NCBI GenBank assembly: GCA_017431145.1
Contig: JAFRLQ010000004.1
Span: 1 to 64,000, forward strand
Direction: 5' to 3'
From: Clostridia bacterium
GTDB taxonomy: Bacteria > Bacillota > Clostridia > Christensenellales > Maliibacteriaceae
Length of the DNA: 64,000 nt
The notes beneath the pieces were generated by a model, which did not search any database, was not told where the DNA came from, and saw only the letters and a list, made by a program, of their open reading frames with translations. Position 1 is the first letter of the stretch, and every line of letters starts with the position of its first letter. This document shows, piece after piece, positions 1 through 64,000 of this stretch. The position numbers and the translations under genes were made by a program.

Positions 1-61
1 TCACTCCGCTGCCGCCGCTTTCTTTCTCTTCATCAATAAACTCATAGTCTCGACCAACCCC

Positions 62-105
62 AAATAGTAAAATCGTTGACTCGTTTTCTGAAATAGTAAA
101 ATCGT
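62..105. repeat. 15-bp direct repeat, two copies 29 bp apart
   Basis: The 15-mer AAATAGTAAAATCGT occurs at 62-76 and again at 91-105. It lies in a gene-free stretch (1-143) downstream of the rlmD terminator. Nothing else in 1-143 looks coding once the terminator at 144-197 is recognised. Short tandem-spaced repeats like this occur at the ends of some insertion sequences, for example IS21-type multiple terminal repeats, but no transposase is visible because the window ends here. They could equally be regulator sites. Confidence 0.6.
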
Positions 106-143
106 AGCCACGCCACTGCTCCTTGACCAGTTCCCTCAGACAT

Positions 144-197
144 AAAAAGAGGGTTCCCATCACACCGAGCACGCTCTGCTCCCGGTGACGGAAACCC
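144..197 (-). terminator. Rho-independent terminator after rlmD
   Basis: Read on the minus strand, two 21-nt arms (151-171 and 177-197) can pair at 18 of 21 positions counting G-U pairs. A five-base loop separates them, and a TCTTTTTA tract follows. It sits about 30 bases past the rlmD stop, as expected for the end of that transcript. Confidence 0.75.
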
Positions 198-228
198 CAG
201 TAAATCAGGCTTTTTCAGCCCTTTTTCT

Positions 229-1590
229 TCAAGAATGTGTTAGTAGACAGACTGTCTCGACATGATTACTCATTGGGAACATATCAACAGGCTGAACCTT
301 GTTTATTTTGTATCCATTTGTAGTAAACAAAACAACATCTCTTGCAAGAGTGCCAGGGTTGCAAGAAACATAGATAATTGTTTTTAGTCTGTTTACACAT
401 AGTTCTTCAATCAGGTTTCTATCACAACCGCTTCGAGGTGGATCAACAATAACAGTATCGAAACTATCCAGATCAGTTATTCCTTTGATCAGCGTTTCAG
501 CTTTTCCACATTCAAATGAGATGTTCTTTATACCGTTTCGTTTAGCGTTGTCATAAGCATCAACTATTGCTTCCGGGACTACTTCTATCCCCTTCACCTG
601 CTCACAAAGGTCAGAAATAAATATTCCAATTGTTCCCGTGCCACAATACAGATCGATCACTCTCTTTGCACCAGTTTCCTCGATATATCGTTTCACAACG
701 CCGTACAAAGTTTCTATTTGATACTTGTTAATTTGAAAGAACGAAGCAGGAGAAACAGAAAAAGTCCTGTCTCCAATTTTTTCCTCCAATTTGTCACTGC
801 CCCACAAGGAAGTATAGTTATCACCGAGAATAACATTGTCTCTTCTTTTGTTAATATTCAATACAATACCGACAACTGTAGGTATTTCTTTCAAGAATAG
901 ATCTATCATTTCTTGTTTGTTTGGCAACAAACCCGATGTTGAAACAATGGTAATATGGATTTCATTTTTTGTAATTGTTCTAACGACAAAATGGCGCAAC
1001 AATCCGTTCCCAGTTGTTTCATTATAAATACTCACGTTGTATTTTTTGATATAGTACTCAAAAACACGGCAGGCTTTCATTGTCGTTTCAGACTGAGTCA
1101 AACAGTCATCGCAAGGAATAATGATATGTGAGTGTTTCCTGTAAAAGCCAAGTTTTCCATCTAAAGACACGGGAAATGATCCTTTGTTTCTATACCTCAT
1201 ATCCCGAGGGGAAGGAATAATCCTACTAATCGTTGGTTCTGTGATTTTTGCAATATGAATAAAAGCGTCCCTGACCATCTTTTCCTTCATTTCCAATTGC
1301 GACTTGTAACTCATATGCTGAAGATCACAACCGCCGCATCGAGGGAACAATGGACATGGAGACGCTACACGATTCTCACTTTTTGATATTAAACTCAAAA
1401 CCTTCCCGACACAGTACCTTTTATCACTCTTTATGATTTGAATTGTTACAGTTTCACCAGGCAATGCGCCTTCAACGAAAACGACAATACCATCAATCCT
1501 TGATACACCAAACCCTCTGCTGTCTAAAGAATCAATCGTAACAGTATGGATACTATTCTTTCTTATTGTTGCTTCTATCGTTTTTTTCAT
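229..1590 (-). CDS. rlmD: 23S rRNA (uracil-C5)-methyltransferase, RlmD/RumA family
   Basis: This is an SAM-dependent RNA m5U methyltransferase of the RumA/TrmA family, expected to modify 23S rRNA U1939. An N-terminal TRAM-like domain comes first. The iron-sulphur cysteine cluster CPLFPRCGGC follows. The Rossmann SAM site is VIDLYCGTGTIG, and the catalytic region has DPPRSGC followed by YVSCNPGT, which supplies the nucleophilic cysteine. I start at the ATG at 1588-1590 (MKKTIEATI, about 453 aa). The longer open frame runs back through a terminator into the pfkA 3' end. The Shine-Dalgarno is weak here. The gene is last in the leftward series after pfkA. TrmA-type tRNA specificity cannot be excluded, but the Fe-S cluster favours the RumA branch. 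Confidence 0.88.
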   Translation of the reverse strand: MKKTIEATIRKNSIHTVTIDSLDSRGFGVSRIDGIVVFVEGALPGETVTIQIIKSDKRYCVGKVLSLISKSENRVASPCPLFPRCGGCDLQHMSYKSQLEMKEKMVRDAFIHIAKITEPTISRIIPSPRDMRYRNKGSFPVSLDGKLGFYRKHSHIIIPCDDCLTQSETTMKACRVFEYYIKKYNVSIYNETTGNGLLRHFVVRTITKNEIHITIVSTSGLLPNKQEMIDLFLKEIPTVVGIVLNINKRRDNVILGDNYTSLWGSDKLEEKIGDRTFSVSPASFFQINKYQIETLYGVVKRYIEETGAKRVIDLYCGTGTIGIFISDLCEQVKGIEVVPEAIVDAYDNAKRNGIKNISFECGKAETLIKGITDLDSFDTVIVDPPRSGCDRNLIEELCVNRLKTIIYVSCNPGTLARDVVLFTTNGYKINKVQPVDMFPMSNHVETVCLLTHS

Positions 1591-1601
1591 GACTACCCAA
1601 T

Positions 1602-1629
1602 AAAAAAGGAGGTTGTGAACAACCTCCTT
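1602..1629 (-). terminator. Terminator between pfkA and rlmD
   Basis: A perfect 11-bp stem (arms 1606-1616 and 1619-1629) with a two-base apex is followed on the minus strand by six T residues. It lies just beyond the pfkA stop and before the rlmD start, so rlmD probably depends on readthrough or its own promoter. The 5' arm also contains an AAGGAGG sequence, but it is too far from the rlmD ATG to act as its ribosome site. Confidence 0.85.
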
Positions 1630-1636
1630 CTGTTCA

Positions 1637-2596
1637 TTAAAAAGCAAGATCGTATGCAAGTTTGTACAACTTCGTATGGATCCGTTTCTTTTGAGCCAAA
1701 GCCTCTTCAATATCAAAATCTTTAATCGAATTGTTCAGAATTCCCACAACCCGATTTCCTTTATTCTTTGCCAACAATTCAACTGCTCGTCCGGCAAGCC
1801 GTGCGGCAAGTGTCGCATCCTGTGCCGTGGGATCCCCTCCGCGCTGTACATGTCCCAATACAGTCGCACGAATATCAAGCCCTGTCATTTTTTCAAGATC
1901 GCTTGCAATCGTTTCAGCTTTACCGGCTCCCTCAGCAACTACAATTATGCCGGTCTGAACACCGAATTCGTAACGGTTTCTCAGTCTGTCAGCAATCTGA
2001 TTGATATCCCATTCGATTTCAGGAATGATCACTGCTTCAGCTCCGCAAGCAACACCGGAAAACAAAGCGATGTCACCACAGTTTCTTCCCATGACCTCAA
2101 TCACGCCAATTCTGTCATGAGAATCCATCGTGTCTCGAATCTTACTGATCGAAGAAACAACAGTATTGATTGCAGTATCAAAGCCAATACAGAAATCCGT
2201 ATAAGCCAGATCGTTATCAATCGTCCCGGGAACTCCAATCGTCGGAATACCGAGTTTGCACAGTTCATGAGCACCTGCAAAGGTACCATCGCCACCGATT
2301 GCGATCAGGCCTTCAATGCCGGCTGCTTTCATATTCTGAACCGCTTTCTTACGCCCCTGCTCTGTTTTAAACTCTAAACACCTGGCAGTATGAAGAATGG
2401 TTCCGCCATGTTGTGAAATACCAGACACATCACGGCGAGTCAAAACGTTCATGTCACCGTTGATCAAACCATTGTAGCCGCCTTTAACACCATAAACCTG
2501 AATTCCATGCACATATGCAACACGTACCACGGCACGAATCGCAGCATTCATACCAGGCGCATCGCCGCCGCTTGTTAAAACACCAATTCTTCTCAT
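1637..2596 (-). CDS. pfkA: ATP-dependent 6-phosphofructokinase
   Basis: It phosphorylates fructose 6-phosphate to fructose 1,6-bisphosphate, the committed glycolytic step, in the cytoplasm. The N-terminus has GVLTSGGDAPGMNAAIR (ATP site). GGDGTFAGA follows, then the catalytic PGTIDND loop (TIDND carries the base Asp) and EVMGRNCGD. The 319-aa length matches bacterial PfkA. The ATG at 2594-2596 lies seven bases after AAAAGG, so I prefer it over the TTG two codons upstream. Following dnaE is the common clostridial order, but no pyruvate kinase gene follows; rlmD does. Confidence 0.95.
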   Translation of the reverse strand: MRRIGVLTSGGDAPGMNAAIRAVVRVAYVHGIQVYGVKGGYNGLINGDMNVLTRRDVSGISQHGGTILHTARCLEFKTEQGRKKAVQNMKAAGIEGLIAIGGDGTFAGAHELCKLGIPTIGVPGTIDNDLAYTDFCIGFDTAINTVVSSISKIRDTMDSHDRIGVIEVMGRNCGDIALFSGVACGAEAVIIPEIEWDINQIADRLRNRYEFGVQTGIIVVAEGAGKAETIASDLEKMTGLDIRATVLGHVQRGGDPTAQDATLAARLAGRAVELLAKNKGNRVVGILNNSIKDFDIEEALAQKKRIHTKLYKLAYDLAF

Positions 2597-2697
2597 AACC
2601 AAACCTTTTCTTTCATGAAATCAAATCAATTATACAGAAAACAATACTTTTTTTCACTAACTAATTGCTTCGTTCCGCAACAATAGCAATCTTTTAG

Positions 2698-5600
2698 TCA
2701 TTCTGTTTTATTCTTTACCCAACGAATATCATCTTTTGGTATAACACTCACTAAATCTGCTTCTACTCCGCTATTATCATCTACGCAGTATTCCTTTGAT
2801 AACAAATATGTTTTCTTGTTATCGTTGAAATATAAATAAACAGGAATGCCGCCTTTGTGTCTTACGAGAGTATTCTTAATCGTATTGATCAGATCATTAT
2901 CAGAACTGTCATTGAGCCTCAGGTAAAGCTTATTGAATTTTGACTGTGTTTTTTCTTTATCCTTCACCGGCTGAACGAAAGAGTCCGCAATGATTTTCGC
3001 GTTTTCTTCTTCTTTTAGATCGATTCTGCCTCTCACAGTCATTACGGTATCCTGCTGCAGCTGTGTCGCAAACTGCTGATACACTTTAGGAAAAACGATC
3101 ACCTCTATCACGCCTTCGAAATCTTCCATCTGCATAAAAGCCATCATTGTCTGGTTTCTCGTGATTTTATGATTCACATCTGTGATCAGGCCTGTGAATA
3201 CAATCGGTTTCCCATTTAAATCTTCTTTAAGTGTGAGATCGGCAAATTCTTCTGTTTGCTCATCGTGAACATTCAAATCCAGAGTCCCATAAGTGTTTTT
3301 CGATACAAGTTTACGATAATCATCCAACGGATGGCCGCTGATATAAACACCGGTCATTTCTCTTTCCAACTGTAGTGTTTCTTCTTCCGTCAGTGATCCG
3401 TTTGACGGCCAATTTTCACCCGATTCATCTTCGCGGAAGATGGTCGGATCGCCAAATAATGACATCTGTCCCAGAATCTCCTTCTTCCGTTGTTTTTGAA
3501 TGGAAGAAAGAATCATCTCGTACCCAAGTCTCATTCTTCCTCTGTCAATACCAAACGAGTCAAATGCACCTGAGAGTATCAAAGACTCACACATCGATTT
3601 ATTGACAGACTCAGGCGGGATCCTTCTGCAGAAATTGGAAAAACTGGTGAATTCTCCATTCTGATTTCTCTCATCAACGATAAGATTAACTGCCGTTTTT
3701 CCGACACGTTTTATTGCAGCCAATCCGAAACGTATCGAGTTTCCTTCTGTTGAAAATACAGCATTGCTTCGATTTATGTCTGGTGGAAGCACCTGTATGC
3801 CCATATTTCTTGACGCCTGAATATAAAGCGAGATCCTGTCTCTGGATGAGAGAAAACTGTTCAGCAACGCCGTCATAAAAGCAACGGGATAATGCACTCT
3901 TAAATACGCCGTCTGATAAGCAACCACAGCATACGCCGCTGCATGCGACTTGTTAAAGGCGTATTCGGCAAAAGACGTCATCTCATCAAAAACACTCTCC
4001 GCAGTCTTTTGCGGTATTCCGAGTCTGGTCGCACCGGGAACCTCAACGTTGCCTTCTTTATCAAGCAGACCATAGACAAACACTTCCCTTTCATGCTGCA
4101 TGACATCTGCTTTCTTCTTTGCCATGGCACGCCTGACAAGGTCGCTCCGCCCGAGAGAATACCCTGCCATGTCTCTTACGATCTGCATGACCTGTTCCTG
4201 ATACACCATGCATCCGTAAGTAACATCCAGCGTTTTCTGAAGGAGCGGATGCAAATATGTTACTGAGTCCGGATCGAATTTGCCCCTGATGTATTTCGGT
4301 ATGGAATCCATCGGACCGGGTCTGTAAAGCGCCACACCTGCAATGATATCCTCAAATGTACTTGGCTTTAACTCACGAAGGAAATTCCGCATTCCCTGAC
4401 TTTCCAGCTGAAACACACCGTCTGTATCACCACGCGAAAGCATGTCATATACCGCCGGATCGTCAAAACCGATCTTTTCTATATTCAGTCTTGTACCGGT
4501 ATCTTTTTCAATGATATCAATCGCATCACGAATTACCGTGAGCGTTCTCAGCCCAAGAAAATCCATTTTCAGCAGACCAAGCTGCTCGATCGTCGTCATC
4601 GGAAACTGTGTTGTCACGACATTATCATTCATCTGAAGAGGCACATACCTGTTCAATGGATCACGCGAGATCACAACACCTGCAGCATGTGTTGATGCAT
4701 GCCTCGGAAGCCCCTCAAGATTTCTGGCGATATCAATCAGTTTTTTAACTTCTTCATCGGACTCGTACAAAGCAGTCAGCTCCGGATTCATGGACAAAGC
4801 CTTATCAATGGTCATTTTTAATTCCATTGGCACTGCTTTTGATATCGCATCAACTCTGCTGTATGGCATATTCAGCACTCTGCCGACATCTCTTATCGCC
4901 TGTCTAGCGGCCATCGTTCCGAATGTAATGATCTGTGAAACACAATCAGCGCCATATTTCCGTGTAACGTAGTCAATGACTTCCTGTCTTCTTTCATAAC
5001 AGAAATCCACGTCTATATCCGGCATGGTCACCCTTTCAGGGTTCAGGAATCTTTCAAAGAGAAGATCGTATTTTAACGGATCTATCGTTGTGATGTTCAA
5101 CGAATATGCGACAACAGAACCGGCTGCGCTGCCGCGTCCGGGACCGACCATGATCCCATGGTCTTTTGCGTATTTAATAAAATCCCATACAATCAGGAAA
5201 TAGTCAACGAATCCCATTTCGCGGATCGTGTTCAGTTCATAATTCAGCCGTTCCATCACGTCGGCATAATTGTCTGGATAGCGTTCCATCAGGCCGCCGA
5301 CACACAGTTTTTTCAGATACTCAAAGGCATCCGTACCATCCGGGATCTCATATTTTGGTAAGCGATATTTACCGAATTCGAATTCAACTTTGCAGCGATC
5401 CGCTATTTTCAGCGTATTATCAATAGCTTCAGGGAACTGTGCAAATCTTTCATGCATTTCCACTGGCGACTTCAGATAGAATTCATCCGTCTCAAACCGC
5501 ATATGGTTTTCATCATCCAGCGTTTTACCCGTCTGTATGCACATCAGGATTTCCTGTGCCTGTGCGTCTTCCTTTTTCACGTAATGCACATCGTTGGTAC

Positions 5601-6201
5601 ATACACAATCGATTCCTGTCTCGTTGTGGATTCTCATCAACTGTGCGTTAACCTTTTTTTGTTCAAGAATCCCCGAATCCTGGAGCTCCAAAAAGAAATT
5701 TCCGTGTCCGAACAGCTCATCCAGGTTTAAAGCAAATTGTTTGGCCTCATCATAAAACCCGTTCAAAAGCAAGCGCGGTATGTCTCCGCTCAGGCAAGCT
5801 GAAAGACCGATCAGTCCTTCATGATGCTCAGCAAGAAGCTTGTAATCGATTCTCGGCCGATAATAGAAGCCGCGTGTAAAAGCTTCGGAACATAGATATA
5901 CAAGGTTTCTGTATCCGGTCATATTCTCGCAAAGAAGAATCAAATGAGCATATTCACGATACTTTGACTCCTTCTGATCCATGTCCTGAACAACATAGAC
6001 TTCGCAGCCGATGATCGGCTTTATATTCCTTTTCACAGCCTGCTGATAGAATTCGATTACACCGTACATGACCCCGTGATCCGTTATCGCGATGGAATCC
6101 ATACCAAGTTCTTTGCATGAATCCAAGAGCTTATCAATTCGAGAAGCTCCGTCAAGAAGGCTGTATTCAGTATGTACATGTAGATGTGTAAACCCTGTCA
6201 A
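2698..6201 (-). CDS. dnaE: DNA polymerase III alpha subunit, DnaE type
   Basis: This is a C-family replicative polymerase of 1167 aa. It begins with an intact PHP domain (HLHVHTEYSLLDGASR). The palm catalytic aspartates lie in TMPDIDVDF, followed by fingers, helix-hairpin-helix and a C-terminal OB fold (VFTGLITDV onward). The start is TTG at 6199-6201, seven bases after an AAAGG Shine-Dalgarno; the ORF shows no better ATG near the conserved N-terminus. It is the DnaE form rather than PolC because it lacks an inserted exonuclease domain. It sits eleven bases after the HPr-like gene and is probably cotranscribed with whiA and rapZ. Confidence 0.95.
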   Translation of the reverse strand: MTGFTHLHVHTEYSLLDGASRIDKLLDSCKELGMDSIAITDHGVMYGVIEFYQQAVKRNIKPIIGCEVYVVQDMDQKESKYREYAHLILLCENMTGYRNLVYLCSEAFTRGFYYRPRIDYKLLAEHHEGLIGLSACLSGDIPRLLLNGFYDEAKQFALNLDELFGHGNFFLELQDSGILEQKKVNAQLMRIHNETGIDCVCTNDVHYVKKEDAQAQEILMCIQTGKTLDDENHMRFETDEFYLKSPVEMHERFAQFPEAIDNTLKIADRCKVEFEFGKYRLPKYEIPDGTDAFEYLKKLCVGGLMERYPDNYADVMERLNYELNTIREMGFVDYFLIVWDFIKYAKDHGIMVGPGRGSAAGSVVAYSLNITTIDPLKYDLLFERFLNPERVTMPDIDVDFCYERRQEVIDYVTRKYGADCVSQIITFGTMAARQAIRDVGRVLNMPYSRVDAISKAVPMELKMTIDKALSMNPELTALYESDEEVKKLIDIARNLEGLPRHASTHAAGVVISRDPLNRYVPLQMNDNVVTTQFPMTTIEQLGLLKMDFLGLRTLTVIRDAIDIIEKDTGTRLNIEKIGFDDPAVYDMLSRGDTDGVFQLESQGMRNFLRELKPSTFEDIIAGVALYRPGPMDSIPKYIRGKFDPDSVTYLHPLLQKTLDVTYGCMVYQEQVMQIVRDMAGYSLGRSDLVRRAMAKKKADVMQHEREVFVYGLLDKEGNVEVPGATRLGIPQKTAESVFDEMTSFAEYAFNKSHAAAYAVVAYQTAYLRVHYPVAFMTALLNSFLSSRDRISLYIQASRNMGIQVLPPDINRSNAVFSTEGNSIRFGLAAIKRVGKTAVNLIVDERNQNGEFTSFSNFCRRIPPESVNKSMCESLILSGAFDSFGIDRGRMRLGYEMILSSIQKQRKKEILGQMSLFGDPTIFREDESGENWPSNGSLTEEETLQLEREMTGVYISGHPLDDYRKLVSKNTYGTLDLNVHDEQTEEFADLTLKEDLNGKPIVFTGLITDVNHKITRNQTMMAFMQMEDFEGVIEVIVFPKVYQQFATQLQQDTVMTVRGRIDLKEEENAKIIADSFVQPVKDKEKTQSKFNKLYLRLNDSSDNDLINTIKNTLVRHKGGIPVYLYFNDNKKTYLLSKEYCVDDNSGVEADLVSVIPKDDIRWVKNKTE

Positions 6202-6211
6202 GCGATCACCT

Positions 6212-6481
6212 TTATTCTGCTATTTCTTCATTTCCGTAATTCTCAATCAATTCCTCGATGGCCTGCATAGCTTTCTTTTCATCTCTGCCGTCACACATAA
6301 AAACCATGTCCATTTCAACGCCCGGCTCTGCAATTGCCATGACACCCATTACAGACTTGGCATTGATCAGTCTGGTTTTGTAATGAATCAGAATCTGGGA
6401 CTTGAATTTTTCCGATGTGTTAATCAGTTTGGATACAAAATCCGTATCCATATTCCGAACAGTCAGTTCTTTCTTGATCAT
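6212..6481 (-). CDS. HPr-like regulatory protein lacking the active-site His (Crh-like)
   Basis: An 89-aa HPr-fold protein. The regulatory serine motif KSVMGVM is present (Ser43, matching Ser46 of Bacillus HPr). The HARP phosphotransfer motif around His15 and Arg17 is replaced by residues 12-15, DTDF. Such a protein cannot accept phosphate from Enzyme I at His15 but could be phosphorylated on serine by HPr kinase, as known for Bacillus Crh. Crh is also encoded beside whiA and rapZ, which supports the comparison. The start ATG at 6479-6481 follows AAGGAGG by seven bases; the longer frame overlaps whiA and is rejected. Whether it has Crh's catabolite-control role is inference. Confidence 0.82.
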   Translation of the reverse strand: MIKKELTVRNMDTDFVSKLINTSEKFKSQILIHYKTRLINAKSVMGVMAIAEPGVEMDMVFMCDGRDEKKAMQAIEELIENYGNEEIAE

Positions 6482-6497
6482 AATCCATCCTCCTTTT

Positions 6498-7439
6498 TCA
6501 GTCGACGCTTTGATTCTCAGCCGCAAGCGATACAAGTTTTCTCAGCCTGTGATTCGCACCTGATTTGGTAATATTCAACAGATCTGCCAGTTCTTCCAGT
6601 GAAGCCTCGGGGTAATCCAGTCTCATTTCAGCCGTGCGTCTCAATGATAGCGACTGTTGCCTCAGGATACCTTCTCTTTCAAGAAACTCGATTGCTCTGA
6701 TCTGTTTTTGAGAAGCATCAACAAGCTTCACGATATTCGCATTATTGCAATTGGAGCCGCGGTTCACATCATTGTTAATGTCTCGCATCATCCTCTCTTC
6801 TTCCATCCGCAAATATGCGCTGTATGCTCCGATATGTGCCAAAAACTGAGCGATTGAATCGTATTCTTTTATGTACACGATCTCTTTATCCCGCCGATGG
6901 CTCAGATGAACATTCCACCCCATTTCATACAGGATCCGGCAGCTTTCATTTGCCCGTTCAAGATCGTCCATGACGAATTCAAGATGATAGCCCTTCTCCG
7001 GAGGATAAAGCGTACCGCAAGCAAGAAACATTCCTCTCAGAAAAGAATCAATGCTGTTCTGGTCCTTTTCATCAAAGCGGATGGTTTCATTAAGCATTAC
7101 CGTATCCTCGTCCTCTTTTCGGATAATGCCGCAGTCAGCCAGTATCTGACGCGCGGTATCCCCGGTAACGATGATCAACGTTTTTACAGTCTTCTTTAAT
7201 TGTTCCTTCTGCACACGCTGAACGATGCATTCATACTGGTACAGATGACCGATGATCGAAAGGATCCTCTGCGCAACCGGTTCTATCGTCGTCGTCAGTA
7301 CAAGCCTCATTCCATCTCTGGTCAGACTTATGGAACCGGCATACCAGACAAAAGCGGTCAACTCACATTTTCTGCTCTGATCACTTTTTATTTTAACCTT
7401 TGATACGTCGGTTTTTGTCTTCGTTGAAAAAGAGGGCAT
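6498..7439 (-). CDS. whiA: DNA-binding protein WhiA
   Basis: WhiA is a conserved Gram-positive protein with a degenerate LAGLIDADG-type N-terminal half (FLRGMFLACGTLYPPEKG) and a C-terminal helix-turn-helix (AEMRLDYPEASLEELADLL then NITKSGANHRLRKL). In actinobacteria it drives sporulation septation; in Bacillus it affects chromosome segregation and division. At 313 aa it is normal length. AGGAGG lies six bases before the ATG. It lies between rapZ and the HPr-like gene in an operon. The mgfK/yvcK gene usually found between rapZ and whiA is absent here. Confidence 0.93.
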   Translation of the reverse strand: MPSFSTKTKTDVSKVKIKSDQSRKCELTAFVWYAGSISLTRDGMRLVLTTTIEPVAQRILSIIGHLYQYECIVQRVQKEQLKKTVKTLIIVTGDTARQILADCGIIRKEDEDTVMLNETIRFDEKDQNSIDSFLRGMFLACGTLYPPEKGYHLEFVMDDLERANESCRILYEMGWNVHLSHRRDKEIVYIKEYDSIAQFLAHIGAYSAYLRMEEERMMRDINNDVNRGSNCNNANIVKLVDASQKQIRAIEFLEREGILRQQSLSLRRTAEMRLDYPEASLEELADLLNITKSGANHRLRKLVSLAAENQSVD

Positions 7440-7481
7440 TTCTTTCCTCCTGGTTCATGCAATTAAAAACAGGAATGTTGT

Positions 7482-8369
7482 TTAGCCTCTAAGCAGATAC
7501 TCTGCTGATCTGTCTTTCAGAATATCTCTGTGAACGATTTCCACTGGCTGCCCCGCAGCTGAAAGCTTGTTGTAAAGCGCATCAGCAAACACCACAGAAC
7601 GGTGCTGTCCGCCCGTACAGCCTACCCCTACAACGATATTCGTTTTTCCTTCTTTTTCGAACAGGGGCAGTGTTTCGGTCAGCTGATCCACAACAGAATC
7701 GAGAAACCGTTCAGCGTCTTCGTTTCCCATAACATAGTTTATCACGTCTTCATCCTGTCCTGTATGTTTCCTCATGCTTTCGACATAATACGGATTTGGA
7801 AGAAATCTCATATCATAGATAAAGTCAGCATCAAGAGGAACTCCGTATTTGTAACCGAACGAGATGATCGTGACAAACGCTTTTGATATCTTTCTTTTTC
7901 CGGAATAGATCTTGGACAAAGCACTTCTCAACTGACGCACCGAAAGATTTGTTGTGTCGATGATCCGGTCCGCTGAAGAACGCAGCGGCGTCATCATTTC
8001 GATTTCTATATCGATTGCATCTTCCAACATCATCCCTTCCTGATAAAGCGGATGACGCCGCCTTGTCAGATCAAAACGTCCCACAAGCGTCGCCTTGTCT
8101 GCTTCCAGGAAAAGCATTTCTGTCTCATGCTTCTGTTCTCTCAGCCAGTCCAGCGCATCGAAAATATCATGGAACATATTCCCCACACGCGAGTCGACCA
8201 CGAGCGCAACATCATTTATGTTGCTGTACTGCTCACTGCACAGATGTACAAAGTCAGAGATCAGCTTCGGCGGAAGATTATCCACGCAAAAATAATCCAT
8301 GTCTTCAAAACAGCGAAGCGCTGCGCTGCGCCCTGCTCCGGACAAGCCTGTTACAATAACAAATCTCAT
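7482..8369 (-). CDS. rapZ: RNase adapter / nucleotide-binding protein RapZ (YvcJ)
   Basis: A P-loop protein of 295 aa with Walker A GLSGAGRS near residue 8 and the family signature CVDNLPP. The C-terminal domain keeps GVGCTGGQHRSV. In E. coli RapZ directs decay of the GlmZ small RNA and so controls glucosamine-6-phosphate synthase; in Firmicutes YvcJ binds nucleotides and its target is less clear. The start ATG overlaps the stop of the upstream PHP gene as ATGA, indicating translational coupling. Proximity to murB and whiA fits a role near cell-wall precursor control, which is inference. Confidence 0.93.
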   Translation of the reverse strand: MRFVIVTGLSGAGRSAALRCFEDMDYFCVDNLPPKLISDFVHLCSEQYSNINDVALVVDSRVGNMFHDIFDALDWLREQKHETEMLFLEADKATLVGRFDLTRRRHPLYQEGMMLEDAIDIEIEMMTPLRSSADRIIDTTNLSVRQLRSALSKIYSGKRKISKAFVTIISFGYKYGVPLDADFIYDMRFLPNPYYVESMRKHTGQDEDVINYVMGNEDAERFLDSVVDQLTETLPLFEKEGKTNIVVGVGCTGGQHRSVVFADALYNKLSAAGQPVEIVHRDILKDRSAEYLLRG

Positions 8370-9094
8370 ATACGCGGATCCTTTCTGAGGTTGATGATTC
8401 GATCACATTCTATCCCTGCAGACAGTGCCGCATCATAGGCACGATCAACCTTGCCGACATCCTCAGGTCTGTGTGCATCGCTCGACAGAACGAATCTGCA
8501 TCCTGTTTCTTTTGCGATCAGAAGATTCTGTTTCGACATAGGATGCTTATTGTTGATCTCTATGAGCACATTTCTGCTTGAAGCAGCTTCTGCCACTCTT
8601 TTAATATCAACCGCGATGTATTCTCCGGGATGCGTGATTAACATCAGGCCATTCGTGTTTATTGCTGCGACATCAGCGTCTGTCATGTTTCTTCTTGCTT
8701 TTCGCGGAGAAATCAAAGCTGTGAACTGAAGATCTATCAGATCTTTCACGCGCCAAGGGACCGCTGTTCTATGGAAGCCCGCAATCAGATAGTCCAGTTT
8801 TGATACCCATTCCTGTTTAATGTCGATCGATCCGTCTGTACCGACAATATTCGCTTCCACACTGGAGAGAATTCTTATATTCTTGTATTTCTCGTTCAGT
8901 TTCCGAATCTCATCCGCCTGCTTCAAATATCCTTTTTTTGAAATCCCGTGTGCAATTTGGCGAAAACCATGGTCGCTGATACCGATTTCACAAAGACCTT
9001 TTTCAATCGCGGAGAGTACATTCTCCTCCACAGAACCCGTCCCGTGGCTGTAAACGGTATGTGTATGATAATCCGCCGTGATGATCGACTGCAT
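8366..9094 (-). CDS. PHP-domain phosphoesterase (YcdX/HisK-like)
   Basis: A 242-aa PHP metallohydrolase. Metal ligands are seen in DYHTHTVYSHG, EIGISDHG, SSVEANIVG, AGFHR, LITHPGE and LSSDAHRPEDVG, the full PHP set. Homologues hydrolyse phosphomonoesters with a trinuclear metal centre; the substrate of this one is unknown. The ATG at 9092-9094 follows AGAGGTG by six bases and starts one base after the murB stop. An in-frame GTG three codons earlier is possible. It is encoded between murB and rapZ, a standard clostridial order. Confidence 0.88.
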   Translation of the reverse strand: MQSIITADYHTHTVYSHGTGSVEENVLSAIEKGLCEIGISDHGFRQIAHGISKKGYLKQADEIRKLNEKYKNIRILSSVEANIVGTDGSIDIKQEWVSKLDYLIAGFHRTAVPWRVKDLIDLQFTALISPRKARRNMTDADVAAINTNGLMLITHPGEYIAVDIKRVAEAASSRNVLIEINNKHPMSKQNLLIAKETGCRFVLSSDAHRPEDVGKVDRAYDAALSAGIECDRIINLRKDPRI

Positions 9095-9095
9095 C

Positions 9096-10001
9096 TTACG
9101 CACCTCTGCCTATGTGCCGGATTTCACATTCAAGCAGAATACCGAATTTTTCTTTTACTGTATTCTGAATGAAACGGATCAGATCAAGCACATCTGCGCA
9201 GGTCGCATCTCCTTTATTGATGATGAAGCCCGCGTGCTTTTCAGATACCGCCGCACCGCCGATCTGATACCCTTTTAGTCCGGCATCTTCGATCAGTTTT
9301 CCGGCAAAAAAACCTTCAGGCCGTTTGAATACGCTTCCGGCGCTTGGATACTGGAGCGGCTGCTTGTCTACTCTTCTTTTTTGCAATTCCTGCATATAAG
9401 AACGGATTTGATCCTCGTCTCCATGTTGGAGTTCGATTTCCACGGAGGCCACCACCATACCGTCACGGATGCTGCTGTGTCTGTAGGAAAAATCAAGATC
9501 ATCATTAGTAAGAAGCATCAACTCTCCGTTTTCATCAATCACCGTTGCTTTTTTCACGATCCCGGCCATTTCTCCGCCGTATGCGCCTGCGTTCATGACG
9601 ACAGCTCCGCCAATGCTTCCCGGGATCCCATACGCAAACTCCATACCGGTCAGACTGTTTTTTGCTGCAAATTCAGCAACGTAGGACAATCTAGCGCCGC
9701 CCAATGTTTCAATACAATGATCGTCCAACAGCGCAACATCCGACATCTCACTTGATATCCAGATAACCGGCTCTTCTATTCCGTCATCAGACACGAGAAG
9801 ATTGCTTCCCTTGCCAAGTACATGATACGGCATTTCATGCTTTTTCATGATTTTAACAGCAGCCGCAAGTTGTTCGACGCTGTTCGGTATTATAAGATCT
9901 GCCGCACCGCCGATGCGAAATGATGTATGTTCTGCCATCTTCTCATCTGTCAGAACAATGCAGCCTGAATCAGTTAATTGTTGAAACAAAAGCTTTTTCA
10001 T
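9096..10001 (-). CDS. murB: UDP-N-acetylenolpyruvoylglucosamine reductase
   Basis: MurB is a FAD enzyme that reduces UDP-GlcNAc-enolpyruvate to UDP-MurNAc, the second step of peptidoglycan precursor synthesis. The FAD domain is visible as HTSFRIGGAADL and LGKGSNLLVSD. AYGIPGSIGGAVVMNAGAYG follows. YPSAGSVFKRPEG carries the catalytic serine, and the C-terminus has EKHAGFIINKG. The 301-aa length and the YPSAGS form fit type II MurB of Gram-positives. GGAG precedes the ATG. It is the first gene of the leftward murB-PHP-rapZ-whiA group and lies far from the dcw cluster at the other end of the window. Confidence 0.95.
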   Translation of the reverse strand: MKKLLFQQLTDSGCIVLTDEKMAEHTSFRIGGAADLIIPNSVEQLAAAVKIMKKHEMPYHVLGKGSNLLVSDDGIEEPVIWISSEMSDVALLDDHCIETLGGARLSYVAEFAAKNSLTGMEFAYGIPGSIGGAVVMNAGAYGGEMAGIVKKATVIDENGELMLLTNDDLDFSYRHSSIRDGMVVASVEIELQHGDEDQIRSYMQELQKRRVDKQPLQYPSAGSVFKRPEGFFAGKLIEDAGLKGYQIGGAAVSEKHAGFIINKGDATCADVLDLIRFIQNTVKEKFGILLECEIRHIGRGA

Positions 10002-10035
10002 TCTTTACTCCGGAAAGTATTCTCACTGATAGTAT

Positions 10036-10063
10036 TTTATATGATTCACCCCTAAGTGTCCAA
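10036..10063 (-). promoter_or_regulatory. Candidate sigma-A promoter for the murB operon
   Basis: On the minus strand, TTGGAC (10058-10063) and TATAAA (10036-10041) are separated by 16 bases and lie about 35-60 bases upstream of murB. No other regulator site is evident. Confidence 0.6.
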
Positions 10064-10089
10064 TAATGAAGATTCCTCTTTCCGGTCAT

Positions 10090-10130
10090 AAAAAACCCCC
10101 TTCCAAAAGATTCACATCTCCGAAAGGGGG
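10090..10130 (-). terminator. Terminator after the transaldolase gene
   Basis: The minus strand reads CCCCCTTTCGGAG, a short loop, then AAGGGGG and six T residues. It lies 27 bases after the transaldolase stop. Confidence 0.85.
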
Positions 10131-10156
10131 CTGTCTGCCGGTTTTGGTACTTATGA

Positions 10157-11242
10157 TCAGTCTGCGTAAGGAGTAGGATTCATGAAGCCGCGAATGATGC
10201 CGCAAAGCTCGTCATAACCTGCAAGGAATCCATTCAGTGTCAGAATGAATGCACCGTATTTCTCGAAATCTTCGACTTTCAGTGCGTCTTCGCAGTAAGC
10301 TTTCTTGAAATCATCAAATTTCTCAAGAAGAGTATCGATGATTTTCTGATCCACGGGTTTGCTCATGCGCTCTTCAACCACGACATCCGATGCATTGATC
10401 TTCTCCTGCCACTGATGCGTGATCGTCATGCAGCAGTCACCGCCGATGAACTCAGCCCAGTGATTGATATTCCTGTAAGCAGCAGTCAGCAGTCTTGTGC
10501 GGTATCCGCGCTCCTTATAGATCCGATACGCCTCTTTGAATACTGCAATACCTGCCCATTCAAGATACTCAGGATCAACTTCAACGCCCGTCTGTTTCAC
10601 GATATATTTCAGATAATCGTCTACACGTCCGATCATAATCGTGCAAACAGGAGACATGTTCTCGGTCGGCAGTCCTTCTGCTTCTCTCCTCTTCAAACCG
10701 CGTTCAACAGCCTCCGCGACCGCAACGGCTTGTGCAACGGTGAAGGAAATTGTTGCGTTGATGCTCACCCCATGATACGTTGCTTCTTCGAACGCTTCGA
10801 TACCGGCTTTGCTTGTTGCCATTTTCACCTGCATGTTCGGTCCGAGTGTATTGAAGTGGATTGCCTGATCCGCCATTTTCTTAGCATTGCGATAGTTTTT
10901 CGCATTTGTCTGGATAGACAGACGACCCTTTTTGCCCTCAAACTTCTCAAAAGCAGGCAGCAAAAGCTTTGATCTCTGCGCGGCGATCTCTTCGATCAGT
11001 TCCCATGCGATATCATCCTCAGTCGCATCATCCATTTCAACGCAGAGTTCCTTGATACGAGGCGCCCACAAAGGCATTTCTCTTTTCAGAACATCCTTAA
11101 CAATGACCGGATTCGTCGTTGCTCCGACAGCGCCGCGTTCGATCGCGTAATCCAGATCATCCTGCGCACAAGAATCGTTCCAGATATCCGTGCAGGGGAA
11201 CTTTACAACAGTTTCATGAAGCTTGCCTTTAAATTCAGACAT
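10157..11242 (-). CDS. tal: Transaldolase family protein
   Basis: Transaldolases move a dihydroxyacetone unit between sugar phosphates in the pentose phosphate pathway through a Schiff-base lysine. The 361-aa protein has the early GATTNPVIV motif (loop that places the Asp/Asn residues) and the lysine strand MQVKMATSKAG. SINATISFTVAQAV and an aromatic C-terminal part follow. The ATG at 11240-11242 follows AAAGGA by nine bases; a TTG three codons earlier is less likely. It is longer than FsaA-type transaldolases and the substrate is not proven. It appears monocistronic, with a terminator immediately after it. Confidence 0.85.
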   Translation of the reverse strand: MSEFKGKLHETVVKFPCTDIWNDSCAQDDLDYAIERGAVGATTNPVIVKDVLKREMPLWAPRIKELCVEMDDATEDDIAWELIEEIAAQRSKLLLPAFEKFEGKKGRLSIQTNAKNYRNAKKMADQAIHFNTLGPNMQVKMATSKAGIEAFEEATYHGVSINATISFTVAQAVAVAEAVERGLKRREAEGLPTENMSPVCTIMIGRVDDYLKYIVKQTGVEVDPEYLEWAGIAVFKEAYRIYKERGYRTRLLTAAYRNINHWAEFIGGDCCMTITHQWQEKINASDVVVEERMSKPVDQKIIDTLLEKFDDFKKAYCEDALKVEDFEKYGAFILTLNGFLAGYDELCGIIRGFMNPTPYAD

Positions 11243-11283
11243 AATAACCAATCCTTTCGGGTTTTAATGGTTTTATTATAGCA

Positions 11284-11901
11284 CTATTCCAATGCTTTTT
11301 TTATCGATTTCTGATAATTTCCGGTCAGTTTTCTTCGCGATGTCTTCTTCCTTACTGAAAAACCAAAACTGCCGATAGGTTCTGTCAGCCGGTAGTATTT
11401 CCCGTGTGCAAAACTGATAAGATCAGCTTTTTCAATCTGCAGCGCACCTTTCGAATCGATCAGGTCCTTTCGGACATGAACGGCCTTTATGACGGATAGA
11501 AACATATCATGGGAACCAAGACTGATTTTGTTTTCCACCCTGCACTCAAGACAGATCGGACATTCCTGGATGCCGGGCGCTTTAACATATTTCATTTTCT
11601 GAAGATGGAAACTGCACTTTTCCATTTTGTTCACTTCACGCCCTGACTTTACGCCGCACAAGTCCAGTGATCTTACCATATCCGCAGAGCAAAGATTGAT
11701 GACAAACTCCCCGCTGCTTTCAATCATTCCGTGGCTCAGCCTTGAAGGCTGAACGGAAATATAGGTCATCGCAGGCTTTGTGTTCACGATACCGGTCCAT
11801 GCTACCGTGAATACATTGGCATTCTCCATTGTTCCGCAGGAAACCAGAACGACCGGCAGCGGCCCCATTAGTGTTGTCGGATTCCAAATTTCTTTTTCCA
11901 T
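11284..11901 (-). CDS. Flavin reductase-like FMN-binding protein
   Basis: A 205-aa member of the flavin reductase-like (split-barrel FMN) family. Features are the N-terminal PLPVVLVSCGT strand, NVFTVAWTGIVNTKPAM, SRLSHGMIESSGEFVINL, and the central LDLCGVKSGREVNK segment typical of this family, with SLGSHDMFLSVIKAV further on. Family members bind FMN and reduce flavins or act as small oxidoreductases; the partner is unknown. I use the second ATG (11899-11901), eight bases after AGGAG; the first ATG is too close to that site. Downstream is the transaldolase gene, but a functional link is not evident. Confidence 0.8.
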   Translation of the reverse strand: MEKEIWNPTTLMGPLPVVLVSCGTMENANVFTVAWTGIVNTKPAMTYISVQPSRLSHGMIESSGEFVINLCSADMVRSLDLCGVKSGREVNKMEKCSFHLQKMKYVKAPGIQECPICLECRVENKISLGSHDMFLSVIKAVHVRKDLIDSKGALQIEKADLISFAHGKYYRLTEPIGSFGFSVRKKTSRRKLTGNYQKSIKKALE

Positions 11902-11914
11902 GTGCATTCTCCTA

Positions 11915-11947
11915 TAAAAAAACCCGAGGCTTCACAACCTCGGGTTT
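11915..11947 (-). terminator. Terminator of the four-tRNA operon
   Basis: AACCCGAGG and CCTCGGGTT arms with an eight-base loop, followed on the minus strand by a seven-T run. It lies directly after the last tRNA of the operon and before the flavin reductase gene start. Confidence 0.9.
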
Positions 11948-11951
11948 AAAG

Positions 11952-12024
11952 TGCGCTAACAGGGACTCGAACCCGGGACACCCTGATTAAGAGTCAGGTG
12001 CTCTACCAACTGAGCTATTAGCGC
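11952..12024 (-). tRNA. tRNA-Lys (anticodon CUU)
   Basis: The cloverleaf has the acceptor GCGCTAA/TTAGCGC, D arm GCTC...GAGC, and anticodon stem CCTGA/TCAGG around loop CTCTTAA, giving CTT. The T loop is TTCGAGT, with one apparent C-T mismatch in the T stem. CCA is not encoded. It is the last of four tRNAs in a leftward operon. Confidence 0.93.
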
Positions 12025-12029
12025 ATGAA

Positions 12030-12100
12030 AGCGGGTGATGGGAATCGAACCCACGTAGCCAGCTTGGAAGGCTGGAACTCTACCATTGAGTTACACCCGC
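12030..12100 (-). tRNA. tRNA-Gly (anticodon UCC)
   Basis: The acceptor GCGGGTG/CACCCGC encloses an anticodon stem CCAGC/GCTGG with loop CTTCCAA, giving TCC. The T loop is TTCGATT. CCA is not encoded. It is third in the operon. Confidence 0.94.
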
Positions 12101-12103
12101 ATA

Positions 12104-12175
12104 AGCGGAAAACGAGATTCGAACTCGCGACCCCCGCCTTGGCAAGGCGGTGCTCTACCACTGAGCTATTCCCGC
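12104..12175 (-). tRNA. tRNA-Gly (anticodon GCC)
   Basis: The acceptor GCGGGAA/TTTCCGC has one G-U pair. The anticodon stem CCGCC/GGCGG holds loop TTGCCAA, giving GCC. CCA is not encoded. It is the second glycine isoacceptor in the same operon. Confidence 0.94.
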
Positions 12176-12188
12176 AAATGGTCAACAA

Positions 12189-12271
12189 TGCGGACGATGA
12201 GACTTGAACTCATACGTCATTATTGACACTGGAACCTAAATCCAGCGCGTCTGCCATTCCGCCACGCCCGC
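12189..12271 (-). tRNA. tRNA-Leu (anticodon UAG)
   Basis: A class II tRNA with a long variable arm. The acceptor is GCGGGCG/CGTCCGC with a G-U pair, and the anticodon stem CTGGA/TCCAG holds loop TTTAGGT, giving TAG. It is the promoter-proximal tRNA of the operon. Confidence 0.93.
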
Positions 12272-12303
12272 AGAATTAGATCCCCATCTCCGCGACAAAA
12301 ATC

Positions 12304-12332
12304 ATTTTAGAAGTTTATCTTCACATTGTCAA
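12304..12332 (-). promoter_or_regulatory. Promoter of the Leu-Gly-Gly-Lys tRNA operon
   Basis: On the minus strand a perfect TTGACA (12327-12332) and TAAAAT (12304-12309) are 17 bases apart, ending about 33 bases before tRNA-Leu. Confidence 0.8.
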
Positions 12333-12380
12333 GACATCTTTTCATTTTTGTTTTTGCAGCATTATCTATTTCGTGAAACA

Positions 12381-12424
12381 AAAAGAACACGCGGCTGATG
12401 CATCAAATCATTCAGCCGCGTGTT
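12381..12424 (-). terminator. Terminator after parC
   Basis: ACACGCGGCTGA arms form a 12-bp stem read on the minus strand, followed by TCTTTTTG. It starts about ten bases after the parC stop. Confidence 0.88.
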
Positions 12425-12432
12425 TCATGATA

Positions 12433-14886
12433 TCATAGAATACCGGTCACTACATCGTCCAGAACAGACATTACAATCGGACTGCCTTTGGACGTTCGAA
12501 GCTGAATCGGAACCGCCTCACTGTTGATTTCCGTGATTCCGGTTTTCTTTTGGACAATCGAGATCTGTACGGGTTCTGTTACATGGATCGCCCCGACCAC
12601 TTCACTGCCCGGAATCATTCCGCCGGCTTTGAATGGGAACACCTTGCTTCCTTTTCCATTCCTGCCCTGAAGTTCAAAATCGGCAACAAGGATCCGTTTT
12701 CCATAGCCTCTGTCTGTCATCAGAACGATCTCACCTTCACCGTAAACGACTTTGGCGAACAGAACCGTATCTTTCTCCTGAAGTGTGATCGCTCTTACAC
12801 CTGCAGTTGTCCTGCCGGTTACGGATATCGCATCAAGGCTGACATTTATGCTCATCCCCTGTTTCGTAATAAGCAAAACCGTTGCGTCGGCGTTCAGATC
12901 TGTGATGACCTGGGAATCGATGACTTCGTCATCATCCTTCAAATTGATTCCTGCAAATTTCTTGCTGCGGACAACATAGTCAGAGAGTTTCGATCTCTTT
13001 GCAATACCATTCTTCGTAAGGAAAACGATGTCTCCTTCGGCATCTTCATTCGGTGCGGCAAATACAGAGATTGCCGTCTCTCCTTTTTCAAATCCGCCGC
13101 AAAGCGTTCCTGCCTGTTTGCCGCGTTCCTTTGCTTTGCTTCCATCCGGAACATCTGCAACATCGGCCCGGTAACAGTTTCCGTGATTCGTAACGATAAG
13201 GATCTTTTTATCTGTGGAAGATTTTACAGAATACAGGATGATGTCCGATTCTTTTGTATTGCTGCGGTCGGATTTCAGTTTGGAACCCTGTTTTTCAGGC
13301 AGTCTCTTCAGATAACCGGCAGCTGACATGGTAACAATGACATCCTCTACAACCGCAAAATCAGTAGCGGTGACCTGTTTCACGCCTTCCTGCGCAATAA
13401 AGCTCGTCCTTCTCTTGCTCTTAAAGTTCTCCTTGACTTCCAGCAGTTCGTTTTCAATGACCTTCAGGAGTTTTTTCTCGCTTGCAAGAATTCCTTCCAG
13501 TTCCTTGATCGTCTTCAATATCTGCGCGTACTCCTTCCGCAGATCTTCGATCTGCAGAGCGGTAAGTCTCTGCAGTCTCATATCAAGGATCGCCTGCGCC
13601 TGGATCTGCGACAAAGAGAATCTCTTCATCAATGCGTCTCGCGCAACTGTCGGATTCTTGCTCCGCCTGATGATCCGGATCACTTCATCAATGTTGTCGA
13701 TCGCAATAATCAGACCGGCGAGAATGTGCTCTCTTGCTTTAGCCTTCTCCAGATCAAACTTCGTTCTGCGCGTTACGACGTTTTTCCTGTGCTGGATATA
13801 ATACCGGTTTGCCTCTTTCAGACTCAGCTGCTTCGGCTTCCCATCAGCGATGGCCATGATATTTACACCGATAGTCTTCTGCATATCGGTATACTTGTAA
13901 AGAAACGCCAGAACCTTCTCGGCATCTGCATCTTTTCTCAGCTCAATAACACCGCGTATACCAGTCCTGTCAGATTCGTCCCTGACATCGGAAATGTCGC
14001 CCTTGATCTCTTTTCGTTCCTGCGCCATCCTGCTGATTTTTTCCAGCAGCGCTGCTTTTGATACTTGGTAAGGCATTTCCTCGATCACGATCAGCTTTTT
14101 GCCAGCCTTGCCTTTTTCAATCGAGCATTTCGCGCGTACCTGTATCCTGCCTCTGCCTGTTTCGTATGCTTTCTCGATTTCATCCGACTGGATGATCTCG
14201 CCGCCCGTCGGAAAATCGGGTCCTTTTACATATTCCATCAGTTCACGTGTTGTAATCTTCGGCTTTTTTATCTGCGCAAGCACGCCATCGATCACTTCAC
14301 CGAGATTATGCGGCGGAATATTTGTCGCATAGCCGACCGCAATGCCGGATGCTCCGTTCACGAGCAGATTCGGAAAACTGGCAGGCAGAATAGTCGGTTC
14401 CTTCAATGTGTCATCAAAGTTGTATTCAAACGGAACCGTGTCCTTTTCAAGGTCGCGCAGCATTTCAAGCGCAAGCGGTTTCATTCTGGCTTCCGTATAC
14501 CGCATCGCAGCTGCAGAATCACCGTCGATCGACCCGAAATTCCCATGTCCGTCGACCAGCGGCATCCTCATCGAAAAATCCTGCGCCAGACGCACCAACG
14601 CATCATACACGGACGTATCACCATGCGGATGATATTTACCAAGGCAATCGCCGACGATACGTGCGCATTTTCTGTGCGGCTTATCCGGCGACAGCGTGAG
14701 CTCATGCATTGTATACAGGATTCTTCTCTGTACCGGCTTCAGTCCGTCTTCGACGCGCGGTAGCGCACGGTCAAGGATAACATATTCAGCATAAGGGATC
14801 ATGGAATTATGCATGACCTCTTCCATAGGCTGCGTCAGTATTGTTTCATTGCGCGGCGGCGTATTATCCTGTGCTTTTCTCGCCAT
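12433..14886 (-). CDS. parC: DNA topoisomerase IV subunit A
   Basis: This is the breakage-reunion subunit of a type IIA topoisomerase, which decatenates replicated chromosomes. The catalytic tyrosine is Tyr130 in [10 protein letters not shown]. The quinolone region reads [11 protein letters not shown], with Thr91 at the position of E. coli GyrA Ser83. The C-terminal beta-pinwheel lacks a canonical GyrA box (QRRGGKG); only a degenerate QGRNGKG occurs near residue 775, so I call it ParC rather than GyrA. The gene follows parE with one base between stop and start, and GGAGGG sits upstream of its ATG. Confidence 0.9.
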
Positions 14887-14887
14887 A

Positions 14888-16861
<1,974 letters not shown>

Positions 16862-16889
16862 TTAAATACAATATTTTGTATACTTGTAT

Positions 16890-16918
16890 ATTTTAAAGCA
16901 CACTATGTTGTTTTGCAA
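16890..16918 (-). promoter_or_regulatory. Promoter of parE-parC
   Basis: On the minus strand, TTGCAA (16913-16918) and TAAAAT (16890-16895) are separated by 17 bases, about 45 bases before the parE ATG. Confidence 0.6.
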
Positions 16919-17013
16919 TCGCATCATATATAAAGAATCTTTTCTTTTTTATAGAAGATAACAATGGAATATGTTAAAATCTATCGTATATATGGACTAG
17001 CAGGAGTATAAAG

Positions 17014-17463
17014 ATGGATCCGTATCAAGTCCTCGGATTGCCAAACAATGCATCATCCGAAGAAATAAGACATGCATATATTCGTCAGGCAAAGCTTTAT
17101 CATCCTGACCGTTTCCCGGAGGGTCCTGCGCGCGAGCAGGCAACTGAACGTTTCAAAGCGATTACGATGGCTTATGAGACACTTACCGGAAAACGCGGCG
17201 GCAATCAGGGCGACGGAACCGCTGCCGCTGATTTTGCCAAACTGTCACAGGCAAAAAAAGCATTGCAGACAAACGCTTCTCCTACTGCCGTCGCTCAGTT
17301 GCTTGACAGAATTTCCACAAGAAATGGCGACTGGTATTATATGTACGGTGTCGTCAATCTCCGCCTGAGTAAAAGATATGAAGCATGCCGCTGTTTTGAG
17401 AACGCACTGCGCATGGAACCATCAAACAAGGAATACCGCGCGGCTTATGATATGGTACGGTAG
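17014..17463 (+). CDS. J-domain protein with C-terminal TPR-like helices
   Basis: A 149-aa protein. Residues 1-60 are a J domain (DPYQVLGLPNNASSEEIRHA, with the DnaK-stimulating HPD in YHPDRFPEG). It has no Gly/Phe region or zinc centre. The C-terminal 60 residues (WYYMYGVVNLRLSKRYEACR then CFENALRMEPSNKEY) resemble one TPR unit. The same layout occurs in the J-domain gene at 28625, so the two look like paralogues. AGGAG lies seven bases before the ATG. It precedes trkA by about 40 bases on the same strand. A DnaK co-chaperone with a protein-binding tail is the likely role; the client is unknown. Confidence 0.8.
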   Translation: MDPYQVLGLPNNASSEEIRHAYIRQAKLYHPDRFPEGPAREQATERFKAITMAYETLTGKRGGNQGDGTAAADFAKLSQAKKALQTNASPTAVAQLLDRISTRNGDWYYMYGVVNLRLSKRYEACRCFENALRMEPSNKEYRAAYDMVR

Positions 17464-17502
17464 TTTTAATTCGTTGTTTTATTTTCCAAATCGAGGTGTC
17501 TT

Positions 17503-18867
17503 ATGAGAATCGTTATCGTCGGAAACGGTAAAGTTGGAATCACGTTAACCGCAAGACTGATCAACGAAGGACATGAGGTCACAATCATTGATGAAGACCC
17601 GAATGTCTTGAAGTTTATAACCGAACAGTATGACGTGCTCGCCATCAACGGAAACGGCGCCAGCATGCAGGTGCTTCGCGAGGCAAAAACCGGTTCCGCG
17701 GAACTGCTTATTGCTGTCACCGCTTCTGACGAAATCAACATTCTGTCCTGTATGACCGCAAGAGCTATGGGCTGTAAACATACGATCGCCCGCGTGCGTA
17801 ATACAGAATACACGGAACAGCTGAATGTTCTTAAGGACACGCTAGGTCTTTCGATGGTGATCAATCCTGAAATGTCCGTATCGCGGGAGATCTTCAACAC
17901 CATTCAGTTCCCCTCATTTATTTCCAGGGAAACATTCCTGCACGGCCGTGTTGAACTGGTCAGTCTTATCCTTCGCGGAAACAACCCTTTGATCGGAAAA
18001 AAGCTTTCCCAGATACCGCATGACAAAAAGTTTCAGGTCATCATCTGCGCCGTCGAACGCGGATCGGATTTGTTTATTCCTACTGGTGATTTTCTTCTTG
18101 CAGAAGGTGACCGTATCCATGTCACGGCAGAGGCTAAATCTCTTGCGAGTTTTGTGAAATACATGGGAATCCAGACTGCACGTGTTCGTGATGTAGTCCT
18201 GATCGGCGGCAGTAAGATCGCTGTACATCTCGGAACACAGCTCGTCAATTCAGGCGTCAATGTCACGGTCGTTGAGATCGATCCGGAGCGCTGCGATGAA
18301 CTCGCACAGCTGCTTCCTCACGCAAACATCATCAATGCCGACATCTCGACTGCCGGTGTGATGGAAGAAGAGATCATCGGGCAGCACGATGCGGCTGTGT
18401 TTCTGCTGGGAATCGATGAGGCGAACATCATCCTTTCACTGCACGCCACCCGTCTCGGCGTGAAAAAAGTCATTTCAAAAGTGGACCGTGTGGATTATCA
18501 GTCAATCGTTGACATCATTCAGGATGAAACCATCATCAGCCCTCGTCTGCATTCCTGCAATGCCATCATCCGTTATGTGCGCGCAATGAGCAACGCACGC
18601 TCCATGGATTATATCCGTGCTGTATACCGTCTGGTTAACGACCGTGCCGAGGCGATAGAATTGAGCGTGCCTTTTGATGCGCCTCACCTAGATGACACAC
18701 TGGCAGAACTGCCGCTCAGAAGGAATGTTATTATTGCAACGATTCAACGCGGAAGCAGAGTATTCTTCCCCACCGGCAGTGACTCCATCAACGCCGGTGA
18801 TACGATCATCGTCTTTACAACTTCACAGAACAAGATCTCTAGTTTCAGTGATTTGCTTGATATTTGA
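17503..18867 (+). CDS. trkA: Trk potassium uptake regulatory subunit TrkA
   Basis: A cytoplasmic 454-aa protein with two RCK (TrkA_N plus TrkA_C) modules, which bind NAD(H) and nucleotides and gate the TrkH channel. The first Rossmann start is MRIVIVGNGKVGITLTARL. The second starts near residue 229 (VRDVVLIGGSKIAVHLGTQL). Each is followed by a TrkA_C beta domain, the first near SLILRGNNPLIGKKLSQI. GAGGTG precedes the ATG. The gene is 13 bases upstream of trkH, so the two are surely cotranscribed. Confidence 0.94.
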   Translation: MRIVIVGNGKVGITLTARLINEGHEVTIIDEDPNVLKFITEQYDVLAINGNGASMQVLREAKTGSAELLIAVTASDEINILSCMTARAMGCKHTIARVRNTEYTEQLNVLKDTLGLSMVINPEMSVSREIFNTIQFPSFISRETFLHGRVELVSLILRGNNPLIGKKLSQIPHDKKFQVIICAVERGSDLFIPTGDFLLAEGDRIHVTAEAKSLASFVKYMGIQTARVRDVVLIGGSKIAVHLGTQLVNSGVNVTVVEIDPERCDELAQLLPHANIINADISTAGVMEEEIIGQHDAAVFLLGIDEANIILSLHATRLGVKKVISKVDRVDYQSIVDIIQDETIISPRLHSCNAIIRYVRAMSNARSMDYIRAVYRLVNDRAEAIELSVPFDAPHLDDTLAELPLRRNVIIATIQRGSRVFFPTGSDSINAGDTIIVFTTSQNKISSFSDLLDI

Positions 18868-18880
18868 TTGAGGCTTTCCT

Positions 18881-20341
18881 ATGAACAGAAGAATGGTTTT
18901 CCGCATAATCAGTTTTGTGCTGCTGATCGAAGCGATTGCGATGCTGCCGGCTTTGATTCTTTCTTTGGTGTTTCACGAGCCTGAAGCTACCCGCGGCTTC
19001 GGAATCACGATACTTCTGGCAATTTCCCTTGCTTCCATAGATTTCCTTTTCCCGCCGAAAAGAAACTCTTTATATGCAACGGAAGGATATGTCATTACGG
19101 CACTTTCATGGATCATCATTTCTGTTGTCGGTTGCCTTCCTTTCCTTATTTCAGGTGCCTTGACCAACTTTTTTGAGGCTTTTTTCGAAATTGTTTCCGG
19201 ATTCACAACTACGGGAGCGACAATTCTCAAAAACATAGAAGGCACGTACCGTTCTCTTTTGTTCTGGCGCAGCTTTACGCATTGGCTCGGCGGAATGGGC
19301 GTTCTTGTCTTCCTTCTTGCAATCGTCTCAATGACAGGTTCTGAAGGAAACATGATTCATCTGCTTCGTGCTGAAAGCCCCGGGTATGACGTGGGAAAGA
19401 TGACGCCGAAACTGAAAGAAACGGCAATGACACTTTATTTCCTGTATATTGCTCTTACGATACTGGAATTCGTTATCCTTATGATCTGTGGAATGCCGCC
19501 GTTTGACGCTATTTGTATTACGTTCGGCACAGCAGGTACCGGAGGATTCGGTGTAACAAACAACGGACTCGCAGCATACAATCCCGCTTGTCAGACTGTA
19601 GCTACCGTATTTATGCTCGTTTTCGGCGTCAACTTTTCCATATACTTTCTTATCGTTACAAGACAGTTCAGTGAAGTAAAGATCAACGAGGAGCTTTGGA
19701 CTTATCTCGGCATTTTTACTGTTTCTGCTTTTTTGATCGCATTCAACACATTGTCAATGTCGCCGAACTTCAAAACAGCTTTCCATCATTCCGCATTCCA
19801 AGTCGCCTCGATCATGACCACAACGGGTTTCAATACTGTCGATTTTGATTTGTGGCCGTGGTTTTCAAAAACGATACTTGTCATTCTCATGTTTATCGGT
19901 GCATCTGCCGGCTCTACCGGCGGCGGCATAAAAGTATCCCGTCTTCTCATAGCGGTAAAAGCGATCCGCAGACAGGGAAACAAAATACTACATCCCAGAA
20001 GCATACGTGTCCTGCGCATGAATCAGAAGGGGCTTGATGAAGCAATCGTTCAGGGAGTGCTTGGATTTCTCGCAACGTATATTCTTCTGCTTTTCGGTTC
20101 TGTTCTCATTATCAGTCTGGATAATTTCAATTTAGAAACGAATTTCACAGCAGTGCTTTCCTGTCTGTCCAATATCGGTCCCGGTTTAAGCGCTGTCGGC
20201 CCCACTTCGAACTTCACCGCTTTTTCCAATTTTTCAAAAGTGATTCTTTCTTTTGACATGCTTCTCGGACGTCTCGAGCTGTTTCCCGTTCTGATTCTTT
20301 TTAATCCGCACATTTGGAGACGCAACTCCGGGAGAGGTTAA
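18881..20341 (+). CDS. trkH: Trk-type potassium transporter membrane subunit
   Basis: A 486-aa integral membrane K+ transporter made of four M1-P-M2 repeats. The four selectivity-loop segments are visible: SGFTTTGATIL, TAGTGGFGVT, MTTTGFNTVDFD and SNIGPGLSAVGP. Numerous hydrophobic helices span the length, starting at residue 7. It works with the TrkA subunit encoded just upstream. No ATG-proximal alternative start is needed; GAGG precedes the ATG. The tRNA-Met promoter overlaps its 3' flank, so there is little room for a separate terminator after trkH. Confidence 0.94.
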   Translation: MNRRMVFRIISFVLLIEAIAMLPALILSLVFHEPEATRGFGITILLAISLASIDFLFPPKRNSLYATEGYVITALSWIIISVVGCLPFLISGALTNFFEAFFEIVSGFTTTGATILKNIEGTYRSLLFWRSFTHWLGGMGVLVFLLAIVSMTGSEGNMIHLLRAESPGYDVGKMTPKLKETAMTLYFLYIALTILEFVILMICGMPPFDAICITFGTAGTGGFGVTNNGLAAYNPACQTVATVFMLVFGVNFSIYFLIVTRQFSEVKINEELWTYLGIFTVSAFLIAFNTLSMSPNFKTAFHHSAFQVASIMTTTGFNTVDFDLWPWFSKTILVILMFIGASAGSTGGGIKVSRLLIAVKAIRRQGNKILHPRSIRVLRMNQKGLDEAIVQGVLGFLATYILLLFGSVLIISLDNFNLETNFTAVLSCLSNIGPGLSAVGPTSNFTAFSNFSKVILSFDMLLGRLELFPVLILFNPHIWRRNSGRG

Positions 20342-20349
20342 AATCGTTA

Positions 20350-20378
20350 TTGACAACAGAATCCTGTAGTGGTATATT
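20350..20378 (+). promoter_or_regulatory. Promoter of tRNA-Met
   Basis: TTGACA (20350-20355) and TATATT (20373-20378) are 17 bases apart. The -10 box ends 13 bases before the tRNA 5' end. Confidence 0.8.
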
Positions 20379-20391
20379 TTTAATGTTGCTT

Positions 20392-20468
20392 GGCGGCATA
20401 GCTCAGTTGGCTAGAGCACTCGGTTCATACCCGGGTTGTCATCCGTTCGAATCGGATTGCCGCTACCA
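20392..20468 (+). tRNA. tRNA-Met (elongator-type, anticodon CAU)
   Basis: The 5' strand GGCGGCA pairs with TGCCGCT (one G-T pair), and ACCA is encoded at the 3' end. The anticodon loop TTCATAC gives CAT. The stem is CTCGG/CCGGG. It lacks the three G-C pairs of initiator tRNA, so I read it as the elongator (a CAU tRNA-Ile modified by TilS is a less likely alternative). Confidence 0.9.
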
Positions 20469-20469
20469 A

Positions 20470-20491
20470 AGAGGCCTATGGCCTCTTTTTT
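20470..20491 (+). terminator. Terminator of tRNA-Met
   Basis: AGAGGCC, a three-base loop, GGCCTCT and a T run directly after the encoded CCA. Confidence 0.92.
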
Positions 20492-20514
20492 ATTCTTTCT
20501 TTCTTTTGTATGAA

Positions 20515-20543
20515 TTGACACAAAAAAACGCTTCTCTTATAAT
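20515..20543 (+). promoter_or_regulatory. Consensus sigma-A promoter for an apparent non-coding RNA
   Basis: TTGACA (20515-20520) and TATAAT (20538-20543) are both perfect and 17 bases apart. No open reading frame follows for over 250 bases, so the product should be an untranslated RNA. Confidence 0.85.
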
Positions 20544-20549
20544 TTGTGT

Positions 20550-20738
20550 AAACACCCTGGAATGTTTGTTACGGTTTTTATAATTAAACCTACATTTTTA
20601 TTATGGGAGTTTACGTCAATTGGAAAGATTGAATTTGTTAGAATTCGGTTTTTTTATTTGCAGAACACCCACCTGCGAGTTGCAGGGCGTTAATTAGGAA
20701 TCGGACGGCATTTTGGGGTATAGTTTTTGCCTTTTTTT
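20550..20738 (+). ncRNA. Candidate structured RNA, 6S RNA-like (about 189 nt)
   Basis: The predicted transcript starts about seven bases after the perfect -10 box. Its ends can form a closing stem: 20552-20564 pairs with 20709-20721 at 12 of 13 positions, counting G-U pairs. A T-rich run (20731-20738) follows. Inside, TAATTAA (20581-20587) pairs with TTAATTA (20690-20696). This leaves a large asymmetric internal loop between the two helices, like the 6S central bubble, and a small hairpin (CCTGC/GCAGG, about 20672-20686) lies within. No coding frame is present. Length and layout fit 6S (ssrS); the identity is inference and no sequence signature was matched. Confidence 0.45.
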
Positions 20739-20764
20739 ATTCCCGAACATTTTTGAATTATTTC

Positions 20765-20793
20765 TTGACATCACAAAGCAATGAAACTATAAT
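20765..20793 (+). promoter_or_regulatory. Promoter of tRNA-Gln-tRNA-Glu
   Basis: Perfect TTGACA (20765-20770) and TATAAT (20788-20793) are 17 bases apart, 26 bases upstream of tRNA-Gln. Confidence 0.85.
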
Positions 20794-20819
20794 AACAATG
20801 TTGTTGCAAATGATGACAT

Positions 20820-20893
20820 TGCGGAATAGTGTAACGGCAGCACCTACGACTCTGACTCGTATTGTCTAGGTTCGAATCCTAGTTCCGCAGCCA
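20820..20893 (+). tRNA. tRNA-Gln (anticodon CUG)
   Basis: The acceptor TGCGGAA/TTCCGCA, anticodon stem TACGA/TCGTA with loop CTCTGAC (CTG), and T loop TTCGAAT are all clear. A G discriminator and CCA are encoded at 20890-20893. Confidence 0.93.
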
Positions 20894-20897
20894 TTTT

Positions 20898-20970
20898 GCC
20901 CTCGTGGTCTAGAGGCCTAGGACGCCGCCCTCTCACGGCGGTAACAGGGGTTCGAATCCCCTCGAGGGTG
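20898..20970 (+). tRNA. tRNA-Glu (anticodon CUC)
   Basis: The acceptor GCCCTCG/CGAGGGT encloses anticodon stem CCGCC/GGCGG with loop CTCTCAC (CTC). CCA is not encoded. It lies four bases after tRNA-Gln and shares its promoter. Confidence 0.93.
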
Positions 20971-20974
20971 CTGA

Positions 20975-21006
20975 GTTTGATAACTTAAATGTTATCAAAC
21001 TTTTTT
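20975..21006 (+). terminator. Terminator after tRNA-Glu
   Basis: GTTTGATAAC and GTTATCAAAC form a perfect 10-bp stem with a six-base loop, followed by six T residues. Confidence 0.93.
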
Positions 21007-21073
21007 ATGTTCAAAAAAGAGAACCCGCAGTTAACTGTGAGTTCTCAAAGATATAAAGGAATAACCTTAATGA

Positions 21074-22207
21074 TTATTTGTTTTTAAAGATCCCTTTTTT
21101 GCTGCTTCCAAGCTTTTCAATACTTCCGCCCATTGCTTTTTCATAGTCGATCAAAAGATCTTTCTGAAGCGGCGTGAGGTGTTTGGGAACTGTTACATCA
21201 ACCTTTACAAACAAATCACCTTTCCCAGTGCTCTTCAGTTTCTGAATACCTTTTCCCTTTAACCGGAAAACCGTACCCGACTGCGTTCCCTCAGGTACGC
21301 GATACCTTACAGTTTCCTCAAGTGTGGGAACTTCAATTTCAGCGCCGAGTGTTGCCTGTGCAAAACTGATAGGAAATTCGAGATGCAGATCGAAATTTGT
21401 TCTCTTGAACTTCGGATGCGGTTTCACTGTAAAATATACAAGCAGATCACCGTTCGCGCCGCCGTTATATCCCACGTCTCCCTCATTCGGGATCGTCATG
21501 AAATGCCCGGTATCGACGCCTGCCGGTACAACAAGAGAAATCTTCTTCTGCTTTCTTAATCTTCCTTTGCCCTTGCATGTCGGACAGGGATCATTGATTA
21601 TCGTTCCCTTGCCGCCGCACTGATCACATGTTCTCGAAGTCTGAAAACGTCCGAATGCAGTGTTTTGCACAACATTGATTGTTCCTGTCCCGTTGCATTT
21701 CGTGCAACGCACAGGCTGTGTTCCCTTTTGCGCGCCTGTTCCTAAACAGTCTGAACACAGTTCTTCATGTGTGATCTTGATCTCTTTTTTGGCGCCGAAA
21801 GCTGCTTCTTCAAATTTCAGTGTAAGATCTACACGAAGATCGTTTCCGCGAATCGGACCATTTCTTCTCTGCTGAGAAAAACCGCCAAACGGAGAACCGC
21901 TTCCGAAAATCGTTTCGAATATATCTCCGACTCCGCCAAAAGGACTGCCGGTGAATCCGCCACCGCCAAACCCAGCATTGCCCTCAAGGCCGTCAAAACC
22001 AAACTGATCATATGTTGAACGTTTCTGCGAATCGCTCAATACCTCATATGCTTCGTTGATCTCTTTAAATTTCCGCTCCGCTTCCTGGTCCCCAGGATGG
22101 AGATCGGGATGATATTTCTTCGCCTGTTGCCGATACGCATGCTTTATTTCATCATCACTAGCACTCCGGTCAACACCAAGCACTTCGTAATAATCTCTTT
22201 TACTCAA
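21074..22207 (-). CDS. dnaJ: Chaperone protein DnaJ
   Basis: A full-length class A Hsp40 of 377 aa. It has a J domain with YHPDLHPGD, then a Gly/Phe region ([14 protein letters not shown]). Four CXXCXGXG zinc motifs follow ([32 protein letters not shown]), then the C-terminal substrate domains. The start is TTG at 22205-22207, eight bases after AAAGGAGG. A four-codon frame ATG-CTT-GAG-TAA (22200-22211) overlaps this start and competes for the same ribosome site. It is the last gene of the hrcA operon, 79 bases after dnaK. Confidence 0.96.
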
Positions 22208-22286
22208 GCATGTGTCCTCCTTTAACTATTCAAGAAACGGCAAACGGTATAAAACTATACCGTTTGCCCCGATTAAATTGCATCAA

Positions 22287-24113
22287 TCAGTTCACTGTAT
22301 TGCTGTCGTCGACAACTTCATACTCTGCGTCGACCGGGCCCTGATTCTGATTGCCGCCCATTCCGGGATCTGCGCCCATGTTATTTGCTGCATTGCCCTG
22401 CTGCTGATAAATACGCCCGAAGACATCCTGCGCTGTCTGAGACAGACGGTCGCTCGCATCTTTAATAACATTCGAGTCGTTTCCATTCAGCGCGCTGCGA
22501 ACATTTCCGATCTCTGTTTCAAGACGATTCTTATCGTCGGGACCGATCTTGTCGCCAAGATCCTGAAGCGTCTTCTCGCAATCATAGACCATCTGATCAG
22601 CATGGTTACGGATCTCAACTTCTTCACGGCGTTTCTTGTCTTCCTGAGCGTACTGTTCCGCTTCGCGGACAGCCTTGTCGATTTCAGCATCAGAAAGATT
22701 GCTGGATGCCGTAATGGTGATCTGCTGCTTGTTGCCTGTTCCAAGATCCTTCGCAGAAACATTTACGATACCGTTTGCGTCGATATCAAAGGAAACCTCG
22801 ATCTGCGGCACTCCACGCGGCGCAGGCGGAATTCCAGTAAGCTGGAACCGGCCAAGCGTCTTGTTGTATTGGGCCATTTCTCTTTCGCCCTGCAGTACAT
22901 GGACCTCAACACTTGTCTGTCCGTTTGCAGCAGTAGAGAATACCTGGCTCTTCTTCGCGGGGATTGTTGTATTTCTCTCGATAAGCTTTGTGAACACTCC
23001 GCCGAGAGTCTCAATGCCAAGAGAAAGAGGTGTTACATCAAGCAGAAGAATATCTTTCACGTCTCCTGCAAGAACACCGCCCTGAATCGCAGCACCGAGT
23101 GCAACACATTCATCGGGGTTGATGCCCTTGAAGGGTTCCTTACCAGTCACGCGCTGGACTGTCTCCACGACTGCAGGAATACGGGTAGATCCGCCGACCA
23201 GGATAACACGGTCGATCTGCGCTGTGGTCAGGCCGCTGTCTTTGATCGCCTGCTGCATGGGTTCAACGGTCTTCTGCACCAGATCAGCTGTAAGCTCATT
23301 GAACTTCGCTCTTGTAATATTGATGTCCAGATGATTTGTTCCGCTGATGAAAGGAAGGTTCACGTTTGTGGTCAAGACATTGGAAAGCTCAATTTTCGCT
23401 TTCTCTGCCGCTTCCTTCAGCCGCTGCAAAGCCATCCTGTCGCTTCTCAGATCGATTCCGTTTGTGCGCTGGAATTCATTCGCAAGATAATCCATGATTC
23501 TCTTATCGAAATCATCACCGCCCAGGCGGTTGTTGCCGCTTGTTGCAAGCACCTCAAACACACCGTCTGCAATGTCAAGAACAGATACATCGAATGTACC
23601 GCCGCCAAGGTCATAAACAAGGATCTTGTGATTTACATCCTTGTCCAGTCCGTATGCGAGAGAAGCAGCAGTAGGTTCATTGATGATACGAAGAACATCA
23701 AGTCCTGCGATCTTGCCGGCATCTTTCGTAGCCTGTCTCTGGCTGTCAGTAAAATAAGCAGGAACAGTAATGACAGCCTGGGTTACCGGACTTCCGAGAT
23801 ACGATTCTGCATCCGCTTTCAGTTTCTGAAGAATCATCGCAGAAATCTCAGGGGCTGTATATGTTTTACCGTCAATTGTAATCCGACGGTCTGTTCCCAT
23901 ATCTCTTTTAATGGACTCAATCGTTCTGTCAGGGTTTGTTATTGCCTGTCTTTTTGCGATCTGTCCAACCATTCTTTCACCATCTTTGAATGCAACAACA
24001 GACGGTGTCGTTCTGTTACCCTCAGAATTTGGAATAACAACGGGATCTCCGCCTTCCATTACCGCAACACATGAGTTTGTGGTTCCAAGGTCAATACCAA
24101 TAATTTTACCCAT
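22287..24113 (-). CDS. dnaK: Chaperone protein DnaK (Hsp70)
   Basis: A 608-aa Hsp70. The ATPase domain begins [15 protein letters not shown], and [14 protein letters not shown] and [15 protein letters not shown] are intact. The substrate domain and a lid with an acidic EYEVVDD tail follow. It folds nascent and heat-damaged proteins with the DnaJ and GrpE encoded around it. AGGAGG lies eight bases before the ATG. A long antisense frame over this gene is a codon-usage shadow. Expression should be under HrcA through the CIRCE element at 25845. Confidence 0.98.
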
Positions 24114-24130
24114 TTTAATTTCCTCCTAAT

Positions 24131-24724
24131 TTATTCTACCACGGCTACCATCGCATATCTGAGAACCTTGTCTCCAATCCGGTAGCCTTTCATAAGTACT
24201 TTCGAAACAAATCCGCTCTCAAGCTCGTCTGTTTTTTCTGTTTGCATAACCGCCTGATGCAGTGCCGGGTCGAATTTTTCGCCTTCTGCCGGAATCTCTT
24301 CCACTCCAAGTTTTGCGAAAACATCTTTCGTCTGTTTCAGAATGAGTTCCATTCCTGTTTTTAAACTCTCATCCGCTTCCGCGAATGTCTCGTTTGCTCT
24401 TTCCAGATTATCCAACACTGCCAGAAATTCTAGAGCGGTAGAAGCCTTGCCTTCATTATAGGAATCAGACCGAACCGTCTCATTTCTTTTCTTATAATTA
24501 TCAAACTCCGCTTTGATCCTTTGTGCTGTGTCAAGATACTCTTCGCATTTCGTATTCAGAGAATCCCAGTCCTTCCTTTTGACTGTTATTTCGTTTGGAT
24601 TCTTGCTTTGTTTTTTCTTTCTCTTGGGTTCGGTTTCCGTATGCGCCGGTTCTTGTTGAACTTCCTGCTCTACTTCAGTAACGGTTTCGTTTTTCACCTC
24701 ATTGCCCTGGTCTTTTTCCTCCAT
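24131..24724 (-). CDS. grpE: Nucleotide exchange factor GrpE
   Basis: A 197-aa DnaK nucleotide-exchange factor. A charged, low-complexity N-terminus rich in Glu, Gln and Lys runs to about residue 45. A long coiled-coil helix follows (CEEYLDTAQRIKAEFDNYKK), then the beta domain with the family motif ending VSKVLMKGYRIGDKVLRYAM. GGAAAGGAG lies six bases before the ATG. It sits between hrcA and dnaK in the classic Firmicutes order. Confidence 0.95.
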   Translation of the reverse strand: MEEKDQGNEVKNETVTEVEQEVQQEPAHTETEPKRKKKQSKNPNEITVKRKDWDSLNTKCEEYLDTAQRIKAEFDNYKKRNETVRSDSYNEGKASTALEFLAVLDNLERANETFAEADESLKTGMELILKQTKDVFAKLGVEEIPAEGEKFDPALHQAVMQTEKTDELESGFVSKVLMKGYRIGDKVLRYAMVAVVE

Positions 24725-24727
24725 AGA

Positions 24728-25816
24728 TTACTCCTTTCCAGTATTTTCGTTCTTATTATGTTCTTCCAGTGATTTGATTGAATCATCATAAGAACTTGAG
24801 AGTATGTCTGACATCATGTTTTTCATGTAATTCAGCACTGATGTTACATGAGAATAATTCATGCGTGTCGGACCGATAACGCCGATACTACCGGTTGGAG
24901 CGCCATCAACGATATAACTGACAGTTACTACCGAACAGTCACGCATAATCTCATGTGGATTCTCGTTCCCTATTGTAACAGTAAACTGCAGTCCCTTTGC
25001 CCCCTGGAGTATCGAACCAAGCGTTTCTCTTGATTCCATCGCGGAAAGCAATGCCCTGGCCTTTTCAATATCCGAATACTCGCGGTGTTTAAGGAGATTG
25101 GATGAACCGCCTACGACGATCTCCTGTGATTCCTCTTCAAACAACTGTGATTTGATGGAATCAAGAATCGCATCAAGAACCTGACGCTGATCATCGACCG
25201 AGTCTTTCATCTGACCCTCCAGTCTTGTCAGTACACCGTTCAGGCTGTGTCCGCACAGGTTTCTTTGCAGCAATTTGTTGATGCTTTGCAGTTCTTCCTG
25301 TCCAAACTCCGGAGACACACGAATAAATGTATCTTTAAAGATACCCGCATCGGTCACCAGCACAAGCAGCGCGAGCCCGCTCGTTACCGGAACAAGCTGT
25401 ATGTTGCGGATCTTTATTCCGAGAGGATTCGGCGGCATTACAAACGCTGTGTACGTTGTAGCATCTGATATTGCCTTAGCTGCATCATGAAACAGCTGTT
25501 TCAAATCCCGTGATCTGGCAGATAAATGGCTTTTAAGATTTTCAACTTCGTCACCATTCAACTCCGAAACATTCATCAGCTGTTCTACATAAAGCCTGTA
25601 GGCTCTTTCTGAGGGCACTCTTCCAGCAGACGTGTGAGGCTGAGCAAGATATCCAAGTTCTTCAAGATCCATCATTTCATTTCGGATCGTTGCAGAACTC
25701 CAGTCAAGATACTTTTTGGAGATAGTCCGTGATCCGACAGGCACGCCTGTCGTAATATAATCGTCTACGATTGCACGAAGGATCTTCAGTTTTCTTTCAT
25801 TCAAGATATCCGCCAT
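24728..25816 (-). CDS. hrcA: Heat-inducible transcription repressor HrcA
   Basis: HrcA represses class I heat-shock genes by binding CIRCE. The N-terminal winged helix-turn-helix reads KILRAIVDDYITTGVPVGSR and SSATIRNEMMDLEELGYL. The C-terminal GAF-like domain includes TSAGRVPSERAYR and the late GSIGVIGPTRMNY motif. The ATG at 25814-25816 is seven bases after AAGGAGG, and a GTG two codons upstream is less well placed. It is the first gene of the operon, so it is autoregulated through the CIRCE element 29 bases upstream. Confidence 0.96.
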   Translation of the reverse strand: MADILNERKLKILRAIVDDYITTGVPVGSRTISKKYLDWSSATIRNEMMDLEELGYLAQPHTSAGRVPSERAYRLYVEQLMNVSELNGDEVENLKSHLSARSRDLKQLFHDAAKAISDATTYTAFVMPPNPLGIKIRNIQLVPVTSGLALLVLVTDAGIFKDTFIRVSPEFGQEELQSINKLLQRNLCGHSLNGVLTRLEGQMKDSVDDQRQVLDAILDSIKSQLFEEESQEIVVGGSSNLLKHREYSDIEKARALLSAMESRETLGSILQGAKGLQFTVTIGNENPHEIMRDCSVVTVSYIVDGAPTGSIGVIGPTRMNYSHVTSVLNYMKNMMSDILSSSYDDSIKSLEEHNKNENTGKE

Positions 25817-25844
25817 TTTCACACCTCCTTACAAAAGAATGATG

Positions 25845-25871
25845 TTAGCACTCCACTCGCCCGAGTGCTAA
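25845..25871 (-). promoter_or_regulatory. CIRCE operator (HrcA binding site)
   Basis: TTAGCACTC (25845-25853), a nine-base spacer and GAGTGCTAA (25863-25871) match the CIRCE consensus exactly. It lies just downstream of the hrcA -10 box, where bound HrcA would block transcription. Confidence 0.97.
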
Positions 25872-25875
25872 CATC

Positions 25876-25904
25876 ATAATACTCTTTGTTTCAAAACATG
25901 TCAA
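25876..25904 (-). promoter_or_regulatory. Promoter of hrcA-grpE-dnaK-dnaJ
   Basis: On the minus strand a perfect TTGACA (25899-25904) and TATTAT (25876-25881) are 17 bases apart. CIRCE follows immediately. Confidence 0.88.
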
Positions 25905-25937
25905 CAATCATTCAGTTTTTTTTCGCAAATGCATTCT

Positions 25938-27200
25938 TTACTCAACATCGAATGCTTCAATAGATACGTGCGCCTCCGGTTTGGTGTCCCCATGTTTTAC
26001 AAAGATCATCGTGATTAAGCTGATTACAACGCAAACTGTCGCATACGGAAACAAAAACTTGTATCCAAGATGTGAGCTTTTCAGAATCTCGCCCGACAGA
26101 ATTGGAGTCAGGATCTGTGCTGCCATGGAAAAAGTATAGTAATATCCAGTGAATTTCCCGACATTACCAACTGTCGCCAATTCAACAACCATCGGATAAC
26201 TTGAAACATTGATCGTCGCCCACCCCATACCGGCAAGGACAAAAATGAAATACATCGCTATAGAGAATTGCCTGAAAAACGCTGCGCACAGAAAAGCGCA
26301 TGCCAGCAAAATTACCCCTACCATAATCGCTTTTTTCCTGCCGATTTTCCCTGCAAGAAAACCGGCTGGAATATAGGAAGCTATCGCTGAAATCTGCGCT
26401 ATAATCAGCGTAAATGCAAAAGAACCACCTTTTAAGCCCCAGACAACTTCTCCGTACGTAGAAAACCATGTCGTCACAGCATTGTATCCCATGAACCACG
26501 CAAAGACGGACAGCAAAATCAAAATAAGAGACCTCCTGTATTCTTTAGGCAGTCTTTCCGCTTTTACTTCTTCTTTCTCATCCGTGTCATCTTTAATTGT
26601 CAGTTTCGGTTCTTTGATCGTGATGCATAAAACCACAAGGCAAAGGTCCATCAAAAGCGCAACAAAAACAAATACCGGGAAATAATTCGGCGCCGAGACG
26701 CTCGGTACCATGAATCTTATTGCAGCAAGTGTGATTATCCCCCCTGCAGCACCCATTAGATTTATAACTGCATTTGCCTTGCTTCTAAGCGGTTTCGGAG
26801 TCACAGTCGGCATTAATGCAACTGCTGGTGACCTGTAAACAGACATGATAACAAGTGTTACAAGCAGACCTGTGAAAAACAGAGGAAAAATTTTGAGATG
26901 ATTCCCTAAAGGCAAAAGAAGCATGGTCAATGACGATAAAACAGTGCCCGCAATGATATACGGCATTCTCTTCCCGATTCTTGTTTTTGTTCTGTCTGAA
27001 AGAGCCCCAAAAAGCGGCAGCATGAATAAAGCCAGCACATTGTCAAGTGCCATTATTCCGCCTGCGCCGATCATTCCCTCCGAAAGTTGGAATGTCTTGA
27101 TCAGCATTTTGGGAACCAGGCTGTCATAGATCTGCCAAAATGCACAAATTGCCATAAAAGCCATTCCAACAAAAATGGTTCTCTTATAATTCAGTTTCAA
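25938..27200 (-). CDS. MFS transporter, SLC45/sucrose-transporter-like
   Basis: An approximately 420-aa major facilitator with about 12 hydrophobic helices. The first-half signature reads PLFGALSDRTKTRIGKR, the form seen in SLC45-like and related sugar carriers. A charged central loop (KEEVKAERLPKEYRR) separates the halves, and the second half has FLAGKIGRKKAIM. The substrate cannot be read from sequence; a glycoside or hexose is a guess from the family. The start is uncertain: AGGAGG is nine bases before a TTG at 27198-27200, while the ATG at 27218 would embed that site in the coding region. No neighbour gene suggests a pathway. Confidence 0.78.
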   Translation of the reverse strand: MKLNYKRTIFVGMAFMAICAFWQIYDSLVPKMLIKTFQLSEGMIGAGGIMALDNVLALFMLPLFGALSDRTKTRIGKRMPYIIAGTVLSSLTMLLLPLGNHLKIFPLFFTGLLVTLVIMSVYRSPAVALMPTVTPKPLRSKANAVINLMGAAGGIITLAAIRFMVPSVSAPNYFPVFVFVALLMDLCLVVLCITIKEPKLTIKDDTDEKEEVKAERLPKEYRRSLILILLSVFAWFMGYNAVTTWFSTYGEVVWGLKGGSFAFTLIIAQISAIASYIPAGFLAGKIGRKKAIMVGVILLACAFLCAAFFRQFSIAMYFIFVLAGMGWATINVSSYPMVVELATVGNVGKFTGYYYTFSMAAQILTPILSGEILKSSHLGYKFLFPYATVCVVISLITMIFVKHGDTKPEAHVSIEAFDVE

Positions 27201-27320
27201 GTTACGATGCCTCCTCATAACTTTTTCATTTGTTTAATTATATATTCTGTTATCTTTCATTACAATCCAACAGGTCAATGCAGACACATAAACGTATATT
27301 TCAGAAGTCTTGAATATGTT

Positions 27321-27348
27321 TTGAGAAAAAGAAATGACATGCTATAAA
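27321..27348 (+). promoter_or_regulatory. Candidate promoter for the zinc-ribbon/DUF5685/J-domain operon
   Basis: TTGAGA (27321-27326) and TATAAA (27343-27348) are 16 bases apart, 50 bases upstream of the first gene. The match is moderate. Confidence 0.4.
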
Positions 27349-27397
27349 AACAAATGTTAAAATAATCAGTGTCAGACAATATAAAGAGGTAATTCAA

Positions 27398-27808
27398 ATG
27401 AGGTTTCGAGAGAATTTTAATGCTTTTATGAGCAACCGTTACGGCGCGGATCAGTTTGGCCGCTTTCTTTCTGTCTTTGCTCTGATCCTTCTTGTTGCCG
27501 ATCTATTTATTCCCGGTCTTGCCGGCAAAATCATTGCTGCAATCGTTCTCCTGGTGCTTGCGTTTGTAATCTTCAGAATGTTCTCAAAGAATACTGTTCA
27601 GCGCAACAAGGAAAACATTGTTTATTTAAAAATCAAAAACTGGATCGTTTCCCGTTTCGTCAACTTCAAAAGACGGTTCAAAGACAGAAAAACGCACCGT
27701 TACTTCAAATGCCCGACATGCAAAACCTCAGTTCGCGTTCCTAAGGGAAAAGGAAAAATCAGAATCACCTGCCCGAGATGCGCTGCTACCTTCATACGTA
27801 AAAGCTGA
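27398..27808 (+). CDS. Small membrane protein with zinc ribbon
   Basis: A 136-aa protein. Residues about 20-62 form one or two transmembrane helices (FLSVFALILLVADLFIPG and IIAAIVLLVLAFVIF). A basic linker follows (FKRRFKDRKTHR). The C-terminal zinc ribbon has CPTC and CPRC pairs separated by a Lys-Gly rich hairpin. The function is unknown; a membrane-anchored RNA- or protein-binding ribbon is plausible. GAGG precedes the ATG. Its stop overlaps the next start (TGATG), so it is translationally coupled to the DUF5685 gene. Confidence 0.75.
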   Translation: MRFRENFNAFMSNRYGADQFGRFLSVFALILLVADLFIPGLAGKIIAAIVLLVLAFVIFRMFSKNTVQRNKENIVYLKIKNWIVSRFVNFKRRFKDRKTHRYFKCPTCKTSVRVPKGKGKIRITCPRCAATFIRKS

Positions 27809-28638
27809 TGTTTGGTTATATTGTTCCAAATTACAAAGAATTGTCCAAAGAAGAATTGATTCGCTACAGGACCTTCTATTGCGGATTATGTTCTTCATTG
27901 CGGAAAAACTGTGGAATTGCAGGTCGTTTCTCTCTAACGTATGACCTTACTTTCCTCTCCATTCTGTTATCATCGCTGTATATGCCATCTGAGCACATTG
28001 CAAAAGAAAGATGCCTGCTTCATCCCCTGCACAGGCATTTTTATATTGCTAACAAACTCGTGGACTACGCAGCCGACATGAATGCTCTTCTTGTTTATCA
28101 TAAACTTGAAGACAACATTCTGGATGACAAAAGCATACTCGCTGTGCAATCAGAAAAAGTATACAGAGAATCATTTGAGCAAATCGTATCTGTCTATCCC
28201 GAAAAGGAAAAAAGCCTCGTAAATCATTTAGATGCACTTCGAAAAGCTGAGTCTTCCGATAGTTTTTCTCTCGATACAGCATCAAACATCTTTGCAGCAA
28301 TCATGCGCGAAGTGTTTCTTGTGTATCCGAGTGATCGCTGGAATCAGGATCTCGGAAAAATGGCCGAGGCATTGGGACGTTTTATTTATCTGCTTGATGC
28401 GTTTGACGACTATAAAAAAGATGTCAAAAAGCATCGTCCTACTCCGTTTGCCAAGGAACCGCCAGTATCCGAAATAAAGAAGTTGCTTGATCTTCATATT
28501 TCAGAGTGCACACAATTCTTTGAACGCTTGCCCCTGGTTCAGGATGTCGGTTTACTTCGCAATATCCTTTATTCCGGTGTTTGGACACGTTATGAAATGA
28601 TTCGCAAAAGAAGGAATGACAAAAATGGATCCCTATAA
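27808..28638 (+). CDS. DUF5685 family protein
   Basis: A 276-aa protein recognised by its N-terminal [20 protein letters not shown] with the YCGLCSSL cysteine pair. More conserved Cys/His residues follow (CLLHPLHRH), then a helical body with DDYKKD near residue 210. Clostridia often encode such proteins next to a J-domain gene. No enzymatic function is established. The Cys and His residues suggest metal binding, and the DAFDDYKKD stretch recalls prenyltransferase-like helical folds; both ideas are inference. It overlaps the next gene by 14 bases. Confidence 0.78.
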
Positions 28639-29308
28639 AGTATTAGGTCTTGATCGCAATGCAACCGATGATGAGGTGAAAATTGCGTATCGAAAATTAG
28701 CGAAACAGTACCATCCGGACGCAAATCCGGGTGATAAGAATGCTGAACAGAAAATGAAAGAGATTAATGCCGCTTATGATATGATCATCAATCATAAGGA
28801 AACAATAAACTCTTATGGTGATTCATATAACAACAATCAGAACAGCGGGCCGTATACCGGTTCCCCGTTTGAAGGTTTCAATCCTTTCTCGGGTTTTGAT
28901 CCTTTTTCACAAGCACAGGGAAGCTATCGCACGGTAACGGTTGAAGAGTTGTATCAATTGGCCGCCCAAAGCATTAACCTGGGGCGTTATTACTATGCAT
29001 TGACATTGCTGGATCAGATTCCCAACAGCCAGCGAAGCGCCAGATGGTATTTCTACAGAGCAAAAGCAAATCAAGGACTTGGCAATCGGGTCGCTACCAT
29101 TGAAAACGCTGAGCATGCATGCAGAATGGATCCATCGAACAGTGAATACGCTGAATATTTAAATGAGATACGTCATTCCAGCAGAGAATACAATCAAAAA
29201 AGCCAAAGTTACAGTTCCCCGACGTGGGGTCTGGGAAGACTCTGTCTGTGCTGCTGTCTTTCTGATCTCTTTTTTAGATTATGCTGCCGCGGTTTTACCC
29301 GTAATTAA
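28625..29308 (+). CDS. J-domain protein with TPR and Cys-rich tail
   Basis: A 227-aa DnaJ-like protein. The J domain has [20 protein letters not shown] and the HPD in [11 protein letters not shown] short Gly/Phe/Asn linker follows (about residues 65-105), then TPR-like helices ([20 protein letters not shown] and [20 protein letters not shown]). The tail is cysteine-rich ([19 protein letters not shown]). The second ATG (28625-28627) fits the AGAAGGA site better than the first at 28616. It overlaps DUF5685. The domain order matches the gene at 17014. The Cys-rich tail may be a membrane or lipid-modified anchor, which is inference. Confidence 0.82.
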
Positions 29309-29344
29309 AGCATATTTACCTTTTCTTTATTGTCTGTTTTTTTA

Positions 29345-30013
29345 TCAGTCTTTCATCTGGATATCCAGTACAGTCACTGTGTTTTCTTTTATGACAAAAT
29401 GAATGTCATAAACATTGTACGCCATTCCATACACTCTTTCGTCATCCTGATATGATGGTCTGGGATCCTTCGCGAGCATCGCTTTCACAATCTCAAAATC
29501 CTCCTCATCTATAACACCCATGCATTTATCCGGAAAAATGACTGTCATTTCCGCATCATCGACATAATCAGAAAAACCAGCTTTTGCGCTTTCATGAGAG
29601 TCTGTATACGGTAAATATGGCTTTATATCGATTATTTCTGTGCCATTCATTAAATCCGCACCGCTTACAACTAAAACAGGTCCTTCTGTTTCATCTTGAT
29701 CAATTCTCAGTAATCTGACAGAAGACAGCCCAATCGGATTCGGTCGAAACGGTGACCTCGTTGCAAAAACGCCTACGCGTTTGTTGCCGCCAAGTCTGGG
29801 CGGACGCACAGTCGGATGCCATTTGTTTCCATTTTCGGTAAACACCCAGATCAGCCAAACATACTCATAATCTTCTAATCCGCGAACTGCTTCCCTGATT
29901 CTGAACTCAGGTTCAAAAACAATTCTGGATTCTGTCTCTTTAATAACACCGCTTTGTCTCGGAATACCAAACTTTGATACAAAACTATTCTGTATTCTTG
30001 CAATCGTCTTCAT
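29345..30013 (-). CDS. trmO: tRNA (N6-threonylcarbamoyladenosine-37 N6)-methyltransferase TrmO-like
   Basis: A 222-aa member of the TsaA/YaeB family, which uses SAM to methylate t6A37 of tRNA-Thr. Family signatures are QSGVIKETESRIVFEPEF and LEDYEYVWLIWVF. GVFATRSPFRPNPIGLSSV is the SAM-binding hallmark, and DIKPYLPYTDS follows. The start at 30013 follows AGGAGG by five bases; longer frames run back through two tRNA genes and are not real. It lies 17 bases past the tRNA terminator. It converges with the J-domain gene at 28625. Confidence 0.88.
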   Translation of the reverse strand: MKTIARIQNSFVSKFGIPRQSGVIKETESRIVFEPEFRIREAVRGLEDYEYVWLIWVFTENGNKWHPTVRPPRLGGNKRVGVFATRSPFRPNPIGLSSVRLLRIDQDETEGPVLVVSGADLMNGTEIIDIKPYLPYTDSHESAKAGFSDYVDDAEMTVIFPDKCMGVIDEEDFEIVKAMLAKDPRPSYQDDERVYGMAYNVYDIHFVIKENTVTVLDIQMKD

Positions 30014-30030
30014 GCATTCCTCCTGAAAAG

Positions 30031-30060
30031 AAAAAACCGTCCGAATAGATTTCGAACGGT
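30031..30060 (-). terminator. Terminator of the Tyr-Leu tRNA operon
   Basis: CCGTTCGAA and TTCGGACGG arms (one G-T pair), followed on the minus strand by six T residues. It begins a few bases after tRNA-Leu. Confidence 0.9.
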
Positions 30061-30065
30061 AAAAG

Positions 30066-30149
30066 TGCGGATGAAGGGACTCGAACCCCCATGAAGTTGC
30101 CCTCACATGGACCTGAACCATGCGCGTCTGCCAATTCCGCCACATCCGC
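30066..30149 (-). tRNA. tRNA-Leu (anticodon CAG)
   Basis: A class II tRNA. The acceptor is GCGGATG/CATCCGC, and the anticodon stem CATGG/CCATG with loop TTCAGGT gives CAG. It has a long variable arm. CCA is not encoded. Confidence 0.93.
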
Positions 30150-30162
30150 ATGTCGCACGATA

Positions 30163-30247
<85 letters not shown>

Positions 30248-30266
30248 ATGTATCGGCGACTTTTTT

Positions 30267-30295
30267 ATAATAACGTGCAGTTTCATGAAAGTCAA
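30267..30295 (-). promoter_or_regulatory. Promoter of tRNA-Tyr-tRNA-Leu
   Basis: On the minus strand TTGACT (30290-30295) and TATTAT (30267-30272) are 17 bases apart, 19 bases before tRNA-Tyr. Confidence 0.78.
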
Positions 30296-30422
30296 CATAA
30301 TTTACCTAAAAAATCATATCCATCTGATGCTTTACCTGTAATATGAACACTATTCTTTTATGCAATTTAACCTATTTTAGGTGTTTTGTTGTACTAATCA
30401 GAAAAATAATCCATAAATATCC

Positions 30423-30451
30423 TTGTTGCTGTATAAATGTAAGTGTATAAT
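30423..30451 (+). promoter_or_regulatory. Promoter of the marR-type gene
   Basis: TTGTTG (30423-30428) and a perfect TATAAT (30446-30451) are 17 bases apart, 30 bases before the start codon. Confidence 0.65.
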
Positions 30452-30481
30452 ACAGAAAACAAATTTGGGAAGTAAATTAAT

Positions 30482-30907
30482 ATGCAAACATCAAAAAACA
30501 TTACAAATGATCTAATCAATCTGAATCATGTTTTAAGCGACCTGATTAAGGAAGCGTTTGCAAAGAATCAGCACAGTCTCACCAGACTGCAAGCACATAT
30601 CCTTCTTCTTCTCGATTCCTGCGGCAAGCTTTCAATGAGTGAAATCGCAAACCGGCTCGGAATCTCAAAGCCGAATACGACTCCTATCATTAATAAACTG
30701 TGCCAGTTTGGTTATGTGCAGCGTTTCATCAATCAGGACGACCGCAGGGTCACCCTGGTCGGAATAACTGATATCGGTCACAGGATCAGCAGTGACATCA
30801 ACAGAGTGATCCATAATTATGTAGATTCTAGAGTTCAGAATCTGACACAGGCTGAATCTTCCGAATTGGGAGACGCACTTAAGTCCTGTTTGAAACTGTT
30901 AAAATGA
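30482..30907 (+). CDS. MarR family transcriptional regulator
   Basis: A 141-aa winged helix-turn-helix protein with the MarR layout. It has N-terminal dimerisation helices, then LTRLQAHILLLLDSCGKLSM, a recognition helix region SEIANRLGISKPNTTPIINK, a wing with RFINQDDRRVTLVGIT, and a C-terminal dimer helix. MarR proteins usually repress nearby or their own genes in response to small molecules. No target is obvious: the neighbours are tRNAs and dut. The single-gene layout suggests autoregulation or a distant target. Confidence 0.88.
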   Translation: MQTSKNITNDLINLNHVLSDLIKEAFAKNQHSLTRLQAHILLLLDSCGKLSMSEIANRLGISKPNTTPIINKLCQFGYVQRFINQDDRRVTLVGITDIGHRISSDINRVIHNYVDSRVQNLTQAESSELGDALKSCLKLLK

Positions 30908-30948
30908 CCGTCTGCCTTAGCCTGACCTCTGAATCTTTACAGGTCAAA

Positions 30949-30974
30949 AAAGTGACGCGTTTGCGTCACTTTTA
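30949..30974. terminator. Bidirectional terminator between marR and dut
   Basis: AAGTGACGC and GCGTCACTT arms with a three- to four-base loop. Read on the minus strand it ends with six T residues (after dut); on the plus strand TTTTAATAT follows (after marR). Confidence 0.85.
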
Positions 30975-30993
30975 ATATATACACCTATTACAT

Positions 30994-31422
30994 CTATTCT
31001 CCGGTTGAACCAAAGCCCCCCTGTCCTCGCACGGATTCTTCCAGCGTTTCCACGAGTTCAACCTCGGGATGAATATAAGAAGCTATAACCATCTGTGCAA
31101 TCCTGTCACCCGCCTGAATCAGAAAATCATTCTTTCCGTGATTGATCAAAAGAACACATATCTCCCCTCTATATCCGCTGTCAATTGTACCTGGTGTATT
31201 CAGCATAGTGACTCCGTATTTCATGGCTAAACCGCTTCTTGGCCGTATCTGTGCCTCTGTTCCTTTTTCAAGCTGAATTGCGATACCAGTTGGGATTTTT
31301 TTCCATTCGCCGCTTTTTACTACGTCATTCTCGACAGCATACAGATCCATACCCGCATCATCTTCATGCGCAAAAGTAGGTATAACGGCGTTTGCATTTA
31401 GCTTTTTGATCTTCAGTTTCAT
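30994..31422 (-). CDS. dut: Deoxyuridine 5'-triphosphate nucleotidohydrolase
   Basis: Hydrolyses dUTP to dUMP and pyrophosphate, keeping uracil out of DNA and supplying thymidylate synthesis. All five trimeric dUTPase motifs are visible: DDAGMDLYA, RPRSGLAMKYG, NTPGTIDSGYRGEI, GDRIAQMVI and the C-terminal GQGGFGSTG. It is about 142 aa from the third of three consecutive ATGs. AGGG lies closest to optimal for the second or third, and the longer frame is unsupported. The gene is monocistronic with its own terminator. Confidence 0.94.
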   Translation of the reverse strand: MKLKIKKLNANAVIPTFAHEDDAGMDLYAVENDVVKSGEWKKIPTGIAIQLEKGTEAQIRPRSGLAMKYGVTMLNTPGTIDSGYRGEICVLLINHGKNDFLIQAGDRIAQMVIASYIHPEVELVETLEESVRGQGGFGSTGE

Positions 31423-31484
31423 CATCATTGCCCTATTCTTTTTTAAAAACGATAACACAGACATCTTTTATTTGCAAATATACA

Positions 31485-31512
31485 TTGACTTTTGTAAATC
31501 AGTTGTTATAAT
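31485..31512 (+). promoter_or_regulatory. Promoter of tRNA-Leu(AAG)
   Basis: TTGACT (31485-31490) and TATAAT (31507-31512) are 16 bases apart, 21 bases before the tRNA. Confidence 0.75.
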
Positions 31513-31533
31513 AATCTTTGTGAAACTCAATTT

Positions 31534-31616
31534 GCGAGGGTGGCGGAACTGGCAGACGCGCACGTTTAAGGGGCGTGTGGGTGACCGTACGGGTTCGATT
31601 CCCGTCCTTCGCACCA
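31534..31616 (+). tRNA. tRNA-Leu (anticodon AAG)
   Basis: A class II tRNA with acceptor GCGAGGG/CCTTCGC (one G-T pair) and an encoded ACCA end. The anticodon stem CACGT/GCGTG holds loop TTAAGGG, giving AAG (A34 is normally deaminated to inosine). It is the third leucine isoacceptor in this window. Confidence 0.9.
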
Positions 31617-31646
31617 AAAAACTCTCTTCTTGCGAAGAGAGTTTTT
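31617..31646 (+). terminator. Terminator after tRNA-Leu(AAG)
   Basis: ACTCTCTTC and GAAGAGAGT arms with a four-base loop, then TTTTTC. On the minus strand it is also followed by T residues, so it may serve the converging symporter gene. Confidence 0.92.
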
Positions 31647-31684
31647 CTTATCTTTTCTTCTTATTTCGAATGAATGCGACCGCT

Positions 31685-33100
31685 TTATTGCAATGGATTA
31701 TTCTTTTTCTTGAAATAATCTCTGGTCACTTTTGTCACAACACCGGACAGACCGACAAGTGCGATCAGGTTCGGAATTGCCATCAAGCCATTCAGCGTGT
31801 CTGCGATATCCCACGCAAGAGAGAGTTCGAGCGTCGCCCCCACAATACAGACTGCCACGAATACGATTTGATAAGGCAGAATGCTCTTGGGCCCAAACAC
31901 ATATTCACAGCATCTCATGCCATACAAAGACCATCCGAGAACTGTTGAAAGCGCAAACAGCGAGATGGCAATTGCGATCAACAGGCTGCCGACTTTGTTT
32001 CCAAGAAGTGTTCCGATTGCATTGGAGATCAGCTCATTTCCACCCTGTTTCCCGTAACCGATGTCCACACCGCTTGCAAGAATCGTCAATCCCGTGAGGC
32101 TGCAGATAACGATTGAATCCATGAATACTTCGAAGATTCCGTAGAGGCCCTGTTTCACAGGATTCTTCTCACTGGATGATGCATGTGCGATCGGAGCAGA
32201 ACCAAGACCTGCTTCGTTCGAAAATACACCGCGTTTCACACCCCACTGAATACATGTCTTAATTGCTACGCCAACTGCAGCGCCAACGATTGCCTGAGGT
32301 TTGAAAGCACCAACAAAAATCTGTTTAAACACAGTTCCGATCGAAGTGATATGCAAAAGAATAACGATCAGGCATGTCGCGATATAGATAATGCTCATGA
32401 TCGGAACAAGTTTTTCTGTAACAATGCCGAGTCTCTTGATTCCGCCGATGATCGTAACGCCGACAAATACCGCAACCAGAATACCGATGATCAGATTCAG
32501 GATCCCGAAATTCATTGTCGTATTGGGGCTGAAGGCTACGATCGCAGTTTTAATCGCGTTTGTGATATTTCCGACCTGAACAGCATTTCCAATACCGAAC
32601 GCAGCAAGAGCACCGAAAACACAGAAAACAAAGCCGAGCCAGTTCCATTTTTTCCCAAGCCCGTTTTTAATGTAATACATCGGACCGCCGACCCAGTCAC
32701 CCTTTTCATTTCTTTCTCTGTATTTCACTGCAAGTACCGCCTCAGCGTACTTTGTTGCCATTCCGAACAGAGCGGTGATCCACAGCCAGAAAATAGATCC
32801 GGGTCCGCCAAGCGTCAATGCTGCGATAACACCGGAGATGTTACCTGTACCGACCGTTGCAGCAAGTGCAGTTGTGACAGCCTGAAACGGTGTGATCTCG
32901 CCTTTTCCGGCAGCCTGTTTCGCGAACATCTTTCCAATGGTGTTCTTCATCGTGTAGCCGAATTTCCGGAACTGGAGCCCTTTCATTCTTATGGTCAGCA
33001 TCACGCCGGTACCGACCAGAAGTACAAGCATCGGAATTCCCCATACAACGCCGTTAATCGAACCGTTGATTTTTGCCACGATGTCTAGAAATCCATTCAT
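31685..33100 (-). CDS. Alanine/glycine:sodium symporter (AGCS family)
   Basis: A 471-aa membrane protein of the sodium:alanine/glycine symporter family, importing small amino acids with Na+. Signatures are VVWGIPMLVLLVGTGVMLTI, ALAATVGTGNISGVIAAL, GPGSIFWLWITALFGMATKY, VGGPMYYIKNGLG and the conserved SNEAGLGSAPIAHA. Ten to eleven transmembrane segments are apparent. The ATG at 33100 has GGGAGG about eleven bases upstream, somewhat long. The gene stands alone with its own promoter. Alanine versus glycine preference cannot be told. Confidence 0.9.
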   Translation of the reverse strand: MNGFLDIVAKINGSINGVVWGIPMLVLLVGTGVMLTIRMKGLQFRKFGYTMKNTIGKMFAKQAAGKGEITPFQAVTTALAATVGTGNISGVIAALTLGGPGSIFWLWITALFGMATKYAEAVLAVKYRERNEKGDWVGGPMYYIKNGLGKKWNWLGFVFCVFGALAAFGIGNAVQVGNITNAIKTAIVAFSPNTTMNFGILNLIIGILVAVFVGVTIIGGIKRLGIVTEKLVPIMSIIYIATCLIVILLHITSIGTVFKQIFVGAFKPQAIVGAAVGVAIKTCIQWGVKRGVFSNEAGLGSAPIAHASSSEKNPVKQGLYGIFEVFMDSIVICSLTGLTILASGVDIGYGKQGGNELISNAIGTLLGNKVGSLLIAIAISLFALSTVLGWSLYGMRCCEYVFGPKSILPYQIVFVAVCIVGATLELSLAWDIADTLNGLMAIPNLIALVGLSGVVTKVTRDYFKKKNNPLQ

Positions 33101-33141
33101 GCCTCGATATTCCTCCCTTATGTAAAAATTAAACCATTTTT

Positions 33142-33170
33142 ATTCTATATTAAGAATTATTTTGATTCAA
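33142..33170 (-). promoter_or_regulatory. Promoter of the AGCS symporter gene
   Basis: On the minus strand TTGAAT (33165-33170) and TAGAAT (33142-33147) are 17 bases apart in an AT-rich leader. No riboswitch fold was recognised. Confidence 0.55.
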
Positions 33171-33203
33171 GAAAAAAAGGAACAAAGTCAATAAAAATTC
33201 ACT

Positions 33204-33893
33204 TTATTGTATAAATATCGGCTTAAACTGAATGGCATCACTTGAAACCAGTGTATATTCCACACCGTTCCGCATTCCGTTAAACCCTTTATACACAGAT
33301 TTCCCGTGCAGGTGACCGTAACACACTCTTTTTACACCATAATTTTCGATCAATTCTATGAAACCATTCTCAAAACCTTTTTCGGAATATGGTGGAAAAT
33401 GCATCATCAAAATGATTGATTTATTCTTTTTTTTCGCCTCGTCAAGACCAAGTCTCATCCTTATGAGTTCACGAGAATAGATTTTCTCATCTTCTTTTGT
33501 AAAACCTGTATTATCAGCAGTGATCCACCCTCTTGTCCCCGTAACCACATAATCACCGCAATCATAACAATCGTTTTGAATCGCCAGAATGGATTCCGGC
33601 AATGCACGCCGGACTTTCCCGATTGATCCCCACCAAAAATCGTGGTTACCACGTATCAGAAGTTTTTTTCCGGGCAAGCTGTGAATCCAGTTTAAATCCG
33701 CTATCGCGTCTTCAAGCTTCATCGCCCAACTAATATCTCCCGGAATCAGTACAACATCCTGATCGGTAACCATTTCACGCCAGTTTTCTTCAATTTTCTT
33801 CTGATGATCGGTCCATTGCTTACCGAACACATCCATAGATTTATCTGACACAGCATTCGCAAGGTGCAGATCTGCTATTGCATACAATGACAT
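33204..33893 (-). CDS. Calcineurin-like metallophosphoesterase
   Basis: A 229-aa soluble metallophosphoesterase. Metal ligand motifs are in order: DLHLA, GDISWA, GNHDFWWG, MMHFPPYS and GHLHG. Clostridial homologues of this size are generally uncharacterised phosphohydrolases. The substrate is unknown. The gene starts three bases after the stop of the acidic zinc-ribbon gene, so the two are cotranscribed. Its ribosome site is weak (GGGATG), and translational coupling is likely. Confidence 0.85.
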   Translation of the reverse strand: MSLYAIADLHLANAVSDKSMDVFGKQWTDHQKKIEENWREMVTDQDVVLIPGDISWAMKLEDAIADLNWIHSLPGKKLLIRGNHDFWWGSIGKVRRALPESILAIQNDCYDCGDYVVTGTRGWITADNTGFTKEDEKIYSRELIRMRLGLDEAKKKNKSIILMMHFPPYSEKGFENGFIELIENYGVKRVCYGHLHGKSVYKGFNGMRNGVEYTLVSSDAIQFKPIFIQ

Positions 33894-33896
33894 TTA

Positions 33897-34310
33897 TTAC
33901 TCATCCCATAATTCATCTTCAAATTCATTCTCTTCTTCTTTGAAATCAATGCTGTCCTCTTCATCGTCCAGTTCATCTTCAACATCCGTGATGCCATCAT
34001 CATCATCGATTATGTTGATTCCGATTTCCTCCATGGATGGCTCCTGCATGACGATATCGTCATCACTATAATCACCTGATACATCTACGCTTTTCCTTGG
34101 CTCGCTCTTTATCTGTTCGTTGATGCAGAAAGAGCAGAGTTCTCCCCCGGCGACAGCGGGTCTGACACCACAGACAGCGCACATATTATCTGTATCATCA
34201 ACGTCTTCTTCATTATCTACATTTTTTAAAGAATTCTTGCACACAGGACACAGATCTTCATCTTCTAAAATGTAGTTCAATTCACATTTTGGACATTTTT
34301 TATATTTCAT
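33897..34310 (-). CDS. Zinc-ribbon protein with long acidic tail
   Basis: A protein of about 137 aa. It carries two treble-clef or ribbon-like Cys pairs: CPKC/CPVC (residues about 6-24) and CAVC/CSFC (about 44-65). The remainder is strongly acidic, rich in Asp and Glu (DDDDGITDVEDELDDEEDS onward), and probably disordered. It has no enzymatic motif. The ATG at 34308-34310 is nine bases after GAGG; an upstream ATG at 34325 is less well placed. Coupled to the phosphoesterase gene. Acidic tails often bind basic proteins or RNA polymerase, which is inference only. Confidence 0.65.
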   Translation of the reverse strand: MKYKKCPKCELNYILEDEDLCPVCKNSLKNVDNEEDVDDTDNMCAVCGVRPAVAGGELCSFCINEQIKSEPRKSVDVSGDYSDDDIVMQEPSMEEIGINIIDDDDGITDVEDELDDEEDSIDFKEEENEFEDELWDE

Positions 34311-34477
34311 TTTCCGGAACCTCATCAGAGTTTATTGACAGCACATTAAAAGAAATCACGTTCTTTTTTATTCTCTGTATATCATGGCATATATAAAAAA
34401 TCAAGGACTCTTTTCAGTTTTAAACGCATTCTATTATTAATGCTTCATTATTAAAATTTCCGTGTCACAGAAAACAG

Positions 34478-34520
34478 AAAAACCCCTTTCAGCTGTTAAT
34501 AAAAAACAACTGAAAAGGGC
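34478..34520 (-). terminator. Terminator after engB
   Basis: On the minus strand CCCTTTTCAGTTG pairs with CAGCTGAAAGGGG (with a G-T pair) across an AT-rich loop, followed by TTTTT. It ends the clp/lon/engB series. Confidence 0.85.
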
Positions 34521-34536
34521 TTATCATTCTAACGCT

Positions 34537-35154
34537 TCAGTTCTCCTGGCAGCATGAACGCACTGCCCGAATCACATCATCAGCACCTATTCTTTTGCTT
34601 GAGGATGTAACAATTATATCTGAAAGCATATCCGATTTCAGATCAAACCCTATGTCCATCAACGATTTGCGTATCTGAGCTTTTGACAGTTTGTCTGCTT
34701 TTGTCGCAACGATTTTATATGGTATATCATATGATTTTAGCCAATCGACCATCATTTTATCGTCCGCAGTTGGTCTGTGACGGATATCAACAAGGACAAG
34801 TACAAGCCGTAGGTTTTCGGATGAAAGAAGATAACTCTCTATCATTTCACTCCACCGTTTCATCTCACTTTTAGGAGCTTGCGCAAATCCGTATCCCGGC
34901 AAATCGACCAAGTAGATCTGCCGGTCTATAAGAAAGTAATTGATTAATCTTGTTTTGCCGGGTGAGGCACTGATCTTAGCTAGTTTTGACTGACCAGTAA
35001 TCATATTGATCAGTGAACTTTTTCCAACATTTGACCGTCCAACAAGAGCTACTTCAGGAAAACCCTCAAGCTTTTTAGGGTCAAATGCTGAAAAACTGTT
35101 TACAAAACTCGCCTGTTTAAACGTGCCCACTCTTAAATCATTTTTCCTTTCCAA
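34537..35154 (-). CDS. engB: Ribosome biogenesis GTP-binding protein EngB/YsxC
   Basis: An essential GTPase for late 50S assembly. G motifs: GRSNVGKSS (G1), DLPGYGFAQ (G3), TKADK (G4) and VTSSSK (G5). It follows lon, the conserved clpX-lon-engB order. The start is ambiguous. The frame begins with TTG at 35154, inside the last codons of lon. The strong AAAGGA site nearby points at an out-of-frame ATG-ATT-TAA that overlaps the lon stop. A GTG at 35128-35130 is an alternative. Coupling to lon termination is likely. Confidence 0.88.
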   Translation of the reverse strand: MERKNDLRVGTFKQASFVNSFSAFDPKKLEGFPEVALVGRSNVGKSSLINMITGQSKLAKISASPGKTRLINYFLIDRQIYLVDLPGYGFAQAPKSEMKRWSEMIESYLLSSENLRLVLVLVDIRHRPTADDKMMVDWLKSYDIPYKIVATKADKLSKAQIRKSLMDIGFDLKSDMLSDIIVTSSSKRIGADDVIRAVRSCCQEN

Positions 35155-37471
35155 GTCTGCGAGTCAAAGCCTTCTGAAGAACAAATTCAATATCTGTCAC
35201 GGGAATAAAATCTATCGCTTCCTTTACCTTCTCGGGGACATCAGCCAAGTCTCTATCATTATCTTTAGGAATGATCACAGTTTTGATCCCCTCCCTGAAT
35301 GCCGCTAAAGACTTTTCCTTTAATCCTCCAATTGGCAAAACCCTGCCGCGAAGAGTAATCTCACCCGTCATCGCAACAGTATTCCGTACAGGAATCCCCG
35401 TCAATGCGGAGACGATCGCAGTTGTGATCGTAATGCCGGCAGAGGGGCCATCCTTCGGTATTGCACCTTCAGGCACATGAATATGAAGATCAGTCGTTTT
35501 GTAGAAATCAGGGTCGATTCCCCACTCTGTCGCATGTGCTCTCACTAGAGTCACAGCAGCATGCGCAGACTCTTTCATCACGTCTCCAAGCTGACCGGTC
35601 AATTCCAGCCTGCCAGTTCCTGGAATAGAAGCAACTTCCACTACAAGCGTTTCACCGCCAAGTGCTGTCCAAGCAAGTCCGGTAGCAATACCGCTTTGTC
35701 CCGCCATATCCGGCGGATTCCTATGAAACAGCGCAGGTCCAAGAATCTTCTCCGCTGTTTTCGGTGTCAGAACAACTCTCTTTTTGTTGTGCTGTACAAT
35801 TTCTCTTGTAACTTTACGGCAGCAGGTGGCAATCGTCCTCTCAAGCGTACGCACACCCGCTTCTCTTGTATACGATTCGATAAGGGTATCGTAACCTGCG
35901 CTTGTAATGGAAAAGTTTCCCTTCTTCAATCCATGTGCTTTCAATTGTTTCGGGTAAAGGTATTTTTCAGCAATCGCATGTTTTTCATCGGGCGTGTATC
36001 CTGCAATCTGTATAACTTCCATACGATCGAGCAAAGCTCTCGGAATCGTGTCGGTCGTATTTGCTGTAGCGATAAACATCACTTTCGAAAGATCGAACGA
36101 CATTTCCATATAGTGGTCACGGAAATCAAAATTCTGTTCCGGATCAAGCACTTCGAGCATCGCGCTTGCAGGATCTCCTCTGAAATCAGAAGCCATTTTA
36201 TCGATTTCATCCAGCAGAAAAACCGGATTCATCGTGCCGGCCTGTTTCATTAAAGAAATGATGTTTCCAGGGATTGCACCGATATATGTTCTTCTGTGAC
36301 CACGGATCTCTGCTTCATCGCGGATACCACCTAATGACATGCGTACAAACTTTCTGTCCAGTGCCCGTGCGATCGATTTCGCAACAGAGGTCTTCCCGAC
36401 TCCCGGCGGCCCGACAAAGCAAAGGATCGGTCCGCGAATCGCGCCTGTCTGCTTGCATACTGCAAGGTATTCAAGAACCCTTTCCTTGACCTTCTCCAGT
36501 CCGAAATGGTCTTCTTCCAGAATACTCTCGGCTCTGTTCAGGTCATGATTGTCAACAGTTTCCTTCCCCCAGGGAAGATCTAAAATCCACTCGACATAAC
36601 TCCTTATAACAGCAGTCTCCGGGCTTCCCGCTGTCATTTTTTTCATTCTGCCAAGTTCTTTTTCTGCTTTCTCTCGCGCTTCATCGCTGACAGGTGTAAC
36701 TGCCAGTTTCTGCTCGAGTTCCTCAACCTCTCCGGTAATATCCTTATCACCCAATTCGCTCTGAATTGCGCGGAGCTGTTCATTCAGGTAGTATTCACGC
36801 TGAACTTTATCGATATTCTGTTTGACTCTTGAATTGATCTGCTGCTCGATTTTTGCAACTTCAGTAAGATGCTCGAGCTTTTCAATTATCCTGATCAATC
36901 GCTCTTCGGGATTGAACAGTTCTAGAATCTCCTGCTTTTCAGAATAGGATCCAAGCACATTGGTCGCGATCAAGTCCGCAAGTCTTCCGGGATCCTTTAC
37001 ACCGGAAATCACATTCAGCGTCTCTCCGGAAATCTTTCCGTTTGTTCTTGCATACTCACGAAGCATATTTGTTGCTTGTTTCGCATATGCTTCCAGTTCC
37101 ATCGTGACCGGGTACTCAGTGTTTTCCTTCTCGACATATGTCTCCAAATAAGGCGTTTCCTTGATAAAGTCCTTTACATGAACACGATACAGCCCTTCGA
37201 CCAATAAACGTATATTCATGCCCGGCAACTTAATAACTTGTTTGATCTTGCCTACGGTTCCAACATCATATAAATCTTCGCGCTTCGGATCCATTACTTC
37301 TGCATCACGCTGTGTTATGACACAGATAAGTTGATTATCCAGCATGGCTTCATCAAGTGCCGCAACAGATTTTTCTCTTCCAACATCGAAATGAAGAACC
37401 ATATCAGGAAACACCGTCAAACCGCGTAAAGCAACTGTCGGTAAAACCAAGCCTGTTCTTTGATTCGCCAT
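35138..37471 (-). CDS. lon: ATP-dependent protease La (Lon)
   Basis: A 777-aa AAA+ serine protease that degrades damaged and regulatory proteins. An N-terminal LON substrate domain comes first, then the AAA+ module with Walker A GPPGVGKT and Walker B VFLLDEIDK. The protease domain has the catalytic Ser in PKDGPSAG and the Lys in GGLKEKSLAA. AAAGGAG lies seven bases before the ATG. The gene is 54 bases after clpX. No CIRCE or CtsR-type box is seen between clpX and lon, so it is probably expressed with the clp genes. Confidence 0.97.
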   Translation of the reverse strand: MANQRTGLVLPTVALRGLTVFPDMVLHFDVGREKSVAALDEAMLDNQLICVITQRDAEVMDPKREDLYDVGTVGKIKQVIKLPGMNIRLLVEGLYRVHVKDFIKETPYLETYVEKENTEYPVTMELEAYAKQATNMLREYARTNGKISGETLNVISGVKDPGRLADLIATNVLGSYSEKQEILELFNPEERLIRIIEKLEHLTEVAKIEQQINSRVKQNIDKVQREYYLNEQLRAIQSELGDKDITGEVEELEQKLAVTPVSDEAREKAEKELGRMKKMTAGSPETAVIRSYVEWILDLPWGKETVDNHDLNRAESILEEDHFGLEKVKERVLEYLAVCKQTGAIRGPILCFVGPPGVGKTSVAKSIARALDRKFVRMSLGGIRDEAEIRGHRRTYIGAIPGNIISLMKQAGTMNPVFLLDEIDKMASDFRGDPASAMLEVLDPEQNFDFRDHYMEMSFDLSKVMFIATANTTDTIPRALLDRMEVIQIAGYTPDEKHAIAEKYLYPKQLKAHGLKKGNFSITSAGYDTLIESYTREAGVRTLERTIATCCRKVTREIVQHNKKRVVLTPKTAEKILGPALFHRNPPDMAGQSGIATGLAWTALGGETLVVEVASIPGTGRLELTGQLGDVMKESAHAAVTLVRAHATEWGIDPDFYKTTDLHIHVPEGAIPKDGPSAGITITTAIVSALTGIPVRNTVAMTGEITLRGRVLPIGGLKEKSLAAFREGIKTVIIPKDNDRDLADVPEKVKEAIDFIPVTDIEFVLQKALTRRLGKEK

Positions 37472-37525
37472 CTATAAACTCCTTTCAAACAATGTCCAAA
37501 TCACTTCAACCGTTAAATGCTTACC

Positions 37526-38809
37526 TTATTGGGCAATCGAAAGGCCTCTTTCAATCAGCGGAGCTATCACCGGTTTCATCGTATCATCCCCCAAAGAAAC
37601 TATCGGCGGAGTCAGTTTTTCAACGGTCTCCTTAGTAATCGTGCAGGTACGAACATCTTCTCTGGACGGAATATCAAACATAACATCCAGCATAATCGTT
37701 TCCAGAATTGCACGAAGCCCTCTCGCGCCTGTTTTTCTTTCCACTGCCTGTTTAGCGATTGCAACCAATGCAGGTTCTTCAAATTTCAATTCGACATTAT
37801 CCATTGCAAACAGTTTGATATACTGCTTCGTCAATGCATTCTTTGGTTCTTTAAGAATTCTGATCAGGGCAGCTTCGTCGAGCGGATTCAGTGTAGAAAC
37901 AACAGGAACCCTTCCGATAAACTCAGGAATCAAACCATAATGGAGCAAGTCTTCAGGCAGAATCTGATCCAATAACGCACCCTCATCCTGATTGTTTTTA
38001 CTTTGTACGTCTGCACCAAAGCCCATTACAGTCTTACCCACACGATTTGCGATTATTTTGTCTAAGCCATCAAACGCACCGCCGCAAATAAACAGAATAT
38101 TTGTTGTATCGATCTGGATGAATTCCTGATGCGGATGCTTTCTTCCACCTTGAGGAGGTACACTCGCAACCGTGCCTTCAAGTATCTTCAACAAAGCCTG
38201 TTGTACACCCTCGCCTGAAACATCGCGAGTGATGGACGGGTTATCGCTCTTACGAGCAATTTTATCAATTTCATCAATATAGATGATTCCGCGTTCGGCT
38301 TTTTCAATGTTGTAATCAGATGCCTGAATCAGTTTGAGCAGGATGTTCTCTACGTCCTCACCGACATATCCCGCTTCAGTCAGACTCGTAGCGTCTGCAA
38401 TTGCGAACGGCACATTCAGTATTCTGGCCAGCGTCTGTGCAAGCAACGTTTTTCCACTTCCGGTTGGTCCTAAAAGAAGGATGTTGGATTTTTGCAGTTC
38501 AACGTCATCTTCCGCGACATCCGCTGTTATCCTTTTGTAATGATTATATACGGCAACAGCCAGTGATTTTTTAGCTTTCTCCTGCCCGATCACGTACTCA
38601 TCCAGAGTCTTCTTAATAACAGCTGGCTTGGGAATATTGCCGAAATCAAGGTCTTTCGCTGTGTGCTCGAATTCCTCATCAAGAATATCCTGACAAAGCT
38701 CCACACATTCATCACAGATATATACACCTGGGCCTGCTATCAGCCTGCGGACTTCATCCTGACTCTTTCCGCAAAAGGAGCAGGATAAATCATCATTGTA
38801 ATTAGCCAT
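37526..38809 (-). CDS. clpX: ATP-dependent Clp protease ATPase subunit ClpX
   Basis: A 427-aa AAA+ unfoldase that delivers substrates to ClpP. The N-terminal zinc-binding domain reads CSFCGKS and CDECVELC. Walker A is GPTGSGKT, Walker [12 protein letters not shown], and the pore and sensor segments GAFDGL and GARGLR are present. The IGF-type loop needed to dock ClpP should lie in the EKAERG region to mid-protein; I did not locate it exactly. GAGG is eight bases before the ATG. The gene is 11 bases after clpP, as usual. Confidence 0.96.
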
Positions 38810-38820
38810 GGGAAAAACCT

Positions 38821-39420
38821 CTATTCTTTCTGTTCTTTCTTGTTATTTACGATCTCATCAACAAGGCCGTACTCAACTGCATCTTCAGCCCAAAGATAAA
38901 AATCCCGTTCTACGTCTTTCTCGATTACCGATACATCTTTCCCGGTATTATCCGCCAGGATCTGATTCATCCTCTTTTTGATACGAAGAATATGCTGTGC
39001 TGCAATTGCAATATCAGTCGCCTGTCCCTGTGCACCGCCTGACGGCTGGTGGATCATCACTTCAGCATTTGGAAGGCAGAACCTCTTCCCCTTCGCGCCT
39101 GCCGCCAGCAGAAATGCTCCCATCGAAGCAGCCATTCCGACACACAGTGTCGAAACATCGCATTTGATGTACTGCATCGTATCATAGATCGCCATTCCGG
39201 CGGTAACAGATCCTCCCGGGCTGTTAATGTAAAGCATAATATCCTTGTCGGGGTCTTCTGCTTCCAGAAAAAGCATTTGAGCAACAACAAGATTGGCCAT
39301 CTCATCGTAAATTTCACCAGACAGGAAGATAATCCTGTCTTTCAGCAGACGAGAATAAATATCATACGAACGCTCGCCCCTGCTTGTTTGCTCTATTACA
39401 ATTGGCACAAGATTACTCAT
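38821..39420 (-). CDS. clpP: ATP-dependent Clp protease proteolytic subunit ClpP
   Basis: A 199-aa serine peptidase that forms the tetradecameric ClpP chamber. The catalytic Ser is in [10 protein letters not shown] and the His in MIHQPSGG; the Asp is in the [19 protein letters not shown] segment. The N-terminal sequence ([20 protein letters not shown]) is typical and needs no long propeptide. AAAGGAG is six bases before the ATG. An unusual long hairpin lies in its leader (39440-39478), between tig and clpP. Confidence 0.96.
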
Positions 39421-39439
39421 GATGTACTCCTTTAAGCAT

Positions 39440-39478
39440 AACGCGCCACATTAGAATGCTCTCTAATGGTGGCGCGCC
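39440..39478 (-). promoter_or_regulatory. Long GC-rich stem-loop in the clpP leader
   Basis: Arms around 39441-39455 and 39461-39478 form a stem of about 15 bp with one bulged base. It contains a GCGCGCCAC/GTGGCGCG core and a short loop. It lies between the tig stop and the clpP start. It lacks a strong T run on the minus strand (TTATGCTT follows), so it may be a weak terminator, an mRNA processing or stability element, or an RNA control structure. Confidence 0.6.
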
Positions 39479-39495
39479 TTATTGTTTGGTCGATG

Positions 39496-40818
39496 TTATT
39501 CAGCAGCCTGCTCCTCATCGGAATCCTTTTTCACTTCAATTGCAACCGCATTTTCCCTTAGGAAATCCATTGCTTTCTCAAGTCTCAGATCCTGTCTCAA
39601 ATAGACCATCTGATCTGCATCAAGTCTGCTCTTGATATCCTCAACATCCTGCTGGGTGCTCTCGGCAATCTCCTTGAAGTTCTGCTCAACATCCTCTTCT
39701 GTTACTTCGATACTCTCAGCATTTGCAATGGCTTCGAGCACAAGCTGGCTCTTGACCCGGCGTCCCGCTTCGGCGCGATAGCGTTCCCGGATATCCTCCA
39801 TTTTGCTGTTCGTATACTTCATAAACATATCAAGCGATAATCCCTGATACTGAAGGCTGCGCTCCATATCCTGAACAAGAACGTCAATCTCGCGTTCAAT
39901 CATTCCATTCGGAATATCAACGTTTGCATTCTCAACGACCTTTGTCAGAAGATCATTATCGAACTCATTTTTTGCTCTGTCTGCCGCATCCTTCTCAAGG
40001 CGCTGTCTTACGTTTGCACGATATTCATCCAAAGTATCGCATTCGTCGGAAATATCTTTTACAAACTCATCGTCAATTTCAGGAAGCTGTTTTTCCCGGA
40101 CAGTGTTAACCTTCACGTGGAAAACCGCATCCTTACCCTTCAGATCTTCAGCATGATACTCTTCGGGAAAAGTCACGTTGATATCTTTTTCTTCGCCGGC
40201 TTTCATTCCGACAAGCTGCTCTTCAAATCCAGGGATAAATTGTCCGCTTCCGATAGTCAAAGGATAAGCTTTTGCCTCACCGCCTTCAAACGGCACTCCA
40301 TCCACTGTTCCGAGATAATCAATATTTGCCTCGTCGCCATTGACTATTTCACGTTCAACTTCTTCAAAACGGGCGAGTCTTTCTCTTGCACGTTCAATAT
40401 CTTCGTCAATCTGTGACTCCTGAACCTCATACACGTTCTTTTCGATTTCAATTCCCTTGTACTCGCCAAGCTCCACTTCAGGCTTCAGATCAACCGTAGC
40501 AGTGAAAACAAAACCGTTATCATCCATGCTCACAACATCGATAGAGGGGTAGTCCACGGGTTCAAGTTCATGCTCTCTGACTGCTTCCTGATATGCGTCG
40601 AAATAGACCGCTTCAGCGGCGTCTCCATAAAACACCTCTTTGCCATACATCTGTTCAATGATGTGTCTCGGCGCCTTTCCCTTGCGGAAGCCGGGAACCA
40701 TAATGCTGCCGCGATTCTTCAGATACGCGTCGCGTACGGCTTTCTGAAAGGTCTCTGCGTCTACCGTAATCGTAAGTTTGACTTGGTTTTTTTCGCCTTT
40801 TTCAATTGTTGAGGTCAT
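39496..40818 (-). CDS. tig: Trigger factor
   Basis: A 440-aa ribosome-bound chaperone with peptidyl-prolyl isomerase activity. The ribosome-binding signature is MVPGFRKGKAPRHIIEQMYG. The PPIase domain (NGDEANIDYLGTVDGVPFEG to TFPEEYHAEDLKGKDAVFHV) and the C-terminal helical arms follow. GGAAGGAG lies six bases before the ATG at 40816-40818; the upstream extension in the same frame is spurious. It leads the tig-clpP-clpX-lon-engB series, the order found in Bacillus and Clostridium. Confidence 0.95.
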   Translation of the reverse strand: MTSTIEKGEKNQVKLTITVDAETFQKAVRDAYLKNRGSIMVPGFRKGKAPRHIIEQMYGKEVFYGDAAEAVYFDAYQEAVREHELEPVDYPSIDVVSMDDNGFVFTATVDLKPEVELGEYKGIEIEKNVYEVQESQIDEDIERARERLARFEEVEREIVNGDEANIDYLGTVDGVPFEGGEAKAYPLTIGSGQFIPGFEEQLVGMKAGEEKDINVTFPEEYHAEDLKGKDAVFHVKVNTVREKQLPEIDDEFVKDISDECDTLDEYRANVRQRLEKDAADRAKNEFDNDLLTKVVENANVDIPNGMIEREIDVLVQDMERSLQYQGLSLDMFMKYTNSKMEDIRERYRAEAGRRVKSQLVLEAIANAESIEVTEEDVEQNFKEIAESTQQDVEDIKSRLDADQMVYLRQDLRLEKAMDFLRENAVAIEVKKDSDEEQAAE

Positions 40819-40980
40819 AATTGACTCCTTCCCGATTTTGCACATTTTCCAATAAAAGAATGCTGCCACTCTTTATGAACATACCAATTTATTGTATCAC
40901 ATGGAGTATCAAAAAACAAGTAATACACGGTTCTTCATTTCCGTTAGTAAGCGCATCCTTTCTTATAAGCCGTATGGCTT

Positions 40981-43569
40981 TCAGGAAACAGTCTCTTCGG
41001 CAACACTGAACGCAAGATTCCCGTCCTTTTCATCGATCAGCACGGTCTTTCCCGCAGTTGCATTTCCGGCAAGGACCAGTTTCGCAATCGGAGTCTCGAC
41101 CTCCTTCTGAATGAACCTCTGCACAGGCCGCGCGCCGAATTCCGGCGAATACGCTTCATTAGCGATCAGCTGCACTGCTTTGTCCGTTGTCTGCAGCTGA
41201 ATGTCCATTTCTCTGATGCGTTCTGCAAGCGCTTCAATCTGCAGCCTCACGATTCTCTCTATCGCATCCTGTGTCAGCGGCGTAAAGAACACAATGTCGT
41301 CGATCCTGTTAAGGAATTCAGGTTTGAAACTCGCCCGAAGGAGCTGGTTGACTTTTTCTTTTGTAGTATCGGAGAGTGTACCGTCTTTCATTCCATCATT
41401 GAGAAGAATATGGCTTCCCAGGTTGGAGGTCATAATAATAACGGTGTTTTTGAAATCGACTGTCTTCCCGTGTCCATCTGTCAGCCGGCCATCATCCAAG
41501 ACCTGCAGAAGAATATCCCATACTTCCGGATGTGCTTTTTCAATTTCGTCGAAAAGTATCACAGAATAGGGTTTTCTCCTGACTGCTTCCGTCAATTGTC
41601 CGCCCTCGTCATATCCTACGTATCCCGGAGGCGCTCCGATCAGTCTGGAAGTACTGTGTTTTTCCATGTACTCACTCATATCAATTCTGACAATATTGTT
41701 TTCATCGTCAAACATTGCATTGGCCAATGCCTTTGCCAAAGCGGTCTTACCAACGCCTGTCGGGCCGAGGAACAGGAATGAACCGATCGGTTTGTTTCTG
41801 TCCTTTAAACCAGCCCGTGCTCTCATGACAGCATCGGCAACCGTTGTCACCGCTTCATCCTGGCCAATGATCCTCTTATGCAGGTTTTGGTCCAAATGGA
41901 GCAGCTTGTCACGTTCTCCCTGCATCAGTTTATCCACGGGAATCCCCGTCCATTTTGCAACAACTTCTGCGATTTCCGCTTCTGTTACCGCACCGGTCAG
42001 CATAGTCTCGGAAGTGCTTTTATTCAGTGCATTTACAGCCTCCTCCAGTTTGGGAAGTTCTCCGTACTGCAGAACAGCCAGTTTTTCCAGATCATATTCG
42101 CGCTTTGCCTTTTCGATCTGATTGCGGACATCTTCCAGTTTTTCCTGGAGTTCTTTGCTCTGCTGCATTCTTGCTTTGTCAGCTTCCCAGCGGGCACGCT
42201 GCTCCTGCACGGAAACGTTCAGGGCATTGATATCCGTTTCAATTCTTTCCAGCCGTTCCTTGCTTTTCTCGTCTGTTTCTTTTTTCAGTACTTCTCTTTC
42301 GATTTCCAGCTGCATCAGTCTTCTGGTTGTTTCATCCAATTCAGAAGGCATTGAATCCATTTCGGTACGTATCATCGCAGCCGCTTCATCCATCAAATCA
42401 ATAGCTTTATCCGGAAGGAATCTTTCGGAAATATACCGATCCGAAAGTGTGACCGCAGCAATCAGAGCGCTGTCAGTGATCTTCACTCCATGATGTATCT
42501 CAAATTTTTCCTTGATGCCTCTGAGTATCGAAATGCTGTCTTCCACGGAAGGCGGATCCACGAGTACGGTCTGGAATCTGCGTTCCAGTGCCGCATCCGT
42601 CTCGATATGTTTTCTGTATTCGTCCAGTGTTGTCGCACCGATCATATGCAGCTGTCCGCGCGCCAGCATGGGTTTCAGCAGGTTGCCCGCGTCCATTGCG
42701 CCTTCCGAAGCACCGGCTCCGACTATCGTATGCAATTCATCGATGAAAAGCAGTATCTCACCTTCTGAATCCGCGATTTCATTCAGTACGGCTTTCAGTC
42801 GTTCTTCAAATTCACCTCTGTATTTCGCGCCGGCGATCAAAGCTCCCATATCCAGAGAAAAGACCGTTTTGTTCTTCAAACCCTCCGGAACATCTCCCTG
42901 AACGATCCTTTGCGCGATGCCTTCGACAATAGCTGTCTTTCCTACACCAGGTTCGCCAATCAGTACCGGATTGTTTTTAGTGCGCCTTGACAGGATCCTG
43001 ATTACTCTGCGGATTTCAGCGTCTCTTCCGATAACCGGATCAAGCTTTCCGGATTTCGCCATTTCAGTCAAGTCATAACCGTATTTTTTCAAAACCTCAT
43101 ATGTGTCTTCAGGGTTGTCACTTGTGATTTTTCGATTGCTTCTTACCTTCTGCAGTGCTTCAAGGAATTTTTCTTTTGTTATCCCCTGATTGTTCAACCA
43201 CTGATTCATTTCACGGTTTTCGAAAAAAGCAATATAGAAGTGTTCAGTGCCGATATACTCGTCTCCGAACCGCTCCGCTTCCTTCTGTGCCTGCACAAGG
43301 AGCTTTCCCAGTTCTCGCGAAACGGAAGGCATCCCACCGCCAGAACTCACTTGCGGACCCCTAGCAAAACCTTCTCTGATTGATCTGATCTGATTCTGAG
43401 GATCAACCCCGATCGATATCATTAGTTGCGGGATCAGTCCGTCGTTCTGTTCCAGTAATGAAAGATTCAGATGCTGAAGCCTTACTTCAGGACTGTTGTA
43501 CTCCAATGCAATATTCTGAGCATTCTGCAGCGCTTGCGCTGCTTTTTGCGTCCAATTATTCATTTCCAT
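40981..43569 (-). CDS. clpB: ATP-dependent disaggregase ClpB
   Basis: A protein of about 862 aa that reactivates aggregated proteins with DnaK. It has the N domain, a first AAA+ module with Walker A GEPGVGKT, a long middle coiled-coil domain (about residues 410-520, the ClpB hallmark), and a second AAA+ module with GPTGVGKT. I see no ClpP-docking tripeptide loop. ATG at 43567-43569 is eight bases after AGAGG; the TTG two codons earlier is less likely. It has its own promoter and a CtsR-like box (43599-43615), not a CIRCE. Confidence 0.95.
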
Positions 43570-43598
43570 AATCAAAACCTCTTTTCAAGGAATTAGTC

Positions 43599-43615
43599 TT
43601 TGACTTTCCTTGACT
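43599..43615 (-). promoter_or_regulatory. CtsR-type operator at the clpB start site
   Basis: Read on the minus strand, AGTCAAG-GAA-AGTCAAA is a direct heptad repeat matching the CtsR consensus RGTCAAA-NAN-RGTCAAA with one mismatch. It begins three bases downstream of the -10 box, over the expected start point, a good position for repression. The ctsR gene is not in this window. Confidence 0.7.
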
Positions 43616-43617
43616 TT

Positions 43618-43646
43618 AATATATAGCTAAATAATGTTCTTGTCAA
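43618..43646 (-). promoter_or_regulatory. Promoter of clpB
   Basis: On the minus strand a perfect TTGACA (43641-43646) and TATATT (43618-43623) are 17 bases apart. The -35 box touches the end of the rnpB terminator. Confidence 0.85.
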
Positions 43647-43674
43647 CAAAAAACTCCCGGTTACCCGGAAGTTT
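43647..43674 (-). terminator. Terminator of rnpB
   Basis: The minus strand reads AACTTCCGGG, a short loop, CCGGGAGTT and a T run. It follows the RNase P RNA 3' end by about eight bases. Confidence 0.9.
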
Positions 43675-43681
43675 TAAATTT

Positions 43682-44005
43682 GAGTCGGATCTATAAGCCG
43701 AGTTTTGTCTGGAACGATCATCTATCTAGATCAATTGTTACCAATTGATTCAAGCGATTATTGGGGAATGTGACGGGCCGCCACTCTCTCCCACCAATCT
43801 TGCTCCGGATGGGGTTTACATGACGGACAAGTCGCCAAGCCGCCGGTGAGCTCTTACCTCGCCTTTCCACCCTTACACTTAACGTGCGGTTTATTTCTGT
43901 TGCACTTTCCCTGAAGTCGCCTTCGCCGGGTGTTACCCGGCACCCTGCCCTATGGAGCTCGGACTTTCCTCGTGATTCTTCATCCCGCGATCGTTCGATC
44001 CGCTC
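43682..44005 (-). ncRNA. rnpB: RNase P RNA (type A-like)
   Basis: The catalytic RNA that trims the 5' leader of pre-tRNAs. The hallmark CRI block GAGGAAAGTCC is near the 5' end. AGGGCAGGGTGCCGGGTAAC and GGAAAGTGCAACAGAAA follow, and the distal conserved end is read as ACTCGGCTTATAGATCC. The two ends form P1 (GAGCGGATC against GATCCGACTC, imperfect). The arrangement and about 324-nt length fit the ancestral type A, not Bacillus type B. The gene follows the coiled-coil zinc-ribbon gene by five bases, so its promoter probably lies inside that gene. Confidence 0.93.
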
Positions 44006-44010
44006 AAAAA

Positions 44011-44727
44011 TTAGAATTCATCAATAAAAAGCATTCGTCCGCAGTTCTCACAATCAAGAATGCTGCCTGAAGATTTGATCTTGTTCAGAACAAACGGGGC
44101 TATCTGCATATTGCAGCCGCTGCACTGTGAAGAAACAACGCGCGCGACAGGGTTCGCATGTCTCCCCTTAATGCTCTGATAATGCTGAAGCAGAGATTTA
44201 TCGATCAGCTTCCCGATTTCGTCGCGTTCTGCCTTTAATGGCGCAGTCTCCTTGTTGATCTTTTCCGCTTCCTCGTCATACTTCGCTTTCAATGCCGGAT
44301 ACTCTTTTTTCGTCTTTGCGATTTTTTCACGCATTTCCTCCAGCTGCGCGCTTTGTGAAGTCAACTGATTCGTAAGCTTGACCAGTTCTTTTTCTCTGCG
44401 GCTCATATTATCTGCCCACTGAGCAGATCTCTGTCTGATGCCGGTCAGCTGATCTCTGGTCATCTCATCATAGTTCAGACTGTCAATGCTTTCGTATTCA
44501 TCCGAAGACTTTTTGCATTCCCTGGATACGATTTCGAGTTTGTTCTGAATTTCCTGAGCTTCTCCCTCCATCCTGGAAACATTGACCTGCTGTTCTTTCA
44601 GGTATGCAACTGAACGGGAAAGCTTCTTCCTCAGCTGAGAGTTTTTCAGAACGTTCTCTCTCTTGTCGATTTCCTGATCGATTTTCTGATATTCCCAAAG
44701 ATTTCTCATCTGTTCACTATAATTCAA
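44011..44727 (-). CDS. Coiled-coil protein with C-terminal zinc ribbon (CT398-like)
   Basis: A 238-aa protein. Residues about 10-175 are a long coiled coil. The C-terminus is a zinc ribbon with CSGCNMQI and LDCENCGRML. Homologues (CT398, C4-type zinc ribbon) are widespread and often adjacent to nif3-like genes; proposed links to RNA polymerase or secretion factors are not settled. The start is TTG at 44727 with AAGGA about eleven bases before; an ATG six codons in is possible. It is cotranscribed with nif3-like and trmK. Confidence 0.8.
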   Translation of the reverse strand: MNYSEQMRNLWEYQKIDQEIDKRENVLKNSQLRKKLSRSVAYLKEQQVNVSRMEGEAQEIQNKLEIVSRECKKSSDEYESIDSLNYDEMTRDQLTGIRQRSAQWADNMSRREKELVKLTNQLTSQSAQLEEMREKIAKTKKEYPALKAKYDEEAEKINKETAPLKAERDEIGKLIDKSLLQHYQSIKGRHANPVARVVSSQCSGCNMQIAPFVLNKIKSSGSILDCENCGRMLFIDEF

Positions 44728-44774
44728 CAGACACCAATTCCTTCCTTAACAATAATTCCGTCCGTACAGGCCGG

Positions 44775-45584
44775 TCAAAACGCCAGCCGCCGCGTTACCA
44801 TCTGTTTCTCTTCTATCACAATAGGTATGTCATATTCTAAATGATTCAGGTGTTTTTGTAAAGCATCCTTGACAGCGGCCAAAACCCAATACTCCGTTTC
44901 ATAATGGCCGGCAACAATGATCGCGATATCGTTATCCAAAGCAAAAACACGTTCATGATGCTTCGCCTCACCTGTGATCAGCACATCACAACCAAAAGCC
45001 CTGGCTTCTTTCAACAGGAATCCGCCTGACCCTCCGCACAGAAACGCCGAATGTATCTTCTTTTCCGGATCACCGATGATCTCGATGCCGTTGCTTTCCA
45101 GCATGCGCATAACATGCTTTCCCGTTTCCGCCAATGTCATCTCTTGTGGCAGCATGCACCTGCGTCCGATTCCGGGATGTCCGTCGATGATTTCCGAAAC
45201 TGGGTCCTTCCAGCCGAGCTTCGCACAAAGCACATCATTGACCCCGCCTGCAGCGCAATCCAGATTCGTATGTGCCGTATAAAGTGCTACATCGTTTTGC
45301 GCACAAAACAAAGCGGTCTGTTCGTCTTCCCAAACCTCTCTTTGTACAAATGACTTGACAGCGTTTGCAATAAACAGAGGATGATGTGTGATCATCAGGT
45401 TGCAATGATTCTCGACGGCCTTTCTGACCGACCGTTTATTTGCGTCAAGCGCCAGATAGATTCCTTTTACCTGCGCCAATTCTGACCCGACCGTCATGCC
45501 CGGATTGTCAAAATCCTCCGCCCACTCTTCAGGAGCCCAGTTTCTCATGCAAACAATAATATCCTTAACCGTACATACATTCAT
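44775..45584 (-). CDS. Nif3-like dinuclear metal centre protein
   Basis: A 269-aa NIF3/YqfO family protein. Metal ligands appear in the N-terminal half in ITHHPLF, a typical NIF3 pair, and TAHTNLD. The C-terminal half has GEAKHHE and GHYETEY. The fold is a hexameric toroid. It has been called GTP cyclohydrolase I type 2, but that activity is doubtful. The start ATG abuts the trmK stop (TGAATG). The trmK-nif3 pair is conserved in Firmicutes. Confidence 0.88.
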   Translation of the reverse strand: MNVCTVKDIIVCMRNWAPEEWAEDFDNPGMTVGSELAQVKGIYLALDANKRSVRKAVENHCNLMITHHPLFIANAVKSFVQREVWEDEQTALFCAQNDVALYTAHTNLDCAAGGVNDVLCAKLGWKDPVSEIIDGHPGIGRRCMLPQEMTLAETGKHVMRMLESNGIEIIGDPEKKIHSAFLCGGSGGFLLKEARAFGCDVLITGEAKHHERVFALDNDIAIIVAGHYETEYWVLAAVKDALQKHLNHLEYDIPIVIEEKQMVTRRLAF

Positions 45585-46280
45585 TCAGATTTCCTCCAAA
45601 TACTGAAGCGTTTTTTCCGTGTCTGACAATTCTTGCCTGATCATTGCAATTCTGTCTGCATACTCAGTTCCACTGATCATCTCAAGAGCTTTCTGAAGTG
45701 CTTTTTGATGCTTATGCAGTCTTTTCTTCAAAAGGTCATCCTTTCTCTTCAAAAGATAATGGCCGTATTTCAGATCGAATTCTTCCGTGTGTTCCTCGCA
45801 TCCATGTTCAACAAAGATCAACGAATAGACGCGGTTCTGCTCCTCAATCGTCTGTTCGTCTTTTATCCTGAGTCCTAAACCGGGCAGTCGGCGTCTCAAT
45901 GTCTCCACGTCGGTAGAAGGCAGCAAAAACAATTCCTTAACGGCTGAAATGCGTTCATGTCCCTTTTCCAGAATGTCCGCAATGACATAACCGCCGATGC
46001 CAGCAATGACGACATACTCGATACCGTCATCCTCATCCGCGACGGAAAGTCCGTCACCGCATCTGCAAGACACTCTTTCTTCGAGAGCATGCTGTTTCAC
46101 AATGTATTCTGTTTTTTGCAGTGCATGCGGACTGATATCGCTCGCAATGATTCTGATATCCGGATACTTCTCTGTCAGTAGCAGTTCCAGTTTCCCGTGA
46201 TCGCATCCAATATCGAGCAGACAGCTGCATTCCGGTATCCGGTCGGCAAGAAACTGCATTCGTTTTGAATCCGTTTTCAT
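45585..46280 (-). CDS. trmK: tRNA (adenine-22 N1)-methyltransferase TrmK
   Basis: A 231-aa SAM-dependent methyltransferase making m1A22 in tRNA. The Rossmann motif reads LLDIGCDHGKLELLL. The catalytic region is VIAGIGGYVIADIL, corresponding to the AGMGG loop of TrmK. A C-terminal coiled coil (LKRKDDLLKKRLHKHQKALQ) is usual. The GAGGAG ribosome site is close to the ATG and directly after the rpoD terminator hairpin, so translation and termination overlap. Confidence 0.92.
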   Translation of the reverse strand: MKTDSKRMQFLADRIPECSCLLDIGCDHGKLELLLTEKYPDIRIIASDISPHALQKTEYIVKQHALEERVSCRCGDGLSVADEDDGIEYVVIAGIGGYVIADILEKGHERISAVKELFLLPSTDVETLRRRLPGLGLRIKDEQTIEEQNRVYSLIFVEHGCEEHTEEFDLKYGHYLLKRKDDLLKKRLHKHQKALQKALEMISGTEYADRIAMIRQELSDTEKTLQYLEEI

Positions 46281-46289
46281 TTTCTCCTC

Positions 46290-46321
46290 AAAAAACTGAA
46301 CATGTTCTCACATGTTCAGTT
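46290..46321 (-). terminator. Terminator between rpoD and trmK
   Basis: AACTGAACATG and CATGTTCAGTT arms with a five-base loop (11-bp stem), then a T6 run on the minus strand. The trmK Shine-Dalgarno starts immediately after. Confidence 0.88.
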
Positions 46322-46328
46322 CTCTTGT

Positions 46329-47492
46329 TTAAGACTCAAGAAAATCTTTCAGTTTTTTCGATCTGGACGGGTGTCTCAGTTTCCTGAGTGCCTTCGCTTC
46401 GATCTGCCGGATCCTTTCTCTTGTTACGTTGAATTCTTTTCCAACTTCTTCCAACGTTCTCGCTCTGCCGTCCTCCAAACCGAACCTCAGACTCAAAACG
46501 CGCCGTTCGCGATACGTCAGAGTATCAAGGACTTCCGAAAGCTGTTCTTTCAAAAGCATAAACGCAGCTGCATCCACAGGTGCAGGAGCATCATCATCCG
46601 GAATAAAATCTCCAAGATGACTGTCTTCTTCTTCGCCGATCGGTGTTTCGAGCGATACAGGCTCCTGCGCGATTTTAATGATCTCACGCACCTTATCCTC
46701 CGAAATCCCCATCACTTTTGCAATCTCTTCGGGTTGAGGATCTCTTCCCAGTTCCTGCTGCAGCTGTCTTGAGACCCTGATTAGTTTATTGATCGTCTCA
46801 ACCATATGCACCGGAATCCTGATTGTTCTGGCTTGGTCGGCAATGGCACGTGTAATCGCCTGGCGGATCCACCACGTCGCATATGTACTGAACTTGTATC
46901 CTTTTTTATAATCAAACTTCTCAACTGCTTTAATTAAACCGAGATTGCCTTCCTGGATCAGGTCCAAAAACAGCATTCCTCTGCCCACATAACGCTTCGC
47001 GATGCTCACAACAAGACGAAGATTCGCCTCAGCAAGCTGCTGCTTTGCCGTTTCGTCACCTGCTTCCATTCTTTTTGCGATCTCAATTTCTTCATCAGCT
47101 GTCAGAAGCGGCACTTTGCCTATTTCCTTAAGATACATACGTACATGATCTTCTACGTTGATGTTCTCAGGGATCGTAACGTCTTGAGATCTCGCTTCTT
47201 CTTCCAGTTCCTCAATGGAAGCGTCCGGTACAAACTCGCTGTCGTCATCCGCATCACTCGAATCTTCGCTCTCATCTGCAGCATCATCCATATCGTCTCC
47301 GTCGATATCACTTTTGTTAACGATATCCACATTCAAAGCTTCCAGACTCTCATACAGGTGTTCCATCTGGTCTACGGACAATTCCACATCTTCAAGTGCA
47401 TCCATGATTTCTTCTCTGGACAGATGCCCTTTCATCCTGCCGATCTCGACTATTTCACGTACGCGTTCCATTTTTTCCTGTTCCGTTTTCAT
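46329..47492 (-). CDS. rpoD: RNA polymerase primary sigma factor (sigma-A)
   Basis: A 387-aa group 1 sigma-70. Region 1.1 is short and acidic. Region 2 has [20 protein letters not shown] and [15 protein letters not shown] (core and -10 binding). Region 4 ends with the DNA-binding helix [17 protein letters not shown]. This is the housekeeping sigma that would recognise the TTGACA/TATAAT promoters seen in this window. GGGAGG is five bases before the ATG, and it starts two bases after the dnaG stop, so dnaG and rpoD form one operon. Confidence 0.97.
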
Positions 47493-47494
47493 TG

Positions 47495-49282
47495 TTACCT
47501 CCCATTCGACACTCTGTTCTTCATCTCATCCTGTATCTGCTTTATTATCAGGATCTGTTCCTCGCTGCTCAGTTTGCCTGAATTCAGTTTCTGCTTCAGC
47601 ATTTCAATCCGTTTCTCTGATTTTGCGTTTTTCTGTCTGATTATCCATTCCCGGAGCATTTCAGGTTCCGGATTCTGTTCTTCCGCACTGAACAATTCAA
47701 GTATTCCAGCTCCGTTAAATCCTTCTGCGTTCAACCTGGTCAGGATGTCCGCCTCTTCCAATCTGGTATTCGTTGCAGCAGCCGTCATCAGCCACTTAAA
47801 AACCGTTTTACACTCTGTTTCCGAGAAATCATCCTCTGAAAGGATCTCCGTTTCTTTCGGCCAGGTTCCGGGATCTGTCATAACCAATGCACGAAGGATC
47901 TGCCTTTGTACCCTGATTTCAGGCGTTATCTCTTTATTATCTTCCGGCTGCTGACGTGTATTCTTCATAGTCCGCTGTGCTTCATTCTTGCCCAGTCTGT
48001 TTTCAGTCTGGGATTGAAGCGCTTCCAGAGAAAAACCTGTTTCAACGCGTAACACTTTAAGATATGACTCTCTTTCGATCGGACTGTCCAGTTTGGAAAT
48101 AATCCCGGCAGCAGCCATCGCATACTGTGTTCTCTGTTCACTGTTGGAAAGATCGTATTTTCTCTTTTCCAAAGCAAGCTCAAACTGTGTCAGCGGCATG
48201 GATTTTTCAAGGCATTCGCGCATTGCGGAAGCACCGCGCTGTTTAATCAGCTCATCTGGGTCAAGTCCGTCAGGCAAAGCAGCAATCCGCACCTCAAGCC
48301 CTGCACGCAAAAGAATATCTGTCCCCCGAAGTGTCGCGCTCTGCCCCGCGGAATCACCGTCATAGAGCAAGATCACTCTTGGCGAAAAGCGTCTGATCAC
48401 TTTTGCCTGGTTCTCTGTCATAGCAGTACCCATCGTTGCCATCGCTCCGGGAAATCCCGCCTGCCACATTGAGATCACATCCATGTATCCCTCTGTGATT
48501 GTTAGAAACTCAATCTGTTTTTCCTTTTTTACAAGATTGATTCCAAAAAGCTGTCTGCGCTTGTTAAATATCGGAGTATCGGGGGAATTGATATACTTCG
48601 GGAGACTGGTGTCAAGCACTCGTCCACCAAAAGCAATGACATTCCCAAATTCATCTAGGATGGGAAACATCAGTCTGTTTCTGAACGAATCGAAGTAACG
48701 TCCCTTTGAAAAACTGAGCAGCCCCAGCTGATGCGCGTCCCTTAACGGAATATGATTCTGTTCAAGTACTCGTCTCAATGAATCCCATGTATTGGGTGCG
48801 AACCCGAGCCCGAATCTTCTGATCATACTTTCAGAAACACCGCGTTTCGTCAGGTATTTTCTTGCCTCCTGCCCGGTTTGAGTGAATAACTGATCACGGA
48901 AATAGCGTGCCGCAAGCGTCATGATTCCCTGCAGACGTTTTCTTTCTTCCTGCTCTCTGCGGTATTTCCGTTCGTCTTCCTCGCTCTGCGGAAGAGGAAC
49001 TCCATTTTTTTCAGCCAAAAACTTTACCGATGAAGCAAAATCAAGATGCTCCATATTCATAATGAAACTGAATACATTTCCGCTCGCTTTGCATCCAAAG
49101 CAATAATACATCTGTTTTTCGGAATCAATGGAAAATGATGCTGTCTTTTCCTGATGAAAGGGGCAGCACGCCCAATATCGTCTGCCCTTCTGTGTTAATG
49201 GAATATATTCCGAGGCAATTGCAACTAAATCAATCTGATTACGAAGTTCATCCAGCCATTCCTGAGGGAAAAACCCGCTCAT
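47495..49282 (-). CDS. dnaG: DNA primase
   Basis: A 595-aa primase that lays RNA primers for replication. The CHC2 zinc-binding domain has [12 protein letters not shown] and CFGC. The TOPRIM domain has [10 protein letters not shown] and [13 protein letters not shown]-terminal helicase-interacting region follows. The second ATG (49280-49282) is seven bases after AAGAGG; the first is too close. The dgt-like gene lies upstream on the same strand; rpoD follows at once. Confidence 0.96.
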
Positions 49283-49354
49283 GCACATGCCTCTTTTCTT
49301 TTTGTTGTGTAACTAATCTATTCGACAAGAATTCCTGCTTTCCTTTTTCCTTTT

Positions 49355-50365
49355 TCAATTTCTCGGAGATGGAACAAAATACTTTTCAAACTGTGAAATC
49401 GCATATCTGTCGGTCATTCCCGCAATATAATCAGTAACAGCCTGTTTTTCTCCAAACACTTCAACCTGCTGTAAATAGGAAGGCGGAAGCAATTCCACAT
49501 GAGCAGAATAAAACCGGAAAAGGGAAGCGATCACATGCTCTACGCGCCGGTCCATCTCCTTGTCCGAGGTTTTGTTGTACACATTTGCGAACATAAAGCT
49601 CCTCAGGCTGTTCATCGCATCACCGATCTCAACGGAAAGAGAGATCATAGGCTGATTCATGCTGGCAGTAATGCAGTCAGCAATCATCGTATCAATTCTC
49701 TCCCCATGCTTGTGTCCAAGTATTTCAAGCAGTTCTTTCGGTATCTGTGATTCATCCAGAATACCTGCTCCGATGGCATCCTGAATATCATGATTCAAAT
49801 AGGCGATTCTGTCTGAATAGCGGACGACCTGTCCTTCCAGCGTTGAGGGAAGTACTTTACCAGTGTGATGCTCAATCCCGTCAACAACTTCATATGTAAG
49901 ATTCAATCCAGTTCCATGGTTTTCGAGATACCGTACGACCCGTCCGCTCTGTTCGTAATGCCTGAATCCGCCAAAATCAGCAAGAATATGATCCAGCGCA
50001 CGTTCACCGCTGTGGCCGAAAGGTGTATGTCCCAGATCATGCCCAAGCGCAATCGCTTCAGTCAAATCTTCATTAAGCGCAAGCGCGCGCGATATGGTCC
50101 TGGCGATCTGCGATACTTCCATCGCGTGTGTCAACCGTGTCCTGAAGTGATCACCGCTTGGTGAAAGAAACATCTGCGTCTTATATTTCAGCCGTCTGAA
50201 GCTGTCGCTGTGGAGTATCCTGTCTCTGTCTCTCTGAAAAACAGTTCTGTATTTGCATGGCGCGATTTCCTTATCGCGTCCCCTGCTCTCACTGCTTTTC
50301 ATCGCATATTCGCTGAGATATCTGTTTTCTAATTCTTCCTGTTGTTCTCTCAAGCCAATGAACAC
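49355..50365 (-). CDS. dGTPase-like HD-domain protein
   Basis: About 336 aa, a deoxyguanosinetriphosphate triphosphohydrolase-like protein. The HD metal site is RLTHAMEVSQIA and LGHDLGHTPFGHSGE. YRTVFQRDRDRILHSDSFRRL and DRIAYLNHDIQDA are other family blocks. Family members hydrolyse dNTPs or dGTP; the clostridial type lies beside dnaG, suggesting a nucleotide-pool role. The start is uncertain: GGAGGG is eight bases before a GTG (50363-50365) that gives the usual N-terminus near REQQEELE. ATGs at 50371 and 50401 are less well placed. Confidence 0.85.
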   Translation of the reverse strand: MFIGLREQQEELENRYLSEYAMKSSESRGRDKEIAPCKYRTVFQRDRDRILHSDSFRRLKYKTQMFLSPSGDHFRTRLTHAMEVSQIARTISRALALNEDLTEAIALGHDLGHTPFGHSGERALDHILADFGGFRHYEQSGRVVRYLENHGTGLNLTYEVVDGIEHHTGKVLPSTLEGQVVRYSDRIAYLNHDIQDAIGAGILDESQIPKELLEILGHKHGERIDTMIADCITASMNQPMISLSVEIGDAMNSLRSFMFANVYNKTSDKEMDRRVEHVIASLFRFYSAHVELLPPSYLQQVEVFGEKQAVTDYIAGMTDRYAISQFEKYFVPSPRN

Positions 50366-50422
50366 GGTCATGCCCTCCGTATAATTGATTTGCTGTACCA
50401 TATCTTATCTGGAAATAGAATT

Positions 50423-50454
50423 AAAAGAGAAGCAATCGTACCGACTGCTCCTCT
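50423..50454 (-). terminator. Terminator after ftsZ
   Basis: AGAGGAGCA and TGCTTCTCT arms (one G-T pair), followed on the minus strand by TTTAATTC. The T run is short, so termination may be partial. Confidence 0.7.
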
Positions 50455-50472
50455 AATGCATACTCTTTTTTC

Positions 50473-51870
50473 TTATCTGCGTTTTCTGGGCCTGAGGAAA
50501 ACAGGTGTATCATCATAATCATCTTCAATGATATCGTTCGCCTGCGGCATCGGACTGTAATCCGTTTCCTCTACCTGCTGCGGAGCAGGTTTGACCGTTT
50601 GCTTCATCGTTGTCTGCGGAAATGTAGCATTTCCCGAATAAACGCCTTTCTGTTCCGGATTCTGGCTAACATTGAACGGCAGCTTCATTCCGTTTCCCGA
50701 AGAAGCCACGGTTGCTTTGGGCACAGGCTGTGTCACGGCTTGCGTAACAGACTGCGGTTTCGGCTGTGCGACGCTCGGTGTCCTTTGCTGCTGCGGCCTG
50801 GGCTGCGAGATCGTCTGCGGCCTGGGCTGTGTCAGTGCGGGTCTTGCAACAGCTTTTTTCTGCATCGGTGCAGTTGCTCCGCTTGACATAACCGTCGCTT
50901 CCTGAATCCTTCCGTTCTCGCCCTCAAATCCGGTCGCGATGATCGTTACTCTAACCTGATCCTCTAAAGAAGGATCAATGCCTGCGCCAAAGATGATATT
51001 TGCCTCGGGATCTACCGCCTGCTGCACCAGTGTTGCTGCTTCATTGATTTCAAGCATGCCGAGATCCTCACCGCCTGTGATATTCAACAGAACTCCCGTT
51101 GCCCCATCAATGGATGTTTCAAGAAGCGGAGACTGGATCGCCTGCTTCGTGGCATCCATCGTCCTGCTTTCACCGGAGCCGTATCCGATTCCCATGTGCG
51201 CGATGCCACGGTCTTTCATGATCGCACGTACATCTGCAAAATCCAGATTGATCAAGCCGGGAACCACAATCAGGTCCGAAATGCCCTGTACGCTCTGATG
51301 CAGAATGTCGTCTGCCATCTGGAATGCTTCAACCATTGTTGTACCTTTTCCGACAACCTGCAGGAGCTTGTCATTTGGGATCACAACAAGCGTATCAACA
51401 TGCTCTTTCAGTTCAGCCATCCCAGCTTCAGCATTGATGGAGCGCTGACGTCCCTCAAACATGAACGGTTTCGTTGCTACGCCTACAGTCAGAATCCCCA
51501 TTTCTTTGGCAATCTCTGCTACGATCGGCGCTGCGCCGGTTCCTGTACCGCCGCCCATACCCGCCGTAACGAAAACCATGTCCGCGCCTTTCAGGTTATG
51601 CATGATCTCCTCACGACTCTCTTCAGCGGCCCTTCTCCCGATTTCCGGGTTCGCCCCTGCGCCGAGTCCACGGGTAATCTTTTCGCCGATCTGAATCTTC
51701 TGATTGGCTTTAGAAAGATACAGGACATGCCTGTCGGTGTTGATCGCGATGAACTCAACACCTTTCAGCCCCGACTGAATCATTCTGTTCACCGCATTGT
51801 TTCCGGCGCCGCCGACGCCGACCACTTTGATTTGCGCAGCCTGGTCCAGATCAAAATCGAACTCCAGCAT
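50473..51870 (-). CDS. ftsZ: Cell division protein FtsZ
   Basis: A 465-aa tubulin-like GTPase that forms the division ring. The GTP site has [13 protein letters not shown] and the tubulin signature [10 protein letters not shown]; the T7 loop region [11 protein letters not shown] is intact. The C-terminal linker (about residues 335-440) is long, rich in Pro and Gln, with repeated PRPQ/QPKPQ units. The tail [12 protein letters not shown] is the FtsA-binding peptide. GGGAGG is eight bases before the ATG. It is the last gene of the dcw cluster, after ftsA. Confidence 0.97.
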
Positions 51871-51924
51871 TTTTACATCCTCCCAAATTCATTGTGTTTG
51901 ACCCAAGTTGTATTGAAAAGAGCG

Positions 51925-53097
51925 TCATAGACTAATTCTCTTTTGTACCATTCCGAATGCATTCTGTTCCGCCCCCCGGGCACAAATATAATCGAGAGCG
52001 CCAAGAACATTCGCATACACCGCATTGTTAATGCGCGGAGACTGCGGAAGCAGCACCTGTACATTTCTTTTCAGAATAGAAGAAGCGTACTGTCTGATTC
52101 CATTCATCATGGCAAATCCGCCACCTGTCAGATATACGATCGAATGATTCGCAAGCTGAAAGCCAGATTGGGTGATGACGTTATCAATCTCCTTTATGAT
52201 CTCATCCATCCTGCCTTCAATAACTTCTGTAAGCAGCGACGTCTGATACGTCCGCACTTTATCTGTTCTGTCCATAACCTGCATGAGCTGCATCTGCCCT
52301 GACTGGTTGTCCAAACCAAACACATATCTGCGTTTTAAAGTATCGGCCTCTGTATAGGGTATATTCAGTTCCTCCATCATATCCATGATGATCTGCTTCG
52401 CACCGAACGGAATCGTTTTCATATATAAAATGCCGTTGCCCTGAAGCAGCGAAACTGTTGTTGTCGCAAAACCCGTATCAATGAGAACACACCCGCGTTC
52501 TCTTTCCTGTTTCGGGATCATATAGGAGGACTGCCCGATCACAGAGGAAACATACCCTTTTGTATCGACGCCGATATAATCCATCACCTTGTTGACCTGA
52601 GACAGGAAACGTTTATCAGCGTGGATCATTGAAATCATCGCGCTGACGGATGTCGTCCGCTCACCCAGCGGTTCATAGATCCTGTCCTGAGCATCAAGCG
52701 TGTAATACACGGGTTTTCGGTGCAGCAGTGCAAGTGTGCTTTTTTTGTCCGGCGCCGGCGGACGGAAAACAAGTTTCTGGATATCATCCTGAGTTACGCG
52801 CCTGTCAGCGGAAAGAATGTCCGTGCTAACTCTGTAATTGAATACCTGCGTATAGTCACCGGGAACAGATACATAAATCTTTCTGATTTTCTTTCTTGCA
52901 ATAATGCCCGCTTCCTGTAATACAGACTGAGTAACCTCAGGCAGCTTTGTCGGTTCATTCCACTGCCCGTCATCATATCCGGCATAAGGAACACAGCCGT
53001 ATCCGATCACATCATATGTACCGTCGTTAGATGCCTGCGCAGTGACACAAGCGATCTTCGACGTTCCATAGTCGATAACAGATACTAGTTTGCTCAT
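51925..53097 (-). CDS. ftsA: Cell division protein FtsA-like
   Basis: A 390-aa actin-fold protein. It has phosphate motif 1 (VSVIDYGTSKIACV), the SHS2 (1C) region (YVSVPGDYTQVF onward), phosphate 2 (VLIDTGFATTTVS) and the adenosine loop (YLTGGGFAMMNG). The C-terminus (AFGMVQKRISL) is short and amphipathic, a possible membrane anchor. FtsA tethers FtsZ to the membrane. Sequence is diverged, but the position between ftsQ and ftsZ supports the name. AAAGGA is about 13 bases before the ATG. A separate promoter precedes it. Confidence 0.82.
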   Translation of the reverse strand: MSKLVSVIDYGTSKIACVTAQASNDGTYDVIGYGCVPYAGYDDGQWNEPTKLPEVTQSVLQEAGIIARKKIRKIYVSVPGDYTQVFNYRVSTDILSADRRVTQDDIQKLVFRPPAPDKKSTLALLHRKPVYYTLDAQDRIYEPLGERTTSVSAMISMIHADKRFLSQVNKVMDYIGVDTKGYVSSVIGQSSYMIPKQERERGCVLIDTGFATTTVSLLQGNGILYMKTIPFGAKQIIMDMMEELNIPYTEADTLKRRYVFGLDNQSGQMQLMQVMDRTDKVRTYQTSLLTEVIEGRMDEIIKEIDNVITQSGFQLANHSIVYLTGGGFAMMNGIRQYASSILKRNVQVLLPQSPRINNAVYANVLGALDYICARGAEQNAFGMVQKRISL

Positions 53098-53164
53098 AGC
53101 AAGCTGCAGTTCCTTTCTTTCAAAAAGGTTGATTTAAAAGGCATTTCATCCGAATGCCAAGGTA

Positions 53165-53193
53165 ATAATAACAGACAAAAAAAGTATTGTAAA
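53165..53193 (-). promoter_or_regulatory. Promoter of ftsA-ftsZ
   Basis: On the minus strand TTTACA (53188-53193) and TATTAT (53165-53170) are 17 bases apart, after the terminator that follows ftsQ. This lets ftsAZ be expressed apart from the rest of the cluster. Confidence 0.6.
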
Positions 53194-53222
53194 ATACAAA
53201 TTGACAAAACAATCAAAAAAAG

Positions 53223-53266
53223 CAAAAAAGACAGTTTACAAAAATTTTTGTAATTTGTAAACTGTT
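53223..53266 (-). terminator. Terminator between ftsQ and ftsA
   Basis: On the minus strand ACAGTTTACAAA and TTTGTAAACTGT flank an A/T-rich loop, followed by CTTTTTTG and another T run. It separates the mraZ-ftsQ transcript from ftsA-ftsZ. Confidence 0.8.
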
Positions 53267-53305
53267 TTTGTAAATTTTTTTCGATTTTATTGTAAACTTT
53301 TGAGG

Positions 53306-54067
53306 CTATTTCCCCTGTTCTGGCCTGTAAACTGCTGTATTACCACTGGAAAGGTCTAATACTCCGCCCGAGTATCCCTCTTTCTCCAGTTCAATCAGCA
53401 TCTGTGACAGCCAGGTCATCTTATCATCCACAGATGTACTGTCTCCGAGTTTCACACGCATACCGTCCTGCATTGTCAGTTCAATGTTCAGAAGATCCCT
53501 TATGTCCAGCCCTTCAACTCGATCAAGCAGTTCATACTCTCCGAGCTTCATCATAATCGTTGCATATGAGTTCGCAATAGACGGCTCTTCTGTCACGATT
53601 TTTTCTCCGATGTTTGCTTCCGAAATCTTCCAACCTGTAACTTTTACCAATGTGTCCTGATAATATATACCGTCTTTGGTGAGTATATACCCCTTCTCGT
53701 CCAATACAAGCCGGTTGTCACCATACTCAGTATATGCAACGGCCACTCTCTCATGAACTGTAATTCTTACTGTAAACGGCCAAATACGTGTAATCTCTTT
53801 CACTTCCAGGTAAGGACTTGTTTCCAGATTGTTTCTGATTTGCTCTTTGTCAATTAGAAACATGCTCTCTTCATAAGGGAGTCCGCTCATCTGGATTACT
53901 TCTTCGCTCGTATATCTTTCGTTTCCCACAATGCGAATTGTTCTAACCAGAAACACATAGAAGAAACAAATCATAGCCAAGACAATCACGATCAAGCCGA
54001 TGAATATTCCCCACAGCCCGCGATATGCCCGTTCTGCTTTACGGTAATCCACTTTTGTTTTGGCCAT
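53306..54067 (-). CDS. ftsQ: Cell division protein FtsQ/DivIB
   Basis: About 253 aa. It has a short cytoplasmic N-terminus, one transmembrane helix (FIGLIVIVLAMICFFYVFL, about residues 22-42), then an extracellular POTRA domain starting VRTIRIVGNERYTSEEVIQM. A beta domain follows (RIWPFTVRITVHERVAVAY). It is part of the FtsQ-FtsL-FtsB septal complex. ATG at 54065-54067 is seven bases after AAGGAGG; the GTG two codons up is less favoured. It follows ftsW with no murG or murC gene between. Confidence 0.88.
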   Translation of the reverse strand: MAKTKVDYRKAERAYRGLWGIFIGLIVIVLAMICFFYVFLVRTIRIVGNERYTSEEVIQMSGLPYEESMFLIDKEQIRNNLETSPYLEVKEITRIWPFTVRITVHERVAVAYTEYGDNRLVLDEKGYILTKDGIYYQDTLVKVTGWKISEANIGEKIVTEEPSIANSYATIMMKLGEYELLDRVEGLDIRDLLNIELTMQDGMRVKLGDSTSVDDKMTWLSQMLIELEKEGYSGGVLDLSSGNTAVYRPEQGK

Positions 54068-54111
54068 GTCCACACCTCCTTTTTTACATCAGAAAACCGC
54101 CAAATCCTTAT

Positions 54112-55347
54112 TTACTCCTGTTTCGCTGTTTTTCTGACAGGTCTTTTATGCGCTCCCGATTGCCTGGATATATTCAAAAGAACACCGATTTCTGCAAGGA
54201 AAATCGTAAGCGAAGTTCCGCCTGCGCTGATAAAAGGAAGAGGAAGTCCTGTTGCGGGTATCATCCCTGTAACAACACCCACATTCAGAAAAACCTGAAT
54301 CCCAAGCATCAATGTAATGCCAATCGCGAGGATCCTTCCGAAACGTTCTTTCGTGTGCCTGAATACCAGAACACACCGCCAGATCAGCAATGCATAAATG
54401 GAAAGAAGCACTGTACATCCGATAAATCCGAATTCTTCCGCAAAAATCGAAAAGATAAAATCAGATTCACGGTAAGGCAGATAAAGAAACTTTTGTTTAC
54501 TGTTGCCGAATCCTACACCAAACCATTTTCCGTCTGCGATTGCATACAAAGACTGCATTGTCTGATATCCTGAATTCAGCGGATCCTCTTCCGGGTGCAG
54601 ATAACTGTCCATTCTTGCCGCAACATGCGGGTGGAATCTCCACGCGAGCAGAAACACACCGATACCGACTGCAATCATCCCGATGACATGGTACCACTTT
54701 CCGCCAGCCATGAAATACATCAGGAGCATAAGCATGAGATATGTCATCAGCATGCTCATATTCGGCTGCTTAAACAGCATGACTGCAAAAATCCCTGTAA
54801 CGATAAGCGCCGGAAAAACAGTTCTGGTCAAGCTGCCCATTTCGTTTTCTCGAAGTGTAAATAAGTGTGCCAGATACAGGATCACGGCAAACTTCGCCGG
54901 TTCTGACGGCTGTATGCTCGGAAGCCGCCATATTTTTATCCAGCGATTTGCTCCGTTGATTTTCTGACCAACACCTGGAACCCATACAAGCGCCATCAGA
55001 ACAACCGCAACGAACAGCACGAAAAAGACCAGCTTTCTCCACTTTTTGTAATCCCAAAAAGCCAGGGCGATCATTGCAATGATTCCGACACCGAAACCGT
55101 ACAATTGGTTTTTCAAAAAATACGCTCCGTCATGATCGTATGCTGCAGACTGCTGGGCAACATAGTAACTTGCATCATAGACCATGATCAGACCGATGAC
55201 GACAAGGGCCATCACCAGAATAATGATCCAAAAATCTGCAGTATTCTTTAAAAGCCGGGGCTTATCCTGTTGCGTTCTGGAGGGCCGAACTCTTTCCATG
55301 GGAAAACGAATCGTATTATCGATTCTATCCGCACTGTTCTTTTGCAC
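54112..55347 (-). CDS. ftsW: SEDS peptidoglycan polymerase FtsW
   Basis: A 411-aa integral membrane protein with about ten helices. Family blocks are GANRWIKIWRLPSIQPSEPA (lipid II site), LFKQPNMSMLM, ESDFIFSIFAEEFGFIG and MIPATGLPLPFISAGGTSL. It polymerises septal glycan with the PBP encoded upstream. The start is GTG at 55345-55347, close after an AGGA site; a later ATG has no ribosome site. Position between murD and ftsQ supports FtsW rather than SpoVE or RodA. Confidence 0.92.
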   Translation of the reverse strand: MQKNSADRIDNTIRFPMERVRPSRTQQDKPRLLKNTADFWIIILVMALVVIGLIMVYDASYYVAQQSAAYDHDGAYFLKNQLYGFGVGIIAMIALAFWDYKKWRKLVFFVLFVAVVLMALVWVPGVGQKINGANRWIKIWRLPSIQPSEPAKFAVILYLAHLFTLRENEMGSLTRTVFPALIVTGIFAVMLFKQPNMSMLMTYLMLMLLMYFMAGGKWYHVIGMIAVGIGVFLLAWRFHPHVAARMDSYLHPEEDPLNSGYQTMQSLYAIADGKWFGVGFGNSKQKFLYLPYRESDFIFSIFAEEFGFIGCTVLLSIYALLIWRCVLVFRHTKERFGRILAIGITLMLGIQVFLNVGVVTGMIPATGLPLPFISAGGTSLTIFLAEIGVLLNISRQSGAHKRPVRKTAKQE

Positions 55348-55393
55348 GTTTTCCTGGCCCCCTTTCGTATCATTGCATTTTGTTCGTATGCAA

Positions 55394-56761
55394 TTATTTA
55401 CTGTCTAATTTGAATGCTATCTCCCGGAATACATCACCGCGCTGCTCAAAATTGTCAAACATATCCCAGCTTGCCGATGCCGGTGAAAGCAGGAGATTAT
55501 ATCCGGGTTCACACAAAGAAAACGCAAATCTCACAGCGTCTTCAAACGAGCCGTCACAGATATGTACCGGACACGGTATACCGCAGGAAAGCGCATTATC
55601 CATCACTCGCTGCCGTGTAGCGCCTAATGCAACAATCTCCCTGATCGTATCCGGCAGATCTCGGAAGAGCGGAATAAAATCTGCGCCTTTATCATATCCG
55701 CCAAGTAATAGGACCGTTGGTCTGTCCATTGCGTGCACGGCGCGGAGTGTCGCGTCACAGTTTGTTCCTTTTGAATCATTGATGAACCGGACGCCTTTGA
55801 CCTCCCCTACCGTCTCAATGCGATGAGCAACTCCCTTGAAGTCTCGCAGTCCTTTACGGACCACGTCTGTGTCTGCATTCATGGCATAAGCCAACGCTGT
55901 AGCAGCCAGCGCATTCTCAAGGTTATGATCTCCGGGAATCTGCAGTTCCCTGCATCCGATCACATCTATCATTTTTCCTTCTTTTACGTATTTGATTCTG
56001 CCATCTATCACACACGCTCCAAAAGGAACGATACTTTTTCTGCTGAAATAGGAAACACTACAATTTGCACGGTCTTTCAATGCATAAGTCAGCGGATCGT
56101 CCATATTGAGCACAAGAGTGTCGCTGCCGGTCATTCTTGCAAAGATCCTCGCCTTGCAGTCGATATAATTCTGCATTGTTTTATGTCTGTTCAAATGGTC
56201 CTCGCTCAGATTCAATACTGCAGCTGCTCTCGGGTGGAATGTATCTGCCGTCTCCATCTGAAAGCTTGAAATCTCTGCTACGACCACGTCATCTTTTTTT
56301 GTGTTTTCTGCAACACTGATAAAGGGAATCCCGATATTGCCGACAACATATGTTTTCTTTCCTGTGAGCGCCATGATTTCACCCAAAAGCGCCGTTGTTG
56401 TGGTTTTTCCGTTTGTTCCTGTAATTGCAGCAATCGGTGCATTGTTCAGGGTTGAAGCGTATTCCACTTCTCCAATAATCGGTATCTCCAGTTCTCTTGC
56501 ATGATTGAGCGGCGCGATATCGATCGGAACACCCGGACTGATCATGACAATGTCGTGCCTCTCCACTAGCTCCGTTGCATCAACGCCCAGCTGCCACTCG
56601 ACAGAATCCCCCAGTTCCAGAATTCCTTCCTGCATTGACTCTGCTTTTTTCGAATCATATGCCGTTACATGTGCGCCTTGATGAATCAGTACTTTTGCAA
56701 GCGCGATGCCGCTTTTTGCCATACCGATTATCATGACTTTTTTGCCATTAACACTGATCAT
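55394..56761 (-). CDS. murD: UDP-N-acetylmuramoylalanine--D-glutamate ligase
   Basis: A 455-aa Mur ligase adding D-Glu to UDP-MurNAc-L-Ala. It has an N-terminal Rossmann UDP domain (MIIGMAKSGIALAKVL), ATP loop TGTNGKTTTT, and EISSFQMET with the late LNLSEDHLNRH. The C-terminal block is FINDSKGTNCDATLRAV. AGAGG is seven bases before the ATG. It lies 12 bases after mraY in the transcription direction, and ftsW follows. Confidence 0.96.
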   Translation of the reverse strand: MISVNGKKVMIIGMAKSGIALAKVLIHQGAHVTAYDSKKAESMQEGILELGDSVEWQLGVDATELVERHDIVMISPGVPIDIAPLNHARELEIPIIGEVEYASTLNNAPIAAITGTNGKTTTTALLGEIMALTGKKTYVVGNIGIPFISVAENTKKDDVVVAEISSFQMETADTFHPRAAAVLNLSEDHLNRHKTMQNYIDCKARIFARMTGSDTLVLNMDDPLTYALKDRANCSVSYFSRKSIVPFGACVIDGRIKYVKEGKMIDVIGCRELQIPGDHNLENALAATALAYAMNADTDVVRKGLRDFKGVAHRIETVGEVKGVRFINDSKGTNCDATLRAVHAMDRPTVLLLGGYDKGADFIPLFRDLPDTIREIVALGATRQRVMDNALSCGIPCPVHICDGSFEDAVRFAFSLCEPGYNLLLSPASASWDMFDNFEQRGDVFREIAFKLDSK

Positions 56762-56773
56762 GAGACTACCTCT

Positions 56774-57790
56774 TTAAATAATAAGCCATGTCACAACAGC
56801 CATTATCACCGTAACGATTACATAACCAATCGTGATACTGACTTCTGAATATCCTTTTTTCTCAAAATGATGATGAAGCGGAGCCATTAAGAAGACTCTC
56901 TTTTTATTACGCAGTTTGTAACTTGCAACCTGGATGATGTCAGAAACACTCGACACCATGAACATCAGTCCCAAAAACGGTATGATCAGCACTGTCTTTG
57001 TCAGAATTGCGACAATGACAAACGCTCCGCCCAAGGCCATCGATCCCGTATCACCCATAAAGACTTTCGCAGGATAATGGTTGTAATAAAGGAAACCGGC
57101 ACATGCCCCTGCCACACAGGATGAAAACACGATCATGTTTCTCATATTCATAGCGGTATCCGGATTCAAGCATTTTGCCGTAAGGATCTGTGTAACAATC
57201 GCCATCATGATCATCACGACAATGGATACGCTGCTTGCAAGCCCATCAAGGCCATCTGTCAGATTCACACTGTTCGTAGTCGCAATAATAACAAACATAA
57301 CAAGCGGAATGTAGAACAGTTTGAAATCAACGTAACGCTTGATAAATGGCACATACAGTTCAGAGCCGATTCTTGGACTCAGATAGCAATACAAAGCAAT
57401 TGCAAAAGCAAATAAAAGCTGCAGTACGATTTTCTGCATCGCTTTCAATCCAAGAGAGCGGCGCTTAACTACTTTAATATAATCATCCCAGAAACCGACT
57501 GCACCGTAACAGAGCGTCGTAAGAATCGCAACATACAGAAATTCCCTTTTCTGAACTGAGAAAATCAGACAGGCGACAAGTATTCCTGCCAAAATCATGA
57601 TACCCCCCATCGTAGGTGTACCCGTCTTACTTAAATGCGATTGCGGTCCATCGTCGCGTTCAGTCTGGCCGATCTTCAGCTTCTTCAAAACCGGAAGAAG
57701 AAAATGACCGCACACAACTGAGATCAGGCAGGCAGCAGCAACTGTAATCAGCATCAGAAGCACAAAATGAATATCTTTGATCCAAGTCAT
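56774..57790 (-). CDS. mraY: Phospho-N-acetylmuramoyl-pentapeptide-transferase
   Basis: A 338-aa integral membrane enzyme that makes lipid I from UDP-MurNAc-pentapeptide and undecaprenyl phosphate. Conserved blocks: DDGPQSHLSKTGTPTMGGIM, NLTDGLDGLASS (catalytic Asp pair), the NHYPAKVFMGDTGSMALGG loop and MAPLHHHFEKKG. About ten helices. AAAGGAG is eight bases before the ATG. It follows murE by 19 bases. Confidence 0.97.
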   Translation of the reverse strand: MTWIKDIHFVLLMLITVAAACLISVVCGHFLLPVLKKLKIGQTERDDGPQSHLSKTGTPTMGGIMILAGILVACLIFSVQKREFLYVAILTTLCYGAVGFWDDYIKVVKRRSLGLKAMQKIVLQLLFAFAIALYCYLSPRIGSELYVPFIKRYVDFKLFYIPLVMFVIIATTNSVNLTDGLDGLASSVSIVVMIMMAIVTQILTAKCLNPDTAMNMRNMIVFSSCVAGACAGFLYYNHYPAKVFMGDTGSMALGGAFVIVAILTKTVLIIPFLGLMFMVSSVSDIIQVASYKLRNKKRVFLMAPLHHHFEKKGYSEVSITIGYVIVTVIMAVVTWLII

Positions 57791-57809
57791 CGTGAATTCT
57801 CCTTTACCA

Positions 57810-59255
57810 TCACTTCATATTTGATAACAGTTGCTGTACGATCTCTTTTTCATCGAAGTGGTGTTTCACACCCTTTACATCCTGATATGTTTCATGTCCT
57901 TTTCCGGCAAGAACCAGGACATCACCATCTTGAGCCAGATCAAGCCCAAACCGGATGGCTTCAATTCTGTCCACAATCGTTTTATACGGAGTAGTATGTG
58001 CTTCCACACCGGGAAGGATATCATCGATAATATCTTCAGGCTCTTCAAAACGCGGGTTATCACTGGTAACGATACAATAATCGGCATATCTAGCCGCCAT
58101 CTCGCCCATGATCGGACGTTTCTTTTTATCCCGGTTGCCTCCGCAGCCGAACAGAATGATCAGTCTGTTTCTGGTAAATCTGCGAACAGTCGTCAGAATA
58201 TTCTCAATCGCGTCAGGTGTGTGCGCATAGTCCAGTATGATCCCAAACCCGTGCCCCATAGTATTCAGGCTTTCACAACGACCGGGAACGCTGTGAAGCA
58301 CACCGATGGATTCGATCACCTTCTTTGGATCAAGTCCCATCTCAATACATGCTGCAATTGCCGCCATCGTATTGTAAACCGTGAATTCTCCCGGAATATC
58401 CACGGAAACATGGTATTTTTGCCTATTGTAAACCATGTCGTAACGCACCCCGGACACATCAGATATAATGTTGTCTGCCTGATAATCTGCCTGCTGCTTC
58501 GCTGAATAGGACACACAAGCTGTTTCTGTTTCACCGAACAGCCTTTTCCCATAGTCATCATCAATATTGATGATCGATTTATCTGTCATTTCATTTGTAA
58601 ATAACAATGTCTTTGCCTGATAGTAACGTTCCATGGTCTCAAAGAAGTCCAGATGATCTTCTGTAAGATTGCTGAAAATACTGATATCGTATCTGATTCC
58701 CTTCAGTTTTCTCAGATAGAGAGCATGCGCAGACGCTTCCATAACGACCCAGTCCACATTTGCCTCAACCATCTGTGCGAGAAGACTCTGCAGCGCAATA
58801 GGATCCGGTGTCGTCATATCAGTTTCGATCTTTTCGCTTCCTATATAATTCGCGATAGTTCCCATCAGCCCGACTTTTTTCCCGCATGCCTCGGCAATAG
58901 TCTTTACCATATAAGTCGTACTTGTTTTTCCGTTTGTCCCTGTTACTGCGATCATCTTCAGTTTTTCTGTCGGATAATCAAAGAATGTCTCAGCTACCAG
59001 AGACATCGCCTCTCTGACATCATCAACTTTCACCTGTGGAAGGGAAACATCTAGCCAATGATCAACAATCAGCGCTGATGCACCTTTTTTCTGAACATCA
59101 GATGCAAAATCATGTCCATCAACGTTCCCTCCGGGAATACAGAAAAACAAAGCGCCGGGGTTCACTTTTCTTGAATCCATCTCGAGAGACGTCACTTCCA
59201 CATCGTTTCCGCGGCATTCGTATTTCAATTGACTGATACAATCTGATAGTTTCAT
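57810..59255 (-). CDS. murE: UDP-N-acetylmuramoyl-tripeptide synthetase (meso-DAP type)
   Basis: A 481-aa Mur ligase adding the third amino acid. ATP loop TGTNGKTSTTY, lysine-carbamate region TTPDP, and NLTEDHLDFFETMERYYQAK are clear. The specificity motif is DNPR at residues 399-402 (TSDNPRFEEPED), the signature of meso-diaminopimelate-adding enzymes. A Lys-adding MurE would lack it. A GGGAGG site precedes the ATG. The gene lies between pbp and mraY. Confidence 0.95.
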   Translation of the reverse strand: MKLSDCISQLKYECRGNDVEVTSLEMDSRKVNPGALFFCIPGGNVDGHDFASDVQKKGASALIVDHWLDVSLPQVKVDDVREAMSLVAETFFDYPTEKLKMIAVTGTNGKTSTTYMVKTIAEACGKKVGLMGTIANYIGSEKIETDMTTPDPIALQSLLAQMVEANVDWVVMEASAHALYLRKLKGIRYDISIFSNLTEDHLDFFETMERYYQAKTLLFTNEMTDKSIINIDDDYGKRLFGETETACVSYSAKQQADYQADNIISDVSGVRYDMVYNRQKYHVSVDIPGEFTVYNTMAAIAACIEMGLDPKKVIESIGVLHSVPGRCESLNTMGHGFGIILDYAHTPDAIENILTTVRRFTRNRLIILFGCGGNRDKKKRPIMGEMAARYADYCIVTSDNPRFEEPEDIIDDILPGVEAHTTPYKTIVDRIEAIRFGLDLAQDGDVLVLAGKGHETYQDVKGVKHHFDEKEIVQQLLSNMK

Positions 59256-59267
59256 TGTTTCCTCCCA

Positions 59268-61412
59268 TCAGTTTAATTCAATGATCACTGTTGTTCCCGT
59301 CGGCACCTGTTCGCCCGGAGCAACAGACTGCTTCCCAACTCTTCCCGAACCGGTACATACGAGAATCAGCCCTTTTTCCTGCGCAACACGTTTTGCCTCT
59401 TTTTCTTTCATGCCGATGAGATACGGCATAATGATATAATTGTTATCATCTTTCTCCGCACCTGTATAACCCGTTACCTTACTTCCAGGAATAACAGTTG
59501 TGCCTGCACTTGGAACCTGTGAACGAATATACTGCATATCCCCGTCGATTTCAAGTTCAAGACCGGCTCTCTGAATGATGGCAGAAGCCTCCCCGATGCT
59601 CTTCCCCATAATATCGGGAACAAGCGTGTTCTCTTTTTCCTCATTTGTCAATGGAGAAGTCAGAATGTAATTATACGCTTCCTTCATGATTCTCTGTGCA
59701 ATCGGCGCTGCCACTGCTGTTCCACTGTCGTTTTCCGTCTTTGCACCGTCTACGACCACCAGCACGATCATTTGTGGCTTTTCTGCCGGCAGAAAACCGA
59801 CAAACGATGCAATATGCGAGTCTTCCATGATCTTACCAGTCTCATCGTATTTTTGAGCTGTTCCCGTCTTGCCTCCTACTGTTACCCCGTTGATACGTGC
59901 GCTGGGAACACCTTCCTCAACCGCATAATACAGGCAGTCGCGCATAAGGCGGGATGTATCCTCCGAGATGACCCTTCGTATAACGGTCGGGTGATTCTCC
60001 ATCTGAATCTCACCTGTTGGACCGATGACCTCTCTTACCAGATAGGGCTGCATCAGATTACCGCCATTGATTGCAGCCGCAACTGCATTGATCATCTGAA
60101 TCGGCGTCACCGCAATTGATTGCCCGAAAGAAATTCTCGCAAGGTCAGTATTCTGAATATACTTTTCATTCGTTACAATTCCGACCGATTCACCGTACAG
60201 ATCGATTCCAGTTTTTTCACCGAACCCAAAATTATAAATATACGGATAAAAACGGTCAGTCCCCATCCTCAGACCAAGCGAAACAAAAACGGGATTGCAT
60301 GAGTTTTTCAGAGCGGTCTGAAGATCCTGAACTCCGTGCGGTTCTTCACTCCAGCAATTGATCGTAGAACTGTCAATCGTGATGCTGCCCTGGCACTCGA
60401 ATTCTTCGTCCAGCGTTGTGATTCCCATATCGAGTGCACTTGCGGTCGTAATCACTTTAAACGTTGAACCGGGTTCAAACACATCTGTGATCAACGTATT
60501 CCGAGATAATTCCATCAGTGTTTCCGCATCGTTTCTCGGAAGATTGTTGTTATCCATATCCGGTTTTTTTGCCATAGCCAGAATTTTCCCGGTATCCGGT
60601 TCCATTACGATTGCTTCTATTTTGTCAGCATCGTATTCTTTCATTGCTTCTTCGAGTATTTGATCCGTAAAATTCTGAATCACATAATCAATCGTCAAAA
60701 CAATGTCTGAACCGTCTGTCGGGGGTGTGAATTGCGTCTCGCTGAACGGCAGATCATCACCATTAGGTGATTTGATAGAAACGCTTCTTCCGTCAATCCC
60801 TGCTAGTTCTGTATTGTAACGTGCCTCAAGTCCCTCTTGTCCAACGCCATCAATACTTGTATAACCCAGAGTCTGCGAAAGGAAATGGGTATGGATGTAA
60901 TACCTTTTTGAATCATCAACGAAATCGACGCCGGGCAGATCTGCTGCAATGATTTTCTGTTCCTGCTCGTAGCTCACCTGTCTTTTCAGCCAGATTTCCA
61001 GCATATCTGTCCGCATTGCCTGTTCGAATACATAATCTTCATCCATATCAAGTATTGGAGCCAGCTGAGCTGCCACCTGATGCGCAGTAACCCCAACGAC
61101 GCCGCCAGCATCCTTGCTCTTGATCTCCTGCGGCCTGATCACAACCGTTTTGGATGCTGCAGTCTGTGCGAGAGGATTCATGTTTCTGTCAAGAATGCGG
61201 CCTCGTCTTGCAGGCACTGCCAGGTTCGCCGTCCACTGGTTGTTCCCCTGCTGTCTGTATCCATCGACATCCAGTACTTGAATCGAAAACAATTTGACCA
61301 ATAAAAGCACAAACAGGAAGGAGAAGCCGATGTAAAACCACAACATCCTTCCTGTTTCCTGTTTTCTCTTCTTTTGGAGCGCATTGATGCCTTTTTTCTT
61401 TTTCACAGACAT
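59268..61412 (-). CDS. Class B penicillin-binding protein with two PASTA domains (SpoVD/PBP2-like)
   Basis: About 714 aa. One transmembrane helix (FYIGFSFLFVLLLVKLF) is followed by a dimerisation domain (RRGRILDRNMNPLAQT) and a transpeptidase domain. The active site has Ser in GSTFK, SCN, and KTGTAQ. Two C-terminal PASTA repeats (LVPDIMGKSIGEASAII and YIIMPYLIGMKEKEA) follow. It crosslinks septal peptidoglycan with FtsW. The gene position is that of ftsI/pbpB or spoVD; both PASTA architecture and family do not separate the vegetative PBP from the sporulation SpoVD. ATG at 61410-61412 is five bases after GGAGG. Confidence 0.92.
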   Translation of the reverse strand: MSVKKKKGINALQKKRKQETGRMLWFYIGFSFLFVLLLVKLFSIQVLDVDGYRQQGNNQWTANLAVPARRGRILDRNMNPLAQTAASKTVVIRPQEIKSKDAGGVVGVTAHQVAAQLAPILDMDEDYVFEQAMRTDMLEIWLKRQVSYEQEQKIIAADLPGVDFVDDSKRYYIHTHFLSQTLGYTSIDGVGQEGLEARYNTELAGIDGRSVSIKSPNGDDLPFSETQFTPPTDGSDIVLTIDYVIQNFTDQILEEAMKEYDADKIEAIVMEPDTGKILAMAKKPDMDNNNLPRNDAETLMELSRNTLITDVFEPGSTFKVITTASALDMGITTLDEEFECQGSITIDSSTINCWSEEPHGVQDLQTALKNSCNPVFVSLGLRMGTDRFYPYIYNFGFGEKTGIDLYGESVGIVTNEKYIQNTDLARISFGQSIAVTPIQMINAVAAAINGGNLMQPYLVREVIGPTGEIQMENHPTVIRRVISEDTSRLMRDCLYYAVEEGVPSARINGVTVGGKTGTAQKYDETGKIMEDSHIASFVGFLPAEKPQMIVLVVVDGAKTENDSGTAVAAPIAQRIMKEAYNYILTSPLTNEEKENTLVPDIMGKSIGEASAIIQRAGLELEIDGDMQYIRSQVPSAGTTVIPGSKVTGYTGAEKDDNNYIIMPYLIGMKEKEAKRVAQEKGLILVCTGSGRVGKQSVAPGEQVPTGTTVIIELN

Positions 61413-61429
61413 TTGAGCCTCCAAACCGG

Positions 61430-62035
61430 TTAACGCATACTGTCAGAGATACGGTCAAACATTGCCATCAGGATTCCGTCGCCTGTATGTGTATCTTCCT
61501 CTGCTTCCACGATGTCGGTATGCCTCTCCTGCAATGCGACTTCTCTTCTCATTTCATCCTGAGGAATCCCCATGCCGAGCTCTTCCGACGCAATCGCCAT
61601 AACAGTGTTCAAGTCATCTGTCATTGCGTACTGGATCTCCAGTTGTTCACTCTGCCGCGTCAGATTCTCCAGTTCTGTTTCCTTCCTGGCAATCAGCGAA
61701 TTGTTCTTTGCGATCATGGCCTTTTTGCTCACCAGCATCACACCGCCGAGCATGATGCCGACCACAAACAAAACGATGCGCATTTTTGACGCTTTTTTAA
61801 ACTGAATCCGTGCCCTGGGAACGGAAACTGTTTTTTTCTGCTGCGGAGCCTTTTTCCTGTCCGGAACGATATGAAGCTGGGGCTTCTGTGCCTTCTGCTT
61901 CTTTTCTGTCTCTGCCGGATCACCATAAATCGGCATTGCCTGCAATGCCAGATTACCGACTATCGGCATAGGAGCATATTCAACATTCAAACTATCCAGC
62001 GTGATAGGTTTCAAGGGACGCTTCTTTGCCGCCAT
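61430..62035 (-). CDS. ftsL: FtsL-like septum protein
   Basis: About 201 aa. The long N-terminal cytoplasmic part (about 85 residues) is rich in Lys, Pro and Gln. A single transmembrane helix follows (MRIVLFVVGIMLGGVMLV), then a coiled coil (LENLTRQSEQLEIQYAM). Sequence identity to FtsL is low as usual, but gene position between rsmH and pbp and the topology fit. The ATG at 62033-62035 is eight bases after GGAGG; a preceding in-frame ATG overlaps the rsmH stop. Confidence 0.75.
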   Translation of the reverse strand: MAAKKRPLKPITLDSLNVEYAPMPIVGNLALQAMPIYGDPAETEKKQKAQKPQLHIVPDRKKAPQQKKTVSVPRARIQFKKASKMRIVLFVVGIMLGGVMLVSKKAMIAKNNSLIARKETELENLTRQSEQLEIQYAMTDDLNTVMAIASEELGMGIPQDEMRREVALQERHTDIVEAEEDTHTGDGILMAMFDRISDSMR

Positions 62036-62050
62036 TTTCTTTTCCTCCAT

Positions 62051-62998
62051 TTATGTCAACGGTATCAGTTTCCTGACACCACGTAGATGCGCACTGTGTG
62101 CTCTCGGATTCTCTTGCAATTCTTCTTCCGTTGCACAGACAGGTTTTCTCGATATCTGTTTTGCCACCGGTTTTCTTCCGCACACGCAAACCGGTGAACC
62201 TTTCGGACAGATACACGGATTCTCCAATCTGCGAAACTCTTCCTTGACCAGATGGTCCTCAAGCGAATGAAATGTGATGATTGCCAGTATTCCGCCGGGC
62301 TTCAGCACCTTTACAGCACCTTCAATCCCGTTCCGTACTGCATCCAGCTCTCCATTTACTTCCATCCTGATCGCCTGAAATGTCCTTCTAGCGGGATGTG
62401 CCACTCCCTGCCGTGCACCGGCAGGTACCGCAGCTTTGATGATGTCCTCAAGTTCTCTCGTCGTTTCAATCGCCTTTTTCTTTCGTTCTGATACGATGAA
62501 GGAAGCGATCCTTGCAGCCCACTTTTCTTCTCCGAACTGCTGAATGATCCGCCGGAGTTCCTCTTCTGAATACTGATTCACCACATGATATGCCGAAAGA
62601 TCAGCGTGCTGGTCCATCCTCATGTCAAGAGGCGCATCCGTTATATACGAGAAACCGCGTTCGGGAGCATCGATCTGGTGAGAAGAAACTCCGAGATCAA
62701 AAAGAACACCGTCGATCTTTCCAATCAGATGTTCATCAATGATCTGTTCAATCTCCGCAAAATTTCCTTTGTAGAGTTGTACCCGATCTTTAAAATCCTT
62801 TAATCGCTCGGCTGCTGCAGCTAATGCTTCATCGTCCCTGTCGATCCCGATCACCTGACCGTCCGGACCGGTTCTCTTCAGTATTTCAGCGCTATGACCG
62901 CCGCCGCCAATTGTTCCGTCTATATAGATGCCGCCGGGTCTGACCCGCAACATATCAATCGTTTCATTCAGAAGAACGCTTTTATGCTGGAAAACCAT
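62051..62998 (-). CDS. rsmH: 16S rRNA (cytosine-1402 N4)-methyltransferase RsmH
   Basis: About 315 aa. It makes m4C1402 in 16S rRNA. SAM motif YIDGTIGGGGHSAEIL, GVLFDLGVSSHQID, the RGFSY element, HPARRTFQAIRMEVNGEL and ITFHSLEDHLVKEEF are all present. The C-terminus has ENPRAHSAHLRGVRKL. Sometimes called MraW. ATG at 62996-62998 is seven bases after GAGGG. It lies between mraZ and ftsL. Confidence 0.95.
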   Translation of the reverse strand: MVFQHKSVLLNETIDMLRVRPGGIYIDGTIGGGGHSAEILKRTGPDGQVIGIDRDDEALAAAAERLKDFKDRVQLYKGNFAEIEQIIDEHLIGKIDGVLFDLGVSSHQIDAPERGFSYITDAPLDMRMDQHADLSAYHVVNQYSEEELRRIIQQFGEEKWAARIASFIVSERKKKAIETTRELEDIIKAAVPAGARQGVAHPARRTFQAIRMEVNGELDAVRNGIEGAVKVLKPGGILAIITFHSLEDHLVKEEFRRLENPCICPKGSPVCVCGRKPVAKQISRKPVCATEEELQENPRAHSAHLRGVRKLIPLT

Positions 62999-63018
62999 AA
63001 TCACGCCCTCTTTTCAGA

Positions 63019-63459
63019 TTATTCAGACTTTTCAGTCTTGGTCGTTACATATTCCAGGATATCGCCGACATTGCCCTCAACTCTCGCGTTATATTCATCC
63101 CATTTTTCGGCGCTCCAAATCTCGACCCGGTTAAACGCACCGATCACGACAGCGTCTTTTTTCAATCCTGCATACTTTCTCAGCTCGACCGGGACACCGA
63201 TTCTACCCTGGCTGTCAAAATCACAAATCGTCATGTTCGCTGTAAACATTCGGATGTAATCCTGACCTTTTCTGTCTGTACGTGAAATCGCGTTGAACTG
63301 TTCTTCCAATTCTTTCATTTCCGTTCGGGGATAAACGTAAAGGCATTCTTCAATCCCGCGCATCAGCAGGAACTGATTGCCCAGTTCTTCTCTGTACCCT
63401 GCGGGAATAATGATTCTTCCCTTGGCGTCTAAAGAGTGCGTATAGGTACCAAAGAACAC
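63019..63459 (-). CDS. mraZ: Transcriptional regulator MraZ
   Basis: A 146-aa protein with two AbrB-like domains: YTHSLDAKGRIIIPAGYR and CDFDSQGRIGVPVELRKYAG. MraZ is a DNA-binding regulator that represses the dcw operon by binding tandem repeats in its own leader. The start is GTG at 63457-63459, with GGGAGA about ten bases before. A phased repeat array that fits the operator lies just upstream at 63489-63526. It is the first gene of the cluster. Confidence 0.93.
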   Translation of the reverse strand: MFFGTYTHSLDAKGRIIIPAGYREELGNQFLLMRGIEECLYVYPRTEMKELEEQFNAISRTDRKGQDYIRMFTANMTICDFDSQGRIGVPVELRKYAGLKKDAVVIGAFNRVEIWSAEKWDEYNARVEGNVGDILEYVTTKTEKSE

Positions 63460-63488
63460 CTTTTAGTCTCTCCCTTCTCTTCGTATTT

Positions 63489-63526
63489 CACCTTACATTC
63501 ACCACTTTACACCACTACCCGCCACT
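63489..63526 (-). promoter_or_regulatory. Likely MraZ operator: helically phased GTGG repeats
   Basis: On the minus strand the leader of mraZ has AGTGGCG, AGTGGTG, AGTGGTG and TAAGGTG with the GG(T/C)G core repeating at 10, 10 and 11 base intervals (cores near 63522, 63512, 63502 and 63491). Known MraZ operators are tandem short repeats spaced about one helix turn. The array starts 30 bases before the GTG. No exact TGGGA consensus is seen, so the call rests on spacing and position. Confidence 0.65.
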
Positions 63527-63744
63527 TTTCAATACAATTCCCCACCAAATTTCACTTTTTTCAAAAATAATTGCACTGAAACCCACTGACAGGCAGATCT
63601 CAGGCAATACAGCGCAGCAACGTTTCCCGGCATTCATCTGCAGCGTTTGTCTGTTCGGTTTTCATTCCGTTTTCAGTCCGAATTGCAGCTCATTCGGAAA
63701 CGCATGTTCGCACGTCTTCAGTCCCGTTGCATTCATTCACATTG

Positions 63745-63870
63745 TTATCCACATTTTTTTCGCGTTTGCAGCGTTTTTTTCTCCAGTTATCCACTTTATC
63801 CACATAAAAAACATGTGTTTTCGAACAAAATTGTGGATAACGCCAATAACCGAACACAGGTTTATCCACT
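63745..63870. promoter_or_regulatory. DnaA-box cluster, possible chromosomal origin
   Basis: Five DnaA boxes lie in 126 bases. Perfect TTATCCACA occurs at 63745-63753, 63796-63804 and, on the other strand, 63832-63840. One-mismatch TTATCCACT occurs at 63787-63795 and 63862-63870. The second and third are directly head-to-tail. A T-rich, unwinding-prone stretch lies near 63753-63780. The 63532-64000 region holds no convincing gene. Most genes in the window point away from here. It could be oriC, or a DnaA-regulated region upstream of mraZ. Confidence 0.7.
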
Positions 63871-63942
63871 TTCTCCCCCCGCTGCAGGGCAGCCCTATAT
63901 AGAATAGGTTCGGATATTCGTCGCGAATTGGCTTCATTCGCC

Positions 63943-63970
63943 AAAAAGAAAACATCCGTTCGATGTTTTC
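63943..63970 (-). terminator. Terminator for a gene right of the window
   Basis: GAAAACATC and GATGTTTTC arms with a five-base loop and a T5 run on the minus strand. Its gene would end beyond or near the right edge. On the plus strand it lacks the T run. Confidence 0.75.
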
Positions 63971-64000
63971 TGTTGTATAATACTTTCAATGCATACAACA
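63971..64000. repeat. Inverted repeat at the right edge
   Basis: TGTTGTAT at 63971-63978 and ATACAACA at 63993-64000 are perfect inverted repeats around a 14-base centre. A TATAAT (63976-63981) overlaps the left arm. The site could be an operator or part of a longer palindrome cut by the edge; nothing else can be said. Confidence 0.5.

Follow-up and report, generated by a model that had tools for sequence, protein, structure and literature searches.

A 6S RNA gene among tRNA genes in a Clostridia bacterium and its probable inclusion in tRNA operons of related lineages

Identity of the locus

Which RNA is made from a region that carries a perfect promoter and lies among tRNA genes? This question is raised by a locus within a 64 kb stretch of DNA from a Clostridia bacterium, hereafter the window. 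The original prediction had been a 6S RNA or, failing that, an unnamed small RNA. We conclude, with a probability of about 0.96, that the region at 20551-20723 encodes the only 6S RNA of the cell, whose transcription is driven by a strong housekeeping promoter of its own. The locus, previously unlabelled, is thereby assigned to the predicted global regulator of RNA polymerase in this species. In itself this 6S RNA is canonical and ordinary; the unusual part, which is worth following, is the probable tRNA operon arrangement found in relatives.

The promoter is of the sigma-70/sigma-A type and was found to be as perfect as had been predicted (Table 1). Exact TTGACA-17-TATAAT sites occur twice in the 64 kb window, and the second one (20765-20793) serves tRNA-Gln. 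The 6S transcript is predicted to start at about 20550-20551 and to be about 175-190 nt long. No convincing open reading frame was detected at the locus, in agreement with the original prediction; it holds just frames of 38-89 amino acids, as does every strand here. The T-rich run claimed as a stop at the end of the region is also present, and the terminator scan found no separate terminator hairpin at this end.

Table 1. Features of the 6S RNA locus and its tRNA neighbourhood in the window.
Feature	Position	Strand	Basis or detail
tRNA-Met	20392-20468		separate unit
Terminator of the tRNA-Met unit	20468-20488
Sigma-70/sigma-A type promoter, TTGACA-17-TATAAT	20515-20543	+	12/12 consensus match; TTGACA 20515-20520, 17-nt spacer, TATAAT 20538-20543
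6S RNA (ssrS), 173 nt core bounded by RF00013	20551-20723	+	Rfam and held-out lineage model
Closing stem P1, 5' strand	20554-20566	+	minimum-free-energy fold; partner 20707-20719
P2 5' strand TAATTAA, next to bubble; also predicted pRNA template	20581-20587	+	pairs with 20690-20696
5' central bubble	20588-20604	+	unpaired probability >0.9 for 20591-20603
Apical arm, starts GGGAG, ends ...CACCC; AU-rich and short in the window species	20605-20669	+	base covaries
3'-bubble hairpin CCUGC-GAGUU-GCAGG	20672-20686	+	probability 0.95-0.98; pairs 20672-20676 with 20682-20686
P2 3' strand TTAATTA	20690-20696	+	exact complement of 20581-20587
Closing stem P1, 3' strand (GGCATTTTGGGGT)	20707-20719	+	minimum-free-energy fold
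T-rich run after P1, probable transcript end	20724-20738	+	sequence; TTTTT 20724-20728, TTTTTTT 20732-20738
tRNA-Gln/Glu	20820-20971		separate unit with its own promoter
Terminator of the tRNA-Gln-tRNA-Glu unit	20973-21002

The Rfam covariance model for 6S RNA (RF00013) matched the region with 58.8 bits against a gathering cut-off of 46.4 (E 4.3e-9 in the window), and the match spans positions 1-187 of the 187 in the model. Its start coincides with the transcript start expected from the promoter. No other Rfam family reached its own cut-off at the locus; matches to mir-30, NCRUPAR_2, BTnc231 and others were far below their own cut-offs and were rejected. We also built a lineage model from 16 relatives, from which the window and its whole family were excluded because circularity was to be avoided. 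This held-out model gave 82.3 bits for the window 6S RNA, with the next best match at 9.0. 6S RNA usually has one copy per genome, and across the whole 2.38 Mb assembly Rfam and another lineage model detected this one copy and no second one, the next matches of the latter model having 8.3 and 8.1 bits (E about 9). The proposed 6S identity thus stands, and with an Rfam name assigned, the label of an orphan or unnamed small RNA is dropped.

The modest RF00013 score counts against the 6S reading, as do the lack of a separate terminator hairpin in the scan and the poor fit of the outer apical arm. Together with the aberrant, AU-rich apical arm, the modest score would suit a different, unnamed small RNA that shares with 6S just the outline of a long rod interrupted by an internal loop. 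We regard such an RNA as highly improbable, as the RF00013 match is full-length and over the cut-off, the held-out model has an E value of 2.7e-19, and the assembly contains no other 6S RNA. It is further opposed by own-family orthologues (L021 and L026) in the same position beside tRNA-Gln and by the invariant C and A at the pRNA start.

Secondary structure and covariation

The 6S region folds with an energy of -53.6 kcal/mol (z -4.0), which none of 200 dinucleotide shuffles equalled; of 228 folded segments of the window whose GC was similar or lower, just one was as stable. The two ends of the RNA pair as originally described, P1 consisting of 13 consecutive pairs, G-U included. The internal TAATTAA/TTAATTA helix (P2) was recovered with 7 of 7 positions paired and a pairing probability of 0.47-0.85. 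P1, P2, an unpaired 5' bubble, a 3'-bubble hairpin and an apical arm are all present, as in the 6S plan suggested for this RNA. The 3'-bubble hairpin, which is of the type known from B. subtilis and lactic acid bacteria, is kept in the consensus of 19 aligned relatives.

RF00013 was detected at E 1 or better in 43 of 61 relatives, and the lineage model recovered a strong 6S RNA in several of the remaining ones. We then examined covariation in 24 aligned sequences with the structure of Rfam itself, which was not fitted to those sequences. In this structure 73.6% of cells were paired and 26 pairs had two-sided changes. The covariation score was 0.254 as compared to 0.128 in shuffled alignments, and none of 500 shuffles reached any of five measures, giving the covariation that the original prediction had called for. 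When the partners were slid by 1-3 columns, pairing fell to 39-50%. RNAalifold found compensatory changes in 21 of 31 pairs. In helix 1 (P1), 82.8% of cells were paired and 9 of 17 pairs had two-sided changes, and the CGGCA in its 3' strand was invariant. Two-sided changes were likewise found at 7 of 10 pairs in helix 2 (P2) and at 8 of 15 in helix 3, the base of the apical arm. The projected Rfam structure misfits the relatives in the outer apical arm (helices 4 and 5), and therefore we make no structural claim for that part. In helix 5 only 24% of cells were paired, the sequence of the outer arm is not conserved, and that of the window species agrees poorly with the consensus of the family.

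Compared with the same-genus relative L026, the window RNA has a shorter apical arm with a higher AU content, as might be expected of a decayed or paralogous 6S RNA (6S-2 type) that is no longer the main regulator, and a second copy could be missing from the assembly, which consists of 148 contigs and is about 91% complete. Against decay or paralogy, the consensus promoter is kept and P1, P2, the bubble and the 3' hairpin are intact. The gene also adjoins tRNA-Gln like its orthologues in its own family and in many related families, and B. subtilis 6S-1 remains able to cycle in vitro when truncated to short arms (PMC8876501). Decay or paralogy is accordingly very unlikely in our judgement, and a canonical, single-copy 6S RNA remains the preferred reading.

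Predicted pRNA and comparison with known systems

Characterized 6S RNAs imitate an open promoter and occupy the active site of the sigma-A polymerase; release occurs once the enzyme has transcribed the 5' strand of the bubble into a pRNA that opens P2 (PMC8876501). By analogy we infer the same cycle for the window 6S RNA. Its rod of P1/P2 stem, central bubble and apical arm would imitate an open promoter, bind the active site of the housekeeping RNA polymerase holoenzyme and hold the polymerase when nucleotides are scarce. Once nucleotides return, the polymerase would start at C20593 and transcribe the 5' side of the bubble on into P2. The resulting pRNA would begin GUAGGUUUAAUUAU, and the opening of P2 would release the 6S RNA.

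The pRNA start is predicted to be templated by C20593 with A20594 adjacent, and both columns are invariant in the 24 sequences. The predicted product, 5'-GUAGGUUUAAUUAU..., opens with GUAGGUUU opposite 20593 and has GG at pRNA positions 4/5. Verified pRNAs are marked by an adenine beside the start and GG at positions 4/5 or 5/6 (PMC8414754). Since the template is AU-rich, the pRNA is predicted to be UUUAAUUA-rich. In folding computations, blocking a 14-nt template cost 2.0 kcal/mol and the hybrid yielded -14.9 kcal/mol, and the 3'-bubble hairpin persisted in the template-blocked folds, as in B. subtilis 6S-1. For B. subtilis a value of -22.4 kcal/mol has been given (PMC8876501); the AU-rich 14-mer hybrid predicted here is weaker, and release may therefore need a longer pRNA.

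Like E. coli ssrS and B. subtilis 6S-1 in the RF00013 family, the window RNA has a closing stem, a central bubble, a 3'-bubble hairpin and an apical arm, a predicted length of about 175-190 nt and a sigma-A promoter; the family's pRNA start C with adjacent A and GG at pRNA 4/5 are predicted for it. Transcripts of the family typically measure about 180-200 nt and are abundant in stationary phase. It differs from these examples in its AU-rich template, its short AU-rich apical arm and its tRNA neighbours. It also resembles the 6S RNA of lactic acid bacteria, which has a single copy, a canonical structure, an adenine beside the pRNA start and a conserved genomic neighbourhood, although the neighbours there are rarA and uspA instead of tRNA genes (PMC8414754). 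Ms1 of mycobacteria, an abundant RNA polymerase-binding small RNA, shares the 6S-like outline; however, it is an actinobacterial RNA that binds the core polymerase (PMC9130861), whereas the window locus matches RF00013.

6S RNA in probable tRNA operons of the order

The location among tRNA genes in the original prediction is correct, with tRNA-Met on one side of the 6S gene and tRNA-Gln/Glu on the other. The window contains three separate units (tRNA-Met, 6S and tRNA-Gln-tRNA-Glu), and its 6S copy is autonomous, with its own promoter. tRNA-Gln also lies downstream of 6S in same-genus and same-family relatives, 196 and 125 nt away. Elsewhere in the window, ARAGORN called a tRNA-Leu(AAG) at 31534-31616 on the + strand, which is below the Rfam tRNA cut-off and may be spurious, and a class A RNase P RNA gene (261 bits) was detected at 43677-44006 on the - strand.

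In a sample of 112 6S loci from the order, 6S beside tRNA-Gln(CTG) was found to recur throughout. In 29 of the 112 loci, from 8 families, no more than 20 nt separate the end of tRNA-Val(GAC) from 6S, and in 32 the same limit holds between 6S and a following tRNA-Gln(CTG). Both tRNAs flank 6S within 20 nt on each side in 23 loci from 5 families, for example in L005 (G012), L006 (G023), L007 (G017), L019 (G006), L072 (G239) and L115 (G065). A TATAAT-like -10 box precedes 6S in none of the 29 loci with tRNA-Val directly upstream versus 54 of the 83 others (Fisher p 5.6e-11, a value that overstates independence because the loci are related). Of 28 scored loci, 27 have an exact TATAAT ahead of tRNA-Val, mostly at a distance of 9-25 nt. 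The 6S core CCTG starts 2-15 nt past the encoded CCA of tRNA-Val. The remaining locus, L145, was read by eye and has the same arrangement. For other orders of the class, 28 loci from 14 families were examined, and none had a same-strand tRNA within about 1.5 kb of 6S.

In the tRNA-Val-6S loci, 6S probably arises by cleavage of a tRNA precursor, and a tRNA-Val-6S-tRNA-Gln precursor is the simplest reading for these lineages. We consider it likely that in part of the order 6S is carried as a passenger in an operon with the order promoter, tRNA-Val(GAC), 6S, tRNA-Gln(CTG) and has no promoter of its own. RNase P and the maturation of tRNA 3' ends would then generate the ends of 6S, the level of 6S would follow growth-coupled tRNA transcription in place of a dedicated promoter, and the autonomous 6S of the window would be another state of the same linkage. 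In the literature searched, which covered few subscription papers, we found no description of the tRNA-Val-6S-tRNA-Gln arrangement. The comparison revealed that 6S and tRNA genes are linked across the lineage, in the closest form with 6S placed directly inside a probable tRNA operon. Should transcripts bear out the operon, 6S supply would be coupled to tRNA synthesis and 6S maturation to RNase P, a point relevant to the control of a stationary-phase regulator.

Some variation was observed among the loci and genomes. In two loci, L085 (G067) and L113 (G103), 6S comes right after tRNA-Val, no tRNA-Gln was called behind it, and shortly past 6S there is a terminator-like hairpin with a T run. Two near-complete genomes of 0.8-0.9 Mb from family f29 (G030 and G053) had no convincing 6S by Rfam or the lineage model, and loss of 6S is possible in them. 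Genome G020 carries two 6S copies over the cut-off, L010 and L032.
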